From positions 1 through 64,000 of the forward strand of contig CANQRM010000008.1 of the NCBI GenBank assembly GCA_947626265.1: a DNA stretch of 64,000 bases, in the 5' to 3' direction. Under the pieces are notes generated by a model. That model ran no database searches. It saw only the letters and a list, made by a program, of their open reading frames with translations, and was not told the origin of the DNA. Below, one piece after another: positions 1 through 64,000 of this stretch (within the stretch, counting starts at the first letter, position 1; every line of letters starts with the position of its first letter). Source of the DNA: an uncultured Oscillospiraceae bacterium. GTDB taxonomy: Bacteria > Bacillota > Clostridia > Oscillospirales > Oscillospiraceae. The position numbers were made by a program, and so were the translations under genes.

Positions 1-188
1 TGGGAGCGGAGCTGCTCAAAGTTGCCGCCGCTCATCAGCGCCGCGATGGTGATCATGCTCCTGTCGTGGGCGGACAGCTCATCCTCCCGTGCCCAGACCT
101 CGCCGAACAGCACATCGTCGTTGTAGCGGGCGAACTGGGGCGCAAATTCGCCCAGCCTGTCATGTCCTGCCGTCTGCTTCTTTGCCAT
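1..188 (-). CDS. Carboxymuconolactone decarboxylase-family protein, 3' part cut off
   Basis: Sixty-two residues of the N-terminus are visible; the rest lies left of the window. The stretch with LSAHDRSMITIAALMSGG resembles the helical core opening of the CMD/AhpD-like fold, whose members act as decarboxylases or peroxidase-like enzymes. The start at 188 is supported by an AGGAGG-type ribosome site a few bases upstream. It lies 13 bp downstream of a broken aldo/keto reductase in the same direction, so the two probably formed one LysR-controlled operon; CMD proteins and aldo/keto reductases are often found together. Substrate unknown. The conserved catalytic residues of the family would lie in the missing part, so activity cannot be judged. 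Confidence 0.7.
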   Translation of the reverse strand, partial: MAKKQTAGHDRLGEFAPQFARYNDDVLFGEVWAREDELSAHDRSMITIAALMSGGNFEQLRS

Positions 189-201
189 CGTTAAATCCTC
201 C

Positions 202-888
<687 letters not shown>

Positions 889-894
<6 letters not shown>

Positions 895-923
895 GCGGCG
901 AGGTATGAACCCGCCGCAGTTAT
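889..923. terminator. Strong hairpin downstream of the oleate hydratase gene
   Basis: Perfect 12-bp arms, ATAACTGCGGCG at 889-900 and CGCCGCAGTTAT at 912-923, with an 11-nt loop. On the minus strand the hairpin lies about 130 nt past the oleate hydratase stop and just before the operator region of the next gene, followed by a short T-rich stretch (AACTTTTGG). It probably ends the oleate hydratase transcript. The 924-1049 stretch holds nothing else recognisable. Confidence 0.5.
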
Positions 924-1049
924 GATTATCTGTATTTCAGTTGTTACGACCGGTTTTTCAGCCCGGCAAACGGGAAGTTTTCACCGCCTTTTTAGTAAAC
1001 GCTGTTTGAAAACTCTTATTCTTTGCCCGTAACGACTTGTTTGGAATAT

Positions 1050-2843
1050 TTACTCGATGAGTCCGCTTTCCTTCAGCAAGATCTCAATGTCTGTGCCCTT
1101 GACTTTTTTCAGGACAACCTTAAGCATTTCCTTCTCCTTGAAGGACAGAGGTGCCTCGCTGATGGGCTTTTTATCGATGGCGTAGTAGCAGGCACGAAGA
1201 ATCTCACGCACATCGTACTTGCTGCCCCAGACCTCCGGCACGCCACGGTCGATGTCGAGCAGCGTGTAGACCGACTCCATGCCGGTACGCATGGAATACT
1301 CGGTGGTGAAGATGGTGTCCCGCGGAGTCTCGGCGAACTGGCCGATGAAGGCGAAGTTCACGGCGCCGTCGGGTACAACCTTCGGGCGATCAGATTCCTT
1401 GCGCGGCTGGAAAAAAGCGTTAATATAAGGCATGAAACAGGTAGTCGTGTTGCAGGCATCGTGTGCCAGCGCATCGATCTTTTCAGCCGGTACGCCGATG
1501 TGGTACAGCCACTCACGGCAGACCTCCTCACCGGTGCAGTCCCGCATGGCCTTCTTCACATAGTTGCCTTCCTTATTGGTGTTCAGCGAATACAGCCACA
1601 CAAGCACCATGTTCTTGTCCTGAGATTTGAACTGCGGCTGACGGTTGATGGTCCAGGAGAGATACCAGTTGTCGGTGCTGTCCTTGACAGTAACAATGCC
1701 GCCGGTAGTCACCTTACCGGAGCGGGGATCGCGCTTGCAGATGTTCATAATATGCTGGATGATTTCCTCATTGGAGGTAGCCACCGTAGCGCTCATCCAG
1801 TTGGTGGCATCCACATCGGAGCAGAATTTATCCGGGTTGCCGAACTCGCCGTGCTTTGCCTGTGCAGCGATGGCTTTCCACATATCCCAGGATTCGCCAT
1901 GGCCGTTCTTTACGCCGGACAGGTCGGGCGCATGGGTCTGATCACCGTAGCAGGAAGTATCCGTGCAGCAGCCGTTGGTGATGAACACCAGATCATCCTC
2001 AATCAGGTCAATGGTCTGCTCCTGACCGTCCTTGACATAAATAATCTGCTTGGCAACCTTCTTGTCACCGACTGTATCAATAACGACATTCTTTACGTCC
2101 ATGCCATACTCGATGCGCACACCATGGGCTTCCAGATACTTCACCAGCGGCAGGATCATGCTCTCATACTGATTATACTTAGTGAAGCGCAGCGCACTGA
2201 AATCGGGCAAGCCGTCGATGTGGTGGACATAGCGGCACAGATAGCGCTTCATTTCCAAAGCACTGGACCAACGCTGGAAAGCAAACATCGTCTGCCAGTA
2301 GAGCCAGAAATTCGTGCTCCAGAAGGACTCCGGCAGAATATCAGAGATTTTCTTGTCCTCCAGATCCTTTTCCGGGGTCATGAACAGCCTGGACAGCGCC
2401 AATGCCGAATCCTTGTCCAGTTTGAACTGCTTGTCGGTGTGGGCGTCTTCACCGCAGTTGACGGAAGCACGGCACAGCGAGTAGTTGGGATCGTGCTTAT
2501 TGAGCCAATAATACTCGTCCAATACGGAAATACCGGGAGTCTCGATGGAAGGAACATCACGAAATGTATCCCACATGACTTCAAAATGGTTGTCCATCTC
2601 ACGGCCGCCTCTCATAAAGAAGCCCTTAGTAATGTCTTTACGGCCGTCGCAGCTGCCGCCGGCAAGCTCCAACTTTTCAAGCAGATGGATGTGCTCGCCC
2701 TTCATCTGTCCGTCACGGACAAGATAGAATGCGGCGGTCAGTCCGGCAAGGCCGGTACCAATGATGTAAGCCGATTTGTTATCCACATCCTTCGGCTTTT
2801 CAGGATGGGCAAATGCTTCATAAGTTCCTGCTGAGTAATACAT
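1050..2843 (-). CDS. ohyA: Oleate hydratase (myosin-cross-reactive antigen family)
   Basis: A 597-residue FAD enzyme that adds water to the cis-9 double bond of oleate and similar unsaturated fatty acids to give 10-hydroxy fatty acids, a detoxification reaction common in gut Firmicutes. The N-terminal dinucleotide-binding stretch YIIGTGLAGLTAAFYL (about residues 26-41) and the GGRE-x-DNHFE motif with its conserved glutamate near residue 82 are both present, as are NGCCTDTSCYGD and the C-terminal FIGQFAETPRDTIFTTEYS. Length matches the family. The start at 2843 has an AGGAGG site at the right distance. It lies downstream of a TetR-family gene in the same direction; fatty-acid-responsive control by that protein is likely but inferred. 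Confidence 0.95.
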   Translation of the reverse strand: MYYSAGTYEAFAHPEKPKDVDNKSAYIIGTGLAGLTAAFYLVRDGQMKGEHIHLLEKLELAGGSCDGRKDITKGFFMRGGREMDNHFEVMWDTFRDVPSIETPGISVLDEYYWLNKHDPNYSLCRASVNCGEDAHTDKQFKLDKDSALALSRLFMTPEKDLEDKKISDILPESFWSTNFWLYWQTMFAFQRWSSALEMKRYLCRYVHHIDGLPDFSALRFTKYNQYESMILPLVKYLEAHGVRIEYGMDVKNVVIDTVGDKKVAKQIIYVKDGQEQTIDLIEDDLVFITNGCCTDTSCYGDQTHAPDLSGVKNGHGESWDMWKAIAAQAKHGEFGNPDKFCSDVDATNWMSATVATSNEEIIQHIMNICKRDPRSGKVTTGGIVTVKDSTDNWYLSWTINRQPQFKSQDKNMVLVWLYSLNTNKEGNYVKKAMRDCTGEEVCREWLYHIGVPAEKIDALAHDACNTTTCFMPYINAFFQPRKESDRPKVVPDGAVNFAFIGQFAETPRDTIFTTEYSMRTGMESVYTLLDIDRGVPEVWGSKYDVREILRACYYAIDKKPISEAPLSFKEKEMLKVVLKKVKGTDIEILLKESGLIE

Positions 2844-2920
2844 AACAAAAACCTCCTATGTTTTTTCTTGGCGTTAGTATACATTTTTTCAATCAGAACT
2901 AACAATAAACAGAAAAAGCT

Positions 2921-2943
2921 CCGTGATAAAAGTCTTATCACGG
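2921..2943. promoter_or_regulatory. 23-bp inverted repeat between TetR gene and oleate hydratase
   Basis: Perfect 9-bp arms CCGTGATAA and TTATCACGG around AAGTC. The block TCTTATCA recurs at 2962-2969, about 28 bp away. It lies 78-100 bp upstream of the oleate hydratase start and 46 bp past the TetR stop, so it can be a TetR operator for the hydratase, a weak terminator of the TetR gene, or both. A promoter-like TATACT occurs nearer to the hydratase start (about 2877-2882, minus strand). Confidence 0.45.
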
Positions 2944-2988
2944 AACCGAAACTGTAAAAAATCTTATCAAAAATCAGGGAATGATAAA

Positions 2989-3543
2989 TCAGAGCTGAAA
3001 TCGTGAAAGGGATGCAGATATGGAGCCCTGTATCAGCTTTGCCAGATGGTCAACAAGCTTCTGCGGATCTTCCTGCATATCTTCTTTGATCCAATCCATC
3101 ATCAGCCCAACGAAAATATAAGAATAGACGCGGGCAATAAAACGCTTATCCTCATCCCGAACGGTCATGTCAACGCATTCTTCCTCGATAACGCCAAGGA
3201 TCAAATTGTCAACCAGCGGATCCAGATATTTCTCAACCTGCTCTTTATGAACGCAGCGATAAACATTCATTATAAAGGGCTTGTTATTCCGAACTGCCTC
3301 GAAAATCTGTAAAAGGCCCTGTTGCCACGTGCTATAAGTCTTCTTGTCCTCAAGCGCCCTTCGTGCGTCTTCCAGGCAAGCCCATTCAACAAGATCATAA
3401 ATGTCCTTAAAATGATAATAAAAAGTCATGCGGTTAATGCCGCAGTCGTTGGCAATGTCATTGATGGTGATTTTGTTCAGCGGCTTTTTCAGCAGCAGAT
3501 TCTTCAGTGACTGTTCCAAGGCTCGTTTTGTTACCTGTGACAT
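2989..3543 (-). CDS. TetR/AcrR-family transcriptional regulator
   Basis: A 184-residue regulator. The N-terminal helix-turn-helix is clear: residues about 8-50 read ALEQSLKNLLLKKPLNKITI..DIANDCGINRMTFYYHFKD, typical of TetR proteins of the DhaS/YcdB-like type that sense small ligands through the C-terminal helical half. The start at 3543 was chosen because GAAAGGAGC precedes it at the right distance and the protein then begins MSQVTKRALEQ; a longer reading to 3687 lacks a ribosome site. The next gene downstream is oleate hydratase, the likely target, possibly with a fatty acid as ligand. Ligand and operator are inferred. Confidence 0.88.
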   Translation of the reverse strand: MSQVTKRALEQSLKNLLLKKPLNKITINDIANDCGINRMTFYYHFKDIYDLVEWACLEDARRALEDKKTYSTWQQGLLQIFEAVRNNKPFIMNVYRCVHKEQVEKYLDPLVDNLILGVIEEECVDMTVRDEDKRFIARVYSYIFVGLMMDWIKEDMQEDPQKLVDHLAKLIQGSISASLSRFQL

Positions 3544-3660
3544 AGTAGCGTGCTCCTTTCTCACATGATTGGTTTCGCAGCATTTCTCTGCAGATTGATC
3601 GTCCTTGCTTAGTACCGAAATTTGATCGGCAAATCCCGGTTTATCGTTCCAACAAGAAGT

Positions 3661-3742
3661 ATACCATGTCGCGCGGTTCCGGCGCAAGCCGGGAGCGCGA
3701 CCGGTATCTTAATGTATAACAGCGGCTTTGCCGCTGCTATAC
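3661..3742. repeat. Two adjacent large hairpins upstream of the TetR gene
   Basis: The first hairpin (3661-3707) nests three arm pairs: ATACC/GGTAT outside, CGCGC/GCGCG in the middle and CCGGC/GCCGG around a GCAA loop. The second (3714-3742) pairs GTATAACAGCGG with CCGCTGCTATAC around CTTTG. They lie between the TetR start and the end of the permease gene on the same strand. They could be a terminator remnant, a small repeat element or operator sites. No T-run follows either one on the minus strand. Confidence 0.4.
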
Positions 3743-3770
3743 CACATCGGCCCAAACTCTACAAGAACTG

Positions 3771-3797
3771 CCCCCTGACGGATACTCCGCCAGGGGG
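3771..3797 (-). terminator. Probable terminator of the permease operon
   Basis: CCCCCTG-A-CGG pairs with CCG-C-CAGGGGG around a 5-nt loop, five bases after the permease stop on the minus strand. The T-tract is poor (CAGTTCTTG), so efficiency is uncertain. Confidence 0.5.
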
Positions 3798-3802
3798 TAG
3801 GT

Positions 3803-4708
3803 TTATACGACCAGATTCACGATAAGTCCCGTGACCAGGGAAAAGGCCATCACGAAGGCGATGTACAGGACAAAGCGCTTTGCGCCCAGCACGATCTTCA
3901 GCGCGCCCAGGTTGGTGATCTTGGTGGCCGGGCCGGTGAGCATGAAGGCCGCCGCGCTGCCCATGCTCATGCCCATGGCCAGCCACTCCCGGATCAGCGG
4001 GATGGTCCCGCCGCCGCAGGCGTACAGCGGCACCCCGATGGTGGCCGCCATCAGCACCCCGAAGCCCTCGTTGGCCTCGCCGAACAGCGCCGCGAACTTG
4101 TCCGCCGGGACGTACCGCTGAAACAGCGCCGACAGCAGCACCCCCAGCAGGAAGTAAAGCCCCGTGGCCCGGATGTTCCGGCCCAGGTTGAAGATGAACC
4201 GCAACAGGAGGTTTGGATTCGTGTCGTGGCTGGCTCCCGGTTCAAAGCCGTCGAAGCTGAAGAAGGGCCGGTCCTTATAAAACCCATGGACCACCAGCCC
4301 CGCCACAACGCCGCAGACCGTGCAGGACACCAGGCGGATGATGAGCGCCGTGGTGCCCAGGGCGGTGCTGTACATGATGAGCTGGGGGTTCAGAAGTACG
4401 CTGGACATCATGAACGCTGCCAGCCAGTCGTGGCGCATCCCGGCCCGGGAGAAGGACGCGGCGATGGGGATGGTGCCGTACATGCAAAGGGGCGACGCCA
4501 CGCCCAGAAGGCTTGCCGGGACCACGCCCCACAGCCCCCATTTCTTGTCCCGGATGCGGGCGAAGGCGTTGTGGATGGCGTCCTTGGCGAACACGCTCAC
4601 CAGCGAGCCAACCACCATGCCCAGCACCCAATACCCGGCGATCTGCCGGAGCTGGACCATAAAGTAGTAGTTTATATAGACCAGCTCCCTGCGGATAACG
4701 TCAAGCAT
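3803..4708 (-). CDS. YraQ/ArsP-like (SO_0444 family) membrane permease
   Basis: A 301-residue integral membrane protein with about eight to ten hydrophobic segments. Two internally related halves carry the signature loops SPLCMYGTIPIA (about residues 91-102) and PLYACGGGTIPLI (about 228-240), diagnostic of the predicted permease family PF03773, whose members include the organoarsenical exporter ArsP and many of unknown substrate. The start overlaps the stop of the upstream flavodoxin/DUF362 gene by 8 bp, so translation is probably coupled and the two products probably act together at the membrane. The cysteine in each half (C93 region and C231 region) is the kind of residue used by ArsP-type pumps, but the substrate here is unknown. 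Confidence 0.85.
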   Translation of the reverse strand: MLDVIRRELVYINYYFMVQLRQIAGYWVLGMVVGSLVSVFAKDAIHNAFARIRDKKWGLWGVVPASLLGVASPLCMYGTIPIAASFSRAGMRHDWLAAFMMSSVLLNPQLIMYSTALGTTALIIRLVSCTVCGVVAGLVVHGFYKDRPFFSFDGFEPGASHDTNPNLLLRFIFNLGRNIRATGLYFLLGVLLSALFQRYVPADKFAALFGEANEGFGVLMAATIGVPLYACGGGTIPLIREWLAMGMSMGSAAAFMLTGPATKITNLGALKIVLGAKRFVLYIAFVMAFSLVTGLIVNLVV

Positions 4709-6920
4709 CTATATCCACCAGCTCATAGGTCCGGCTGCCCAGGCCGATCTGCTCCGCCGCCTCCAGGGTGTGCAAACCGTTCTGCCGCTCCACGCGGGCC
4801 TGCAGGCTCTCGCTGCCTTCCGCGGCAAAGCACAGGTCGATGGCCGCCTGGTCGATGGCCACCGGGTCGGTGGAGGCCAGGATGCCGATGTCGTGTATGT
4901 CCGGCTCGGCGGGGTTGCCGTCGCAGTCGCAGTCGATGGAGATGTTGTTCAGCACGCTCACATACACGATGCGCTCCCCGTGGCCCAGGTAGTCGCTGAC
5001 GGACTTGCCCGCGTCGGCCATGGATTCGGTGAAGGCGGTCTGGTCGCCGCCCCAGGGGCTGGTGTGGCTCCTGCCGCCGGTATGGATGAGGCACTTGCCC
5101 TCCTGGGAGCCCAGGCCGATGGAGATATTCTTGATGGCCCCGCCGAAGCCCGCCATGGCGTGGCCCTTGAAGTGGCTGAGGACGATATAGCTGTCATAGT
5201 TCCCAAAGTGGCCGCCCACCAGGTTGGATGCCAGCACATTGCCGCCCTGCACGGGCAGCTCCATGGAGCCCTCCTCGTCCAGGATGTCCACGTCCGCGAT
5301 GGCGGTGAAGCCGTGGTCCTCCGCCACCTGGCGGTGCATGGCGGTCTCAGAGCGGGAGCCGCCGTAGGCGGTGTTGCACTCCACGATGGTGCCGTCCACG
5401 CTCTGCACCAAGTCCGCGATCAGTTCCGGGCGCAGGTAGTTGCTGGCGGGAGGCTCGCCGGTGGAGAGCTTTACCGCCACGTTCCCCGTGGGCGTCCATC
5501 CCAGGGCCCTATACACCGCCATCATCCCCTCCGGGGTGATGCTGGAGGTGAAGTACACCGTGGAGCCCCCGGTGGTGCCCCCGCCGGTATCCGGCGTGGG
5601 CTCCGGTGTGGACTCCGGCGTCGGCTCCGGCGTCGGCTCCGGCGTCGGCTCCGGGTCATCGGTCACCAGCTTGCCGGTCTCGTCAAAGGTATATTGCTCA
5701 CCATCGACGGTGTAGGTCCCGTCTGCGTAGGCCCGGCCGAAGGTGCCGTTGTGCCTGGGGTTGAAGTAGTAGGTGTTTCCGTTGATGGTCTGCCAGCCGC
5801 TCATCACATGGCCGTAGGTGCCGTCGTGCTTCTCGCTGAAATAGTACCAGCCATCGTCGCCCCGGCCCAGGGCGATCTCGCTCAGGCCCTCCATCATCTT
5901 CCCGTCCGGGTCCAGGAAGTACCATACGCCGCCGTCCTGCAGCCAGTCGTTGGTGACCATGCGGCCAAAGGTGCCGTCGTGCTTGGGGTTGAAGTAGTAC
6001 CACGTATAGTTGATATACTGCCAGCCGCTCAGCACGTGGCCGTAGGTGCCGTCGTGTTTCTCGCTGAAATAGTACCAGCCGTCGTCGCCCCGGCCCAGGG
6101 CGATCTCGCTCAGGCCCTCCATCATCTTCCCGTCCGGGTCCAGGAAGTACCACACACCGCCATCCAGGAGCCAGTCATTGGTGACCATCCGACCGTTTTT
6201 GTAGTAGCGCCAGGCGCCGTCCCACTGCCAGCCGTCCTTTATGGGCACGGGCACGGGCTCCGTCGTGGGGACAGGGGTGGGGTCCGCGGGCGCGGGCGTC
6301 GTGGAAGGCGTCGTGTCGGGCTCCGCCGCCGTTATGCCGCTGGCGTCCAGCCACGCGGCGATGGTCTCCCGGGGCGTCCCGGCGGGGAAACGCCTCCCGT
6401 CCAGCCAGTTGGCACCCGGCGCCAGGGCGTGCAGCTCGTCGTCGCTGGTGCCGATGTCGCTGGACGCCGACGTGCAGAAGGGCAGGATGGTCTTGCCGGA
6501 GAAGTCGTAGCTCTCCAGGAAGGTGCTGATGATACGGGGCGCCTCGCCGTACCAGATGGGGTAGCCTATGAGCAAGGTGTCATACTGCGCCATGTTTGCC
6601 ACACGGTCCGCGATGGCGGGACGGGCGGTGGGGTCGCTGTGCTCCTGGTCGGCCCGGCCGCCGGTATAGTAGGCCAGGTCCTCCGGGGTATAGGGCTGGG
6701 CCGGCACGATCTCAAAGAGGTCCGCGCCCAGGACCTCCGCGGCGTATTCGGCCAGGGGCCGGGTGTTGTTGGTAGCGGAGAAATAGGCAACCAGGATATG
6801 GTCCTCCGCCTCCGCCATGGGGACGGCGGCTGCGGGGGCCGCTTCCGCCGTCAGTGCCGTGGCACAAAGGGACAGCAGCGTTATCACTGCCAGCAGGCCG
6901 CTCAATATGCGCTTTTTCAT
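4701..6920 (-). CDS. Secreted flavodoxin / cell-wall-binding repeat / DUF362 fusion protein
   Basis: A 739-residue protein with an N-terminal signal peptide (residues 1-27). Residues about 41-195 are a flavodoxin-like domain (HILVAYFSATNNTRPLAEYA, the FMN phosphate loop). A Pro/Thr linker follows, then about 229-415 with choline-binding/cell-wall-binding repeats of the GWYYF.../WYFLDPDGKMM type, a Pro-Glu-Thr linker (420-450), and a DUF362 domain (455-735; SHFKGHAMAGFGGAIKNISIG). DUF362 proteins often carry Fe-S centres, but no CxxCxxC ferredoxin motif is seen here. The whole looks like an extracellular redox protein held in the wall. It overlaps the permease gene by 8 bp. Function unknown; the fusion order is unusual. 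Confidence 0.85.
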   Translation of the reverse strand: MKKRILSGLLAVITLLSLCATALTAEAAPAAAVPMAEAEDHILVAYFSATNNTRPLAEYAAEVLGADLFEIVPAQPYTPEDLAYYTGGRADQEHSDPTARPAIADRVANMAQYDTLLIGYPIWYGEAPRIISTFLESYDFSGKTILPFCTSASSDIGTSDDELHALAPGANWLDGRRFPAGTPRETIAAWLDASGITAAEPDTTPSTTPAPADPTPVPTTEPVPVPIKDGWQWDGAWRYYKNGRMVTNDWLLDGGVWYFLDPDGKMMEGLSEIALGRGDDGWYYFSEKHDGTYGHVLSGWQYINYTWYYFNPKHDGTFGRMVTNDWLQDGGVWYFLDPDGKMMEGLSEIALGRGDDGWYYFSEKHDGTYGHVMSGWQTINGNTYYFNPRHNGTFGRAYADGTYTVDGEQYTFDETGKLVTDDPEPTPEPTPEPTPESTPEPTPDTGGGTTGGSTVYFTSSITPEGMMAVYRALGWTPTGNVAVKLSTGEPPASNYLRPELIADLVQSVDGTIVECNTAYGGSRSETAMHRQVAEDHGFTAIADVDILDEEGSMELPVQGGNVLASNLVGGHFGNYDSYIVLSHFKGHAMAGFGGAIKNISIGLGSQEGKCLIHTGGRSHTSPWGGDQTAFTESMADAGKSVSDYLGHGERIVYVSVLNNISIDCDCDGNPAEPDIHDIGILASTDPVAIDQAAIDLCFAAEGSESLQARVERQNGLHTLEAAEQIGLGSRTYELVDIDA
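5733..6188 (-). repeat. Tandem 228-bp repeat inside the cell-wall-binding region
   Basis: Two 76-codon units start at 6188 and 5960, each beginning MVTNDWL.DGGVWYFLDPDG. The first 50 codons are nearly identical at the DNA level, including silent positions, which points to recent duplication or gene conversion. The last third of the units has diverged. Confidence 0.85.
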
Positions 6921-7050
6921 GGTCTTACATCCTTTCTTTTGTCGGTATCGTCAAAGCAGGAGATACTTTTTATGCAATTATCAATTCTTATAACGTGCTT
7001 ACATGCAAATTTCAATATGCTTTCCGGCGCGTCCCAGGGAAAAGCCTCCC

Positions 7051-7270
7051 TTACATCTGCTCTTCCCAGAACGCCGCAGCGTCGTTGAGCCATCCCTCCG
7101 CCACGGTGCCGGTGCCCAGGCCAAAGCCGTGGGAGAGGCCCTCGTAGACATGGAACTCCGTGGGGATGCTCAGCGCGCTCATAGCCTCCAGCCGCCGCTG
7201 CATGGTCCGCCGCCGCTGCGCACAGCAGCAGACACGCCAGCACAACAACCGTCAAACCAGCTTTCCTCAT
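7051..7270 (-). pseudogene. Remnant of a secreted alpha/beta hydrolase (esterase)
   Basis: A start codon at 7270 behind an AGGAGG site begins a signal-peptide-like sequence (MRKAGLTVVVLACLLLC). After about 25 codons the reading frame no longer makes sense, while another frame gives EFHVYEGLSHGFGLGTGTV..WLNDAAAFWEEQM, the C-terminal end of an acetyl-esterase/dienelactone-hydrolase protein with its catalytic His (SHGF). The middle with nucleophile and acid residues is deleted. The gene sits directly behind the LysR operator copy at 7321-7373, as does the broken aldo/keto reductase with its own copy. Confidence 0.75.
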
Positions 7271-7294
7271 CGCGCCCTCCTGTTTGAGTATATC

Positions 7295-7373
7295 CCACGT
7301 CACAGTATAAAAAGATCGGGACCTCTTGAGAAGTCCCGATTGGTTCATAAGTATAAACCCAAAGGTTATAACT
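7295..7373 (-). promoter_or_regulatory. LysR-type operator and promoter behind the LysR gene
   Basis: TATAA-ACC-CAA-AGG-TTATA (about 7352-7370) is a nearly symmetric dyad of the T-N11-A kind bound by LysR proteins. GGGAC-CTCTTGAGAA-GTCCC (7318-7337) is a second dyad. A TATACT -10-like box lies at about 7304-7309 on the minus strand. The region starts inside the last codons of the LysR gene and drives the esterase remnant. Similarity to 841-894 marks both as targets of one regulator. Confidence 0.55.
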
Positions 7374-8286
7374 CTTTTTCCTGCTTTTCCTGCACCACAG
7401 CCCGCACCGCGTCCAGGAACCGGGCCAGCATGGGCGACGGCTCGGGCGGGTGAAGGATGCCAAAGGGGATGGCGTGGTCCCACGCTACCGGCAGCACCTT
7501 CAGCATGGGATGGACGCAGGACCACTTGCCGATGACCGCGAGCGCGTTCCGACTCTGCTCGCAGCGGTTGAAGATGCTCACGTCATAGAAATCGAAATCC
7601 GCGATCTGCACGTCCGGGTGGTTCTGTTTCAGGTCGTCCCGCAGCTCGTCCATATACCTGCTCCACCCCCGGTGGATCAGCAGCAGCTCCTCCCCGGCCA
7701 GGTCCTCCGGCGTGAGCACATCTTTGGCCGCCAGGGGGTGGTAGATGCTCACGGCGCAGCAGATGGGCTCGCGGGATATCTCAAAGCCCGCGCACTGGCG
7801 CAGGGCCAGCAGTGTCTCGTCGAAGATGCCCGTCACCACGTCGATGTTCTCCCCCAGGTTGCGCAGGATCTCCCGGGCGTTCTCCGGGGTGTTCTCAAAA
7901 GGGACAAGCTGGAAGCTCACGTCCCCGCACCGCTCGTGGATCTGAGGCCACAGGTCGGTGAGAAGCTGGGCCGGGGTCATGGGCGAAGTGCCGATACGCA
8001 CCACGCCGTATTCCTCCTGCATGGCGGCATGGGCGCGGGCGATGGCCCGGCGGGAGTAGTCCATCATGTACTTGGCATCCCGGTAGAGGGATTCGCCCGC
8101 CTTGGTGAGCGTGAGCCCCCGATGGCTGCGGACAAAGAGCTTCAGGCCCAGCTCCGATTCCAGCAGGTTGATCTGCTTGATGACCGCCGTGGGCGTGATG
8201 AAGGCATCGTCCGCCGCCTTGTTGAAGCTGCCCGCGTCCGCCACCCGGACGAAGGTCTCCAGCTGAGGATTATACAAACCGCTCAC
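7366..8286 (-). CDS. LysR-family transcriptional regulator
   Basis: A 306-residue regulator with GTG start at 8286 preceded by GGAAAGGG. Residues 1-65 are a winged helix-turn-helix (LETFVRVADAGSFNKAAD..ITPTAVIKQINLLESELG), and the rest is the two-lobed substrate-binding domain with an inducer site. Its last codons already belong to the operator dyad for the downstream genes, so regulator and target are tightly packed. It very likely controls the esterase, aldo/keto reductase and CMD genes, from the repeated operator at 841-894. The effector is unknown. It now appears to govern mainly broken genes. Confidence 0.9.
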   Translation of the reverse strand: MSGLYNPQLETFVRVADAGSFNKAADDAFITPTAVIKQINLLESELGLKLFVRSHRGLTLTKAGESLYRDAKYMMDYSRRAIARAHAAMQEEYGVVRIGTSPMTPAQLLTDLWPQIHERCGDVSFQLVPFENTPENAREILRNLGENIDVVTGIFDETLLALRQCAGFEISREPICCAVSIYHPLAAKDVLTPEDLAGEELLLIHRGWSRYMDELRDDLKQNHPDVQIADFDFYDVSIFNRCEQSRNALAVIGKWSCVHPMLKVLPVAWDHAIPFGILHPPEPSPMLARFLDAVRAVVQEKQEKEL

Positions 8287-8302
8287 CGCCCTTTCCTTTA
8301 TC

Positions 8303-8332
8303 AGTATAACACGATAAAGCCGGAGCTTGCAA
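8303..8332 (-). promoter_or_regulatory. Promoter of the LysR gene
   Basis: TTGCAA at 8327-8332 and TATACT at 8303-8308, read on the minus strand, are separated by 18 bp and lie about 16 bp before the GTG start. Confidence 0.55.
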
Positions 8333-8357
8333 GATGAGGGATATCGTTATACAAAAG

Positions 8358-8394
8358 CACAAGGCCTGTCCGACAAGTTCGGACAGGCCTTGTG
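8358..8394. terminator. Perfect 16-bp hairpin, original lysS terminator
   Basis: Arms of 16 bp (8358-8373 and 8379-8394) with a 5-nt loop. On the minus strand it is followed by CTTTTGT. It lies 10-47 bp past the outer copy of the lysS 3' end at 8405-8434, exactly where a terminator belonged before the element at 8435-8679 came between lysS and its terminator. Confidence 0.75.
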
Positions 8395-8404
8395 CCTTGC
8401 GGTC

Positions 8405-8434
8405 TTCTCAGTCCTGTGGCTTCATCGTGGGGAA
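8405..8434. repeat. Outer copy of lysS 3' end (attachment-site-like direct repeat)
   Basis: Thirty bases identical but for one (8426) to 8680-8709, the last codons and stop of lysS. The pair brackets a 245-bp stretch. Such duplication of a gene end is the footprint of site-specific integration by a tyrosine-type integrase. Confidence 0.75.
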
Positions 8435-8679
8435 ATCCTTCCGTATAACTCATAACCCTTTACAAGCGTACATACGCCTATTCTTCGGATCAATTTTCAT
8501 GTCGCTGTTTTATATATATTGTTTCTCCTCGGTAAACCTCAATTTGTAGCGAAAAACCGATGATACCTATTCATGGGGCACCATCGGTTTTGTCGTTTTG
8601 AGCGTGTTCCCTTTGGTTTGGTCGTAAATTGGTCGTAAGTTTTGCGGAAATCACCAAATTTCCCTTGATATTACGCCGT
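8435..8679. mobile_element. Residual 245-bp element at the lysS 3' end
   Basis: No gene fits here. Two features look like the end of an integrated element: a direct repeat TTGGTCGTAA at 8618-8627 and 8629-8638, like arm-type integrase sites, and a hairpin pairing AAAACCGATG (8553-8562) with CATCGGTTTT (8582-8591), terminator-like on the plus strand. The base composition is markedly AT-richer than the flanks. It is probably what remained after an element lost its genes by deletion. Confidence 0.6.
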
Positions 8680-8709
8680 TTCTCAGTCCTGTGGCTTCAT
8701 TGTGGGGAA
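8680..8709. repeat. Inner copy of the attachment-site-like repeat within lysS
   Basis: Covers the last eight codons and TGA of lysS; matches 8405-8434 at 29 of 30 positions. Since it retains the codons MKPQD and the stop, insertion left lysS intact. Confidence 0.75.
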
Positions 8710-10182
8710 CAGTATCACGTCCCGGATGGTGTCCACGCCGGCCAGGAGCATGACCGCCCGGTCGATGCCCATGCCCAGGCCGCCGGTGGGCGGCATGCCG
8801 TATTCCAGGGCCTCGCAGAAGTCCGTGTCCATGTCGCTGGCCTCCTCGTCGCCCTTGGCCTTCAGGGCCATCTGGGCCTCGAAGCGGAGCCGCTGGTCCA
8901 GGGGGTCGTTGAGCTCAGAGAAGGCGTTGCCCATCTCGCAAGCATTGATGAACGCCTCGAACCGCTCGGTGAGGCGGCTGTCGGCCGGGCTGCGCTTGGC
9001 CAGGGGGGATACCTCCACCGGGTACATGGTGATGAAGGTGGGCTGGATGAGCTTTTCCTCCACCTTCTGGTCGAAGGTCTCATACAGGGCGTTGCCCCAG
9101 GTGGGGTCCTTCCCGTCCATATCCACCCCGGCGGCCTTGGCGGCGGCCACGGCGGCGGCGTCATCGGATATATCGCCGAAGTCCACCCCAGCGTATTCCT
9201 TCACCGCGTCGACCATGGGAAGCCTGCGCCAGCCGGGGGCCATGTTGATGGTATTGCCGCCCCACTCCAGCTCGTAGGTGCCCCGCAGCTCCATGGCGGC
9301 GGAGGACAAAATGCCCTCCACATAATCCATCATGGTCTCGAAGTTGGCGTAGCTCTCGTACATCTCCAGGGTGGTGAACTCGGGGTTGTGCTTGGTGTCC
9401 ATGCCCTCGTTGCGGAAGATACGGCCGATCTCATAGACCCGCTCCATGCCCCCCACGATGAGCCGCTTTAAGTTCAGCTCCGTGGCGATGCGCATGTACA
9501 TATCCAGGTCCAAAGTGTTGTGGTGGGTGACGAAGGGCCGGGCGGCGGCGCCGCCCTGGATGGTGCCCAGCACGGGGGTCTCCACCTCCAGATAGCCCCG
9601 GCTGTCCAGATACCGGCGCACATGGCTGATGAACCGGGTGCGCAGTTCAAAGACCCGGCGGGACTCGGCGTTCATGATGAGGTCCACATACCGGCGGCGG
9701 TAGCGCTGGTCGGTGTCCGTGAGGCCGTGGAACTTCTCCGGCAGGGGCCGCAGGCTCTTGGCGAGCAGCTCTATGGCATGGACATGGACGGAGATGGCCT
9801 CCGTGCGGGTCTTGAACACCTCGCCGGAGGCGCCCACGATGTCCCCCACGTCCCAGCTCTTCACCATAGCCAGGCCCTCGGGCCCCAGCTCGTTCACGCT
9901 GACATAGAGCTGGATGCGTCCTTTGTCGTCCTGCAGGTCCATGAAGCCGGCCTTGCCCTGGACGCGCTTTGCCATGATGCGCCCGGCCACCTGCACCTGT
10001 TTCCCCTCCAGGTCGTCATAGTTATCCTTGATCTCCCGGGAGAAATGGCTGCGGGTGAATTTGGTGATCTGGTAGGGGTCCTGCTGGGCGTCCTGGAGCT
10101 TGAACAGCTTCTCCCGGCGCACGAGCATCTCGTCGGACAGGCCCTCGGGGGCGGTCCGATACCCCGGCGCGTACTGGAACAT
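8683..10182 (-). CDS. lysS: Lysyl-tRNA synthetase, class II
   Basis: A 499-residue class II enzyme that charges tRNA-Lys. The N-terminal OB-fold anticodon domain (about 50-150; VQVAGRIMAKRVQGKAGFMDLQD) is followed by the catalytic core: motif 2 FRNEGMDTKHNPEFTTLE (about 255-272) and motif 3 GLGMGIDRAVMLL (about 470-482). Length is the usual one. It is followed 28 bp upstream by greA in the same direction, a common pairing in Firmicutes. Its 3' end doubles as an integration target, see 8405-8709. Confidence 0.97.
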   Translation of the reverse strand: MFQYAPGYRTAPEGLSDEMLVRREKLFKLQDAQQDPYQITKFTRSHFSREIKDNYDDLEGKQVQVAGRIMAKRVQGKAGFMDLQDDKGRIQLYVSVNELGPEGLAMVKSWDVGDIVGASGEVFKTRTEAISVHVHAIELLAKSLRPLPEKFHGLTDTDQRYRRRYVDLIMNAESRRVFELRTRFISHVRRYLDSRGYLEVETPVLGTIQGGAAARPFVTHHNTLDLDMYMRIATELNLKRLIVGGMERVYEIGRIFRNEGMDTKHNPEFTTLEMYESYANFETMMDYVEGILSSAAMELRGTYELEWGGNTINMAPGWRRLPMVDAVKEYAGVDFGDISDDAAAVAAAKAAGVDMDGKDPTWGNALYETFDQKVEEKLIQPTFITMYPVEVSPLAKRSPADSRLTERFEAFINACEMGNAFSELNDPLDQRLRFEAQMALKAKGDEEASDMDTDFCEALEYGMPPTGGLGMGIDRAVMLLAGVDTIRDVILFPTMKPQD

Positions 10183-10210
10183 ATGCTTCCCTCTCTTTTG
10201 TGTAGTGGTA

Positions 10211-10684
10211 TTAATAGGTGACGTTCAAAATCTCGAACTGGAGCTCCCCGGCGGGGGCCTCCACGGTGACGGTCTCGCCGATCTTGTGGCCGATGAGGCC
10301 CTTGCCGAAGGGGGAGTCGTCGGAGATGCGGCCGGCCATGGGGTTGGCCTCCTGGCTGCCCACAATCTGGTACTCCGCCTCCTTGCCCAGGCCCACGTCC
10401 CGGACGGTGACCTTACTGCCGATGCTGATGACGCCGTTGCGGGTGCTGTGCTCCACGATCTCGGCGTTCTCCAAGAGGTTCTTATACTCGGCGATCTTGG
10501 AATAGAGCTTGCCCTGCTCGGTCTTGGCCTCGTCGTACTCGCTGTTCTCCGACAGGTCGCCGTAGCTTCTGGCCTCCTTGATCAGTTCGGAGACCTCTTT
10601 TTCCCGGACGGTCTGAAGATACTCCAGTTCCTTGGCGATCTCCTCATACCGCTCCCGGCTCATTTTGTATTTCGCGTCAGCCAT
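10211..10684 (-). CDS. greA: Transcription elongation factor GreA
   Basis: A 157-residue factor that enters the secondary channel of RNA polymerase and stimulates cleavage of backtracked transcripts. The N-terminal coiled coil carries ARSYGDLSENSEYDEAK, with the acidic DLSEN-x-EY tip residues that act in cleavage (about 41-53). The C-terminal FKBP-like half contains ISDDSPFGKGLIGHKIGE. It probably forms a two-gene operon with lysS. Confidence 0.97.
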   Translation of the reverse strand: MADAKYKMSRERYEEIAKELEYLQTVREKEVSELIKEARSYGDLSENSEYDEAKTEQGKLYSKIAEYKNLLENAEIVEHSTRNGVISIGSKVTVRDVGLGKEAEYQIVGSQEANPMAGRISDDSPFGKGLIGHKIGETVTVEAPAGELQFEILNVTY

Positions 10685-10748
10685 TTCCGATACCTCCGCT
10701 CTCGTGATTTTTTATCCGCGAATATTATAGTTATCAAGCCCGGTCCTG

Positions 10749-11912
10749 TCAAGCGCCCAGCGCCTCCAGGGCCGCCAGCACCTGGGGGTCCTCCTCCGGC
10801 TCCAGCCACCCCGTGGCATAGAGCCTGGTCTGTTCTTCATCCAGCCCGACCTCCACGTCCGGGACGAGGCCGCCCTGAGCGTACAGGTCCACGCCGTTCG
10901 GGGTCAGGTAGGTATTATGGGACAGGTGCAGCGCGCCGCCGCCCCAGAGCTCATAGGTCACCTGGCTGCGGGATTTGCCGGTGGTACGCTCACCCACCAC
11001 CACGGCCTTACCGTACTCCCGCAGGGTGGCGGCGAGGAGCTCCGCGGCGCTGCAGCTCTCCCCGTTCACGATCACCGCCATGGGCATATCCAGGCTCTGG
11101 TCATCTGAGGTAACCAAAGTCTCCCGGCCGCTTTTATCCGTCTGGCGGAAGATGGTCCCCTCCGGCAGGAGCCGGTCCAGCACCTTGGTCAGCTCCGGTA
11201 CCTGGCCGCCGGGGTCGTCCCGCACGTCGAAGACAAAGCAGTCCGCCCCCTGGTCCAGGAGAGTATCGATCATGTCCAAGACCTCCCCGCCCGCGCCGGC
11301 GTGGAAGTTCTCGATGGCGATATAGCCCACATGCCCCCGGAGAAGCTGGCCGCTCACCGGGTCGTCATACACCACTTGGCATGACACGTCCACGTCCTCC
11401 TCCGTGCCGTCTTCATGGCGCACCGTGAGGCGCACCTGGCCGCCGAAGTCCGCCTGGATGATGGCCCGCAGGCCGTCGGTATCCATGTCCGCGGCGCTCT
11501 GGCCGTCGGCCGCCAGGATGAGGTCCCCCGCCGCCAGGCCCGCCAGCTGGGCGGGGCCGTCCTTCTCCGTCTGGACGATGCGGATGCCGCCGGCCTGCGT
11601 ATCCTTGGCGACGGTGACGCCGATACCCTGGTACTGGTTGGCCTGGTATTCCCCGTAGGCGGCATAGTCCTCGTCGTCCATATAATAGCTCCAGTCGTCC
11701 AGACTGTAGGCCGCCGCGGCCAGGGCCGTGTCGGTAAGCTCGTCGGCGTCATAGTCCCACACGTACCGGCTGTCCACAACGCGCAAAAACTGGGCGAACC
11801 GGGCCGTCTGCCAGAGATTGCCAAAGCCGCCGCAGAGGATGAGCACCACCGCGGCCGCCGCGATGACGCCGATCAGAAATCCCAGTTCCAGTTTTGTCCG
11901 GTCCTTTTTCAT
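10749..11912 (-). CDS. S41-family carboxy-terminal processing protease
   Basis: A 387-residue membrane-anchored protease with one N-terminal transmembrane segment (about 10-30). A PDZ domain spans about 90-180 (VTVAKDTQAGGIRIV..GLAAGDLILAADG), followed by the S41 catalytic domain. The catalytic Ser lies in VNGESCSAAELL (about 285-296) and the Lys in GERTTGKSRSQ (about 308-318), the Ser-Lys dyad of CtpA/CtpB. The active site faces outside. Its position behind FtsEX and two M23 activators suggests a part in cell-wall or sporulation-linked proteolysis, as for CtpB. A terminator separates it from the M23 genes. Confidence 0.92.
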   Translation of the reverse strand: MKKDRTKLELGFLIGVIAAAAVVLILCGGFGNLWQTARFAQFLRVVDSRYVWDYDADELTDTALAAAAYSLDDWSYYMDDEDYAAYGEYQANQYQGIGVTVAKDTQAGGIRIVQTEKDGPAQLAGLAAGDLILAADGQSAADMDTDGLRAIIQADFGGQVRLTVRHEDGTEEDVDVSCQVVYDDPVSGQLLRGHVGYIAIENFHAGAGGEVLDMIDTLLDQGADCFVFDVRDDPGGQVPELTKVLDRLLPEGTIFRQTDKSGRETLVTSDDQSLDMPMAVIVNGESCSAAELLAATLREYGKAVVVGERTTGKSRSQVTYELWGGGALHLSHNTYLTPNGVDLYAQGGLVPDVEVGLDEEQTRLYATGWLEPEEDPQVLAALEALGA

Positions 11913-11927
11913 AGCCGCCTCATAAAA

Positions 11928-11953
11928 GACGGGCGGCCCCAGGCCGCCCCGTC
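11928..11953 (-). terminator. Terminator of the ftsEX-M23 run
   Basis: GAC-GGGCGGCC and GGCCGCCC-C-GTC pair around CCA; on the minus strand TTTTATG follows. It lies 20 bp past the stop of the last M23 gene and 16 bp before the S41 protease start. Confidence 0.75.
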
Positions 11954-11972
11954 CGAAAAGTACGTGTTTCTA

Positions 11973-13259
11973 TCAATAGTAGGTGAAGCTCAGGGGGTTG
12001 ATGGTGGCGCCGGTAGAGCTGACCCGGACCTCGAAGTGCAGGTGGGGTCCCGTGGAGTTGCCGGTGGAGCCCACATAGCCCAGCACCTGGCCCTGGGCCA
12101 CCGCCTGGCCGTTGGACACGGCGATGCGGGACATGTGGCCGTACAGGGTAGTATACCCATTCCCGTGGTTCACCATCACGCAGTTGCCATAGCCGCCGTT
12201 CCAACCGGCCAGGATGACCGTGCCGGCCGCCGCGGCGTAGATGGAGCTGCCGTAGCTGGCGCCGATGTCGCACCCGGCGTGCAGGCGGTATATCTTGCCG
12301 CTGACCGGGTCGGTGCGCATGCCGTAGTGGGAGGTGATGACGGTAGTGTAGCTGGGCCACATCATCCAGGCGCTGCCGCCGCCCCCCAGGGTGGCCGCGG
12401 GAGGCGAGGACCCGCCGCCCATGGCGGCCTGCTGCTCGGCCAGCTTCCGCAGCCGCTCGGCCTCCTCCGCCGCCTTGGCCTCTTTGAGCTCCTTCTCCTT
12501 CTGGACCACGAGAGCCGTGACCTCGGCCATGGTGGCCTCTTCCTGGTCCATGACCTCGTTGTACTCGTCGATGTTCGTCTCCATCTGGGCGATGATCTGA
12601 CAGGCCGACGCGATATCCGCCTCCAGCTGGGCCTTCTTCTGCTCCTGCTCCTGGCGGCGGGCCTCGTTCTGGGCGAACATGACCTCCGCTTCGGCCTCCA
12701 GGGCCTCCACGTTCTCCCGGGCGGCCACATACTCGGCCTCCAGGTCCTCGTCATATTCCATGACCTCGCCCACCAGGTCCAGCCGGGTCAGAAGGTCGGA
12801 AAAGCTGCTGGCCTCGAAGAGGACCTCGATGTAGTTGACATCCGAGGTCTCCTCCATGGCACGCAGGCGGGTGACCCAGCGCTGGCGCTGGTATTCCTCT
12901 TCCTTCCGGGCCTTTTCCAGGTCCTGCTGCATGTTGCCGATGAGGCCGTCGATGATGGCGATCTGCTCGTCGATGACCTGGATCTCCTCCTGGGCCAGCT
13001 GGTTTTTCTGGTCCAGCATCAGCTTCTTTTCCAGGGCGTTGGCCTTTTCATAGTCCAGACTGTCTATCTCCGCCTGGATGTCGTCCATCCGCCCCTGGAT
13101 GGCGCTCCGCTGCCCGTTCAGCTCGTCGATCTCGTCCTGGATCTCGGCGCTGGTCTGGGCGTGGGCGGTGGGGGCGATGACCATGACCGTGATGGACAGG
13201 ACCATCAGCACCACCAGGATGATGCACACGACGGATATGAATGTCTTGCGTCTCTTCAT
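11973..13259 (-). CDS. EnvC-like murein hydrolase activator, M23 peptidase domain (copy A)
   Basis: A 428-residue exported protein. A signal anchor (about 7-30) leads into a long coiled coil (about 35-255, heptads rich in Glu, Gln, Ala) and a C-terminal M23/LytM domain (about 305-428). Zinc ligands of the LytM fold are present: H..D in HAGCDIG, and HLH in GPHLHFEV near residue 410, with H in LYGHMS. A catalytically competent endopeptidase is therefore possible, unlike degenerate EnvC. It follows a close paralogue and ftsX-ftsE in the same direction, and FtsEX is known to switch on such coiled-coil hydrolases at the septum. Confidence 0.9.
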   Translation of the reverse strand: MKRRKTFISVVCIILVVLMVLSITVMVIAPTAHAQTSAEIQDEIDELNGQRSAIQGRMDDIQAEIDSLDYEKANALEKKLMLDQKNQLAQEEIQVIDEQIAIIDGLIGNMQQDLEKARKEEEYQRQRWVTRLRAMEETSDVNYIEVLFEASSFSDLLTRLDLVGEVMEYDEDLEAEYVAARENVEALEAEAEVMFAQNEARRQEQEQKKAQLEADIASACQIIAQMETNIDEYNEVMDQEEATMAEVTALVVQKEKELKEAKAAEEAERLRKLAEQQAAMGGGSSPPAATLGGGGSAWMMWPSYTTVITSHYGMRTDPVSGKIYRLHAGCDIGASYGSSIYAAAAGTVILAGWNGGYGNCVMVNHGNGYTTLYGHMSRIAVSNGQAVAQGQVLGYVGSTGNSTGPHLHFEVRVSSTGATINPLSFTYY

Positions 13260-13303
13260 AGGTTCTCCTTTATATGCCGGGTCGGGTCATGCCAAAGGGC
13301 TTT

Positions 13304-14506
13304 TCAGCCGTAATAAACAAAGCTCTCCGGGTCGTAGGTGGTATTGGGGTCGGCGTTGGAGCGTATCTCGAAGTGCAGGTGGGGTCCCGTGGAATTGCCG
13401 GTGGAGCCCACATAGCCCAGCACCTGGCCCTGGGCCACGGTCTGGCCCGTGTACACGGCGATGGATGACATGTGGCCGTAGACGGTGGTGTAGCCGTTGT
13501 CGTGCATCACCATGACACACTTGCCGTAGCCGCCGTACCAGTTGGCGGTGATGACCGTGCCGGCCTGGGCGGCCCATATCTCCGAGCCGTACCGGGCGCC
13601 GATGTCCACGCCGGCGTGGTTGCGCCAGTAGCCGTAAAGCTCCAGGTACCGGGGGCCGTAGTAGCTGGTCAGCCACTTGGTGTAGCTGGGCCAGATGAAG
13701 CCCGAGCCGGTGACCGTGCCGGGCTTTGCCATGCCCTCGGCGGCCTTTGCCTTTTCAAGCTCCTGCTGCTTTTCCTCGATGATGGCGGCCAGCTCCGCCT
13801 TGGTGGCCTCCTCCGCCTCCAAAGCGGCCTTCACGTCCGCCAGGTTCGTCTGCATGGAGGCGATCACCTCGCAGGCGGCGTTGATATCCGCCACCAGCTG
13901 CTCCTGCTTTTGCTGCAGCTCCGCCTTGCGCAGCTCATTTTCCGTCTTCAGGGTCTCAGCCCGGGCCTCCAGGGCCTCCACGTCCTCCCGGGCGGCGATG
14001 TACGCCGCCTCCAGGTCCTCGTCATACTCCATGACCTGGCCCACCATGTCCAGCCGGGTCAGAAGATCGGAAAAGCTGTTGGCGTCGAAGAGCACTTCTA
14101 TGTAATTTACGTCACTGGTCTCCTCCATGGCCCGCAGGCGGCCAAGCCAGCGCTGCCGCTGGCCGGCTTCCTTATCCCGGGCCTTGTCCAGGTCCTCCTG
14201 GACCGAGTCGATCATGCCGTCCGCGATGGCGATCTGCTCGGCCAGCACGTCCAGCTCCTGGGCGGCCAGGTCGTTTTTCCGGTCTAAGACGTCCTTCTTC
14301 TCCAGGGCGCCGGCCTCGCTGAACTCCAGGCTGTCTATCCTCGCCTGCAGCTCGTCGATGCGGCTCTGGATGTCGGTCTTCTGGCCGTTCAGGTCGTCGA
14401 TCTCGTCCTGAATGTCGGCGCTGGAGGCGGCATAAGCGGGCACCGCGCTCACAAGGCACAGGGCCGCCAAAAGGCCCGCCAGCAGCGGGCGGAAATGCTT
14501 TTTCAT
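13304..14506 (-). CDS. EnvC-like murein hydrolase activator, M23 peptidase domain (copy B)
   Basis: A 400-residue paralogue of the next gene, with a cleavable-looking signal peptide (1-26), coiled coil (about 28-240) and M23 domain (about 275-400) with HAGVDIG, VYGHMS and GPHLHFEI holding the zinc ligands. The stretch RLRAMEETSDVNYIEVLF is shared almost word for word with copy A, the part thought to contact FtsX in such proteins. It is separated from ftsX by only 39 bp, which contain a perfect palindrome. It is thus the likelier direct FtsEX partner; copy A may be a specialised duplicate. Confidence 0.9.
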   Translation of the reverse strand: MKKHFRPLLAGLLAALCLVSAVPAYAASSADIQDEIDDLNGQKTDIQSRIDELQARIDSLEFSEAGALEKKDVLDRKNDLAAQELDVLAEQIAIADGMIDSVQEDLDKARDKEAGQRQRWLGRLRAMEETSDVNYIEVLFDANSFSDLLTRLDMVGQVMEYDEDLEAAYIAAREDVEALEARAETLKTENELRKAELQQKQEQLVADINAACEVIASMQTNLADVKAALEAEEATKAELAAIIEEKQQELEKAKAAEGMAKPGTVTGSGFIWPSYTKWLTSYYGPRYLELYGYWRNHAGVDIGARYGSEIWAAQAGTVITANWYGGYGKCVMVMHDNGYTTVYGHMSSIAVYTGQTVAQGQVLGYVGSTGNSTGPHLHFEIRSNADPNTTYDPESFVYYG

Positions 14507-14527
14507 AGGGTCAGGTCCTCACAAGCG

Positions 14528-14553
14528 AGGTGTGAGGCATATGCCTCACACCT
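14528..14553. repeat. Perfect 26-bp palindrome over the ftsX stop codon
   Basis: Two 13-bp arms (14528-14540 and 14541-14553) meet with no spacer and include the TGA of ftsX. In RNA this gives a stable hairpin between ftsX and the M23 gene, without a following T-run. It may adjust expression or processing between the two cistrons. Confidence 0.65.
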
Positions 14554-15433
14554 GCAGATAGTTGCGGATGGCGATGGTGCTGCCGAACACGCCCACGGCG
14601 AGGCCCACGCCCAGATACACCGGCAGCACGATGGGGCTCAGGTGGGCAAAGGGGATCACCGTCACCAGCCGGCCGATGAGGCCGGACATGATGCGGTCCG
14701 CCACGATGTCGTATACGCCCCATTCCAGCAAAAAGGCGATGATGGCGCCCAACAGCCCCAGTACCAGCCCCTCCACCACGAAGGGGAAGCGGATAAACCA
14801 GTTGGAGGCGCCCACCATCTTCATGATGGCGATCTCCTCCCGCCGGCTCAGGGTGGCCAGCTTCACGGTGTTGGACATGATGAACACGCTCACCACCACC
14901 AGCACCACCACCAGGATAAGGCTCACAGCGCTGACCACGTTGCGCACGGCCACGAAGCCCTGGGCCACACCCAGATGGGCCTGCACGTTGGCGATGCCGA
15001 TGATGTTATAGAGGTCGGCCTGAGTCTGCTCCATGAGGGAGATGTCGTTCAAATAGATGATATACCGGTCGCGGAGGATGGAGGCGTCCACGTCCTGGAA
15101 CAGGGTCTGGTCCTCGAACTGGGTGGCGAATTCCTCCATGGCCTGCTGCCGGGGCACGAACCGGCACAGCCGGACGTTGGATATGTACTCGATCTCGGGC
15201 TGCAGGGCCCTGGCTTCCTCCTCCGTGAAGGTCTCCTCCACGTAGGCCACCACCTGGTTCTCCGCCTCCAGGCCGTCCAGCATGGAGCCGATGTTCACCG
15301 CGATGAGGGTGAAACTGCCCATGATGACCAGGCACGCCACGATGATGGTCACCGAGGCGAAGGACATGAACCCGTGGGTGGCGATGGACCTGAAGCCCTC
15401 TTTGATAAGGTAGCCGATCTTACTGGATCTCAT
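14546..15433 (-). CDS. ftsX: Cell division ABC transporter permease FtsX
   Basis: A 295-residue membrane protein with the FtsX layout: one N-terminal transmembrane segment (about 22-45), an extracellular loop domain (about 50-165, VVAYVEETFTEEEARAL), then three transmembrane segments with the conserved REEIAIMKMVGASNWFIRFPF coupling region (about 217-237). With FtsE it moves no substrate but relays ATP hydrolysis to septal or sporulation wall hydrolases. Its start overlaps the ftsE 3' end by 14 bp, showing tight coupling. The two M23 coiled-coil proteins downstream are the likely partners. Confidence 0.95.
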   Translation of the reverse strand: MRSSKIGYLIKEGFRSIATHGFMSFASVTIIVACLVIMGSFTLIAVNIGSMLDGLEAENQVVAYVEETFTEEEARALQPEIEYISNVRLCRFVPRQQAMEEFATQFEDQTLFQDVDASILRDRYIIYLNDISLMEQTQADLYNIIGIANVQAHLGVAQGFVAVRNVVSAVSLILVVVLVVVSVFIMSNTVKLATLSRREEIAIMKMVGASNWFIRFPFVVEGLVLGLLGAIIAFLLEWGVYDIVADRIMSGLIGRLVTVIPFAHLSPIVLPVYLGVGLAVGVFGSTIAIRNYLQV

Positions 15434-16118
15434 AGCTGTAATACCCGTCCATTCCGTCGGAGATCACGCGGCCGTCCTCGATGGCGACGACCCGCTTGGA
15501 GAAGGAGTTGACAAGCTCCTTCTCGTGGGTCACCACCAGCACGGTGGTGCCCATCTCGTTGTCGTTGATGCGGTCCATGAGCAGCATGAGCTCCAGGCTG
15601 CGGGCCGGGTCCAGGTTGCCCGTGGGCTCGTCCGCGATGAGGAGCTGGGGGCTGTTCACGATGGCCCGGGCCACGGCGACGCGCTGCTGCTCGCCGCCGG
15701 AGACCTCCCGGGGGAAGCGCTTTTCCCGCCCGGAAAGGCCCACCAGGTCAAGCACATAGGGCACCCGCCGCCGGATCTCCCGGTTGGTGGCGCCCACTAC
15801 GTGCATGGCAAAGGCCACGTTGTCATAGACCGTCATATCGTCGATCAGACGGAAGTCCTGGAAGATGACGCCGATGGTGCGGCGCAGGGCGGGGAGCCGG
15901 CCCCGCCGGATACGGCGCAGGTCGAAGCCGTTCACGTTCAGCTCCCCCTCGTCCGCCCGCACCTCGCCGGTGATGAGCTTGATGATGGAGGTCTTGCCGC
16001 TGCCGGAGGGCCCCACCAGAAACACGAATTCACCGTCGTCGATGGCGAAGGACATGTCGTCAATGGCGCGCACGTCCCCGCCGGGGTATGTCATGGATAC
16101 GTTATCGAATAAGACCAT
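15420..16118 (-). CDS. ftsE: Cell division ABC transporter ATPase FtsE
   Basis: A 232-residue ABC ATPase. Walker [14 protein letters not shown] (about 37-49), Q-loop IFQDFRLI, signature [15 protein letters not shown] (about 138-152), Walker [14 protein letters not shown] (about 160-172) and H-loop VVTHEKEL are all intact. Works with FtsX in septal wall remodelling. A short C-terminal extension beyond the H-loop (residues about 205-232) is typical of Firmicute FtsE. Confidence 0.96.
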
Positions 16119-16139
16119 AAATGCCGGGCCTCCGGGGGA

Positions 16140-17228
16140 TCAGTAGCGTGTGTTCTGGCTCTCGAGATACTGCTTGACCATGAGGGCGACCTTGAACACG
16201 ATGGCGTGGTCGAACTCCCGCAGATCAAGACCGGTGAGCTTCTTGATCTTTTCCAGCCGGTAGACAAGGGTGTTGCGGTGCACGAACAGCTTCCGGCTGG
16301 TCTCGGACACGTTCAGGTTGTTCTCGAAGAACTTGTTGATGGTGTAGAGGGTCTCCTGGTCCAGGCTCTCGATGGGGTTCTTCTTGAAGACTTCATTCAG
16401 GAACATCTCGCACAGCGTCGTGGGCAGCTGGTAGATGATACGGGCGATGCCCAGGCTCTCGTAGCTGATGACCGTCTGGTCGTTCTCAAATATCTTCCCC
16501 ACGTCGATGGCGGTCTCCGCTTCCTTATAGCGGTCGGCCAGCTCCCTGAGGTGCAGCACCGGCGAGCCGATGCCCACCACGCAGTGGATGCCCATGTCCT
16601 GCTCCAGGCTGCGCTGGATCTGCTGGGCGGTGCGCTCCAGCTCCGAGGAGTCGAAGCCCGGCTGCAGCTCCCGGATGATGACGATATCCGTCTCGCTCAT
16701 GGACAGGACGAAGTCCTTCTCCCGGGAGGGGTAGAGCCCCTGCAGATACTCCAGCACCGCCATCTCCGCGCCGGCGTTCTGCCGCACTACGAACACGCCC
16801 CGGGGGGTCTCGGCGTTGAAGCCCAGCTCCTTTGCCCGCACGTATACGTCCCCGGGCAGGATGTTGTCGGAGATGATGTTCTTTACGAAGGTGGTGGTAT
16901 CATGCTTATCGTCATAGCTGCTCTTGGCCTCCGCCAGGGCGACGGAAATGAGGATACAGATGCTGCGGGCGGCCTCGTCCTGGCCGTCCACGAAGGCCAC
17001 ATAGGCTCCCCGGCCGCCGGCACCGATGACGCGGCAGGTCCGGCCCGCCATCACGAACAGGTCGGTGCCCGCCTCCTGGGCGGCCAAATGGATGTCTCCG
17101 ATGGAAAAGCCCATCAGACTCAGATCGCTGCTGGCGATCACATTGCCCTGCTCGTCCACGACGCCGAAGCACCGCTTGCTGGCGTCCTTCATCTGCAGGA
17201 TGACGCTTTGGAAAATACGGCTCGACAT
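16140..17228 (-). CDS. CdaR/PucR-type transcriptional regulator
   Basis: A 362-residue protein. The C-terminal helix-turn-helix of the PucR/CdaR kind is clear: NLNVSETSRKLFVHRNTLVYRLEKIKKLTG (about 308-337). Ahead of it lies a GGDEF-derived region as in CdaR regulators (IHCVVGIGSPVLHLRELADRYKEAETA, about 215-241). The first 130 residues form a sensor part that I do not recognise with certainty; it may bind a small ligand. The gene is transcribed towards ftsE with 21 bp between, yet a link to cell division is not established. Targets unknown. Confidence 0.85.
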   Translation of the reverse strand: MSSRIFQSVILQMKDASKRCFGVVDEQGNVIASSDLSLMGFSIGDIHLAAQEAGTDLFVMAGRTCRVIGAGGRGAYVAFVDGQDEAARSICILISVALAEAKSSYDDKHDTTTFVKNIISDNILPGDVYVRAKELGFNAETPRGVFVVRQNAGAEMAVLEYLQGLYPSREKDFVLSMSETDIVIIRELQPGFDSSELERTAQQIQRSLEQDMGIHCVVGIGSPVLHLRELADRYKEAETAIDVGKIFENDQTVISYESLGIARIIYQLPTTLCEMFLNEVFKKNPIESLDQETLYTINKFFENNLNVSETSRKLFVHRNTLVYRLEKIKKLTGLDLREFDHAIVFKVALMVKQYLESQNTRY

Positions 17229-17380
17229 AACTATCTTACCCCCAACATATACATGCGCCTATTGTAAATCATCCGTCGTCATTTTGCAATAGAAACAGGG
17301 CAAAAATTTGTAAACTTTTTAATTCGATATGTCATCTTTCCAACGTTTTGCACAAAAGTTGTCCTATCTGTTAAATAAAT

Positions 17381-18091
17381 TTATATAAAAACGGCGAAAG
17401 CTTCCTCTTTTTCCATCCGTTTGTATTCGCCAATTTGCAGATTATCATCCAATTTGAGCCCGCCGATGGACACCCGGCGCATAGCCATAACGCGCTTGCC
17501 GCAGGCGGAAATGAGGTTTTTCACCTCGTGGAATTTCCCCTCCGTGACGGTCACCGTCCCCCGGCAGGGGTCATCCGCGGTGATGGCGAGCACCGCGGGC
17601 CGGTAGGCCGTGCCGTCGGGCATGGTGACCCCCGCTGCCAGACGGGCGGCGTCGGACAGGTCCAAAGGCAGGTCTGTCACTATCTCATATACCTTTTCTA
17701 TCTCCGACCGGGGCGCCGTGACCCGGTGGGCAAAGGCGCCGTCGTCCGTCAGGATGACGAGGCCGGTGACGTCCGCGTCCAGCCGTCCCACGGGGAACAG
17801 GCCCCGGGCCTGCAGGTGCCGGGGCAGTAAACTGGTGACAGCGGGATAGGCCCCGTCCTCCGTGGCGCATATGGTCCCGGCGGGCTTGTTCAGCATGTAG
17901 TATACAAACTCCGCTGTGTCGATCTCCTGTCCCCCGGCCATGACCCGGGCGGCCCGGGAGACCTTCGTCTCCGGCCGGCGGACCGGGACGCCGTCCACGG
18001 TGACGGCCCCGGCCAGGATGAGGGCCTTGGCCTCCGAGCGGGTGAAATGGCCGGAGCCGGCCAGGAGCTTATCCAATCTCTCCTGCTCCAT
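17381..18091 (-). CDS. rsuA: RsuA-type 16S rRNA pseudouridine synthase
   Basis: A 236-residue enzyme of the RsuA/RluB/E/F group that isomerises a uridine in rRNA (U516 of 16S for RsuA). An S4 domain lies at the N-terminus (RLDKLLAGSGHFTRSEAKALI, about 4-24). The catalytic motif is PVGRLDADVTGLVILTDDG (about 100-118), with the nucleophilic Asp in RLDAD. The closing LISACGKRVMAMRRVSIGGLKL is typical. Small size and S4 domain favour RsuA over RluB, though exact target uridine is inferred. Confidence 0.9.
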   Translation of the reverse strand: MEQERLDKLLAGSGHFTRSEAKALILAGAVTVDGVPVRRPETKVSRAARVMAGGQEIDTAEFVYYMLNKPAGTICATEDGAYPAVTSLLPRHLQARGLFPVGRLDADVTGLVILTDDGAFAHRVTAPRSEIEKVYEIVTDLPLDLSDAARLAAGVTMPDGTAYRPAVLAITADDPCRGTVTVTEGKFHEVKNLISACGKRVMAMRRVSIGGLKLDDNLQIGEYKRMEKEEAFAVFI

Positions 18092-18125
18092 TCATAGAAC
18101 TCCTTTGGGGCGAATATGCTGTACC

Positions 18126-18572
18126 ATGAAAAGGATGATACAACCAAAGACACGGACCTTTCTGCTGGTCCTGGGAGCGCTGGTGCTGCTGGCGCTGCTG
18201 CTGGCGGTGGGCAGCGCCGCCGGGGGCGTGAAGCTTCTGGGCGGAGACGCCGTCTCCACAGCGGAGAAGCGGGCTGCCTACCTGGCCGGGTATGGCTGGG
18301 AGGTGGACGCCGCCTCCGAGCAGGTCCAGGAGATCCTGATCCCGGAGCGGTTCTCCGCCGTATATGAGACCTACAACCAGCTGCAAAAGCAGCAGGGCTG
18401 GGACCTGAGCAAGTTCGCGGGCCGCAGCTGCACGCTCTACAGCTACACGGTCACCAACTACCCGGACCCGGAACAGACTGTCATCGCGGACCTGTACGTC
18501 TTCAAAAACAAGGTCATCGCCGGTGACGTCCACTCCACCAACCTGAACGGCTTCATGATCGGATTGAAGTGA
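18126..18572 (+). CDS. DUF4830-like membrane-anchored protein
   Basis: A 148-residue protein with one N-terminal membrane segment (about 10-32, LLVLGALVLLALLLAVGSAAG) and an exported globular part containing YLAGYGWEVD...IPERFSAVYETYNQLQKQQG and a C-terminal strand-rich portion. It resembles the DUF4830 proteins of clostridia, which have no known function. The start at 18126 (MKRMIQPKTR) was chosen over in-frame starts further upstream that overlap the pseudouridine synthase gene; no strong ribosome site is visible. It is divergent from that synthase and convergent to tuf. Confidence 0.75.
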   Translation: MKRMIQPKTRTFLLVLGALVLLALLLAVGSAAGGVKLLGGDAVSTAEKRAAYLAGYGWEVDAASEQVQEILIPERFSAVYETYNQLQKQQGWDLSKFAGRSCTLYSYTVTNYPDPEQTVIADLYVFKNKVIAGDVHSTNLNGFMIGLK

Positions 18573-18575
18573 ATG

Positions 18576-18607
18576 AAAAACACCCGCAGTTTCCTGCGGG
18601 TGTTTTT
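18576..18607. terminator. Bidirectional terminator between DUF4830-like gene and tuf
   Basis: Perfect 14-bp arms, AAAAACACCCGCAG and its complement, around TTTC. The A and T tracts give a U-tail in both directions, serving the two convergent genes. Confidence 0.92.
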
Positions 18608-18620
18608 CATTGAAAGGATT

Positions 18621-19826
18621 TTACTCCTTGACCTCGATGACAACGCCGGAACCGACGGTACGGCCGCCCTCGCGGATAGCGAAGCGCAGGCCCACCTCGA
18701 TGGCGATGGGGGTGATCAGCTCCACGTTCATGTCCACGTTATCGCCGGGCATGCACATCTCGACGCCGTCGGGCAGGGAGATGACGCCGGTCACGTCGGT
18801 GGTACGGAAGTAGAACTGAGGACGGTAGTTGTTGAAGAACGGGGTGTGACGGCCGCCTTCGTCCTTGCTCAGGACGTAGACCTGGCCCACGAACTTGGTG
18901 TGGGGATGGATGCTCTTGGGAGCAGCCAGCACCTGGCCGCGGACGACGGCCTTCTTGTCGATGCCGCGCAGCAGGCAGCCAACGTTGTCGCCGGCCTCGG
19001 CGTACTCCAGGGTCTTGTGGAACATCTCGGTGCCGGTCACAACGGTCTCCTGGGTCTCCTTGATGCCAACGATCTCCACCTTGTCGCCGACCTTGACCTG
19101 ACCACGCTCCACACGGCCGGTAACGACGGTGCCGCGGCCGGAGATGGTGAACACGTCCTCGATGGGCATCAGGAAGGGCTTATCGGCAGCGCGCTCGGGG
19201 GTCTTGATCCAAGTATCGACAGCGTTCATCAGCTCCCAGATGCAGTTGTAAACGGGGGCGTGAGGATCGGTCTCGGTGCTCACCAGGCACTCCAGAGCGG
19301 AGCCCTTGATGATGGGAGTGTCGTCGCCGGGGAAGCCGTACTCGTTGAGCAGCTCGCGGACTTCCATCTCGACCAGCTCCAGGAGCTCGGGGTCGTCCAC
19401 CTGGTCGCACTTGTTCAGGAACACCAGAACGTAGGGCACGTTCACCTGGCGGGCCAGCAGCAGGTGCTCACGGGTCTGAGCCATAGGGCCGTCGGAGGCG
19501 GCGATGACCAGGATAGCGCCGTCCATCTGCGCGGCGCCGGTGATCATGTTCTTGATATAGTCGGCGTGGCCCGGGCAGTCCACGTGGGCATAGTGACGGG
19601 CTTCAGTCTGATACTCGACGTGCGCGGTGTTGATCGTGATGCCGCGGGCCTTCTCTTCGGGGGCCTTGTCGATCTGATCGTAAGCGGTATATTCGGCAGC
19701 GGTGGGGTCAGCCATGTTCAGGACCTTGGTGATGGCCGCCGTCAGGGTGGTCTTGCCGTGGTCGATGTGGCCGATGGTGCCGATGTTCACATGGGGCTTG
19801 GTGCGGTTGAACATTTGCTTTGCCAT
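18621..19826 (-). CDS. tuf: Elongation factor Tu
   Basis: A 401-residue GTPase that brings aminoacyl-tRNA to the ribosome. G1 [10 protein letters not shown] (about 19-28), G3 DCPGHADY with the catalytic His (about 81-88), G4 NKCD (136-139) and the C-terminal [13 protein letters not shown] are intact. It is the last gene of the str operon and also has its own promoter (19881-19909). An AGGAGG site precedes the start. Confidence 0.98.
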
Positions 19827-19880
19827 TGCATTGTCCTCCTAAAAAGTAGAAAAAATTAAGATACTTTACTCGCGATTGAG

Positions 19881-19909
19881 ATTATACAATATACAGGGAT
19901 ATTTTGCAA
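19881..19909 (-). promoter_or_regulatory. tuf promoter
   Basis: TTGCAA (19904-19909) and TATAAT (19881-19886) on the minus strand with a 17-bp spacer, about 55 bp upstream of the tuf start. This allows tuf to be made in excess of the other str genes. Confidence 0.8.
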
Positions 19910-19922
19910 TAAGTTTTTGCGC

Positions 19923-21995
19923 TCAGCGCCTGGCGCCCACCAGCTTCTCCCGGAGGCTCTGGGGCAGCTCGATATAGTGGCTGGGCTCCATGGAGTAGTT
20001 GGCGCGGCCCTGGGTCCTGCTGCGCAGGTCCGTGGCGTAGCCGAACATGCTGGACAGGGGCACGCTGCACTCGATGATGACGGCGCCGTTGCGGAATTCC
20101 TGGCCCTGGACCTGGCCCCGGCGGGAGTTGATGTCGCCGATAACGTCACCCATATACTCCTCGGGGGTGGTGACCACCACTTTCATGATGGGCTCCAGCA
20201 GGGTGGGCCCGGCCTTCTCGCAGGCCTCCTTGAAAGCCATGCTGCCGCAGATCTTGAAGGCCATCTCGGAGGAGTCCACCTCGTGGAACTGGCCGTCCAG
20301 GACCGTGGCCTTCACGTCCACCACGGGATAGCCCGCGACGGTGCCGGAAAGCATGGCGCCCTGGATGCCCGCGTCGATAGCGGGGATGAATTCCTTGGGG
20401 ATGGCGCCGCCGGTGACCGCGTCGATGAACTCGTAGCCCTTGCCGGACTCGTTGGGTTCGATCATCAGCTTCACCTGAGCGAACTGGCCCTTGCCGCCGG
20501 TCTGACGGGCGTAGCGCACGTCCACGGTGGCGGGACGGGTGATGGTCTCCTTGTAGGACACCTGAGGCTTGCCCACGTTGGCCTCCACGCGGAATTCACG
20601 CAGCAGCCTGTCGACGATGATCTCCAGATGGAGCTCGCCCATGCCGGCGATAATGGTCTGGCCCGTCTCCTCGTCGGTGTAGGCCTTAAAGGTGGGGTCC
20701 TCCTCCGCCAGCCGCGCCAGGGCGATGTTCAGCTTCTCCTCGCCGGCCTTGGTCTTGGGCTCGATGGCCACGCGGATGACCGGTTCGGGGAATTCCATGC
20801 TCTCCAGCACGATCTGGTGCTTGTCGTCGGAAAGGGTGTCGCCGGTGGTGGTGTTCTTAAGGCCCACCAGGGCAATGATGTCGCCGGAATAGACCGTGTC
20901 CAGCTCCTGGCGGTGGTTGGCGTGCATCAGCAGGATGCGGGCAAGCCTCTCTCTCTTGCCCTTGGTGGAGTTCATGACCGTGGAGCCCGCGGTGGCCGTG
21001 CCGGAATAGACACGGGCGAAGGTGAGCTTGCCCACATGGGGGTCGGCCATGATCTTGAAGGCCAGGGCGGAGAAGGGTTCGTCGTCGCTGGAGCGCCGCT
21101 CCACGTCCCTGCCGGTCTTGGGGTCAGTCCCCTTCACGGGGGGCACGTCCAGAGGAGACGGCAGGAAGTCCACGATAGCGTCCAAAAGCTTCTGCACGCC
21201 CTTGTTGCGGTAGCTGGTACCGCAGGTGACGCACACCAACTCGTTGCTGATGGTGCCGGCCCGCAGGGCGGTGCGGATCATATCGGCGGGGATGGGTTTT
21301 CCCTCCAGGTAGAGCATGGCGATGTCGTCGGAAAACATGGAGACGGCGTCGATCAGCTTTTCCCGGTATTCCTGAGCCAGGTCCATCATATCGGCGGGGA
21401 TATCCTCCACCTTCATGTCCTTGCCCAGGTCGTCGTAGTACACGTCCGCCTTCATCTCCACCAGGTCGATGATACCGCGGAAGTCGGCCTCTCTGCCGAT
21501 GGGCAGCTGGATGGGCACGGCGTTGCACTTGAGCCGCTCCCGTACCATGTCCACCACGTTGAAGAAGTCGGCGCCCATGATGTCCATCTTATTGATATAG
21601 ATGAGACGGGGGACATTGTAATTGTCGGCCTGGCGCCACACGGTCTCGGTCTGGGGCTCCACGCCGCCCTTGGCGCACAGGACGGTAACGGAACCGTCCA
21701 GCACCCGCAGGGAGCGCTCCACCTCTACCGTGAAGTCCACGTGGCCCGGTGTGTCGATGATGTTGATGCGGTGATCACGCCAGTGGCAGGTGGTGGCGGC
21801 GCTGGTGATGGTGATGCCCCGCTCCTGCTCCTGGACCATCCAGTCCATGGTGGCGTTGCCCTCATGGACCTCGCCGAGCTTGTAGTTGACGCCGGTGTAG
21901 AACAGTATCCGCTCGGTGGTGGTGGTCTTGCCGGCGTCGATGTGGGCCATTATGCCGATATTTCGGGTTTTTTCAAGGGAATACTCTCTCGGCAT
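19923..21995 (-). CDS. fusA: Elongation factor G
   Basis: A 690-residue translocase GTPase. G1 [14 protein letters not shown] (about 17-30), G3 DTPGHVDF (about 81-88), G4 NKMD (about 135-138), then domains II to V, with domain IV carrying the [20 protein letters not shown] loop that reaches the decoding centre. Standard length. Lies 25 bp after rpsG in the str operon. Nothing suggests a tetracycline-resistance paralogue. Confidence 0.98.
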
Positions 21996-22019
21996 GAGTT
22001 CAATATCCTTCTGGGAAAA

Positions 22020-22490
22020 TTAATACCGGAAGTGCGCGAAGGCCTTGTTGGACTCGGCCATCTTGTGGGTATCCTCGCGCTTTTTCACGGCGGCGCCGGT
22101 GTTGTTGCTGGCGTCCATGATCTCTCCGGCCAGGCGCTCCTTCATCGTCTTCTCGCCGCGCTTGCGGGCGTAGCCGACGAGCCAGCGCAGACCCAGGGTC
22201 TGACGCCGGACGGGGCGCACTTCGATGGGCACCTGGTAGGTGGCGCCGCCCACGCGGCGGGCCTTCACTTCCAGGCTGGGCATGATGTTGTTGAGGGCCT
22301 CGGTGTAGGCCTCCATGGGGTCCTTTCCGGTCTTCTCCTTGATGATATCAAAGGCGGAGTACACGACCTTCTGAGCGACGCCCTTCTTGCCGTCCAGCAT
22401 GATCTGGTTGACGAGCTTCGTCACCAGAACGGAATGATAAACAGGATCCGGCAAGATCTCTCTTTTGGGAACGTTACCTCTTCTGGGCAC
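22020..22490 (-). CDS. rpsG: 30S ribosomal protein S7
   Basis: A 156-residue protein that nucleates assembly of the 30S head. It starts [20 protein letters not shown] and holds [16 protein letters not shown] and the [15 protein letters not shown] motif, all typical. Length is the standard 156. Second gene of the str operon. Confidence 0.98.
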
Positions 22491-22616
22491 TTTATCTTCC
22501 CTCCTTCATAAAGATGAATTCACCGGTACTCGAAAGTGTCTTTCGACTTCCGTTCGCGCCCTGACGTTCCCGATATATTATATAGGAACCAACAGGGACG
22601 CTGTTGGGGATACGCT

Positions 22617-23030
22617 TTACTTCTTGGGACGCTTCGCGCCGTACTTGGAGCGAGCCTGACGGCGGCCGTCCACGCCCTGGGTATCCAGGGAGCCGCGGAT
22701 GATGTGGTAACGCACGCCGGGCAGGTCCTTCACACGGCCGCCGCGGATCATCACCACGGAGTGCTCCTGCAGGTTGTGGCCGATGCCGGGGATATAGGCC
22801 GTCACCTCGTAGCCGTTGGTGAGACGCACACGGGCGATCTTCCGCAGCGCGGAGTTCGGCTTCTTAGGGGTGGAAGTACGAACAGCGGTGCAGACGCCGC
22901 GCTTCTGGGGGGAAGACAGATCGGTCTCCTGGTTCTTCAGGGTGTTGAGGCCCTTCTGCATAGCGGGAGAGGTGGACTTGTAGGTCACCTGCTGTCTGCC
23001 CTTGCGGACCAGCTGGTTAAAAGTAGGCAT
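22617..23030 (-). CDS. rpsL: 30S ribosomal protein S12
   Basis: A 137-residue decoding-centre protein. [17 protein letters not shown] carries the lysine whose changes give streptomycin resistance; here it is the ordinary Lys, as is [29 protein letters not shown]. First gene of the str operon, with its own promoter. The rpoBC genes that commonly precede it are not next to it in this window; a mobile island is there instead. Confidence 0.98.
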
Positions 23031-23095
23031 TTATTTTCCTCCTTTCCTCAAAAATGCGCGCAATGATGCCAAGGCACGCTATCACGCAAATTAGG

Positions 23096-23124
23096 ATTTT
23101 AACAGATTCTTCCGGGCCTGTCAA
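23096..23124 (-). promoter_or_regulatory. str operon promoter
   Basis: TTGACA (23119-23124) and TAAAAT (23096-23101), minus strand, spacer 17 bp, about 65 bp before the rpsL start. It is intact, so the island next door did not cut the operon off from its promoter. Confidence 0.85.
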
Positions 23125-23144
23125 GGGATATTTCCGTGTGCAAA

Positions 23145-23182
23145 CCACCAAAAATGCGGGAAAAAGCCCCCTTTTTTGGTGG
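23145..23182 (-). terminator. Hairpin between recombinase gene and str promoter
   Basis: CCACCAAAAA (23145-23154) pairs with TTTTTGGTGG (23173-23182), with an inner GGG/CCC pair. On the minus strand it is followed by TTTGC. It can end the recombinase transcript before the str promoter. Confidence 0.6.
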
Positions 23183-23234
23183 GGTATCATAAGACAGTAT
23201 CGTGTCTCATTTTTCGGAAATGGCATGGCTTCGG

Positions 23235-25348
<2,114 letters not shown>

Positions 25349-25491
25349 GGCGGCCCTCCTGGATGGAATGAACAGGTCAAGAATTTACTTTAAAGTATGA
25401 TAGCAGAACGCGAGCGATTTTACAAGGGTGCAGTTGTGTCTGTTGAATCAAAACCGACGAATCTGACCGCAATCAAAATGGGCTGTTACGA

Positions 25492-26294
25492 TCCTGGCAA
25501 GCAGGGCATGGTGGTACACACCATGCAAAAAACTCGTTTTCCTGCCTGCCAGTCTTTTGCCTCCGCACAATCCTGGCAAGCAGGGCATGTGTGGCACCAC
25601 ATGCGAAAAATGGTCATTCCAGCTTCCTGCTGAAATGACCATTTTGCTTGTTGGGGAAGCATCCCCAAGCCCCTTTGAACAGCTCCGTGCCGGAGCTGGC
25701 TGCGCGTCCCTGCGAGACGCTTTTGTTTGTATGTTCTCAGTATCGTTTCGGCACTTTTTTGCCGCTGTGGGCGTGGACTTGGCGGTGTGATATACGAGCG
25801 TGGCAGGACATGAGTGAACCGGCTTTTGTATCATGTCGGGAACATGAAATCATCTTCCTTACGCGCCCTGTCTCTTGCAAAAGTTCTCGCATCAGACAGC
25901 CAGCGAGGGATAGCCTCATGGGGTCCCCGCAAAACACGGTTTTGTGGGGAGAGGAGGAGCAAGAGAGCGAGTGCAGTTTTCGCTTTAGCGGAAACGGAAC
26001 AGAGCGGACTTTGCGACGACGAGGCGCAAGTGGGCCGCCCCTTGAACGGAGCAGCAGCGACGCAAAACAGCCGGACATTCAGGTGTCCGGGATGTGTCTC
26101 GCAGAGCGCACATACATGGTCGTCAGACCATGTATAGAAGTGCGCCATTAGGAAAGAAGCGTTTCGGAGAACCGCGCAGCCAGCTCCGTCACGGAGCTGT
26201 TCAAAAGGGTCCGGGGATGCTGCCTTGGCAAGCAAAATGGTCATTCTGGCGCGGGGCCGGAATGACCATTTTCGCAGAGTGTGTACCACTCTGC
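25492..26294. repeat. Non-coding array of about ten hairpins with inverted arms
   Basis: No convincing gene fits the 1-kb gap 25349-26348. It holds two arms (about 25571-25720 and 26160-26310) that are imperfect inverted copies of each other. Each arm has, in order, TGGCAAGCA, a hairpin, an AAAATGGTCATT...AATGACCATTTT hairpin, and an AGCTCCG hairpin. The TGGCAAGCA hairpin stems differ but stay paired: GCATGGTG/CACCATGC (25506-25526), GCATGTG/CACATGC (25585-25604), GCAGAGTG/CACTCTGC (26274-26294). Between the arms lie further hairpins at 25925-25949, 25976-25995, 26071-26090 and 26112-26135. It may be the transfer origin or another replication site of the element. Confidence 0.7.
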
Positions 26295-26348
26295 ATTGCT
26301 TGCCACTTATGTGAGGCCACAGCAGATGAGGAATCCCACGCACGGTTT

Positions 26349-27695
26349 TTATTCTGTTTTCTCTGGACATGGGATCGTCGAGTAAAAGCCGAACAGCCGT
26401 TCTTTTTCCAGATAATTCAGCGTGTATGTTCCTCCGTTTTCAGCCAGCAGGGATGCGACGATCTTCAATCCATAGCCCCGCTCCAGCGGGTCGCCTTTCG
26501 TGGTCTGTACCGTGTTGTTTTCGATCTTCACGGGCTGGGCCGTCGTGTTCTCTACACAAAGCCACGCCTCCGCCGGGCGCATCTTCATGGACAGCCGGAT
26601 ATAACGCTGGCCGTCCGGCGGCATCGCTTCACAGGCGTCCATGGCGTTGTCGATCAGATTGGACAGGATCACCACCAGCGCATTGTCCGGCAGCGGGAAC
26701 GCCGCCAGGTCGTCAAACTGGAAATCAAACTCTATCCCCATCTCCTGCGCTTTGCTGGCCTTCTGGCTCAACAGAACATCCACAGTCGTGCGGTGCGTAT
26801 GAAAGCGAATGGGTGTCGGTTCTTTCGCGGCGATCAGCCCGTCCAGGTACTTTGAAAAATCCTCCTGGGACGCGTCCCTTTCGGCCATTCCCTTTAAGAC
26901 GGAAAGTTGGTCATAGTAATTGTGGGTCTGCCGCCTTTGCTGTTCATAGCTGTCTTGCAGCGCCTCGAAGTGTTCTGCCTCCAGTTTCAGATTTTGCCGC
27001 AGGACGGCGTTTTCCCGCGCCGCCGCCTGTGTCTTATCCAGCTTGTCCAGCAGGTACACGGACAGCAGATCGACCAGGAGCAGCACCACCATACAGATGG
27101 AAAGCCCACCTGAAAGGGCCGGATCTGACAGCATGATGCGAAACAGCACCACCCCGATCCCCAGCGAGGCCAGCGGGAAGAAACCGAGCCGCAGCCACTC
27201 TATCACGGAGGTGGCCAAATCGCGTATATGGCGCGTTTTCATCCAGGCGCGAAGCAGTATGATCCCCACTATCTCAATAAATTTGATGAAACAGCCCATA
27301 AGGAAATACGCAGAGGGATATTCATTTGCATATTGAACAATATCTCCGTGCGTTTTGGTGATATAGACCATTCCCGCAAGGTCGATTGCTGCTATGTACG
27401 CTAGGATGAAAAGCGAGAAAAAACAATACCGGCCAAAGCCCTTACCATATACTGTCCGGGCCCAAACAAAAATAATAAGAAAATCAACGCCCCATTTTAT
27501 TATGCCCCCGTTAGACAGCCCAGCCAAAGGCAGAAGCGCGTGCAAACTCTCCATAATGGTCAGTCCCAGCAGAGAAAGCACATAAAACCGCGTGGAGCAG
27601 GAGCGGGTAAAAAAGGCAGCCGCTGCCGAGGCGATGATCCATATTTCCAGAAGGATAAAGATGTAGCTGAACAGCGTCAATACGACAGGACTCAT
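26349..27695 (-). CDS. AgrC-like GHKL sensor histidine kinase
   Basis: A 448-residue kinase. The first 200 residues hold six or seven membrane segments as in AgrC/BlpH peptide receptors. A coiled linker leads to the phosphoacceptor region QTHNYYDQLSVLKG (about 260-273), where the His is kept but the usual following Asp is Asn, then the GHKL ATPase domain with N-box NLIDNAMDACE (about 355-365) and G-box ERGYGLKIV (about 414-422). The start at 27695 forms an ATGA overlap with the response regulator stop, so both are translated together. Its position in a cassette with an ABC transporter suggests sensing of a peptide, but no pheromone gene was found. Confidence 0.88.
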   Translation of the reverse strand: MSPVVLTLFSYIFILLEIWIIASAAAAFFTRSCSTRFYVLSLLGLTIMESLHALLPLAGLSNGGIIKWGVDFLIIFVWARTVYGKGFGRYCFFSLFILAYIAAIDLAGMVYITKTHGDIVQYANEYPSAYFLMGCFIKFIEIVGIILLRAWMKTRHIRDLATSVIEWLRLGFFPLASLGIGVVLFRIMLSDPALSGGLSICMVVLLLVDLLSVYLLDKLDKTQAAARENAVLRQNLKLEAEHFEALQDSYEQQRRQTHNYYDQLSVLKGMAERDASQEDFSKYLDGLIAAKEPTPIRFHTHRTTVDVLLSQKASKAQEMGIEFDFQFDDLAAFPLPDNALVVILSNLIDNAMDACEAMPPDGQRYIRLSMKMRPAEAWLCVENTTAQPVKIENNTVQTTKGDPLERGYGLKIVASLLAENGGTYTLNYLEKERLFGFYSTIPCPEKTE

Positions 27696-28402
27696 ATCCG
27701 ATGCCCCCGCCACTTCATGTAGCTTTCATATACCTGACGATACAGCGTCCGGGAAACGGGGAGGTTTTCTCCTGTGGTGAGGGTCGCGGAGTAGCTTTGC
27801 ATCCGCTCAATGTGCAGCGCGTTCACAAGATAACTGCGCTGTATGCGTAAAAAGCCCTTTTCGGCCAGGCGCTTCTCATAGTCCGAGAGCTTGCCCAAAC
27901 ATTCTGTGGCCTCTTTTTGATAGGTGTGGACAACGACGTGGCGTGTCGGCGTCCCCTCCAGGTATGTGATGTCCCGCGCACGGAACGTCACCGTGTTGGT
28001 GAGGGTCTGCGCCTGGATCGTCTCCTGGCTGGAGATGAGCTTATTTTCTACGGCGTCCAGGCAGGGAGGGAGCATTTCTGCAAGCCTGTCCTTCAACAAA
28101 TACCGAAACGCATCCACGCTGTATCCGTCAACGGCATATTCAATGTACGCGGTCACAAAGACGATCACCAGCTCCGGGTATCTGCTGCGAAGCTGACGCG
28201 CAACGTCCAGCCCGTTCACATCCGGCATATCTATGTCCAGAAACACAACGTCGAACTTGGCAAGATCGCTTTTCAGCAGGGCAGCCCCCGAAGCAAAAGA
28301 CCTGCATTGATGGGGCCAGTCCTTTAAGGCGTAATATGCCTCCAGCCGCTCTTGGAACAGCCGGAGAAACTCCTTGTTGTCGTCACAAATCGCTACCGTC
28401 AT
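27692..28402 (-). CDS. LytTR-family response regulator
   Basis: A 236-residue regulator. The receiver domain (1-120) has the acidic pocket ICDDN, phosphoacceptor Asp in FLDIDMPDVNG (about 56-66) and the switch Lys in YLLKD (about 104-108). The C-terminal LytTR DNA-binding domain (about 135-236) contains FRARDITYLEG and FLRIQRSYLVN. The start at 28402 gives MTVAICDDNKEF, with a GGGGGTGAT site ahead. LytTR proteins bind paired direct repeats with a period of about 21 bp; just such a pair lies in the divergent promoter region at 28523-28555. Confidence 0.92.
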   Translation of the reverse strand: MTVAICDDNKEFLRLFQERLEAYYALKDWPHQCRSFASGAALLKSDLAKFDVVFLDIDMPDVNGLDVARQLRSRYPELVIVFVTAYIEYAVDGYSVDAFRYLLKDRLAEMLPPCLDAVENKLISSQETIQAQTLTNTVTFRARDITYLEGTPTRHVVVHTYQKEATECLGKLSDYEKRLAEKGFLRIQRSYLVNALHIERMQSYSATLTTGENLPVSRTLYRQVYESYMKWRGHRI

Positions 28403-28522
28403 CCTGGCGATCACCCCCCTTGTCCGCCCCACAATATAGCAAATCCTTTTACCTGTCAAGAGTGCCGCCACCGGGCAAAACACCGTAAAACGGGCGTTTG
28501 CACCCTGTTTTTGTAACTTTTA

Positions 28523-28590
28523 TGCAGTTTACTGTAATCAAAATGCAATTTACTGCAATTTCCGTTTTTGAAAAAATTTTTTGGTATAAT
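28523..28590 (+). promoter_or_regulatory. LytTR-type direct repeats and promoter of the surface protein
   Basis: TGCAGTTTACTG (28523-28534) and TGCAATTTACTG (28544-28555) repeat at a period of exactly 21 bp, two helical turns. About 30 bp downstream is an extended -10, TGGTATAAT, with TATAAT at 28585-28590; no good -35 box is seen, which fits an activator-dependent promoter. The repeats lie between the response regulator gene and the surface protein gene. Confidence 0.7.
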
Positions 28591-28667
28591 TACGATACCT
28601 TGCATTATAGGCATCAGCTTGGCCGGGGTATCAACGATACTTGAAACCATGTAGGAGGTATCTACTT

Positions 28668-30221
28668 ATGAGCAAGAAATGGATCAGTATGTTTTTGGCC
28701 GCGATGATGCTGCTCGGTCTGGCTGTTCCTGCCTTTGCGGAGGGAGAACAGGAGGCCCCGCCCCCGGCGGAGATCGTGGAAGAAGCGCCCCAGGCAGAAG
28801 AAGCGCCTCCGGCCTCTGACAAGACAGCGCCCACCGAGGACGCCGTTGTAGAGGAAACCGTCGTTGAGGAAGCGCCTGCCGAGGAAATGACCAATGACGA
28901 TGGGATCGTGCCCATCTCCGACGAGCCCATGGCTGTGGCCGCTGGCGGTGTGACGGTAAATATTACCGGCTCGGTAGAAGGAATTGATGCGGTCCTTTAT
29001 AACAATAATATTTGGACTGATGCGGGTATACGCACCTATTATATTGATAAGCTCGGTATACGATATTTCGATATTAATAACAATACCTATTGGGTAGAAA
29101 AGCAGAGTTCCCTTCCGCTCCACTTTGAAGTATACCCTGGATGCGAGTTGGAGTTTCGTATGGACCCGCAGTATGGCCTTACAGCCGATAATGGTGTTAT
29201 CGCAAGCGACATATCTAATTCTTTGTATCTAGGCGAAGATATGTTTGCTCCGCGCCGTATCATTAAAGTAACCGCTCCCTCAAGCGGGACATTGACTGTA
29301 AACGTAGCTGCTGATGGTGCAGTTACATCAAAGCTAATACCGTATACCCTTAACTGTGATGATTCGTCTGCTATTGTAGGCGGCGAGGATTGGGGTTCTT
29401 CCTCCCCAGCAATGAAAACGCTTGACGATGGGAGCGTGCAGTGGAAAGTCAATACTGGTGGTGAGTTTTCAGTTTGGGTGGCCCCTGGCTATGCTATCGA
29501 GATGCTGAAAGGCGGTTATGTCGTAAAGACCGAGGCACCGTCCGGCCCCACTGCGGCTGGCGTTCCTGCTGGCTCCACAAGCTATGTGCTTCATGTTGAC
29601 CTGGACGCGGATGAATTTGTGATCGCCGCCGTGAAGCAGGGCGAACACTTCCAGGCGCCCGATACCAACGCGCCCCAGGCCGAGACGCCCACGCAGACTG
29701 ACGGCGCGTTCTCCGACGTGACCTCCGGCGAGTGGTATGAGGACACGGTCATGAGCGCCTATGAGAAAGGCATCATCAAGGGCGTCACTGAAAACACGTT
29801 CAGCCCCAACAGCACAACCACGCGGGGCCAGACCGTGACCATGCTTTACCGGGCTATGGGTTCCCCCTCCGCCGGTATAGTGTTCTCCGACACCAGCGGC
29901 GAGGTCGGCTTTGCGGCTGGCTGGGCGTCGGCCAATGGCGTGACCAATGGCGTCAGCGCCACGGCTTTCGCCCCCAACAGTTCCATCACCCGTGAGCAGC
30001 TTGTCACCATGCTGTACCGCTTGGCGGGCAGCCCGGCGGTGAATACCAACATCTTGGCGACCTACTCCGACGGCGGCACCGTTCAGAGCTACGCGCAGAA
30101 CGCTGTGGCCTGGGCCATCACGAATGGCCTTCTCACCGGCTATGGCGACGGCACGATCCATCCGGCAGGCGTGGCCACCCGTGCTGAGGTTTGCGCTCTC
30201 ATAATGCGCTATGTTGGATGA
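28668..30221 (+). CDS. Surface protein with three C-terminal S-layer homology domains
   Basis: A 517-residue exported protein. A signal peptide (1-24) is followed by an acidic low-complexity stretch rich in Glu, Ala and Pro (25-75), then an unrecognised beta-rich region (about 88-335) ending in a Pro/Thr linker. Residues about 350-517 are three S-layer homology domains, e.g. FSDVTSGEWYEDTVMSAYEKG and the TRGQTVTMLYR / TREQLVTMLYR / TRAEVCALIMR motifs, which hold proteins to secondary wall polymers. The start at 28668 follows AGGAGGT at good spacing. Probably switched on by the neighbouring two-component system. The middle region may be the effector or receptor part. Confidence 0.9.
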   Translation: MSKKWISMFLAAMMLLGLAVPAFAEGEQEAPPPAEIVEEAPQAEEAPPASDKTAPTEDAVVEETVVEEAPAEEMTNDDGIVPISDEPMAVAAGGVTVNITGSVEGIDAVLYNNNIWTDAGIRTYYIDKLGIRYFDINNNTYWVEKQSSLPLHFEVYPGCELEFRMDPQYGLTADNGVIASDISNSLYLGEDMFAPRRIIKVTAPSSGTLTVNVAADGAVTSKLIPYTLNCDDSSAIVGGEDWGSSSPAMKTLDDGSVQWKVNTGGEFSVWVAPGYAIEMLKGGYVVKTEAPSGPTAAGVPAGSTSYVLHVDLDADEFVIAAVKQGEHFQAPDTNAPQAETPTQTDGAFSDVTSGEWYEDTVMSAYEKGIIKGVTENTFSPNSTTTRGQTVTMLYRAMGSPSAGIVFSDTSGEVGFAAGWASANGVTNGVSATAFAPNSSITREQLVTMLYRLAGSPAVNTNILATYSDGGTVQSYAQNAVAWAITNGLLTGYGDGTIHPAGVATRAEVCALIMRYVG

Positions 30222-30270
30222 AACAACCGAATCGTGACGTGGATGAGCCGATGGCATAACCCATAGAACA

Positions 30271-30305
30271 ATCCCCCGCTTGCGGCCCAGCCGCAGGTGG
30301 GGGAT
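30271..30305 (+). terminator. Terminator of the surface protein gene
   Basis: ATCCCCC and GCGGC pair with GCCGC and GGGGGAT; followed by ATTTCTTTG on the plus strand, 50 bp past the stop. Confidence 0.75.
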
Positions 30306-30423
30306 ATTTCTTTGTCCTAAAATATGATTTATGGTGAAACGTATTCCGGGCACCCAAAGAGTGGATCAATTTAAGAAAGCCGTCTACCAAACGGAAAGCA
30401 GCGTTGTTATTGGAGGGTTTCGT

Positions 30424-31242
30424 ATGAAAAAGATAATTGTACTATTCGCCGGTATCACCACAATGGTTCTACTCTGTGCCGCTTGTGCAGGTGGGGCTAT
30501 TGACAAGGAGTACGGCGAGACTGCCCCAGTAGAGGAAGCAGACAGCGCCTCTATCTTCAATGAGAACGAAGCGATGATTACACCATCTGGCCAAGACGCT
30601 CTAATTGATGACCTACCTACCGTTACTTTGGGAGAGGCGTTTTACACCAAGAACCCGCTCATAAAAGGCAAGCTGTTATATACCATCAACAGCTTCCGCT
30701 GGTCTGACAACATAAAGGACCTGGATGTAGATTTTGAGGATTTCAACGGGGAGTATAACAGTAATAATGAATTTGTTTTTTGGGATGACGGCAATCCCCA
30801 AATAGTTCCAAACGCTGTGGATGCTGCCTCCGGCCAGTTGGGGGAGCATTTGATCTTTGTGGTGGCTGATGTGACCGTCACCAATGAGGACGCTGTTTGG
30901 ACAATGGCCGCTGGCCCCGGTGACAGTCAATATACGTTCCCCGCAAATCTCTGGAGGATATGTGATGCGGGAACCACAAACGATACCGGAGTCGACTACG
31001 CGGCCTATTACGCTGTGTTCTATACTGGCACCGAGAACTATGATGCAGCAGCAATGGGAACAAACGGCAGCAACTATCTTGTCGTGCGCCCTGGAGAAAC
31101 GATCAACTACAAGATCGGCTATATCATCGGCAATAACAGCGACGATTTCAGCCATTTCTATCTCACAGATGGTAATGCCTATTATGATTCAGATATTGAT
31201 ACCTACATCTATTTGGACATACCTGGGCAGGGGAAGGGATAA
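30424..31242 (+). CDS. Putative lipoprotein of an ABC transporter cassette (DUF5027-like)
   Basis: A 272-residue exported protein starting at 30424 behind GGAGGGTTTC. The N-terminus MKKIIVLFAGITTMVLLCAACAGG looks like a lipoprotein signal with Cys 18 or 21 as possible anchor. The rest is a beta-rich domain (LGEAFYTKNPLIKGKLLYTINSFRW; LGEHLIFVVADVTVTNEDAVW) of the immunoglobulin-like, DUF4352/DUF5027 type found in gut clostridia. Function unknown. The stop is 7 bp ahead of the first permease gene; lipoprotein, two permeases, ATPase and a membrane protein form one operon. Confidence 0.7.
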   Translation: MKKIIVLFAGITTMVLLCAACAGGAIDKEYGETAPVEEADSASIFNENEAMITPSGQDALIDDLPTVTLGEAFYTKNPLIKGKLLYTINSFRWSDNIKDLDVDFEDFNGEYNSNNEFVFWDDGNPQIVPNAVDAASGQLGEHLIFVVADVTVTNEDAVWTMAAGPGDSQYTFPANLWRICDAGTTNDTGVDYAAYYAVFYTGTENYDAAAMGTNGSNYLVVRPGETINYKIGYIIGNNSDDFSHFYLTDGNAYYDSDIDTYIYLDIPGQGKG

Positions 31243-31249
31243 TACATCT

Positions 31250-32104
31250 ATGAAAAGAACGCTTGTCAATGAACTGGAAAAGATGATACATAGCCGGACG
31301 TTGTTGTTTTCTTTTCTTATCGGCGTGGCCGTTTCTTCTGCAAATGTGGTAGAGAACTACCGTCTTACAAAATGGTTTTTGGGATTGCAGGAATTGAACC
31401 ATGTGCCGGGATATGGGACTTTGAACATATATACCAACTGGATCAACGGAGCAAATATGGGGATGGGGGCCGCTGTGTTCTTTGTCATCTTTCCGCTGCT
31501 GGCAGCGATCCCTTTCTCCTGGTCCTTGCAAAGTGAACGCCACAGTGGATATACCAACCAACTGCTTACCCGTAGCGCAAAGAAAAATTACCTCATGGCA
31601 AAATACATCGCGGTGTTTCTCTCCGGCGGCATATCAGTTTGCGGCGCTATGACGGTCAATTTCATGGCAAATGCGTGGATCTTGCCTCTTGTTGAACCTA
31701 TGCACATCCTGGTCCGTGGCGGCGACGGAATGTTTTTGTCCCGGCTGCTGTTCACAAAGCCCATGATATACATATTCCTGTGCCTGCTCACCAGCTTTGT
31801 ATGGGCGGGAACGCTGGCTTGTCTGGCCATGACGGTCGGGATGCTCATAAAGAACACCGTCATGCTGGTGTTGGTCCCGTTTCTACTGATTTTTGGCGGC
31901 TCTTTTCTGGTCAACGCTTTGACCCCAGTGAGAAACGCGGCTACTGGCTTTTTGGGAAAGCTCACGGTCAACCCCCTTCAACTGCTCCAGGCCGTTACGC
32001 TGAACGCCAACCCCGCATGGTATGTTTGGTCGATACAGCTAGGGTTATTGATCTTGGTGTCAGCACTCTATTTTCTCCGAGGGATGCGGGATGAAATTTT
32101 GTAA
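31250..32104 (+). CDS. ABC transporter permease, ABC-2/bacteriocin-immunity-like (1)
   Basis: A 284-residue membrane protein with six predicted segments: about 18-34, 85-110, 130-155, 175-200, 205-230, 255-277. A cytoplasmic loop SERHSGYTNQLLTRSAKKNYLMAKYIA (split by membrane entry) is typical of ABC-2 permeases such as those that export or resist antimicrobial peptides. The start at 31250 has GGGGAAGGG ahead. It overlaps the second permease gene by 14 bp. Substrate unknown. Confidence 0.78.
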   Translation: MKRTLVNELEKMIHSRTLLFSFLIGVAVSSANVVENYRLTKWFLGLQELNHVPGYGTLNIYTNWINGANMGMGAAVFFVIFPLLAAIPFSWSLQSERHSGYTNQLLTRSAKKNYLMAKYIAVFLSGGISVCGAMTVNFMANAWILPLVEPMHILVRGGDGMFLSRLLFTKPMIYIFLCLLTSFVWAGTLACLAMTVGMLIKNTVMLVLVPFLLIFGGSFLVNALTPVRNAATGFLGKLTVNPLQLLQAVTLNANPAWYVWSIQLGLLILVSALYFLRGMRDEIL

Positions 32105-32942
32105 GCTCTTGCAATATGATCTTCGGCGCGGGGTGATACGAAACTGGACATTCCTTTTTGTCCCGGTCTGCGTTGTGATCATTTGCATATCCTTCCGCCA
32201 ATCGCTTCTGTTCTGGCAAACCTACGGTTTCCAGAATGTCTCTGCCAGTTGGGCCCTGTATGTTGCGGACTTCTTTAAGGGATTGGCGGATGTTGACCGT
32301 GAAGGAGGATTCCAAATCCCGGTCCTATGGATGCTGGGACTGTTCTTGCCCCTGTTCATTACATTGAATTATCCCTTTAGGGACATCAAGACGATCGGCG
32401 TCCAGCTTCTGCTGCGTAGTGAAAGCCGCGTCGGTTGGTGGCTGGCAAAATGTGTATGGTGTCTGTGCTGCACCGTCGTGTACTTCCTATTGGCGTATGG
32501 AACCTTTGCCGTGTTTTGTGTTGTGTGGGACATTCCGCTGACCCTTGAAATATCGGGAGATTCGATCATCGTCCTTTTTGCCGATACGGGAGTGATGCCA
32601 GATGTGCAGGCGGTATCTGCGGGGCAGGTCATATTGACCGTCCTAGTGCTGCCATTTTTGACGGTGACGGCACTGAATATGCTGGAGCTTTTGTTGAGCC
32701 TTATCATTCGCCCGGTATATAGCTTTCTCGCTTGTGTGTCTCTGGTAGCGGCCGCTTATGCAAAATCTCCGATCCTATTTCCCAATTATGCCAATATCGC
32801 CCGCAGCGGCGCATTTTTCGTCACTGGCATGGACGGAAGTCTCGGTATAGCCATCTGCCTTGCGGTGGTGGTTTTCTCCGTGGCTGCCGGCGCAGCGGTT
32901 TTCCGTCGCTGGGATATTCTGCCGGACTATAAGGAGCTATGA
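32091..32942 (+). CDS. ABC transporter permease, ABC-2-like (2)
   Basis: A 283-residue membrane protein with about six hydrophobic segments (about 20-38, 78-100, 120-150, 180-210, 215-235, 248-272). LNYPFRDIKTIGVQLLLRSESRVGWWLAKCVW (continuous to the membrane) plays the part of the coupling loop, as SGYTNQLLTRSAKKNYLMAK does in the first permease, so the two probably form the heterodimeric pore. The stop overlaps nothing; the ATPase starts 2 bp later. Substrate unknown. Confidence 0.75.
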   Translation: MKFCKLLQYDLRRGVIRNWTFLFVPVCVVIICISFRQSLLFWQTYGFQNVSASWALYVADFFKGLADVDREGGFQIPVLWMLGLFLPLFITLNYPFRDIKTIGVQLLLRSESRVGWWLAKCVWCLCCTVVYFLLAYGTFAVFCVVWDIPLTLEISGDSIIVLFADTGVMPDVQAVSAGQVILTVLVLPFLTVTALNMLELLLSLIIRPVYSFLACVSLVAAAYAKSPILFPNYANIARSGAFFVTGMDGSLGIAICLAVVVFSVAAGAAVFRRWDILPDYKEL

Positions 32943-32943
32943 T

Positions 32944-33588
32944 ATGGAACTTGTACTGGATAACGTGAGTAAAACACTGAAAAGGTCAAATATCATCAGC
33001 GGGGTCAGCCTGAAGCTCTCCGGCGGGCATATATATGGTCTGCGCGGCTATAACGGTTCCGGCAAGACCATGCTCATGCGGCTGATGGCCGGGCTCCTTC
33101 GCCCGACCACAGGGACCGTGAGCATTGACGGCAAATGCCTGGGGAGAGATATTGATTTCCCGCCATCCCTGGGACTGTTCCTTGAAAACCCAGCCTTTCT
33201 CCCTAACTATACGGGTCTTGAAAATTTACGGCTCATAGCGTCGCTGCGAGGCGTTGCGGGCGAGGAGCAGATACGTTCCGCGATCAGCCGCGTGGGTCTG
33301 AATCCAGATGATAAGAGAAAATACCGCAAGTATTCTCTCGGAATGAAACAGCGGCTGGGTATTGCATGCGCCGTCTTTGAGGCCCCGGATATTCTATTGC
33401 TGGACGAGCCGACCAATGCCCTGGATACGGACGGGATCACACTTGTCAGAAACATCATCAGCAGCGAAAAGAGGCGAGGGGCTTTGATCGTCATCGCCTC
33501 CCATGACCGGGAACAGTTAGATGCGCTGGCAGACGTGATATACACCGTTGAGCATGGCCGGATCACAGGAGAGGAAAAGGCTGTATGA
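32944..33588 (+). CDS. ABC transporter ATP-binding protein
   Basis: A 214-residue ATPase. Walker A GYNGSGKTMLMRL (about 36-48), signature YSLGMKQRLGIACAVF (about 130-145), Walker B ILLLDEPTNALD (about 150-161) and H-loop ASHDREQL are present. Q-loop is atypical (GLFLENPAF). Shorter than average but of the size seen for peptide-export or immunity transporters. Start at 32944 behind AAGGAGC. It energises the two permeases upstream; overlaps the next gene by 4 bp. Confidence 0.92.
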   Translation: MELVLDNVSKTLKRSNIISGVSLKLSGGHIYGLRGYNGSGKTMLMRLMAGLLRPTTGTVSIDGKCLGRDIDFPPSLGLFLENPAFLPNYTGLENLRLIASLRGVAGEEQIRSAISRVGLNPDDKRKYRKYSLGMKQRLGIACAVFEAPDILLLDEPTNALDTDGITLVRNIISSEKRRGALIVIASHDREQLDALADVIYTVEHGRITGEEKAV

Positions 33589-34253
33589 AAAAGAAAAGCT
33601 GGATCATTATTGCATCTGTTTTCCTCATCTCCATAGTCGCAACCGTTTTCGCACAAATTCGTGTTCACCAATTCTATGAGGACAATTTCGGCATAGAAAA
33701 GCAATACTATACCATGGCCGAGTTGGTTCCTTTTGGTGATAACGCAATAGAAAAAGTCGCGGAGATGGAAGGATGTTTCCTCCGTGTAGATAAAGCAGAA
33801 ATACTCACTGGAAGCGTTTTTTTAGAGCGTGTTGGACAGACGGAGGAATCATTATCCGCTTTGCTGGGCCATGATATATCCCCGCGATCTGAACGGCTAT
33901 GCGTCCTCTCTACAACAATAGTGAATGGCAGCGAGGAAGATAAGAGTTTCGATCTCGGCAGCTTTACTCTCGTTGGGGAAAATTACGATGTTGCCCTGGA
34001 AAGCGAATATACGATCATAGCAAATCGCTTTCTTCTCGACGCGCATGAGAATGAATTGGATAGCTTATGGGGCGGGTTGGGGCAAACAGGTGTTCATCTG
34101 AACCCAGGCCAAGAAGCGGAAATAACGATGGTCTTTGGCTTTTCAAAGATGGATTTCAGCGCCCGGAAGTGGGATCGGTTGAATACAGAACCGCTTTGGC
34201 TTCAAATAACCTATACCCCTGTTGCAAAATACATTGAGCTGAAGATTTCGTAA
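33585..34253 (+). CDS. Membrane-anchored protein of the ABC cassette, unknown (DUF5028-like)
   Basis: A 222-residue protein with an N-terminal membrane anchor (about 5-24) and an exported domain that is mainly beta (LSTTIVNGSEEDKSFDLGSF; LNPGQEAEITMVFGFSK), reminiscent of the lipoprotein's fold and of the DUF5028 group. Its ATG overlaps the ATPase stop (ATGA), so it belongs to the same operon. It may be a further extracytoplasmic partner of the transporter. I cannot assign a function. Confidence 0.6.
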   Translation: MKKKSWIIIASVFLISIVATVFAQIRVHQFYEDNFGIEKQYYTMAELVPFGDNAIEKVAEMEGCFLRVDKAEILTGSVFLERVGQTEESLSALLGHDISPRSERLCVLSTTIVNGSEEDKSFDLGSFTLVGENYDVALESEYTIIANRFLLDAHENELDSLWGGLGQTGVHLNPGQEAEITMVFGFSKMDFSARKWDRLNTEPLWLQITYTPVAKYIELKIS

Positions 34254-34356
34254 GAGGGCAGATTATAGAAGCTGGGTCTACTTTTGGCAAAACCCAAGCA
34301 TAATCAATGGCAAACAGCCGGACGCATGATGCAGAGCATTTTCTATGAGGTGTATT

Positions 34357-34569
34357 ATGAACGATGAAATTTCCCGATGGGTGCATTGTCCTGTTTGCAG
34401 GAGCAAGACGAGGGTAAAAGTGAATCCAGATAGCGTTTTACTAAACTTTCCGCTCTTTTGCCCGAAATGCAAACAGGAACACAATGTCAGTATCATCCAG
34501 ATGAAGATGGTGATAAATGATGAGCCGGAAACACCACCCCGGCCACGCTTCCAGTATAAGTACCCCTAA
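34357..34569 (+). CDS. Cysteine-rich KTR-family protein
   Basis: A 70-residue protein with two CxxC pairs, HCPVCRSKTRVKV and FCPKCKQEH, holding a presumed zinc ion. Together with the KTR stretch this matches the small proteins often found in conjugative transposons of Firmicutes; role unknown. The start at 34357 was preferred to 34345 because GAGGTG is well placed for it. It is an independent sign that the island is, or was, mobile. Confidence 0.8.
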   Translation: MNDEISRWVHCPVCRSKTRVKVNPDSVLLNFPLFCPKCKQEHNVSIIQMKMVINDEPETPPRPRFQYKYP

Positions 34570-34592
34570 CAGAGACACGGGAGGTGAAGCAC

Positions 34593-34799
34593 ATGAGTGA
34601 CGATCTTTTCCCCGCCCGCCTGCGTAAACTTCGGGAGGCGAGAAGAATCAATGCGAGAGCCCTGGGAGAACTTTGTGGGCTGTCAAAGAACATGATCGGG
34701 CGGTATGAAAAAGGAGAGATGCCGTCCGTCAAATCATTGATAGCACTGGCAGACTTCTTTGATGTGTCGATCGACTACCTGCTGGGACGTGATAAATAA
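34593..34799 (+). CDS. Small XRE-family helix-turn-helix regulator
   Basis: A 68-residue single-domain regulator: LRKLREARRINARALGELCG..KNMIGRYEKGEMPSVKSLIALADFFDVSIDYLLG. The start at 34593 follows GGGAGGTG. Such stand-alone repressors are typical of mobile elements and may control the element or its cargo. It sits 24 bp behind the KTR gene, likely in one transcript. Confidence 0.88.
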   Translation: MSDDLFPARLRKLREARRINARALGELCGLSKNMIGRYEKGEMPSVKSLIALADFFDVSIDYLLGRDK

Positions 34800-34880
34800 C
34801 TATGCTGTTTCCTGACAGAACCCGAAACATTCCCTCTGCTGCTGTCTCAGCATAAGCATCCATAGCAGAAGCCGCCGTTG

Positions 34881-34986
34881 CTGTCAATGGTCAAGATGAA
34901 CGGCTCTCCGAGCCGCCATTGACAGCCCCGTCTGCTTCCGCTCTCCCTGTCTGTAAGAAGGGCGACAGCCATTTCCGCTGTTGCCC
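34881..34986. repeat. Two large hairpins behind the HTH gene
   Basis: First: CTGTCAATGG (34881-34890) pairs with CCATTGACAG (34916-34925), and inside CGGCTC (34901-34906) pairs with GAGCCG (34910-34915), leaving only a one-sided 10-nt bulge. Second: GGGCGACAGC (34960-34969) pairs over 10 bp, with one G-U, with GCTGTTGCCC (34977-34986). No T-tract follows. They open the 870-bp gene-free stretch 34800-35671. Confidence 0.65.
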
Positions 34987-35022
34987 CTCCTGCAGTATCT
35001 GTTCCTTGCCCCACATATCAGG

Positions 35023-35520
35023 GGTCGATGTCCGCATTTAAGTGCCCTGGACCCCTTCTGCCGCAAGGGATTGGACCTGTTAAACGCAGGGGGGTAATGG
35101 TGGTATATGGCGACACCCGAAATCGGGGGGCTATATGCGGACATACTTAAAAATACTTAATGATTTGCTGCTATATGTGTGACCCGGTGAAAACAAGGCT
35201 TCGATGTGACGCTTTTGGCCGGTCAGACCCCTTGCGGCGTAGGGCTTTCAGAGCGCCAAAGTCAGGGGGGTAAGGGTAGTATACGGCGCACCCCGAAAAC
35301 CGGGGTCTATTGCGTACATACTTCAAATTATTTAATTACTTATCGCGGTACTTGTAATGCCATGAGTTCATGGGGGCCTATGTCACGCTTTAGGGCTTCT
35401 GAATCCCTTGCGGCGCAACGGGTTCAGATCGTCAAAGTCATAGGGGTAAGGGTAACATACGGCACCCATCAAAAACGGGGGTTCATTGCGTGACATGCTT
35501 CAAAGTTTTTAAGCGATTCA
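35023..35520 (+). ncRNA. Three tandem 176-bp units with conserved stem-loops, candidate structured RNA
   Basis: Equivalent ATG triplets at 35028, 35204 and 35380 show an exact 176-bp period. Sequence has diverged, but blocks such as CTTGCGGCG, AGGGGTAAGGGTA and CATACTTCAAA persist, and stems are kept through different bases. Domain 1: TTTAA/TTAAA in unit 1 (35037-35084), TTTGGC/GCCAAA plus GAC/GTC in unit 2 (35208-35263), CTTT/AAAG plus CCTATG/CATAGG in unit 3 (35377-35444). Domain 2: GTAT/ATAC with CCCG/CGGG in unit 1, AGTAT/ATACT with CCCCG/CGGGG in unit 2. A-rich loops favour the plus strand. No open frame runs through. I recognise no known RNA family; a DNA-level role is possible. Confidence 0.5.
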
Positions 35521-35523
35521 AAA

Positions 35524-35562
35524 CAGACAACGGCTGGTGCATTTCGCACCAGCCGCTGTCTG
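35524..35562 (-). terminator. plsY-der terminator
   Basis: Seventeen-base arms (35524-35540 and 35546-35562) with one mismatch around ATTTC, followed on the minus strand by TTTTGAATC, 110 bp past the plsY stop. The gap 35563-35671 holds nothing else recognisable. Confidence 0.75.
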
Positions 35563-35671
35563 CTCTGTCGATTCCAATTCCGTAAGGCAGTTGCCACTTT
35601 TCAATTATCCGGTGTCATACTGTCTTACAGAACCCCTCCATTCCAGGGGGCTTTTCGCCTATCGTCAAAAA

Positions 35672-36340
35672 TCAGAAGTCGTCGTCCGTCTTCCGGGTGT
35701 TCTGGGGTCGGCCCCACTTCACCTTGGGCTCCTTCTTGTTGAGGAGCTTGAAGATGTGACCCCGGTGCCGCCACAGCAGCACCAGCGCCATGAACAGCGC
35801 CAGCGTCCCGCACAGGCCCTTCAGGTTCTCCGGCGCGACAAATATCCACGCGGCGATGGGACCCGCCACGGCGGCGGCCATGCTGGCCAGGGAGAGATAC
35901 TGGGCGAAGGCCACCACGATGACGAACACGCCCGTGGCCACCAGGCCGATGCGCCAGTCCGCCAGCCAGAAGGTGACGAGGCAGCTGACCACGCCCTTGT
36001 TGCCACGGAACTGGTGATGGGCCGGGTACATGCCGCCCAGCATGGCGCAGAAGCCGGCGAACAGCTTGCCCACGGTCACGTAGGTGCCGTTCTTATCCAC
36101 GATCAGCATCAGAAGCCCGCCGGCCAGCACCGCGATGGCGCACTTGAGCACATCCGCGGCGATGACCGCGGCGCCCCACTTGGTGCCGTAGACGCGGACA
36201 AAGTTATTGTAGTCCGGCCGCTTATTGCCCTGCTTCGTCAGCTCCTTGTGGAAGACGAAACGGCTGAGGAGCACGGGCCCGTTCAGCGCGCCCAGGCCAT
36301 AGCTCAGCACGGCGGTGAGGATGAGAAGAACAGGGATCAT
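35672..36340 (-). CDS. plsY: PlsY-like glycerol-3-phosphate acyltransferase, divergent
   Basis: A 222-residue membrane protein with five to six segments. FRGNKGVVSC (about 112-121) matches the GGKGVAT loop of PlsY, which transfers acyl groups from acyl-phosphate to glycerol-3-phosphate in phospholipid synthesis. The first PlsY motif (GSGNxGATNxxR) is much altered here: QGNKRPDYNNFVRVYG, keeping GN, N and R only. A charged cytoplasmic tail (about 195-222) is added. Its start overlaps der by 4 bp, a common clostridial arrangement. Activity as a true PlsY is likely from context but less certain because of the altered motif. Confidence 0.75.
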   Translation of the reverse strand: MIPVLLILTAVLSYGLGALNGPVLLSRFVFHKELTKQGNKRPDYNNFVRVYGTKWGAAVIAADVLKCAIAVLAGGLLMLIVDKNGTYVTVGKLFAGFCAMLGGMYPAHHQFRGNKGVVSCLVTFWLADWRIGLVATGVFVIVVAFAQYLSLASMAAAVAGPIAAWIFVAPENLKGLCGTLALFMALVLLWRHRGHIFKLLNKKEPKVKWGRPQNTRKTDDDF

Positions 36341-37662
36341 TCGTTTTCTCCTTTCTGTCGGATCGTGATCCTGACGGGGGTCCCCTCCAGTCCGAAGGCG
36401 GCCCGGATGCGGTTCTCTATATATCGCTGATAAGAGAAGTGGAACAACTCCTTGCTGTTGCAGAAGATGACGAAGTGGGGCGGCTTCACCCCAGTCTGGG
36501 TCATATAATATACCTTCAGGCGGCGGCCCTTGTCGGTGGGGGGCTGCTGCCGGGCCTGGGCGTCGGCCAGGATGTCGTTGAGCCTTCCCGTGGAGATGCG
36601 CAGGGACGCCTGCTCATTGGCGGCGTTTATCATATCAAATATACGCCCCGTTCGCTGTCCCGTCAAGCAGGAGATGAATACCACCGGCGCATAATCCATG
36701 AAAGCGAGGTCCTGTTTGATGCGCCTGCGCATGTCCTCCATGGTGCCCGTCTCTTTTTCCACCAGGTCCCACTTGTTCACCACGATGATGCTGGCCTTGC
36801 CCGCCTCGTGGGCCAGACCCGCGATCTTCGTGTCCTGCTCGGTGACCCCGTCCCGGGCGTCCAGCATGATGAGGCACACGTCGGCCCGCTCCACCGCCAG
36901 CTTTGCCCGCATGACGGAGAACTTCTCCACCCGGTCGTTGACCTTGGACTTTCTGCGGATGCCCGCCGTGTCGATGAAGAGGAAGCTCCCCGCGGCATTG
37001 TCCACGGGGGTGTCCACCGCGTCCCGGGTGGTGCCGGGCATGTCCGCCACGATGACCCGCTTCTCCCCCAGAATATAATTTATGAGCGAGGACTTGCCCA
37101 CATTGGGCTTGCCGATGACGGCCACATGGATGCGTCCGTCCTCCTGCTCGTCCTCTTCGGGGGGCGGGAAATGGGCCACACAGGCGTCCAGCAGGTCCCC
37201 TGTGCCATGGCCGTGGACGGCGGAGACGGCGATAGGGTCCCCCAGGCCCAGGTTATAGAACTCGTATATGCCCGGGTCGTCGGGGCCGATGGCGTCCATC
37301 TTGTTCACCGCCAGCACCACGGGCTTGCCGCTGCGCTGGAGCATGCCGGCCACCTCCTGGTCGGCGGCGGTGATGCCGGTGCCGATCTCCGTGACCATGA
37401 CGATCACGTCGGCGCTGTCGATGGCCATCATGGCCTGTTCCCGCATGAAAAGGAGGATCTCGTTGGCCGTATTGGGCTCGATACCGCCGGTGTCCACGAT
37501 GTCAAAGCTCCGCCCGGTCCACTCGCAGGGGGCGTAGAGCCTGTCCCGGGTCACGCCGGGGGTATCTTCCACGATACTGAGCCTCTGCCCCGCCAGCCGG
37601 TTGAAGAGCATGCTCTTGCCCACGTTGGGCCGGCCCACGATGGCCACCAATGGCCTCGCCAT
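36337..37662 (-). CDS. der: Ribosome-assembly GTPase Der (EngA)
   Basis: A 441-residue protein with two GTPase domains in tandem and a KH-like C-terminus. First G1 GRPNVGKSMLFNRL (about 9-22), second G1 GKPNVGKSSLINYIL (about 184-198), with DTPG/DTAG and NKMD/NKWD motifs for each. The C-terminal KH domain contains FVIFCN. Acts in 50S subunit assembly. Usual length. Start at 37662 preceded by GGAGG. Confidence 0.96.
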   Translation of the reverse strand: MARPLVAIVGRPNVGKSMLFNRLAGQRLSIVEDTPGVTRDRLYAPCEWTGRSFDIVDTGGIEPNTANEILLFMREQAMMAIDSADVIVMVTEIGTGITAADQEVAGMLQRSGKPVVLAVNKMDAIGPDDPGIYEFYNLGLGDPIAVSAVHGHGTGDLLDACVAHFPPPEEDEQEDGRIHVAVIGKPNVGKSSLINYILGEKRVIVADMPGTTRDAVDTPVDNAAGSFLFIDTAGIRRKSKVNDRVEKFSVMRAKLAVERADVCLIMLDARDGVTEQDTKIAGLAHEAGKASIIVVNKWDLVEKETGTMEDMRRRIKQDLAFMDYAPVVFISCLTGQRTGRIFDMINAANEQASLRISTGRLNDILADAQARQQPPTDKGRRLKVYYMTQTGVKPPHFVIFCNSKELFHFSYQRYIENRIRAAFGLEGTPVRITIRQKGENE

Positions 37663-37780
37663 TACGACCGCCTCCTTTCATTAGTTTAGTATAGCACGCA
37701 AGGGACGGCCTATGCCGCCCCGAATGGGATGTGTCCGGCGCAAAAAAGGGAGGCGAACGCCCCCCTTATCTTGCCGGTGA

Positions 37781-37969
37781 TTACTTCTCCTCGCCTACCG
37801 TGACGACAGTGCGTCCGTCATACTGGCCGCAGGCCGGACAGGCGCGGTGAGGCATGTGGTACTCGCCGCAGTTGGGGCAGGCGACCAGCTTGGGAAGGCG
37901 CAGCTTCCAGACGCTGGAGCGCCGCATGCTCTTCCGGGCATGGGACTGTTTTCTCTTAGGGACTGCCAT
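37781..37969 (-). CDS. rpmF: 50S ribosomal protein L32
   Basis: A 62-residue protein starting MAVPKRKQSHARKSMRRS, with the zinc-binding pairs CPNC and CPAC (about 32-35 and 45-48). All four cysteines are present, so this is the zinc-bound form. Lies 3 bp behind the DUF177 gene, the classic yceD-rpmF pair. Confidence 0.97.
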   Translation of the reverse strand: MAVPKRKQSHARKSMRRSSVWKLRLPKLVACPNCGEYHMPHRACPACGQYDGRTVVTVGEEK

Positions 37970-37972
37970 GGG

Positions 37973-38479
37973 TCACACCTCCTGTATATCATCCAAAAGC
38001 TGCCCGAGGGCCGCCATTCTCGGATCGATCTCTTTTTTGCAATCGCAAGGTCCGTCGTTCAGATCCTTCCCGCAGGTGGGGCACAGCCCCTTGCAGTCCG
38101 GCCGGCAGAGAAATTTTCCGTCCATGTCCAGGATGAGCAGGGTCTCCGCCACATCGGACACGTCCGCGCCGTCGCCGATGAGCGGGAACACGTTCTCGCT
38201 GTCGGCGTCCTCGGCGTCCGCCTGGAGCACCGCCGTGTACCGGGGCGTCAGCTTCCGCCGGAGGGGCTTTCCGCACCGGTCGCAGCGTACCAGCATATCC
38301 GCCGTAACGTCAGCCTCCAGGTGGAGCACCCCGGCCTCGTTCCGCACCCGGCCCCGGGCCGTCACCGGCCCTTCAAAGGCCTCCAGCTGGGGAAAAGCCA
38401 GCCGCTCCTCGTCCAGCTCACACTGGAAGGGGACGCTCTTTCCCGGCATCTCGATTATCTCGTGCAGGTCTAAGATCAT
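37973..38479 (-). CDS. YceD/DUF177-family protein
   Basis: A 168-residue protein linked to 23S rRNA/large-subunit biogenesis in the YceD family. VRCDRCGKPLRRKLTPRYTAV (about 74-94 region) and the cysteine pair CRPDCKGLCPTCGKDLNDGPC (from about 135; a zinc-like cluster) are as in Firmicute members. Directly ahead of rpmF. Start at 38479 is the only sensible one. Confidence 0.9.
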   Translation of the reverse strand: MILDLHEIIEMPGKSVPFQCELDEERLAFPQLEAFEGPVTARGRVRNEAGVLHLEADVTADMLVRCDRCGKPLRRKLTPRYTAVLQADAEDADSENVFPLIGDGADVSDVAETLLILDMDGKFLCRPDCKGLCPTCGKDLNDGPCDCKKEIDPRMAALGQLLDDIQEV

Positions 38480-38568
38480 CGGACAAACCTCATACAGTCG
38501 CCAAAGTATTATAAATTATGCGTCCGCCATTGTCAACCAAAAATTTTCATGGTACACTGAAAAGCGCT

Positions 38569-39546
38569 ATGAGAGAATATACCGTCACGAAAAACGACGC
38601 CGGCCAGCGCCTGGACCGCTTCGCGGCCAGAGCCGTCCCGTCCATGCCCTCCTCCCTTCTGCAAAAATATTTCCGCCGGAAGGAGATCAAGGTGAACGGC
38701 CATTGGGCCAAGCCCGACGCCCGCCTGGCAGAGGGAGATACCGTGCGCCTTTTTATCCCCGAGGAGTTCTTCGGGGCGCAGAAAAAGGACGCCGACGCCT
38801 GGCTGGCATCCGTGAAGCCAAACCTGGAGATACTCTATGAGGATGAGAACATCCTCCTGGTGAACAAGCGGCCCGGAGTCCTGTGCCACGCGGCGGACGG
38901 CTGGAGCGCCGACACGCTGATCGCCCGCATCCAGGCCCACGTCTACCAGGCCGGCCAGTGGGACCCGGCGGATGAGAACGGCTTCGCCCCGGCCCTTTGC
39001 AACCGCATCGACCGGGGCACCGGCGGCATCGTCATCGCCGCCAAGACCGCCCCCGCCCTGCGGGACATGGACGAGAAGATCAGGGCCCGGGAGGTCACGA
39101 AGGAATATCTCTGCGTGTGTCTCGGCACCCCAAAGCCCGCCCAGGGACGGCTGGAGGGGTGGCTTTTCAAGGACGCCGTGAAAAACCAGGTCTACGTTAA
39201 ACCCAAGCAGGAGCCGGGGGCCAGCTTCGCCGCCACGGATTATAGGGTGCTGGCGAGCCATGATGGCCTGAGCCTGGTCACCTGCCGCCTCCACACCGGC
39301 CGGACTCACCAGATACGGGTCCAGATGGCCCACGCAGGCTTCCCCCTGCTGGGGGACGGCAAGTATGGAAAAGAAAAGGTCAACCGCCGCTATGGGGAGG
39401 ACCGGCAGCTTCTGTGGTCCTGGCGGCTTTCTTTCGACTTTGTCTCCCCGGCGGAGACACTTGACTACCTGCGGGGAAAAGTGTTCACGGTGCCCCAAGT
39501 ACCCTTTGTGGAAAAATACTTCCCCGATTTCCATAACACCATATAA
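38569..39546 (+). CDS. RluA-family rRNA pseudouridine synthase
   Basis: A 325-residue enzyme that isomerises uridines in 23S rRNA or tRNA. An S4 domain leads (about 10-70, RLDRFAARAVPSMPSSLLQKYFRRKEIKVNG in pieces). The catalytic motif is NRIDRGTGGIVIAAKT (about 144-159), with Asp as nucleophile, and CRLHTGRTHQIRVQMAHAGF closes the fold. RluC/RluD-type by layout; target base not clear. The start at 38569 is chosen because upstream in-frame codons overlap the likely promoter region; the ribosome site is weak. Confidence 0.9.
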   Translation: MREYTVTKNDAGQRLDRFAARAVPSMPSSLLQKYFRRKEIKVNGHWAKPDARLAEGDTVRLFIPEEFFGAQKKDADAWLASVKPNLEILYEDENILLVNKRPGVLCHAADGWSADTLIARIQAHVYQAGQWDPADENGFAPALCNRIDRGTGGIVIAAKTAPALRDMDEKIRAREVTKEYLCVCLGTPKPAQGRLEGWLFKDAVKNQVYVKPKQEPGASFAATDYRVLASHDGLSLVTCRLHTGRTHQIRVQMAHAGFPLLGDGKYGKEKVNRRYGEDRQLLWSWRLSFDFVSPAETLDYLRGKVFTVPQVPFVEKYFPDFHNTI

Positions 39547-39589
39547 ATTCGACAAAAAGACGAATCCCTTCCTTTATCCGGATTTCCTT

Positions 39590-39618
39590 TTGACTAAGTA
39601 CAACAGCTTGTTTATAAT
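39590..39618 (+). promoter_or_regulatory. Promoter of the secreted nucleotidase
   Basis: TTGACT (39590-39595), 17-bp spacer, TATAAT (39613-39618), about 48 bp before the start codon. Confidence 0.8.
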
Positions 39619-39665
39619 GTGTTTATAAGAGCCCCTACACCTATTTACTTTAAGGAGGACATCAC

Positions 39666-41396
39666 ATGAAGAAGCTCTTTACCCTGCTTCTGGCCCTTGC
39701 CATGGTGCTGAGCCTGTGCGCGCCCGCCCTCGCCGCCGAGGCGGAGGCCGAGCCCGTCAACGTACTCTACACCAACGATGTGCACACCTACATCGACAAG
39801 GACCTGAACTACACCCTGGCCGCCATGTACCGCGACACCCTGGACAACGTCCTGATGGTGGATGCCGGCGACGCCATCCAGGGCACCGCCTACGGCTCCA
39901 TGGACAAGGGCGAGACCATCATCAAGCTGATGAACGCCGTTGGCTATGATCTGGCCACCCTGGGCAACCACGAGTTCGACTACGGCATGGAAGGCTGCAT
40001 GAACGCCATTGAGTGGGCCGAGTTCCCCTATGTGTCCTGCAACTTCTACCATGAGGAGAACGGCGTGAAGGGCGAGAACGTCCTGGACGCCTACAAGGTC
40101 TTTGAGATCGGCGGGCAGAAGATCGCCTTCATCGGCGTCACCACCCCCGAGTCCTTCACCAAGTCCACTCCCGCCTACTTCCAGGATGAAGAGGGCAACT
40201 ACATCTACGGCATCGCCGGCGGCGAGGACGGCTCCGACCTGTACGCCACCGTGCAGGAGGCCATTGACGCCGCCTCCGAAGAGGCCGACGTGATCATCGG
40301 CCTGGGCCACCTGGGCGTGGACCCCGCGTCCCAGCCCTGGACCAGCGAGGAAGTCATCGCCAACACCACCGGCCTTGACGCCTTCATCGACGGCCACTCC
40401 CACACCGAGGTCCCCATGGAGGAAGTCGCGGACAAGGACGGCAACACCGTCATCCTCACCCAGACCGGCTCCTACTTCAATAACCTGGGCCATATGACCA
40501 TCGCCCCCGACGGCACCATCTCCACTGAGCTTCTGAACATGGAGGCCGTGAAGGCCGACCTGTTCGACGCTGTTGACGCGGCGCACCGCGCCGGCGAGGA
40601 GGCCAACTCCGAGGACGGCGTCTATGAGATCCAGTCCGCCTGGATCGGCCAGGTCAACGACGAGCTGGGCCAGGTCATCGGCACCACCGAGTGCGTGCTG
40701 AACAACTACACCGAGGACGGCACCCGTCTGGTCCGCAGCCAGGAGACCAACTCCGGCGACTTCGCGGCTGACGCTCTGTACTACCTCTTCTCCAAGACCA
40801 GCGCTGTGGACGGTTATCCCGTGAACATGGCCATCATGAACGGCGGCGGCATCCGCAACGAGGCCATCACCGGCGAGATCAGCTACCTGACCTGCAAGAA
40901 CATGCACACCTTCGGAAACGTTGCGTGCCTCATCCAGGTCACCGGCCAGCAGATCCTTGACGCTCTGGAGTTCGGCGCCCGCGGCGTCGGCACCGGCGAG
41001 GAGATCGGCGGCTTCCTGCATGTCTCCGGCGCCACCTACACCATCGACACCTCCATCCCCTCCTCCTGCACCATGGATGACAAGGGCGTGTTCACCGGCG
41101 TGGACGGCGAGTACCGTGTGAAGGACGTCATGATCGTCGATCCCATCACCGGCGAGAGCACGCCTCTCGACGTGGACGCCACCTACAACCTGGCGGGCTA
41201 CAACTACACCCTCCGCGACCTGGGCGACGGCTTCTCCATGTTCCAGGGCGCGACCAACATCCTGGACTACGTGATGGAGGACTACATGGTCCTGGCCAAC
41301 TACGTCCAGGCCTTTGAGGACATCGACGGCGACGGCCTGCCCAATGTCACCGGGTATGACAACCTGGAGGGCGCCGGCCGCATCACCATCAAGTGA
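39666..41396 (+). CDS. Secreted bifunctional metallophosphatase/5'-nucleotidase
   Basis: A 576-residue exported enzyme that removes phosphate from extracellular nucleotides or related esters. Signal peptide 1-23. The N-terminal metallophosphatase domain has TNDVHTYID, DAGDAIQG, LGNHEFDYG, GLGHLGVD and DGHSHTEVP with the metal ligands (about 35-250). The C-terminal 5'-nucleotidase domain carries MNGGGIRNEAITGEISY (about 395-411). No lipobox, LPxTG or SLH anchor is seen, so it may be released. GGAGG site ahead of the ATG; ends at a strong terminator. Confidence 0.92.
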   Translation: MKKLFTLLLALAMVLSLCAPALAAEAEAEPVNVLYTNDVHTYIDKDLNYTLAAMYRDTLDNVLMVDAGDAIQGTAYGSMDKGETIIKLMNAVGYDLATLGNHEFDYGMEGCMNAIEWAEFPYVSCNFYHEENGVKGENVLDAYKVFEIGGQKIAFIGVTTPESFTKSTPAYFQDEEGNYIYGIAGGEDGSDLYATVQEAIDAASEEADVIIGLGHLGVDPASQPWTSEEVIANTTGLDAFIDGHSHTEVPMEEVADKDGNTVILTQTGSYFNNLGHMTIAPDGTISTELLNMEAVKADLFDAVDAAHRAGEEANSEDGVYEIQSAWIGQVNDELGQVIGTTECVLNNYTEDGTRLVRSQETNSGDFAADALYYLFSKTSAVDGYPVNMAIMNGGGIRNEAITGEISYLTCKNMHTFGNVACLIQVTGQQILDALEFGARGVGTGEEIGGFLHVSGATYTIDTSIPSSCTMDDKGVFTGVDGEYRVKDVMIVDPITGESTPLDVDATYNLAGYNYTLRDLGDGFSMFQGATNILDYVMEDYMVLANYVQAFEDIDGDGLPNVTGYDNLEGAGRITIK

Positions 41397-41430
41397 TGAA
41401 CTCCTGACGCAAGACCTATAAACAGCATTC

Positions 41431-41455
41431 GCCCCCGGTCCAGCGGACCGGGGGC
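41431..41455. terminator. Terminator between nucleotidase and opp operon
   Basis: Perfect 11-bp GC arms around AGC followed by GTTTCTT on the plus strand. The two genes converge on it, so it may serve both. Confidence 0.85.
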
Positions 41456-41476
41456 GTTTCTTATGTGTTCGGTTTT

Positions 41477-42409
41477 TCAGACCCAGGCGGCGAATTCCTC
41501 GTCGGTGCACTTGACGTAGTGTATGCCCTCCACCAGGTGGTTGGTGCCCTTGTCGTAGTCGATGCCGGAGGTCTTGTAATCGTAGCCCTCCGCCACCCGC
41601 TGCTTCTCCACCACCGGATTGGGGGCCGGTATGGCGGACAGCAGGCTCCTGGTGTAGGGGTGGACCGGGTGGGCGAATATCTCGTCCGTGGTGCCCGTCT
41701 CCAGAAGGTGCCCCAAATGGAGCACGCCGATGCGGTCGGAGATGTACTTGACCATGGAAAGGTCATGGGCGATGAAGAGATAGGCCGTGCCCGTCTCCTC
41801 CTGGATGTCCTTCATCAGGTTCACCACCTGGGCCTGGATGGACACGTCCAGGGCCGAGATGCACTCGTCGGCGATAATGAGCTTGGGGTTCATTACCAGC
41901 GCCCGGGCGATGCCCACCCGCTGGCGCTGGCCGCCGGAGAACTGGTGGGGGTACCGGCCCGCGTGCTCCGGGGCCAGGCCCACCTTCGCCAGGATGGCCC
42001 GGACCATCTCGGAGCGCTCCGCGCCGCTTTTGCACACATGGTGGATGTCCAGGCCCTCGGCGATGATATCCTCCACCTTCTTCCGGGGGTTCAGGGAGGC
42101 CATGGGGTCCTGGAATATCATCTGCATCTGGGTGCGCAGGGCCTTCTGGTCCGCCGCCTTCATCTTCCCGGAGATGTCCATGCCGTTGAAGCGGATGGTG
42201 CCGGCGGTGGGGTCGTAAAGGCGTATGACGCTGCGGCCGATGGTGGATTTGCCGGAGCCTGACTCCCCCACCAGACCGTAGGTCTCGCCGGGGTAGATGA
42301 CGAAGTCCACGTTCTCCACGGCCTTCACGGTGAAGGTGCGGCTCACATGGAAGTACTGCTTCAGGCCCTCCACCTGCAGAAGGGGTTCGCCGTTATAGTT
42401 CGCCGCCAT
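41477..42409 (-). CDS. oppF: Oligopeptide ABC transporter ATPase, OppF type
   Basis: A 310-residue ATPase. Walker [15 protein letters not shown] (about 50-63), signature FSGGQRQRVGIARAL (about 152-166), Walker B LIIADECISALD (about 174-185; the usual DEP is DEC here), H-loop IAHDLSMV. The C-terminal HPYTRSLLSAIP region is that of Dpp/Opp ATPases. Overlaps oppD by 17 bp. With OppBCD it powers uptake of the peptides bound by OppA. Confidence 0.93.
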   Translation of the reverse strand: MAANYNGEPLLQVEGLKQYFHVSRTFTVKAVENVDFVIYPGETYGLVGESGSGKSTIGRSVIRLYDPTAGTIRFNGMDISGKMKAADQKALRTQMQMIFQDPMASLNPRKKVEDIIAEGLDIHHVCKSGAERSEMVRAILAKVGLAPEHAGRYPHQFSGGQRQRVGIARALVMNPKLIIADECISALDVSIQAQVVNLMKDIQEETGTAYLFIAHDLSMVKYISDRIGVLHLGHLLETGTTDEIFAHPVHPYTRSLLSAIPAPNPVVEKQRVAEGYDYKTSGIDYDKGTNHLVEGIHYVKCTDEEFAAWV

Positions 42410-43487
42410 GCTTGTTCGCCTCCTCCTTCATCCGCCTGATGCGGGCTTTCAGCTCCTCGGGCATCTCCACCTTGGGCGCCCTGGGGTCCAAAAGCCACGT
42501 GGCCGCATAGTGGGTATCGGTGATCTTGAACATGGGCGGCTCCGCCTTGTCGTCCACCGCCAGGGCATACCGGTTCCGGGGGGAGAAGGCGTCGCCGGTC
42601 TTCTCGTACAAGAGGTTCGGCGGGGAGCCGGGGATGGTATAGAGCCGCTCGTCCGCCGTCTCCAGGTCCGGCATGGCGGACAGCAGGCCCCAGGTATAGG
42701 GGTGGCGGGGGTCGTAGAATATCTCGTTGATGGTGCCCTTCTCTACGATCTTGCCCGCGTACATCACGTTCACGTAGTCCGCCACCTTCGCCACCACGCC
42801 CAGGTCATGGGTGATATAGATGACGGAGATGCCCCGCTCCTTCTGGAGCCTGCGGATGAGCTCGATGATCTTGGCCTGGATGGTCACGTCCAGGGCCGTG
42901 GTGGGCTCGTCGCAGATGAGAAGGTCCGGGTCGCAGCTGAGCGCGATGGCGATGACGACACGCTGGCGCATGCCGCCGGAGAGCTGGTGGGGGTAGTTCT
43001 TCATCCGCTTTTCCGGGTCGTCGATGCCCACCTCCCGCAGCAGGTCGATGGCCTTGGCCCGGGCCTCCGCCTTGGGGGTCTTGTAGTGCCAGATCATGCC
43101 CTCCATGATCTGCTTGCCGATGGGCATGGTGGGGTCCAGGCTGGTCATGGGGTCCTGGAACACCATGGCGATGCGCCGGCCGTTGATATGGCTGCGTATC
43201 CACTTTTTATCCTGCTTGAGGATATCCACGCTGGCGGGCGAACCGTCCGCCAGGTGGTGATAGTTGAACTGGATGGTGCCGCTGTTCACGGTGGCGTTGC
43301 TGGCCAGGATACCCATAGCCGCCTTCATGGTCACGGACTTGCCCGAGCCGGACTCGCCCACGATGGCCACGGTCTCGCCCTTGTAAAGGTCTATGTCCAC
43401 GCCCCGGATGGCGTGGACCACGCCCGCGGTGGTCTTGAAGGAGATGTCCAGATCCCGTATATCGATGATTTTTTCTTTTTCGTCCAT
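42393..43487 (-). CDS. oppD: Oligopeptide ABC transporter ATPase, OppD type
   Basis: A 364-residue ATPase. Walker [16 protein letters not shown] (about 42-56), signature [15 protein letters not shown] (about 165-179), Walker [13 protein letters not shown] (about 187-198), H-loop ITHDLGVV, and the C-terminal [20 protein letters not shown] segment that in some OppD proteins precedes an Fe-S cluster; only partly kept here. Start 43487 chosen for GAGGGAAG ahead and [17 protein letters not shown]; longer frames run into oppC. Confidence 0.94.
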
Positions 43488-43498
43488 ATACTCTTCCC

Positions 43499-44560
43499 TC
43501 ACATTTCCTTCATCTTGGGGTCCAGGGCCTCCCGCAGGCCGTCGGCCACCAGGTTGAAGCTGAACATCAAAAGGGCCATGACCACCACCGGCGGGATGAT
43601 CTGGAAGGGGTGGGTGGTGAAGCTGTTGTAGCCCTCGGATATCAGCGAGCCCAGAGAGCACCGGGGCACGGGGATGCCCAGGCCCACGAAGCTCAAAAAG
43701 GCCTCCGTGAAGATGGCGGTGGGGATGGAGAACATCACCTGGGTGATGATGGGCCCGATGATGTTGGGCAGTATCTCTTTAAAGATGATGAAGAACTTGC
43801 CCGCGCCCAGAGTCCGGGAGGCCAGGACGAACTCCTGCTCTTTGAGCTTCAGCATCTCCGCCCGGGCGATGCGGCTCATGCCCACCCACTCGGTGAGCAT
43901 CAATGCGAAGATGATGGTGAGCATGCCGGGCTCCAGCACCAGCAGCAGGAGCGTCACGATGACGAGCCGGGGGATGCCGTTCATGATCTCCAGGAAGCGC
44001 TGCATGAGCATATCCACCTTGCCGCCGAAGTAGCCGGAGATGAGGCCATAGCTCATGCCGATGATCATGTCGATGAGGGTGGCGGCGGCGGCGATGATGA
44101 GGCTGACACGGGTGCCGGACCAGGTGCGGGTCCAGATGTCCCGGCCGAAGTTGTCGCTGCCGAACCAGTAGTATACGTCCTCCAAACCCTTTTCGATGTA
44201 GTTGTTCACCGTCTTGGACCCGGTAGTGGTACGCATGGTCTCGCTGCCGTCGAAGATGCCGAACTTCTCCAATGCCGCCACACGGGGGGCCAGGTTCTTC
44301 TGGGTCAGGGTCTGGCCGGAGTAGGTATAGGCGTTCATGCCCGGGCCCACGATGGCCATCAGCGTGATGATAATAATGAGCACCATGCCGATGACGGCGC
44401 TCTTCTTGCGGAAGAAGCGGATGATGACGTCCTTCCAGAAGCTCTGGGAGGCGAAGTTGGCGTCCAGGGCCAGCTCCCCGGAGGCGTTCTTGAGGACGAA
44501 GTCCTCCGCGACGGGCACATAGGGCACGGCGGCCATGGCCGGGGTCTTTGTCTTTGCCAT
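43499..44560 (-). CDS. oppC: Oligopeptide ABC transporter permease, OppC type
   Basis: A 353-residue membrane protein. An N-terminal cytoplasmic stretch and one segment (about 48-70) precede a large extracellular insertion (about 75-130), then five segments with the EAA-type loop EMLKLKEQEFVLASRTLGAG..FIIFKEILPN (about 233-262). Typical DppC/OppC. Start 44560 follows GGAGGG, 1 bp past the oppB stop. Confidence 0.93.
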   Translation of the reverse strand: MAKTKTPAMAAVPYVPVAEDFVLKNASGELALDANFASQSFWKDVIIRFFRKKSAVIGMVLIIIITLMAIVGPGMNAYTYSGQTLTQKNLAPRVAALEKFGIFDGSETMRTTTGSKTVNNYIEKGLEDVYYWFGSDNFGRDIWTRTWSGTRVSLIIAAAATLIDMIIGMSYGLISGYFGGKVDMLMQRFLEIMNGIPRLVIVTLLLLVLEPGMLTIIFALMLTEWVGMSRIARAEMLKLKEQEFVLASRTLGAGKFFIIFKEILPNIIGPIITQVMFSIPTAIFTEAFLSFVGLGIPVPRCSLGSLISEGYNSFTTHPFQIIPPVVVMALLMFSFNLVADGLREALDPKMKEM

Positions 44561-44561
44561 C

Positions 44562-45497
44562 TCAGTCGCCCTCCTTTGCCAGCCGGATGCGGGGGTCGAT
44601 GACGCCGTAGAGGATGTCCACCACCAGCATGATGGCGATATACATAGCTGAGTAGATGAAACTCAGGGAAATTACCACGTTATAGTCGTTGGATTGGATG
44701 GCGTTGACAAGAAGGCTGCCGACGCCGGGGATGGCGAATATCTTCTCCACCACCAGCGAGCCGGTCATCAGGTCCACGATGAGGGGGGCCAGCACGGTGA
44801 TGATGGGGATGAGCGCGTTGCGAAGCGCATGGCGGAAGATGAGCGCCGGGCCGGAGATGCCCTTGCTCTCGGCCAGGAGCATATAGTCGCTGTCCAGCAC
44901 CTCCAGCATCTCGGTCCGGGTGAACCGGGCGATGGAGGCCATGGTGAACATGGAGAGCGCTATGCTGGGCAGTACGCTGGACTGGGTGGCCAGCTGTGCG
45001 TTATAGAGCATGGGGAACCACTGCATGCGGAACCCCAGCGTATAGCTGAGCCCTAAGGCGAACACATAGGAGGGCACGGACACGCCGATGACAGAGATGA
45101 TGGTGGCGATGGTATCCCAGAACGTGCCGTGCTTCAGCGCGGCGATGAGGCCCAGTATCAGCCCCATCAGCGCCCCCAGGGCCACGGCCGCGCCGCCGAT
45201 GCCGATAGAGATGGGCAGGCGGGTCTGGATGAGCTGAGAGATGGGGGTGTTCTTGGATATGTTATAGCTGACGCCGTAATCGCCCTTGAGCATGTTGCCC
45301 ACGTAGCGGAAAAACTGCACCAGCACCGGCTGATCCAGGCCGTACTTGGCGTACAGCACCGCCCGCTGGTCGTCGTTCAGCTTCTCGTCGTTGAAGGGAG
45401 AGCCGGGCATGAGCTGCATCAAAATGAACAGCACCAGCAATATGGCCAGCAGGGTGAACAGGCTCGTCAGCAGCCGTTTGAGCGTGTACTTCTTCAC
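44562..45497 (-). CDS. oppB: Oligopeptide ABC transporter permease, OppB type
   Basis: A 311-residue membrane protein with six segments and the conserved loop RTEMLEVLDSDYMLLAESKGISGPALIFRHALRNAL (in parts, about 190-225). GTG start at 45497 behind GAGGAGG. It follows oppA after an 80-bp gap that holds a hairpin, so it is probably less expressed than oppA. Confidence 0.93.
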   Translation of the reverse strand: MKKYTLKRLLTSLFTLLAILLVLFILMQLMPGSPFNDEKLNDDQRAVLYAKYGLDQPVLVQFFRYVGNMLKGDYGVSYNISKNTPISQLIQTRLPISIGIGGAAVALGALMGLILGLIAALKHGTFWDTIATIISVIGVSVPSYVFALGLSYTLGFRMQWFPMLYNAQLATQSSVLPSIALSMFTMASIARFTRTEMLEVLDSDYMLLAESKGISGPALIFRHALRNALIPIITVLAPLIVDLMTGSLVVEKIFAIPGVGSLLVNAIQSNDYNVVISLSFIYSAMYIAIMLVVDILYGVIDPRIRLAKEGD

Positions 45498-45520
45498 GGT
45501 AGCCTCCTCGATAATGGAAA

Positions 45521-45553
45521 GGCCGCGCCAAAGTTTTGCGCTTCGGCGCGGCC
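45521..45553 (-). terminator. Intercistronic hairpin between oppA and oppB
   Basis: GGCCGCGCC (45521-45529) and GGCGCGGCC (45545-45553) pair around 15 nt; TTTCC follows on the minus strand. It is probably a leaky terminator or RNA end-protector that raises OppA over the membrane subunits, a common arrangement. Confidence 0.65.
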
Positions 45554-45577
45554 AGAGTCAATGCTTGGGTTCAGGCT

Positions 45578-47200
45578 TCAGCCCTTGACCACGTTCTTGA
45601 ACACGCGGTTCAGAGCGCAGGGGTGATGCTCGATGCCGGTGACGGCGGAGGAGATCATCTCGGCGTTGGCCTTGGTGTACAGGGGGAAGATCACGGCGTC
45701 GGCCATGACCAGCTCCTCGGCGTCGTACAGCGCGGCCCACCGGCCCTCGGGGTCGGTGCACAGCTCGCCGGTGGTGCAGTCGGCGATGATGGCGTCATAG
45801 TCGGCGCTGCTCCAGAAGCCGTAGTTGTTGGCGTTGTCGGTGATCCACATGCCCAGATAGGTCATGGGGTCGGCGTAGTCGGGGCCCCAGCGGGTCAGAC
45901 CAAGCTCAAAGTCGCCGTTCTGCATATCCTCAACACGCTGCTTCTTGGGCTCGATGGTCAGGTTCACGGTCAGGCCGGGCAGAGTGGTCTCCCACTGCTC
46001 CTTCAGCACGGGGGCGACCTTCTGAGGCTCGTCGTCCGCGTCCACGATCATGTCCAGCTCCAGGGAGTCGATGCCCAGCTCCTCCAGGCCCTTGGCCCAG
46101 TACTCGGCAGCCTTGGCGGCGTCGTCGGCGCAGTAGTCGGCGAACATGGTCTGGTCAGCGGAGAAGTCGGAGCCGTCGGGGCCGGTGGCGAACTGCAGAG
46201 GCACGGCGGTGTAGGTGGGGATGGAGCCGTCCATCAGCACGCTCTCGGCGATGTCGGCGCGGTTGATGGCGTAAGTAAGAGCCATGCGGATGTTCAGGTT
46301 GGCCAGCTCAGGCACGTCCTTGATGTTGGGGCTGACATACCACAGGTAACCGGCGCCCACAGTCAGGAACTGGGGGTCGTCCTTGACCTGCTCCACCTGC
46401 TCGCCGCCCACCAGGACGGTGTCAAGAGCGCCGGTCTGGAAGCTCATGAGGGCCTGCTGGGAGTCCTGGATGACCTGATAGCTCAGGCCGGCCAGCTGGA
46501 TCTTGTCAGCGTCGTAGTAGTCGGGGTTCTTGGTCAGATGGAACGCGGTGGCGGCGGGCTCATAGGTATCCATGATGAACGCGCCGTTGGACAGCACGGT
46601 CTCGGGGCTGGTGCCGAAGGTGTCGCCCACGGACTCATAGAAGGCCTGGTTCACAGGATAGTAGGTGGGGAAGTACATCAGGCTCAGGAAGTAGCTGACG
46701 GGAACGTTCAGGGTCACTTCCAGGGTCTTGTCGTCAATGGCCTTGGCGCCCAGCTCGGACACGTCCTTCTCGCCGGCAATGATCTCGGCGGCGTTGACGA
46801 CCTGGCCGATGTCACTGAGCATATAGGAATACTCAGAGGCGTTGGCGGGGTCCACGGCGCGCTGCCAGCCGAACACGAAGTCGGCGGCGGTCACGGGGTC
46901 GCCGTTGCTCCAAACGGCGTCGTCACGCAGATGGAAGGTGTAAACGGTGCCGTCGTCGGAGATATCCCAGCTCTCAGCGATAGCGGGGATAGCGCCGCCC
47001 TCGGCGTCCATCTGGGTCAGGCCGTCGGTGTAGTCGGCGATGACCTCGAAGGAGGTGCCGTCGGTAGCGATCTGGGGGTCCAGGCTCATCACGGGGGTCT
47101 CCACCATGACGCTCAGCTCCGCACCCTCGGCAGCCATGGCCGGGATGCCCATGGACAGGGCCATCGCCAGAGCCATAACGAGCGCGATAAACTTCTTCAT
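45578..47200 (-). CDS. oppA: Peptide ABC transporter substrate-binding protein
   Basis: A 540-residue family 5 solute-binding protein. Signal peptide 1-23 (ALSMGIPAMA-AEG). The body shows the usual features: VMSLDPQIATDGTSFEVIADYTDGL near residue 36, the SBP signature AESWDISDDGTVYTFHLRDDAVWSNGDPV (in parts, about 77-105) and NIRMALTYAINRADIAESV. It delivers peptides to OppBCDF. Unlike most Gram-positive binding proteins it shows no lipobox cysteine, so how it stays at the surface is unclear. Confidence 0.93.
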   Translation of the reverse strand: MKKFIALVMALAMALSMGIPAMAAEGAELSVMVETPVMSLDPQIATDGTSFEVIADYTDGLTQMDAEGGAIPAIAESWDISDDGTVYTFHLRDDAVWSNGDPVTAADFVFGWQRAVDPANASEYSYMLSDIGQVVNAAEIIAGEKDVSELGAKAIDDKTLEVTLNVPVSYFLSLMYFPTYYPVNQAFYESVGDTFGTSPETVLSNGAFIMDTYEPAATAFHLTKNPDYYDADKIQLAGLSYQVIQDSQQALMSFQTGALDTVLVGGEQVEQVKDDPQFLTVGAGYLWYVSPNIKDVPELANLNIRMALTYAINRADIAESVLMDGSIPTYTAVPLQFATGPDGSDFSADQTMFADYCADDAAKAAEYWAKGLEELGIDSLELDMIVDADDEPQKVAPVLKEQWETTLPGLTVNLTIEPKKQRVEDMQNGDFELGLTRWGPDYADPMTYLGMWITDNANNYGFWSSADYDAIIADCTTGELCTDPEGRWAALYDAEELVMADAVIFPLYTKANAEMISSAVTGIEHHPCALNRVFKNVVKG

Positions 47201-47244
47201 TGTCTTTCCTCCAATTGAAATATGCAGCGGGCTTTCATCCGCTA

Positions 47245-47250
47245 ATTATA
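47245..47250 (-). promoter_or_regulatory. -10 box of the opp operon
   Basis: TATAAT on the minus strand, 45 bp before the oppA start. A TTGACA occurs upstream at 28-bp distance, too far to pair with it; an alternative TTAAAA lies 17 bp from that TTGACA. Which start is used is open. Confidence 0.55.
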
Positions 47251-47368
47251 CAATATTTTAATTCGTTACATTAGTGATTGTCAATGTCACTTTATCACAA
47301 AAGGGAGAAACCGCCGGCCCCTGATTTTTTGACATTCTCCATAGTGTTCCCTTATAGACAAAAAAGGG

Positions 47369-47391
47369 CCCCGGAAACCGCGTTTCCGGGG
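47369..47391 (-). terminator. Terminator of the oxidoreductase gene
   Basis: CCCCGGAAAC and GTTTCCGGGG pair around three bases; TTTTTTGTC follows closely on the minus strand, 20 bp past the stop. Confidence 0.88.
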
Positions 47392-47411
47392 CGTTTCTTC
47401 TAATTTTGCGC

Positions 47412-47996
47412 TCAGAGGCTGGCCGCCAGGGCTCTCGCCTCTTCCTCCGCCTTCGCCACCAGGGGCTCCGGGTCCACGCCCGTATCCAGCCCCTCGGCGG
47501 CCACACATAGGAACTCGCCGAAGCCGTAAAATTCCTTCAGGGCCTTGAGGTATGCACTGCCCTGGTCCATATCCGTGCCGCCGTAAAAGCCGCCCCGGGT
47601 GGTGAGGAGGATGAGCTTCTTGCCCTTGCACAGGCCCTCCAGGCCCGTTTCTGTGGAGCGGAAGGTGATGCCCTCCACGCTGATGTTCTCGATGTAGACC
47701 TTCAAAAACGCGGGAAAGCTCATGTCCCAGAAGGGCGCGGCGAACACCACATAGTCCGCCGCGGCGAACTGGTGGGCATAGTCGAACCGGGGCCTGTCCA
47801 GCGCCCCCTCTTCCAGCAGCCTGTCCCGCTCCCGGAGGAGCGCGCCGTCCATGGGCCGCATCCGCTCCTCGTCTGGCCTTACCACGCTGACGGAGAACCG
47901 CTCCTGGTCCAGGCCCTCCACGAAGGCCCGCGCCAGCCGCGCCGTGCGGGACTGCTCCCGCCGCACACAGCAGTCCACCAAAAGGATCTCTCTCAT
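47412..47996 (-). CDS. Flavodoxin-fold NAD(P)H oxidoreductase (azoreductase-like)
   Basis: A 194-residue FMN enzyme of the NQO/AzoR group. The FMN phosphate loop is VDCCVRREQSRTARLARAFVE (from about residue 7), and the flavin-binding middle is YVVFAAPFWDMSFPAFLKVYIE (from about residue 82), matching the PMYNFxxPAxLKxxID pattern, with TTRGGFYGG (about 132-140) as the last loop. It reduces quinones, azo or nitro compounds with NAD(P)H. Single-gene unit with its own promoter and terminator. Confidence 0.88.
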   Translation of the reverse strand: MREILLVDCCVRREQSRTARLARAFVEGLDQERFSVSVVRPDEERMRPMDGALLRERDRLLEEGALDRPRFDYAHQFAAADYVVFAAPFWDMSFPAFLKVYIENISVEGITFRSTETGLEGLCKGKKLILLTTRGGFYGGTDMDQGSAYLKALKEFYGFGEFLCVAAEGLDTGVDPEPLVAKAEEEARALAASL

Positions 47997-48027
47997 ACGG
48001 TGACCCCTCCTTTTCCTTGATAGTTTG

Positions 48028-48057
48028 ATTATACAACAACAAGCTGGATAATTTCAA
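48028..48057 (-). promoter_or_regulatory. Promoter of the oxidoreductase gene
   Basis: TTGAAA (48052-48057) and TATAAT (48028-48033), minus strand, 18-bp spacer. Confidence 0.75.
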
Positions 48058-48106
48058 CAAAAATTATGAAAAATTTTCTAAAGTTTCTTACAAAAATTCC
48101 CAACAC

Positions 48107-48135
48107 TTGCAATCCGGGCCGACTGTCATTATAAT
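48107..48135 (+). promoter_or_regulatory. Promoter of the BMP-family gene
   Basis: TTGCAA (48107-48112), 17-bp spacer, TATAAT (48130-48135), about 52 bp ahead of the start. Confidence 0.8.
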
Positions 48136-48186
48136 AGGCGTGGTTTTTGGCCGTTTGCCATATCATTGAACGAGAGGTAATGCCCC

Positions 48187-49182
48187 ATGAACAGACGTAT
48201 CGTATGCTTTCTGCTGGCCGCGCTGATGCTCTGCAGCTTTATGAGCGCGCCCGCCCTGGCCGCCGACAAGCCCCTGAAGGTGGCGCTGGTGGTGGCAGAT
48301 AATTTTGGAGACCGCGGCTTTTATGACTCCGCCAAAGAGGGTCTGGACCGCCTGGCCGCCGGCGGCGGCGTGGAGCCCATCACCATCGAGTGCGGCGGCG
48401 AGGGCCACGCCATCCAGATGCGCAACGCCGCCGATCAGGCGGACGTGGTCATCTGCGTGGGCTGGGAGTTTTACGACATAGAGTCCATCGCCCCCACCTA
48501 TCCGGACGTGAAGTGGATATGGGTGGACAGCGCCACTTCTGAGCCTGTGGAGAACGTTCTGAACATCACCTACGCCCAGAACGAGGGCTCCTTCCTGGCC
48601 GGGTACATCGCCGCCTACATGAGCGAGAGCGGCATCATCGGCGTGGTGGGCGGCGACAACGACGACACCGTCAATGACTTCATCGTGGGCTATGAGCAGG
48701 GCGCCCAGTACTTCGCCGACACCTACGAGACCACCACCCAGGTGGTGAAGAACTACGCCAACACCTACACCGACCCCGCCGTGGGCGAAAAATGCGCCCT
48801 GGCCCTGCTGGACAAGGGCGCGGACGTGATCTTCCAGGTCGCCTCCACCACCGGCCAGGGGGTGTTCAAGGCCGCCGCGGAGCACCACTTCTACGCCATC
48901 GGCGTGGACTCCGACCAGAAGTATATAGACCCGGATGTCATCATTTGCTCCATGAAGAAGGAGATCGGCGACTCCATCTACGCCGCCGTCACGGAGCTTC
49001 TGGACGGGGACGACTCCCGCTGGGGCACCACCTGGGTGGCGGACATGTCCACCGGCTACGTGGGCATCGGCTACGGGGACGAGGACGCCCCCCAGCAGAT
49101 CACCGACGAGCTGAAGGAAGAGGTGGCCCAGGTCGCCGAGGCCATCATCGACGGCGAGATCGTCGTGAACACCACGAGGTAA
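48187..49182 (+). CDS. BMP-family (PnrA-like) substrate-binding protein
   Basis: A 331-residue exported binding protein of the basic-membrane-protein family, which mostly binds nucleosides. Signal peptide 1-26. LKVALVVADNFGDRGFYDSAKEGLDRL (in parts) opens the fold, followed by the family's NEGSFLAGYIAAYMSESG..GVVGGDN and ADVIFQVASTTGQGVFKAA segments. There is no lipobox and no transporter gene nearby, so its permease must lie elsewhere or it has another role. GAGAGGTAAT precedes the start. Confidence 0.9.
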   Translation: MNRRIVCFLLAALMLCSFMSAPALAADKPLKVALVVADNFGDRGFYDSAKEGLDRLAAGGGVEPITIECGGEGHAIQMRNAADQADVVICVGWEFYDIESIAPTYPDVKWIWVDSATSEPVENVLNITYAQNEGSFLAGYIAAYMSESGIIGVVGGDNDDTVNDFIVGYEQGAQYFADTYETTTQVVKNYANTYTDPAVGEKCALALLDKGADVIFQVASTTGQGVFKAAAEHHFYAIGVDSDQKYIDPDVIICSMKKEIGDSIYAAVTELLDGDDSRWGTTWVADMSTGYVGIGYGDEDAPQQITDELKEEVAQVAEAIIDGEIVVNTTR

Positions 49183-49203
49183 GACCTCTCCCCTTTTATA
49201 ACG

Positions 49204-49235
49204 AAAACGGGACGCGTGAGAACGCGTCCCGTTTT
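49204..49235. terminator. Bidirectional terminator
   Basis: AAAACGGGACGCG and CGCGTCCCGTTTT pair around six bases between two convergent genes. Confidence 0.9.
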
Positions 49236-49251
49236 ATACGATCTTCTTCCC

Positions 49252-49773
49252 TTACAGCACCGCCACCTGGCACATCCTCATGGTCTGCAGGGCGGCGGAG
49301 TGGCTCTGGGGCGTCACGCCGGCGCAGCATTCGGCGATGACCTTCAGCGGCGTCTCGGGCAGATAGGCCTTGATGAGCAGGGCGTTGGACGCCACGCATA
49401 TGTCGGTGCAGAGCCCCACCAAGGTGATCTCCAAAGGCTCGGCCTTCGCCATGTCCGCCAGCTTCTCCGCCAGCGCCACGGAGCCAAAGGTGGGCTTGTC
49501 GATGACCTCCGCGTCCCCCAGGGCCGCGGCGATCTTGTCGTTCAGCTGCCAGCCGTAGGTGCCCTTCACGCAGTGGACCACGGGCAGGTTCCGCCCCTCC
49601 TGGGTCTCCAGGTAGTTCTCGGGATGGGTGTCCCGGGTGGCGAACACGTCCTCAGTGGGGTACTTTTCAATCTCCTCGACCACCTTGTCCACGATGGCCT
49701 CCGCCTCCTGAGTGCCCAGGGAGCCGTTGATGAAATCGTTTTGCATGTCGATGACAAGCAGTATCTTCCGCAT
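49252..49773 (-). CDS. Cysteine hydrolase, nicotinamidase/isochorismatase fold
   Basis: A 173-residue enzyme. The catalytic triad of the fold is visible: Asp in VIDMQNDFI (about 7-15), Lys in CVKGTYG (about 68-74) and Cys in LVGLCTDICVASNA (about 117-130). DTHPENY (about 48-54) supplies metal-ligand-type residues as in PncA. Nicotinamide deamidation is the likely activity; other amide or ureide substrates are possible. GGAGAT site ahead of the ATG. Confidence 0.88.
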   Translation of the reverse strand: MRKILLVIDMQNDFINGSLGTQEAEAIVDKVVEEIEKYPTEDVFATRDTHPENYLETQEGRNLPVVHCVKGTYGWQLNDKIAAALGDAEVIDKPTFGSVALAEKLADMAKAEPLEITLVGLCTDICVASNALLIKAYLPETPLKVIAECCAGVTPQSHSAALQTMRMCQVAVL

Positions 49774-49828
49774 AGGCTCATCTCCTTTTGGGCTATTGTA
49801 GCCGCTTCGGGGCCCGCTGTCAATGCTC

Positions 49829-49857
49829 TTGCATTCCGGGGCGGTATGCTGTATAAT
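49829..49857 (+). promoter_or_regulatory. Promoter of the ATP-grasp gene
   Basis: TTGCAT (49829-49834), 17-bp spacer, TATAAT (49852-49857), 37 bp ahead of the start. Confidence 0.8.
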
Positions 49858-49894
49858 GTTAAAACTCTAAATCAATAAAGAAAAGAGAAGCATT

Positions 49895-51085
49895 ATGAAT
49901 TTCGTCTTCATCTCCCCCAACTTCCCGGTGGCCTACCGGTACTTCTGCATGCGCCTGGCGGACAACGGCGTGAACGTGCTGGGCATCGGGGACTGCCCCT
50001 ACGAGGACCTGCACCCGGAGCTGCAGGGCTCCCTCACCGAGTACTACAAGGTGGACACCCTGGAGAACTACGACCAGGTGTTCAAGGCCGTGGCCTATTT
50101 TTCCTACCGCCACGGGAAGATCGACTGGATCGAGTCCAACAACGAGTACTGGCTGGAGCAGGACGCCCGCCTGCGCACCGAGTTCAACGTGACCACGGGC
50201 CTTAAAGCCGACCAGATCGCCAAGTTCAAGAGCAAGACCCTCATGAAGGAGTATTACAAAAAGGCCGGGGTCCCCGCCGCCCGGTACTTGCCGGTGACGG
50301 ACTTTGCCAAGGCGCTGAAATTCACCGCCAAGGTGGGCTACCCCGTGGTGGTGAAGCCCGACAACGGCGTGGGCGCCGCCGCCACATATAAACTCAAGAG
50401 CGACGACGATGTAAAGGCCTTCTTCGCCGAAAAGCCGGAGGTGCCCTACCTCATGGAGGAGTTCGTGCCCGGCGAGGTCACCACCTACGACGGGGTATGC
50501 GATTCCAAGGGGCAGGTCCTCTTCGCCGCCAGCCACATCTCCCCCGACTCCATCATGGACATGGCCAACGAGCACACGCCTTGCTCGTATTATGTAAACA
50601 AGAAGGTGCCCCCCGAGGTGGAGGCCGCCGGGAAGGCCACGCTGAAAGCCTTCGGGGCTTTCAGCCGGTTCTTCCATCTGGAATTCTTCCGCCTCACCGC
50701 CGACAAGGCGGGCTTGGGCAAAAAGGGCGACATCGTGGCCCTGGAGGTGAACATGCGCCCCGCCGGGGGCTACACCCCCGACATGCTGAACTTCTCCCAG
50801 AGCGCCGACGTCTATCAGATCTGGGCCGACATGGTGGCCTTCGATGAGTGCCGCCACAGCTACGACGGGCCCAAGAGCTACTGCGTCTACACCGGCCGCC
50901 GGGACGAGTGCGAATATGCCCTGACCCACGAGGAGCTGGGAGAGAAGTACGCCGGCAATGTGCGGCTGTTCACCCGCATGCCCGACGCCCTGGCCGGGGT
51001 CATGGGCAACCAAGTGACCATCGCCTGCTTCGACGCCAAAAAGGATATGGACGCCTTCATGCGTGCCGCGTTCAAGCTGAAATAA
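49895..51085 (+). CDS. Stand-alone ATP-grasp ligase, carbamoyl-phosphate-synthase-like
   Basis: A 396-residue enzyme. After an N-terminal Rossmann-like pre-ATP-grasp part (1-100) comes the ATP-grasp domain (about 110-310): YPVVVKPDNGVGAAATYKL (from about residue 149) is the nucleotide-binding strand, YLMEEFVPGEVTTYDGVCD (about 186-204) the lid, and GDIVALEVNMRPAGGYTPDM (about 280-299) holds the metal ligands Glu and Asn. Such enzymes join a carboxylate to an amine or thiol. Substrates unknown; single-gene unit, so no context helps. Confidence 0.82.
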   Translation: MNFVFISPNFPVAYRYFCMRLADNGVNVLGIGDCPYEDLHPELQGSLTEYYKVDTLENYDQVFKAVAYFSYRHGKIDWIESNNEYWLEQDARLRTEFNVTTGLKADQIAKFKSKTLMKEYYKKAGVPAARYLPVTDFAKALKFTAKVGYPVVVKPDNGVGAAATYKLKSDDDVKAFFAEKPEVPYLMEEFVPGEVTTYDGVCDSKGQVLFAASHISPDSIMDMANEHTPCSYYVNKKVPPEVEAAGKATLKAFGAFSRFFHLEFFRLTADKAGLGKKGDIVALEVNMRPAGGYTPDMLNFSQSADVYQIWADMVAFDECRHSYDGPKSYCVYTGRRDECEYALTHEELGEKYAGNVRLFTRMPDALAGVMGNQVTIACFDAKKDMDAFMRAAFKLK

Positions 51086-51103
51086 TTATGTAAACTACAG
51101 CAG

Positions 51104-51311
51104 AGCCCCCCTTGTCAAAGGGGGGCTTACCTTTTGGAGGCTCCCTTGTGCAAAGGGAGCTGTCGCCGCCGTCAGGCGGTGACTGAGGGATTGTCGCGTT
51201 ACGGACGGTTACAACCCCTCCACCGCACTTCGTGCGGTCCCCCTCCCCTTGCACAGGGGAGGCTTGGGAAGTTTTTTCGCTCGGCACCTCCCCTTACACA
51301 GAGGAGGCTTT
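51104..51311. repeat. Mosaic hairpin repeat of the REP/MITE kind
   Basis: Six short inverted repeats follow one another: 51104-51127 (AGCCCCCCTT), 51140-51160 (GCTCCCTT), 51162-51183 (GTCGCCGCC), about 51220-51238 (ACCGCAC), 51242-51263 (CCTCCCCTT) and a degenerate last one to 51311. Blocks of the CTCCCCTTGCACAGGGGAGG type are widespread between genes in Oscillospiraceae as far as I recall. No gene fits in 51086-51317. The last hairpins may also stop ricT transcription. Confidence 0.7.
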
Positions 51312-51317
51312 TTTCAT

Positions 51318-52595
51318 TCAGCCCTCGCCCTTGGGCTGGCTGCCGCCCTCGTTCCTGGGGCGGCGGTTATAGGGCCGGCGGCGGCCGTAATAGTTCTTGC
51401 TGCGGGCCTTCTGGGACTGCTCCTGTGGGGTCTGGCCGTCGGCCTTGGGCCGGGGCGTCTTGGGGCGGTTCCCCTTCCGGCCCTGCTGGGCCTCGGTGCG
51501 GGCCTCGGCGGCGGACCGCTCGCCCTTGGGCCTATTCCCATAGCGCTGGCGGCGGCCCTGACGGCCTTTGCCCTGCTCCGCCCCGGCGGGTTTGTCCTCC
51601 CGCCGGATGGGCCGTGTGCGGTCGGGCTGCTCGCTCTGGATGGCAGGCTTGGCCGCCTCCTCGCCCGGCGTGGTGATGAGAAGCTCCGGGATCTCCCAGG
51701 GGTCCTGCTCCTCCTCCGGCTCCTGCACCTTCTTGGGCCGGACCACCAGCACGTGGGGCGGCTGGCTGCCGTCCCGGGGGCGGCCCCCGGGCACCACGGC
51801 CACGTCCTCGGCGTCATACTGGCGGTAGGCGTCGTCCCCCTCCCCGTCCAGCTTCACCCGCACCGTCTGGCGCAGGATGTTCACCTGGTTGACGTTGCCG
51901 TAGCCATCCGGCGTCTCCACGAACGCGCCGGTCTTGGGCACGTTCTTCACCAGCTCCTCATAGGCCGGCTGCTCATAGCGCAGGCAGCACATGAGCCGGC
52001 CGCAGCAGCCGGATATCTTGGCGGGATTCAGGCTCAGGTTCTGCACCTTCGCCATCTTGGTGGACACGGGCTTGAACTCATCCATGAAGGTGCCGCAGCA
52101 GAAGGGCTGGCCGCATATGCCAAGGCCCCCCAGCATCCGGGCCTCGTCCCGGACGCCGATCTGCCTGAGCTCGATGCGGGTGCGGAACACCCCCGCCAAG
52201 TCCTTCACCAGCTCCCGGAAGTCCACCCGGCCGTCGCTGGAAAAGAAGAAGATGATCTTGTTGCCCTCGAAGGAGCACTCCACGTCCACCAGCTTCATAT
52301 CCAGGCCGTGGGCGGCGATCTTCTCCTTGCCGATGACGTAGGCCTCCCGCTCCCGGGTCTTGCACAGCTCCTCGATGCGCAGGTCGTCCTCCGTGGCGGC
52401 CCGGGCCACCGGGCGCAGGGGCGCGACCACCTGCTCGTCCTCGATCTCGCGGTTGGACTGGACCACCGTGCCGATCTCCAGGCCCTTGCTGGTCTCCACC
52501 ACGGCCTTGTCGCCGATCTTGAATTCCATGCCCGCCGGGTCAAAGTAATAGCTCTTGCCCCGGTTGCGGAATTTGATGCTCACAACTTCTGTCAT
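51318..52595 (-). CDS. ricT: RicT (YaaT), Fe-S regulatory subunit of the RNase Y complex
   Basis: A 425-residue PSP1-domain protein. RicT with RicA and RicF binds [4Fe-4S] clusters and steers RNase Y mRNA processing, sporulation and competence in Bacillus. The conserved Cys cluster is GICGQPFCCGTF and GCCGRLMCCLRYE (about 160-171 and 195-207). The first 280 residues match the family's full length. The remaining 145 residues are an added low-complexity tail rich in Arg, Lys, Gln, Gly and Pro (RSKNYYGRRRPYNRRPRNEG), a likely RNA-binding disordered part. It lies behind holB, as in many Firmicutes. Confidence 0.93.
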   Translation of the reverse strand: MTEVVSIKFRNRGKSYYFDPAGMEFKIGDKAVVETSKGLEIGTVVQSNREIEDEQVVAPLRPVARAATEDDLRIEELCKTREREAYVIGKEKIAAHGLDMKLVDVECSFEGNKIIFFFSSDGRVDFRELVKDLAGVFRTRIELRQIGVRDEARMLGGLGICGQPFCCGTFMDEFKPVSTKMAKVQNLSLNPAKISGCCGRLMCCLRYEQPAYEELVKNVPKTGAFVETPDGYGNVNQVNILRQTVRVKLDGEGDDAYRQYDAEDVAVVPGGRPRDGSQPPHVLVVRPKKVQEPEEEQDPWEIPELLITTPGEEAAKPAIQSEQPDRTRPIRREDKPAGAEQGKGRQGRRQRYGNRPKGERSAAEARTEAQQGRKGNRPKTPRPKADGQTPQEQSQKARSKNYYGRRRPYNRRPRNEGGSQPKGEG

Positions 52596-52602
52596 TGTAT
52601 CC

Positions 52603-53373
52603 TTACCTCAATGTCTCCGCGGCCAGCATGCCGAATATCTGCTTCGGCTGCACGTTGTGCCGCAGGTAATCCGCCGTCTTGTCCATGAGCGCGTCCAGCT
52701 TCCTAAGCCGCGCCCGGTCCAGGCCCATGTCCCCCGCCCGGCCGCAGAGGATGTCACATATGGCGCTCTTCACCTCGTCCGCGAAGGCCTCCGTGTCTTC
52801 ACGGCTCAGCCCCGCCCGGCTCATGCAGGCCAGGGCCACCTGACAGACGTCGCCGCTTGCCGCGGCCTCCAGATAGGCCCGGGCCAGCTCCGATATGCCC
52901 TCCTGCCGCGCATCCCGCTCCGCCTCCATCTCCGCCCGGACGCACCGGGACCGGACCGTGGACAGCAGCGCGTCGGGCGCCGCGGCGCAGAGAATGAAAC
53001 AGGCGTGGCCGGGTGGGTCCTCCAGGGCCTTTAAGAGGGCGTTCTGGGCCTGCTGGTTCATCCTGTCCGCCGGGGAGATGACGTACACCTTCCGGGCCGC
53101 CTCGTTGGGGGCCAGCACGGCGTCCGCCGTCATGGCCCGTATCTGGCCCACGGTGATGTCCTGCTTCGGGCCCTTCTCCCCCTGCTCCCGGGTCACCAGG
53201 GCCACGTCCGGGTGGATGCCGGAAAGTGCTTTCCGGCAGTCCCGGCATACCCCGCAGGGGGGCTCCGTCTGTCCGCACAGCAGGGCCGCCGCCAAGCGCC
53301 GGGCCGCGCCGTCCCGGGCCGGGCCCTCGGGCCCCAGCAGCATATACGCGTGGGAGAGCCGTCTTTCCGCCAT
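52603..53373 (-). CDS. holB: DNA polymerase III subunit delta'
   Basis: A 256-residue clamp-loader subunit. HAYMLLGPEGPARDGAARRLA shows a degenerate nucleotide loop, as usual for delta'. The zinc module CGVCRDC (about 40-46) is present, as are KVYVISPADRMNQQAQNALLK and ALEDPPGHACFIL with the SRC-type motif STVRSRCV (about 142-149). Start 53373 gives MAERRLSHAYMLLG; an extended frame to 53439 lacks support. Next to ricT, a conserved pair. Confidence 0.88.
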   Translation of the reverse strand: MAERRLSHAYMLLGPEGPARDGAARRLAAALLCGQTEPPCGVCRDCRKALSGIHPDVALVTREQGEKGPKQDITVGQIRAMTADAVLAPNEAARKVYVISPADRMNQQAQNALLKALEDPPGHACFILCAAAPDALLSTVRSRCVRAEMEAERDARQEGISELARAYLEAAASGDVCQVALACMSRAGLSREDTEAFADEVKSAICDILCGRAGDMGLDRARLRKLDALMDKTADYLRHNVQPKQIFGMLAAETLR

Positions 53374-53473
53374 GATCGTCCGTTTCCGCCCCGGGGTTTT
53401 GTCTATTATGCTTACCCCGCCCGGCTGTAATATAGGCATTATAGCATATTTTCGCGTCAGCTTACAATAACAT

Positions 53474-53502
53474 TTGCAACTTTACCAAAAATGTGGTAAA
53501 TT
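53474..53502 (+). promoter_or_regulatory. rex promoter with overlapping operator-like dyad
   Basis: TTGCAA (53474-53479), 17-bp spacer and TAAATT (53497-53502). A perfect dyad TTTACCA-AAAATG-TGGTAAA (53481-53500) fills the spacer and covers the -10 box, the place for a repressor. It differs from the common Rex box (TTGTTAA-N4-TTAACAA), so self-control by Rex is a guess. Confidence 0.55.
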
Positions 53503-53564
53503 TGGCATAGTAGGATTGCATTTTACGTCATTATACGGCTGTGAATGTTACAAGGAGGCAGGAC

Positions 53565-54212
53565 GTGAAAAGGACCAATGTTTCCAACAACGTGATCCGC
53601 CGGCTCCCTCGGTATCTGCGAAAGCTGGACGATCTGGCCAGCAAGGGCGAGGAGCGCATATCCTCGGACAAGCTGGGCCGCCAGATGGGGCTCACCCCCT
53701 CCCAGATACGGCAGGACTTCTCCTGCTTCGGCGAGTTCGGGCAGCAGGGCTACGGCTACAACATCGACTCCCTTCGCAAGGAGATAGGCCAGATATTGGG
53801 CACCTACCGGGGCTACTCCGCCATACTGGTGGGCGCCGGCAACCTGGGCACCGCCCTGGTGCAGAACTTCGACTTCATCATCGAGGGCTATTCCTTCCTG
53901 GGCGCCTTCGACGTGGACCCTGCCGTCATCGGCACGGACATCGACGGTTTCCCCATCTACGACGTGAAGGACCTGGGCGCCTTCGTGCGGGAGCACAAGG
54001 TGGATATCGCCATCCTCACCGTGCCCCGGCACGTGGCCCAGGAGCTGACCGACACCCTGGTGGCGGCGGGCATCCGCGCCATCTGGAACTTCACCAACAC
54101 CGAGCTGGAGGTGGGCGAGGACGGCCCCCTGGTGGAGAGCATCCACTTCTCCGACAGCCTTCTTGTCCTCACCTATCACCTGGCCCAGCTGGACGACGGA
54201 GAGAAAAAATGA
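53565..54212 (+). CDS. rex: Redox-sensing transcriptional repressor Rex
   Basis: A 215-residue repressor that senses the NADH/NAD ratio and controls fermentation and respiration genes. N-terminal winged helix (RRLPRYLRKLDDLASKGEERISSDKLG in parts; MGLTPSQIRQDFSCFGEFGQQGYGY), then the Rossmann domain with GAGNLGTAL (about 90-98) and C-terminal domain-swap helix. GTG at 53565 is taken as start because AAGGAGG lies at the right distance; an ATG at 53541 has none. Overlaps mnmE by ATGA. Confidence 0.95.
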   Translation: MKRTNVSNNVIRRLPRYLRKLDDLASKGEERISSDKLGRQMGLTPSQIRQDFSCFGEFGQQGYGYNIDSLRKEIGQILGTYRGYSAILVGAGNLGTALVQNFDFIIEGYSFLGAFDVDPAVIGTDIDGFPIYDVKDLGAFVREHKVDIAILTVPRHVAQELTDTLVAAGIRAIWNFTNTELEVGEDGPLVESIHFSDSLLVLTYHLAQLDDGEKK

Positions 54213-55603
54213 ACGAAACCACAACACACCCCCACGCCGCCCGGGAGGGCGGCGTGTTTGACACCATCGCCGCCATATCCACCGGCCAGGTCCTGGCCGC
54301 CATCGGCATCGTGCGCATCAGCGGGCCTGACACGCTTTCCGTGCTGGACAAGGTGTTCACCCCCCTCTATGGCGGGCCCATGAGCGGCCGGGCCGATAGG
54401 CGGCTGGTGCTGGGAAAGCTCACCGCCGCGGACGGTTCCCTTCTGGACATATGCCTTGCCACCGTGTCCCGGGGGCCGGGGAGCTACACCGGCGAGGACA
54501 CGGCGGAGCTGCAGTGCCACGGCTCCCCCGTGGTCTTGCGTGCGACCCTCGACAGCCTCTTCGCCGCCGGGGCAAGGCAGGCCAAGGCCGGGGAGTTCAC
54601 CCGCCGGGCCTTTTTGAACGGGCGGATGGATCTTACGCAGGCGGAGGCGGTCATCGACCTCATCGACGCCGAGACGCCCCAGATCGCCATCCTCGCCGCC
54701 TCTCAGCTGGACGGAGCCATACGCAAAAAGACCGACGCCGTATATGATGACCTCACCGCCATATGCTCCCATTACCACGCGGTCATCGACTACCCGGACG
54801 AGGACATCGAGCCCTTTGCCATGGCCCAGTACGAGGAGACCCTCTCCGGCGCGGAGGATGCGCTGGCCCGGCTGCTGGCCACCTTCCGGCGGGGCAATGT
54901 GCTGAAAAACGGCGTGCCCTGCGCCATCCTGGGCCGGCCCAACGCGGGCAAGAGCTCCCTTTTGAATGCCCTTTTGGGCTACGATAGGGCCATCGTCACC
55001 GACATCCCCGGCACCACCCGGGACACCATCGAGGAAAAGGCCGTGCTGGGGGGCACGCTATTGCGCCTTTCCGACACCGCGGGCCTCAGGGACACCGCCG
55101 ACCCGGTGGAAAAGGAGGGCGTTTTGCGGGCCCACGCCGCCGCGGAGGGGGCCGGGCTGGTGCTGGCGGTGCTGGACGGCTCCGTGCCCCTCACGGCGGA
55201 GGACGAGGCGGTGCTGGCCGCCGCCAAGGCCGCGCCAAAGTACATTATCATCAAGAACAAATCCGACCTGCCTGCCGTTTGGGACATGGACGGGACCATC
55301 AGCCTCAGCGCCCTCACCGGCGCGGGGCTGGACAAGCTGGAGACGGCGGTAGCAGAGATGTTTAAAGAGAGCGAGCCCCTCCCCGCCGGGGAGATGCTCA
55401 CCAATCCCCGCCAGGCGGACGCCGTGGGCCGGGCGCTGGACTATGTCCGGGCCGCCAAAGAGGCCATGGCCCAGGGCTTTGCCCCCGACGCGGTGCTCAC
55501 GGAGATCGAGGGCGCATTGGGGGCGCTGGGGGAGCTTTCCGGCCGCACGGTCCGGGAGGACGTGACCAACGGCATCTTCTCCCGCTTCTGCGTGGGAAAA
55601 TAA
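54209..55603 (+). CDS. mnmE: tRNA modification GTPase MnmE
   Basis: A 464-residue GTPase that, with MnmG, places cmnm5 groups on U34 of tRNAs. N-terminal formyl-THF-binding domain (FDTIAAISTGQVLAAIGIVRISGP in parts; SYTGEDTAELQCHGSP), then the G domain in the middle: G1 GRPNAGKSSLLNAL (about 229-242), GTTRDT, DTAGLRDT, NKSD. The C-terminal FCVGK with the essential Cys ends the protein. The ATG overlaps the rex stop, so the two are translated together. Confidence 0.96.
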   Translation: MNETTTHPHAAREGGVFDTIAAISTGQVLAAIGIVRISGPDTLSVLDKVFTPLYGGPMSGRADRRLVLGKLTAADGSLLDICLATVSRGPGSYTGEDTAELQCHGSPVVLRATLDSLFAAGARQAKAGEFTRRAFLNGRMDLTQAEAVIDLIDAETPQIAILAASQLDGAIRKKTDAVYDDLTAICSHYHAVIDYPDEDIEPFAMAQYEETLSGAEDALARLLATFRRGNVLKNGVPCAILGRPNAGKSSLLNALLGYDRAIVTDIPGTTRDTIEEKAVLGGTLLRLSDTAGLRDTADPVEKEGVLRAHAAAEGAGLVLAVLDGSVPLTAEDEAVLAAAKAAPKYIIIKNKSDLPAVWDMDGTISLSALTGAGLDKLETAVAEMFKESEPLPAGEMLTNPRQADAVGRALDYVRAAKEAMAQGFAPDAVLTEIEGALGALGELSGRTVREDVTNGIFSRFCVGK

Positions 55604-55619
55604 CATATAGGAGGAGACT

Positions 55620-56645
55620 ATGAGAGCACTGTTCATCGGCGGCACCGGCACCATCAGCGCCGCCATCGTGAGGCGCCTTGTGAACGAGATGGATTGGGAG
55701 GTCTGGCTCATCAACCGGGGAAACCGGTCCCATGCCGTGCCCCAGGGGGTGCACCAGATCACCGCGGACATCCGTGACGAGGCGGACGTACTGAAAAAGC
55801 TGGGGGAGATGACCTTTGACGTGGTGGGCGAGTTCATTGGCTTCACCCCGGAGCAGGTGGAGCGGGACTGGCGTCTGTTCCGGGGCCGGACCCGGCAGTA
55901 TATCTACATCAGCTCCGCCTCGGCCTACCATAAGCCCGCCGCCAGCCACATCATCACCGAGGGCACGGCCCTTTCGAACCCCCACTGGGAGTATTCCCGC
56001 AACAAGATCGCCTGCGAGGAATTCCTCATGAAAAAGTACCGGGAGGAGGGCTTCCCCGTCACCATCGTCCGGCCCAGCCATACCTATGACGAGCGGCATA
56101 TCCCCCTGGGCGTGCACGGGAAGAACGGCTTCTGGCAGGTCATAGAGCGCATGCGGCAGGGCAAGCCCGTCATCATCCAGGGCGATGGCTCCAGCCTGTG
56201 GCATGTGACCTTCAACAGGGACTTCGCTGTGGGCTACACCGCCCTCATGGGAAACCGCCACGCCATCGGCGAGGCCTTCCAGATCACCGGCGACGAGGTC
56301 CTTACCTGGGACCAGATATACGCCACCATCGCCGACGCCCTGGGGGTGGAGCTGCACGCCTACCACGTGGCCAGCGAGTATCTCGCCGCCGTGGGCGACA
56401 AGTACGGCTATGACCTGGAGGGCAACCTTTTGGGGGACAAGGCCGTGTGCGTGTGCTTCGATAACGCGAAGCTCAAGCGCCTCGCGCCGGATATGAAGAC
56501 CACCGTCCCCTTCCATGTGGGCGTGCGCATCGCGCTGGACTATGTGCTGTCCCACCCGGAGGAGTGCCAGATACCCGACCCGGAGTTCGACGCCTGGTGC
56601 GACCGGGTCATCGCCGCCCTGGAGGCATCCAAGGCGTCCATTTAA
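55620..56645 (+). CDS. Extended-SDR NAD(P)-dependent epimerase/reductase-like protein
   Basis: A 341-residue protein with N-terminal GGTGTISAAIVRRL (about 7-20), the dinucleotide loop of the atypical SDR group that includes CSP41/isoflavone-reductase-like proteins, and YIYISSASAYHKP (about 98-110) plus YSRNKIACEE (about 125-134), where Tyr and Lys sit as in YxxxK. Substrate unknown. The gene follows mnmE after 16 bp behind AGGAGG and probably belongs to the same transcript. Confidence 0.82.
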   Translation: MRALFIGGTGTISAAIVRRLVNEMDWEVWLINRGNRSHAVPQGVHQITADIRDEADVLKKLGEMTFDVVGEFIGFTPEQVERDWRLFRGRTRQYIYISSASAYHKPAASHIITEGTALSNPHWEYSRNKIACEEFLMKKYREEGFPVTIVRPSHTYDERHIPLGVHGKNGFWQVIERMRQGKPVIIQGDGSSLWHVTFNRDFAVGYTALMGNRHAIGEAFQITGDEVLTWDQIYATIADALGVELHAYHVASEYLAAVGDKYGYDLEGNLLGDKAVCVCFDNAKLKRLAPDMKTTVPFHVGVRIALDYVLSHPEECQIPDPEFDAWCDRVIAALEASKASI

Positions 56646-56661
56646 AACGCAAATAATGGAT

Positions 56662-56687
56662 GGGGCAGACGTTTGCACGTCTGCCCC
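56662..56687 (+). terminator. Terminator of the rex-mnmE-SDR operon
   Basis: GGGGCAGACGT and ACGTCTGCCCC pair around TTGC; GTTTTTTAT follows. Confidence 0.93.
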
Positions 56688-56692
56688 GTTTT

Positions 56693-57511
56693 TTATAGGT
56701 TAGCAACGAATCCCTCGATGAGCCGGTTTATCTCTTCCGGCGCGTCGGTGTTGGAATTGTGCCCGGCGTTCTCTATCCAGTGGAGGGGGATGCCGGTCTT
56801 TTTGTGCCATGCCTTATCATAGCGGATGCAGGACCCGGCGTGGTCCCGCTCCCCGCATATGAGCATTGCCGGGCATTTGATCTCGTAGGGCAGGTCCGCC
56901 TCGATGGCCTCCGCCAATATCCGGAACCCATGGCCGGCGAGCCGGGCGTACCGGGCCTTGTCCCCGTCATAGGTCATCATCATGTCCCGCATCAGCGCCC
57001 GGCCATAGTCCGACGCGGCGACGCCATTGGTGCCCTGGCGCAGCAGCCATTTCCAGGGGTAATACCGGTAGACGGGCTCCATACGTTTTAAGAGCCACAG
57101 CTCCGCCGCTGTCAAGTAGGACCGCTGCAGCGGCGCCGAGTCGATGGATATGAACCCCCGCAGCTTGTCCGGGTACAGCTGGGCATACATCTGCCCCACA
57201 TAGCCGCCCATGGACTGGCCCACGACGATAGGGCCGGACAGTCCCTCCTGAGTGAGTATATCATCCAGCCACCGGGCCTTGTCCGCCAGAGAGAAGGTCA
57301 TCTCAAAAGGCCAGGACGCGGCGTGCCCGGGCGCGTCCCAGACAAAGAGCGGGTACTTCCCCTCAAAATACTCTATCTGCTTATCAAAAAGCTTATGGTC
57401 GGCCGTCAGGCCCGGCAGAAACACCAGCGGCGGTCCGGACAGGTCCGCCCCGCTCACCCAGTAATGGATGGCGCCCAGCGGGGTCAAGTATTCCTTCTCT
57501 GTCATACTCAT
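56693..57511 (-). CDS. Alpha/beta hydrolase
   Basis: A 272-residue hydrolase. The nucleophile elbow is VVGQSMGGYVG (about 92-102), the acid is probably Asp in CGERDHAGSC (about 219-228), and the catalytic His is in WIENAGHNSNTD (about 243-254). LVFLPGLTADHKLFD (about 29-43) forms the oxyanion region. Close to haloperoxidase/esterase-type enzymes; substrate unknown. Two start codons, 57511 and 57505, are possible; no clear ribosome site. The C69 dipeptidase ends 10 bp upstream, so co-transcription is likely. Confidence 0.85.
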   Translation of the reverse strand: MSMTEKEYLTPLGAIHYWVSGADLSGPPLVFLPGLTADHKLFDKQIEYFEGKYPLFVWDAPGHAASWPFEMTFSLADKARWLDDILTQEGLSGPIVVGQSMGGYVGQMYAQLYPDKLRGFISIDSAPLQRSYLTAAELWLLKRMEPVYRYYPWKWLLRQGTNGVAASDYGRALMRDMMMTYDGDKARYARLAGHGFRILAEAIEADLPYEIKCPAMLICGERDHAGSCIRYDKAWHKKTGIPLHWIENAGHNSNTDAPEEINRLIEGFVANL

Positions 57512-57521
57512 CAGGCGCGGC

Positions 57522-59273
57522 TCACTCGATGCCCAGCCCGGCCTTGTCGGCGAGGCTGGTCTGGCCGTAGCCCACCGCCTCCATCCAATCGGTAGGATAA
57601 CCGGGGGTCTCGTAATCGTCGCCGGAGCTGCTGCCCGCGGCCGCGCCGATCTGATTGCGGCCCACCTCCTCCATCCATTCGGTGGGATAATCGGAGGTCC
57701 CGTCGCCGCCGCCGAAGTCATCTCCCACGACCATGCCGTCCTGGTAGCGGCCGACCAGCGTCCAGGCAAAGTCCCACCAGCCTTCATTGACTTTGTTCAT
57801 GCTGTCGTTGACATACGCTGTCAGCACGGCCCTGGCGCCGTCAACATCGCCGGCGTCATAGAGCGCGAGCGCCTCGGCCTCCACGTCGCCGTGGCCGGCG
57901 AAGAACTCGTCCTCATACTTTGCCTTCTCGGCACGGATGTCGGCGTACATGGCGTCCCAGCGGAGGTTGGCCCAGTTGTTCACGAAGTTGAAGGCCCACC
58001 AGGCGCAGCTGGGGTCGAAGTGATAGCGGTCACCGGTGGACCACGCCGCGGGCACTTCAGTGGCGCCGGCGTACAGAGGCACGTAAACGGTGGTGTCGGG
58101 GGCGTCCTCGCCGAACCACAAAAGGCTTCCGATCTGGCCCGGCATGCCGGGACGGAGCTCGGCGACGAAGCTGTAGCTGCAGCGGTACTGGGCAATAGCG
58201 CGCTCCCAGTCCTCCTCCGCCGCGGCCTCAGGCTTTTCGCCGCCCTGCCAGCGGGTGGGGTCGTGGAACGGGCCGGCGGCCAGGCCCTGGGTCAGATCAT
58301 ATTCGGTGCCCTCCAGGTGGTCGCTGTAGATGTCCATGATGTTCTGGACGGTCACAGGCTCGTCGGGCGTGACAGCAAAGTCATAGTGCTCCTGGCGGCC
58401 GAGGACCTGGAAATCCTGAGAGGGAGCCAGCAGGCTGAACGCGCGCCACTCGCGGCGGCTGGCATAGAACTCATAGCCATAGGGCTCGGGGTTGAAGAGT
58501 TTGGTGAAGTTGAAATCCTCCCCCTCCTTCCACCAGCCCAGCTGCTCGGGCAGGGCGGTGATGTCGGTGGACCACATGAAGTTGTCTGGATCGTCAAAGT
58601 CGATCACGCCGATGCGGGAACGGTTGGCGCCGACAAAGACCCCGTCGTCGGGCACCCGGCGGGCAGCCCAGTGGGCGCCGGGCGCGCCGCTGCCGGCCGT
58701 CCACTGCGGACCGCCGCCGCAGATCTCGAATATCCACACCTCGCTGTTGTCGGCGACCAGCAGGCACTCGCCGCCGTCGCAGTAGCCATACTGCTCGGCG
58801 ATCTCACCCATGATAAGCACGCACTCCCTGGCGGTGGCGGCGCGGGCCAGGCCGATCTGCTCCAGGTTCGCGATGACCATCATGCCGTTGGGGCAGAAAA
58901 CGTCGCTGGTGCCGCCCCAGGTGAATTCGCTGATGACGACGCCCTTCTCGTTCATGAAGGGATAGGCGATGTTGAAGTAGGTGTAGGTCTCGGGGGCCTG
59001 GGGGATCCGGCCGACCAGCCTGGGGGTAGTCCTGGTGTCGGCGCAGGGGTCGTTGTAGATGTCGACCATCTCCCCGTCTTCGTGGGTGCCGCCCTCCACG
59101 ACTTGGATGCGGTGATCGTACCAGCCGTCGCAGGTGTGGGCGACCAGAACGGAGCCGTCGGCAGAGGCGTCCCTGCCCACCGCTACCGTGGTGCAGGCCA
59201 GGGCGCTGCCGCCCAGAGAGACCACCAGCGCCGCCGCGAGGAGCACGGACACGAGCTTCTTCAGGTGTTTCAT
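57522..59273 (-). CDS. Secreted C69-family dipeptidase
   Basis: A 583-residue exported peptidase of the PepD/C69 family (Ntn hydrolase). The signal peptide ends ...GGSALA just ahead of CTTVAVGRDASADGSVLVAHT; Cys becomes the N-terminal nucleophile after cleavage. NEKGVVISEFTWGGT and VFVGANRSRIGVIDFDDP are family features. The C-terminal 55 residues hold two similar units, YPTEWMEEVGRNQ and YPTDWMEAVGYGQ, of unknown use. Start 59273 chosen because the earlier ATG lies within the AGGAGG ribosome site. Likely cleaves di- and small peptides outside the cell. Confidence 0.92.
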   Translation of the reverse strand: MKHLKKLVSVLLAAALVVSLGGSALACTTVAVGRDASADGSVLVAHTCDGWYDHRIQVVEGGTHEDGEMVDIYNDPCADTRTTPRLVGRIPQAPETYTYFNIAYPFMNEKGVVISEFTWGGTSDVFCPNGMMVIANLEQIGLARAATARECVLIMGEIAEQYGYCDGGECLLVADNSEVWIFEICGGGPQWTAGSGAPGAHWAARRVPDDGVFVGANRSRIGVIDFDDPDNFMWSTDITALPEQLGWWKEGEDFNFTKLFNPEPYGYEFYASRREWRAFSLLAPSQDFQVLGRQEHYDFAVTPDEPVTVQNIMDIYSDHLEGTEYDLTQGLAAGPFHDPTRWQGGEKPEAAAEEDWERAIAQYRCSYSFVAELRPGMPGQIGSLLWFGEDAPDTTVYVPLYAGATEVPAAWSTGDRYHFDPSCAWWAFNFVNNWANLRWDAMYADIRAEKAKYEDEFFAGHGDVEAEALALYDAGDVDGARAVLTAYVNDSMNKVNEGWWDFAWTLVGRYQDGMVVGDDFGGGDGTSDYPTEWMEEVGRNQIGAAAGSSSGDDYETPGYPTDWMEAVGYGQTSLADKAGLGIE

Positions 59274-59331
59274 TTGGTTCCTCCTCATCTTTGTTCCGGT
59301 ATGTACCGGTCATGAACAGCCCTGGACATAC

Positions 59332-60060
59332 TCACAGTGGTAAAAACGCGAATATCACCGCGAACACCACGGCGGGCAGCAGGTTCGCCACCCGTATCTT
59401 CTTGCCCCACACAAGATTGAGTCCCACGCAGAAGATGAGGATGGACCCCACCGTGGAGAGGTTGGAAAGCGCGGCGTCGGTCATGACGGGCCGGATGAAC
59501 CGGGCCAGGGCCGTCACCGCCCCCTGCCACAGCGCCACGGGCACGGCGGAGAAGATGCACCCCTTCCCCAGCGAGCAGGTCATCACCAGCACGATGATCA
59601 GGTCCAGCACCGCCTTGGCGGCCAGGATGGACCAGTCGCCGAACATGCCGTCCTCAATGGCGCCCACGATGGCCATAGCCCCCACGCACACGGTAAGGGA
59701 CGCGGTGACGAAGCCCTCCACGAACCGCTGCTCCTTGGCGTTGCCGCTCTTCACCTTCAGCCACTCGCCGAACCGCTCAAAAAGGCGCTCCAGGTCGATA
59801 AGCTCCCCCGCCAGACCGCCCAGGGCCAGGCTGCCCACGATCATCATGGTCCCGCCGCTGGAGAGGGCCCCGTCCTGGATGGACAGCATCCCCTCCATAG
59901 CCCCGGCGATACCCAGAAACAGCACGCTCACGCCGCAGGCCATATTCAAGGTCTGCTGGACCCGCTCCGATAGAAATCTGCCGAACGCCATCCCCAGCAG
60001 CCCACCCGCGACGATACCGGCGGCGTTGAGGACAGTTCCCAACCCGATCATAAATACCAT
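59332..60060 (-). CDS. DUF554 family membrane protein (YdfK-like)
   Basis: A 242-residue integral membrane protein with about seven hydrophobic segments. The opening GLGTVLNAAGIVAGGLLGMAFG and the conserved middle FVEGFVTASLTVCVGAMAIVGAIEDG (in parts) mark DUF554, a family of unknown transport function. Start at 60060 or, equally, at 60051 (MIGLGTV); GAGAGATGG lies ahead of the latter. A 272-bp gap follows towards ppdK upstream only in part; the hairpin at 60120-60153 lies between. Confidence 0.85.
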   Translation of the reverse strand: MVFMIGLGTVLNAAGIVAGGLLGMAFGRFLSERVQQTLNMACGVSVLFLGIAGAMEGMLSIQDGALSSGGTMMIVGSLALGGLAGELIDLERLFERFGEWLKVKSGNAKEQRFVEGFVTASLTVCVGAMAIVGAIEDGMFGDWSILAAKAVLDLIIVLVMTCSLGKGCIFSAVPVALWQGAVTALARFIRPVMTDAALSNLSTVGSILIFCVGLNLVWGKKIRVANLLPAVVFAVIFAFLPL

Positions 60061-60119
60061 CTCTCTTTCTGCCGGGCCATTGTATCACACCGGGCGGGTC
60101 ACGGCAAGACGGATATAGA

Positions 60120-60153
60120 ATATCCCCGGCCAGCGAAAGCTGACCGGGGATAT
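60120..60153. terminator. Hairpin between ppdK and the DUF554 gene
   Basis: ATATCCCCGG...CCGGGGATAT with inner CAGC/GCTG around GAAA. The T-run (CGTTTTGTTT) follows on the plus strand, while ppdK is on the minus strand, where only A/T-mixed sequence follows. It probably still ends the ppdK transcript. Confidence 0.65.
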
Positions 60154-60187
60154 CGTTTTGTTTATTCGCTATACGCTGCGCTGTAAC

Positions 60188-62809
<2,622 letters not shown>

Positions 62810-63052
62810 GCTGGGATTTCCTCCTTTTATACCTATGGTATTTTATTGACTTTTGCAGGGGGCGGACAGGCCTATGCCCATCCTGCGCCCATTATGAGAA
62901 ATACAATATTATTAAACGTCAACAGGGACGAATTGTCAAGGAAAAATCCCCCGCGCCCGCCAATTTTTTCATCTCCGCCGGAAAGTAATATTTTCCTACC
63001 CCGCGCATGGACCGGCGCCGGCCGGGCCATACTATCCGGGAGGTGATATTTC

Positions 63053-63166
63053 ATGTCCAAGAACAGCAAGCAGAACAAGAACAACTCCAGCAAGAGCAGC
63101 GGCCAGAACAGCCAGGACCAGAGCAAAAAGAACGGTGCCGAAAGCCAGAAGGGCTCCCAGGATTGA
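63053..63166 (+). CDS. Small Asn/Lys/Ser/Gln-rich protein; frame open past its TGA to 63328
   Basis: GGGAGGTGATATTTC precedes an ATG that opens a 37-codon frame (MSKNSKQNKNNSSKSSGQNS...) ending in TGA at 63164-63166. The same frame then runs on for 53 more codons to TAA at 63326-63328 and reads like a real protein: LDPESRLVSKYDSTGIAKYP, TGTREDMGMRVRDDFPEEHI. This second part has no usable start codon of its own. Possible explanations are a 37-residue peptide followed by a dead exon-like remnant, a recent nonsense mutation of a 91-codon gene, or read-through. Function unknown. Confidence 0.6.
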   Translation: MSKNSKQNKNNSSKSSGQNSQDQSKKNGAESQKGSQD

Positions 63167-63347
63167 AGGCACGGCCCTGACGTCACAGGGGCAAACCCGC
63201 GGCTGGACCCGGAGAGCCGGCTGGTCAGCAAGTATGACAGCACCGGTATCGCCAAATACCCCACCGGCACCCGGGAGGATATGGGCATGCGGGTCCGGGA
63301 CGATTTCCCGGAAGAACACATTATGTAAACTAAGTGCACAGCAAAAA

Positions 63348-63369
63348 GGCGGGGCCGCATGGCCCCGCC
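63348..63369. terminator. Bidirectional terminator behind the leader-peptide gene
   Basis: GGCGGGGCC and GGCCCCGCC pair around GCAT; TTTTTGC follows on the minus strand and TGTTTTG on the plus strand. Confidence 0.85.
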
Positions 63370-63386
63370 CTGTTTTGCGCGGATGT

Positions 63387-63575
63387 TTACCTGTTGTTCT
63401 TGGTCAGCGCGTCGATGCCGTTGCTGGCGTTCTGCACGGAGCAGACACTGATGGATGCGGCCAGAGCCGAGTTGGCGGAGGGATCAGCGTTGACGGAGCC
63501 ATACAGGCCGCCGGAGACGGTGTCCAGATCGTCGTCGCTGAGAACTTTGTCCTGATTCTTATCTTCGGGCTTCAT
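63387..63575 (-). CDS. Double-glycine-leader peptide, putative bacteriocin/RiPP precursor
   Basis: A 62-residue peptide. Residues 1-23 end in LSDDDLDTVSGG, which fits the LSxxxLxxVxGG leader consensus cut by peptidase-containing ABC transporters; the 39-residue remainder (LYGSVNADPSANSALAASIS...) is small-residue-rich with one Cys. Start 63575 was chosen because AAAGGAGAT lies 8 bp ahead; an ATG at 63593 lies upstream of that site. No modification enzyme or dedicated exporter is in view, so it may be an orphan precursor. Antimicrobial or signalling use is inferred from the leader only. Confidence 0.72.
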   Translation of the reverse strand: MKPEDKNQDKVLSDDDLDTVSGGLYGSVNADPSANSALAASISVCSVQNASNGIDALTKNNR

Positions 63576-63658
63576 GGGAGTATCTCCTTTCAAATTTCCA
63601 TTGGCTGGATGTTTTTCACTTCTTTATACGACCGGGCGGAGCAAAAGGGCTAAAGAAA

Positions 63659-63735
63659 TTTCAGAAATTCTGAAAAAATTTTTTCCGCCCATCCATTTTC
63701 ACTCTAACTATACCATACCGCCGGAATAAAATCAA
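63659..63735 (-). promoter_or_regulatory. Promoter and dyad ahead of the leader-peptide gene
   Basis: TTGATT (63730-63735), 17-bp spacer and TATAGT (63707-63712) on the minus strand. Downstream of it, TTTCAGAA-A-TTCTGAAA (63659-63675) is a perfect 17-bp dyad in the 5' untranslated region, followed by an A/T run. The leader is about 125 nt. Operator or RNA hairpin, undecided. Confidence 0.6.
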
Positions 63736-63747
63736 CGTCTTTCCGCC

Positions 63748-64000
63748 TCACCGGACGGCGCCATTATCTACCAGTTCGACCTCCACCTCGAAGGTCTCCC
63801 CCTCCCGGTAGACGGTAAGGGTCAGGCTGTCGCCCACGGCGAAGCCGTCCTTGATGAAGTTCACCTCCGCCACGGAGCTTACGTGGGTGCCGTTGACGGC
63901 GGTGATCACGTCCCCCTCCTGCAGGCCCTTAGCCAGGGCGTCGGAGCCCTCGTTGACCTGGGAGACATACACCCCCTCGGGCAGGCCGTACAGGTCCATG
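63748..64000 (-). CDS. HtrA/DegP-like serine protease, C-terminal PDZ part only
   Basis: The last 83 residues are inside the window; the protease domain lies to the right. The visible part is a PDZ domain: GLPEGVYVSQVNEGSDALAKG, LQEGDVITAVNGTHVSSVAE and SLTLTVYREGETFEVEVEL, as found after the trypsin-like domain of S1C proteases. These act on misfolded exported proteins. The stop at 63748 is followed closely by the promoter of the leader-peptide gene. Confidence 0.82.
   Translation of the reverse strand, partial: MDLYGLPEGVYVSQVNEGSDALAKGLQEGDVITAVNGTHVSSVAEVNFIKDGFAVGDSLTLTVYREGETFEVEVELVDNGAVR

Follow-up and report, generated by a model that had tools for sequence, protein, structure and literature searches.

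A covarying structured element triplicated at the end of a mobile island and present singly in ICE-like regions of Clostridia

The DNA analysed in this work (the window) is a stretch of 64,000 nucleotides from an uncultured Oscillospiraceae bacterium (assembly GCA_947626265.1, contig CANQRM010000008.1). It carries a mobile element of about 12.5 kb at 23181..35650, whose ends are approximate to some bases and whose size could be established because a close relative, G027, carries the uninterrupted site, with a left flank 98.6% identical over 570 bp and a right flank 96% identical over 700 bp. The element is inserted between rpsL and plsY, in the loop of a palindrome that resembles a terminator, and the arms of its inverted ends (23162-23200 and 35617-35655) include bases of this host palindrome. 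Just inside the left end, the minus strand encodes a large serine recombinase (23235..24905; Pfam Resolvase, Recombinase, Zn_ribbon_recom and DUF4368) and a 148-aa ORF of no family (24902..25348), which adjoins the recombinase in several related elements. Towards the right end, the plus strand carries a gene for a small cysteine-rich KTR protein (34345..34569; PF14205), located by tblastn upstream of the array in many related elements, and a Cro/CI-type HTH gene (34584..34799) that occurs in some related elements only. The other island proteins with a Pfam family are a GHKL kinase, a LytTR response regulator, an SLH protein, a DUF2705 protein and an ABC ATPase, and no relaxase was recognized by Pfam among the 12 island proteins scanned.

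Related elements have the right end in common and differ in the interior, and their flanks past the right-end repeat are unrelated, apart from a short GC-rich start. The island family seems to target terminator-like or REP-like GC-rich palindromes, the halves of which flank the element. Within the island, the stretches at 25607-25722 and 26157-26272 of the window form a 116-nt inverted repeat, 80% complementary and 434 nt apart, which is possibly a nested small element. The cargo includes a LytTR response regulator beside an SLH protein (window 27692-30221), and a pair judged by eye to look alike is present at L012:750-3601, in the second island of the same genome, on C1.

The array that is the subject of this work lies at the right end of the mobile element. 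Its three units, each about 117 bp long, begin at 35028, 35204 and 35380 with a period of exactly 176 bp, as the first-pass annotation had it, and their linkers measure 59-60 bp; the near-constant block that the annotation placed between two stem domains is also there, as GGGGTAA(G/T)GGTA. All units are on the plus strand. Unit 1 (35028..35144) has an outer stem, named P1, formed by 35028-35037 with 35135-35144; in unit 2 (35204..35319) the equivalent stem is ATGTGACGC / GCGTACAT, with one bulge, and in unit 3 (35380..35496) it is ATGTCACGC / GCGTGACAT. The array is preceded on the same strand by a hairpin at 34864..34942 (arms 34864-34890 and 34916-34942), constant in most of the related arrays inspected, and by a second one read from the sequence at 34960..34986 (GGGCGACAGC / GCTGTTGCCC). 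A terminator-like hairpin (35519..35567, plus strand) starts 22 nt past unit 3; its T-run is weak in the window and reads TTTTTC in the paralogue L012, and the terminator scan did not flag it. It is followed by the right-end inverted repeat CGTAAGGCAGT .. ACTGTCTTAC (35581..35628, plus strand), which related elements retain immediately ahead of the point where their unrelated flanks begin.

Two ORFs of at least 60 codons overlap the units, one of 86 codons on the minus strand over unit 1 and one of 95 codons over units 2 and 3, and both were taken as chance. The whole window gave no match to Rfam 15 at gathering thresholds, and a permissive search of the array gave sub-threshold matches only, the best of which (27.3 bits versus a threshold of 100) is the hairpin after unit 3 and not a unit. 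No unit reached an Rfam threshold in any of the sequences scanned, which agrees with the earlier statement that the units match no known RNA class. A duplex consensus scan of the island region (34500-35700) found no sigma-70-type promoter, where shuffles gave a mean of 1.1 sites. An opposite-strand -10 box judged by eye was dropped, its last base not being conserved.

A covariance model (R1), built from six units, was used to search 60 genomes, that of the window included, at E <= 0.01. This search, which the first-pass annotation had proposed as a check, yielded relatives with covarying pairs outside the window: 111 matches, among them one antisense match and some weak ones, in 17 of the 60 genomes. 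The positive genomes all belong to the same genus (17 of its 35 members versus none of the 25 others). The matches make up 19 three-unit arrays, 13 two-unit arrays and 28 singles, and the spacing between units is 175-177 bp in 46 of 51 cases; since the 176-bp period is kept so far beyond the window, the array is not a product of chance. Among the arrays inspected, units 1, 2 and 3 are distinguishable types that recur in that order. Right ends were collected in 51 rows, 38 of them long, and in 34 of these 38 a unit match lies directly upstream; the remaining four comprise two that are cut by the contig and retain a partial unit, one with a truncated unit and one without a unit (L097). A variant first unit at L083:3351-3483 has the outer stem ATGTAATGGTTT/AAACCATTACAT and a different core, and L070:470-583 begins like it. 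Chimeric units, with the 5' half of type 1 and the 3' half of type 3, were observed at L087:6136-6272 and L089:2917-3054; their P1 is unpaired because the halves come from different unit types, and they are likely deletions through exchange between units.

The first-pass annotation had described stems preserved by base changes. The covariation is indeed strong, although the strongest stem was absent from its list: it is the outer stem P1 (ATGTCCGCAT/ATGCGGACAT and equivalents), in which the first 9-10 bases of the unit pair with the last ones. In the R1 alignment (A4; 76 distinct rows, a few of them antisense), 94.7% of the P1 cells are paired and seven of the nine pairs show a both-sided change somewhere, representing few independent events because much of the change lies between unit types. 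The whole R1 structure scored 0.220 for covariation in these 76 rows, versus 0.133 in shuffles and at most 0.101 in slid versions, with no excess of doubly changed pairs (13 versus 13.5 in shuffles). A more diverse set of 27 rows was composed of six rows from the same genus and 21 from loci of the Cys_rich_VLP gene (VLP loci) described below. Here 87.7% of the P1 cells are paired, 80 cells are doubly changed versus 29.0 +- 4.1 in shuffles, and the covariation score is 0.560 versus 0.179 +- 0.023 when shuffled and at most 0.134 when slid; further pair types were not in excess (23 versus 21.8 in shuffles). RNAalifold, unprompted, recovered eight P1 pairs and no other helix, and distant loci have independent P1 stems (for example GTTACGCAGTAG/CTACTGCGTAAC, GTCCGCAAATAG/CTATTTGCGGAC and GTAACGCTTTAG/CTAAAGCGTTAC). 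Coding constraint does not explain P1, because its 3' arm usually lies outside the VLP gene. The units form a structured family with a covarying stem, whose changes go beyond both shuffled and slid controls.

The same data bear on the idea that the island units are hitch-hiking relics of ICEs, kept only through lying inside the right end. Truncated and chimeric units do exist (L087, L089, L095) and the long right end L097 has none, which would suit relics; the level of P1 pairing in the R1 alignment and the spacing kept in the 19 three-unit arrays oppose this idea, which we consider scarcely credible.

The inner stems, on which the first-pass annotation had concentrated, are there but fared less well, with support that differs from stem to stem. 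Pair types were counted on 72 sequences (the 92 rows of A4 minus four antisense rows and the weak variant L070, with duplicates merged). The stem TTTGGC/GCCAAA was partly supported, its pair 17-58 being GC in 44, AT in 12, GT in 6 and AC in 4 of the 72. The stem AGTAT/ATACT is present and mostly invariant, yet one of its pairs, 84-161, varies on both sides (TA 53, CG 9, TG 6, CA 4). The stem CCCC/GGGG is paired in 70% of cells, but in predicted folds a rival hairpin shares its C-run. Pairing in A4 is weaker for hairpins P2 (73.5% of cells) and P3 (70.3%) than for P1, and family-wide P2 and P4 are weak (mean z of -0.7 to -1.6). Minimum-energy folds of several members, most of all the ICE ones, suggest P4 as another second hairpin, in which the constant block contributes a G-run that pairs with the C-run and so competes with P3.

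The proposal of a structured family in triplicate at an island end is supported, but the element also occurs outside the island: single units are located at VLP gene ends inside ICE-like regions, and not only at the ends of elements. The genome of the window itself has a single unit on C4, where it occupies the end of the Cys_rich_VLP gene in an ICE-like region; 25 nt separate the end of this unit from the ATG of an ArdC-N gene. In this same region, a skipping-rope RNA (RF02924, 74 bits) is present just before a topoisomerase III gene (L015:2408-2486). Searched in distant mode at E 1e-3 against plasmid and phage records, the C4 unit gave no match. A second model (R2) was run on 394 genomes of the order and 391 of the class, with only 8 candidates per genome scored, and gave three weak matches outside the own genome (L103, L104 and L105); the absence elsewhere means little, because so few candidates per genome were scored. 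L103 and L104, distant matches with different but intact stems, were taken as real, and L104 is again at a VLP gene end; L105 was taken as chance.

A scan for the VLP protein in one genome per species (84,980 species) found at least 537 relatives, of which the best 80 loci were kept. At E <= 1, R2 had a match in 42 of these best 80 loci, in 41 of them at the VLP gene end; at E <= 0.01, it had one in 16. In a model-free reading, the best inverted repeat between the region of the VLP stop and the bases 70-150 after it was determined for the 65 unique loci. It ends at the place of P1 in 56 of the 65. Its helix score is at least 7 in 61, five of these helices (L134, L170, L115, L108 and L109) lying off the P1 place, and in 48 it exceeds that of each of 20 shuffles made from the same locus. 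According to the names in the sequence records, the carriers include Roseburia, Anaerotruncus, Oscillibacter, Lactonifactor, Eubacterium, Criibacterium, Peptostreptococcus and Clostridium, that is, members of Lachnospiraceae, Oscillospiraceae, Peptostreptococcaceae and other Clostridia. Sixteen of the 80 ICE loci scanned whole against Rfam yielded only a tRNA, and L012-L015 yielded the skipping-rope RNA and tRNAs above threshold, the unit not being among the matches. The finding is real, and larger than the first-pass annotation had seen.

Two of these loci (L171:4353-5530 and L173:4345-4960) show the VLP gene end and unit duplicated around an insert, with a right boundary sequence common to both; the insert of L171 is a 233-aa ORF of no Pfam family. 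An integron-like cassette site was considered for them and rejected, since the copied stretch (215-229 bp) is longer than the unit and ordinary duplication or exchange accounts for it.

The units of the VLP loci lie directly 3' of the VLP gene and on its strand, and the VLP stop codon is usually at the inner end of the 5' arm of P1. In a simple scan of what follows P1, which misses cut genes and in which some ORFs are short or in a doubtful frame, a GC-rich terminator was found in 33 of the 65 unique loci, at an offset of 26-31 of the stretch read (about 22-27 nt past P1) in 28 of these 33. A Shine-Dalgarno sequence with an ORF of at least 60 codons follows in 20 of the 65, one of which has a terminator too, and neither a terminator nor a gene start was seen in 13. 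An ArdC-N domain is encoded after the unit in L015, L111 and L116, and the gene of L088 is ArdC-like by its start only. In L132, the unit has the VLP gene on one side and, on the other, the 3' end of a convergent relaxase gene. Elsewhere too it lies in sense to its neighbour: it follows the recombinase in C10 and the KTR and HTH genes in the island, and it precedes a DUF6017 gene in L184. A simple rule is contradicted by the copy on C26 (L014), where the genes read on either side are on the opposite strand. The island appears to follow the plan of the VLP loci, with a small cysteine-rich KTR gene, the units, 22 nt and a hairpin.

These surroundings led us to hypothesize that the unit is a cis-acting structured element of clostridial ICEs and mobilizable elements that acts within their transcript, a reading which we favour tentatively, at somewhat less than an even chance. 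A folded element of near-constant length (about 115-120 nt) would act in cis in the transcript of the mobile element. As RNA, it would have P1, hairpin P2 and hairpin P4 meet in a junction, and the alternative hairpin P3 would compete with P4 for one C-run. The fold might bias the passage of RNA polymerase or of the ribosome into the terminator or into the next gene, which in several ICEs is an anti-restriction gene of the ArdC type, and the island triplet may insulate or tune transcription across the recombination end. Counting against this reading are the neighbours of the C26 copy, the equal folding of the two strands described below, the sigma-70 scan that found no site near the array, the weak T-run of its hairpin, the family-wide weakness of P2 and P4, and the 13 VLP loci in which the simple scan saw neither a terminator nor a gene start.

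A different use of the same placement would be that of a single-stranded promoter of the Frpo kind, or of a leader like EGeRS1 of the pLS20 family, through which the recipient would express establishment genes such as ardC at an early stage. The units of L015, L088 and L111 end 23-25 nt before the ATG of the ArdC-like gene, and EGeRS1, as described for pLS20, immediately precedes the RBS of ardC and lacks a regular promoter (PMC8708921). However, a terminator follows the unit in half of the VLP loci, as given above, the duplex scan of the island region found no -35/-10 pair, and the length of about 117 bp differs from the 400-600 bp of EGeRS1. In other conjugative systems, the relaxase region enters the recipient last. 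If this also applies here, the transferred strand of L132-type elements is the non-template strand, which counts further against a promoter or leader; the pLS20 authors raised the same objection for their own case (PMC8708921). We consider this use improbable.

The first-pass annotation had left the choice between a structured RNA and a DNA structure; the structure stands and may be of either kind, since both strands fold equally well and the wobble evidence is mixed. Among 42 units, the mean folding z is -3.79 on the plus strand and -3.92 on the minus strand, the plus strand being the lower in 24 of 42 (p 0.14); in a small control of seven tRNAs from the loci analysed, the sense strand gave the better fold each time. 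Mismatches in the P1 of ICE members (21 rows) are G-T in 7 cells versus A-C in 9. Distinct departures in the island units are G-T in 6 events and A-C in 1 for P1, and G-T in 6 and A-C in 5 for P2. The mismatch totals of the VLP-locus repeats (G-T 20, A-C 16) include some helices outside P1 and were left out of this comparison, as was a further G-T/A-C tally in which the registers of the island units were mixed. The position downstream of the VLP gene and the terminator spacing favour a transcript; DNA is favoured by the symmetry of the strands and by the occurrence in elements that are transferred single-stranded.

A role as single-stranded DNA during transfer is therefore a close rival of the transcript reading. 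The unit could be a folded site used during transfer or rolling-circle replication, either an sso or a related second-strand start that recruits host enzymes, and we regard this as possible rather than probable. It is consistent with a fold strength that is the same on both strands, with G-T not being favoured over A-C in the ICE stems, and with outer P1 pairs that, in the 27 rows, switch between Watson-Crick types with almost no G-U. The copies read also sit in what their neighbours indicate to be ICE- or IME-like surroundings, in DNA that moves single-stranded, and the described position of the ICEBs1 sso, directly downstream of the relaxase gene (PMC4595007), recalls the L132-type unit at the 3' end of a relaxase gene. 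On the other hand, DNA priming leaves unexplained the near-fixed terminator distance (the 28 of 33 loci above) and the sense placing after VLP, the orientation to the relaxase differs between C10 and L132, and the P1 of the island has an excess of G-T, 6 to 1.

If the signal belonged to transfer, the triple array of the island might be a mobilization mimic, that is, a copied ICE signal that lets a resident ICE move a relaxase-less island. The island has a recombinase, the 12 proteins scanned with Pfam include no relaxase, the same genome has single units in an ICE-like region and in two elements with MobQ relaxases, and an array or unit is kept at 34 of the 38 long right ends. Against this, the L132-type unit lies where the relaxase gene ends (3') rather than on the side of its promoter, and a search for one oriT sequence of MOBQ type gave no match: L013 lacks the 25-mer even when 3 mismatches are allowed, and the exact 13-base core does not occur in 94 loci. 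We judge such mimicry very improbable.

A broader reading, rather unlikely in our estimation, would be that the family acts either on the single strand as it enters or on the first transcript of that strand, a single fold thus serving both strands, and that it is spread through ICEs of several clostridial families, a fixed triplet having been copied into mobilizable islands that would use it to exploit resident ICEs. To return to the reading that we favour, the action of the unit within a transcript, the most solid part of this work is the covarying stem common to ICE-like elements across Clostridia, and the weakest is the mechanism. So far, a few model elements have provided the structured cis-elements known in conjugative DNA (canT, EGeRS1, sso, Frpo); the unnamed family described here is defined by covariation and has a constant position in a common kind of ICE-like element. 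Provided that it is functional, it would offer a handle on the control of expression or of second-strand synthesis in ICEs and in the islands that ride along. The titles and abstracts searched contain no description of the element; the supplementary tables of a structured-RNA survey of human microbiomes may include it (PMC8040213).

Previous studies describe several elements with which this family can be compared. EGeRS1 of the pLS20 family, in the description available, stands immediately ahead of the RBS of ardC and of other establishment genes (PMC8708921). It is alike in belonging to a Gram-positive conjugative element and in being structured and repeated, one copy even having an internal duplication (PMC8708921). 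The place directly before an RBS holds for L015, L088 and L111, and perhaps for others of the 20 among 65 loci in which a gene start follows. Compared by description only, EGeRS1 is unlike in its length of 400-600 bp versus about 117 for the unit and in lying upstream of several operons of one plasmid, whereas the unit is mostly single at the VLP gene end and, in half of the VLP loci, is followed by a terminator. The canT element of Tn916, a structure at the right end of an ICE, is reported to act in cis on terminators, most likely as RNA, and to couple gene expression to the circular form; it was studied as a 452-bp fragment, of which some shorter ones are active (PMC11658703). By description only, it resembles the island array as a structured element at the right end of mobile DNA, and differs in that the first left-end gene of the island points the other way. 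A canT-like readthrough in the circular island was rejected, since for this reason it would run antisense to the recombinase.

The sso of ICEBs1 is described as an intergenic single-stranded DNA structure of three stems next to the relaxase gene, in which structure is as important as sequence or more so (PMC4595007). Also compared by description, the sso of ICEBs1 and of rolling-circle plasmids is unlike the unit, which is mostly at a fixed terminator distance or just before a start codon. Frpo and ssi elements are alike, as far as their description goes, in being folded, in lying near anti-restriction genes and in occurring sometimes in several copies (PMC11541004); the island, however, has no -35/-10 pair in the duplex scan, and half of the units of the VLP loci precede a terminator. 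The skipping-rope RNA (RF02924), which shares the ICE-like region with the C4 unit and lies 2.5 kb upstream of it, is a different Rfam family, which the unit does not match. We claim membership of the family in none of EGeRS1, canT, sso and Frpo. On our analysis, its nearest counterparts would be EGeRS1 in place and appearance, canT for the right end of the island and, should the unit act as DNA, the sso, with Frpo probably fitting less well.
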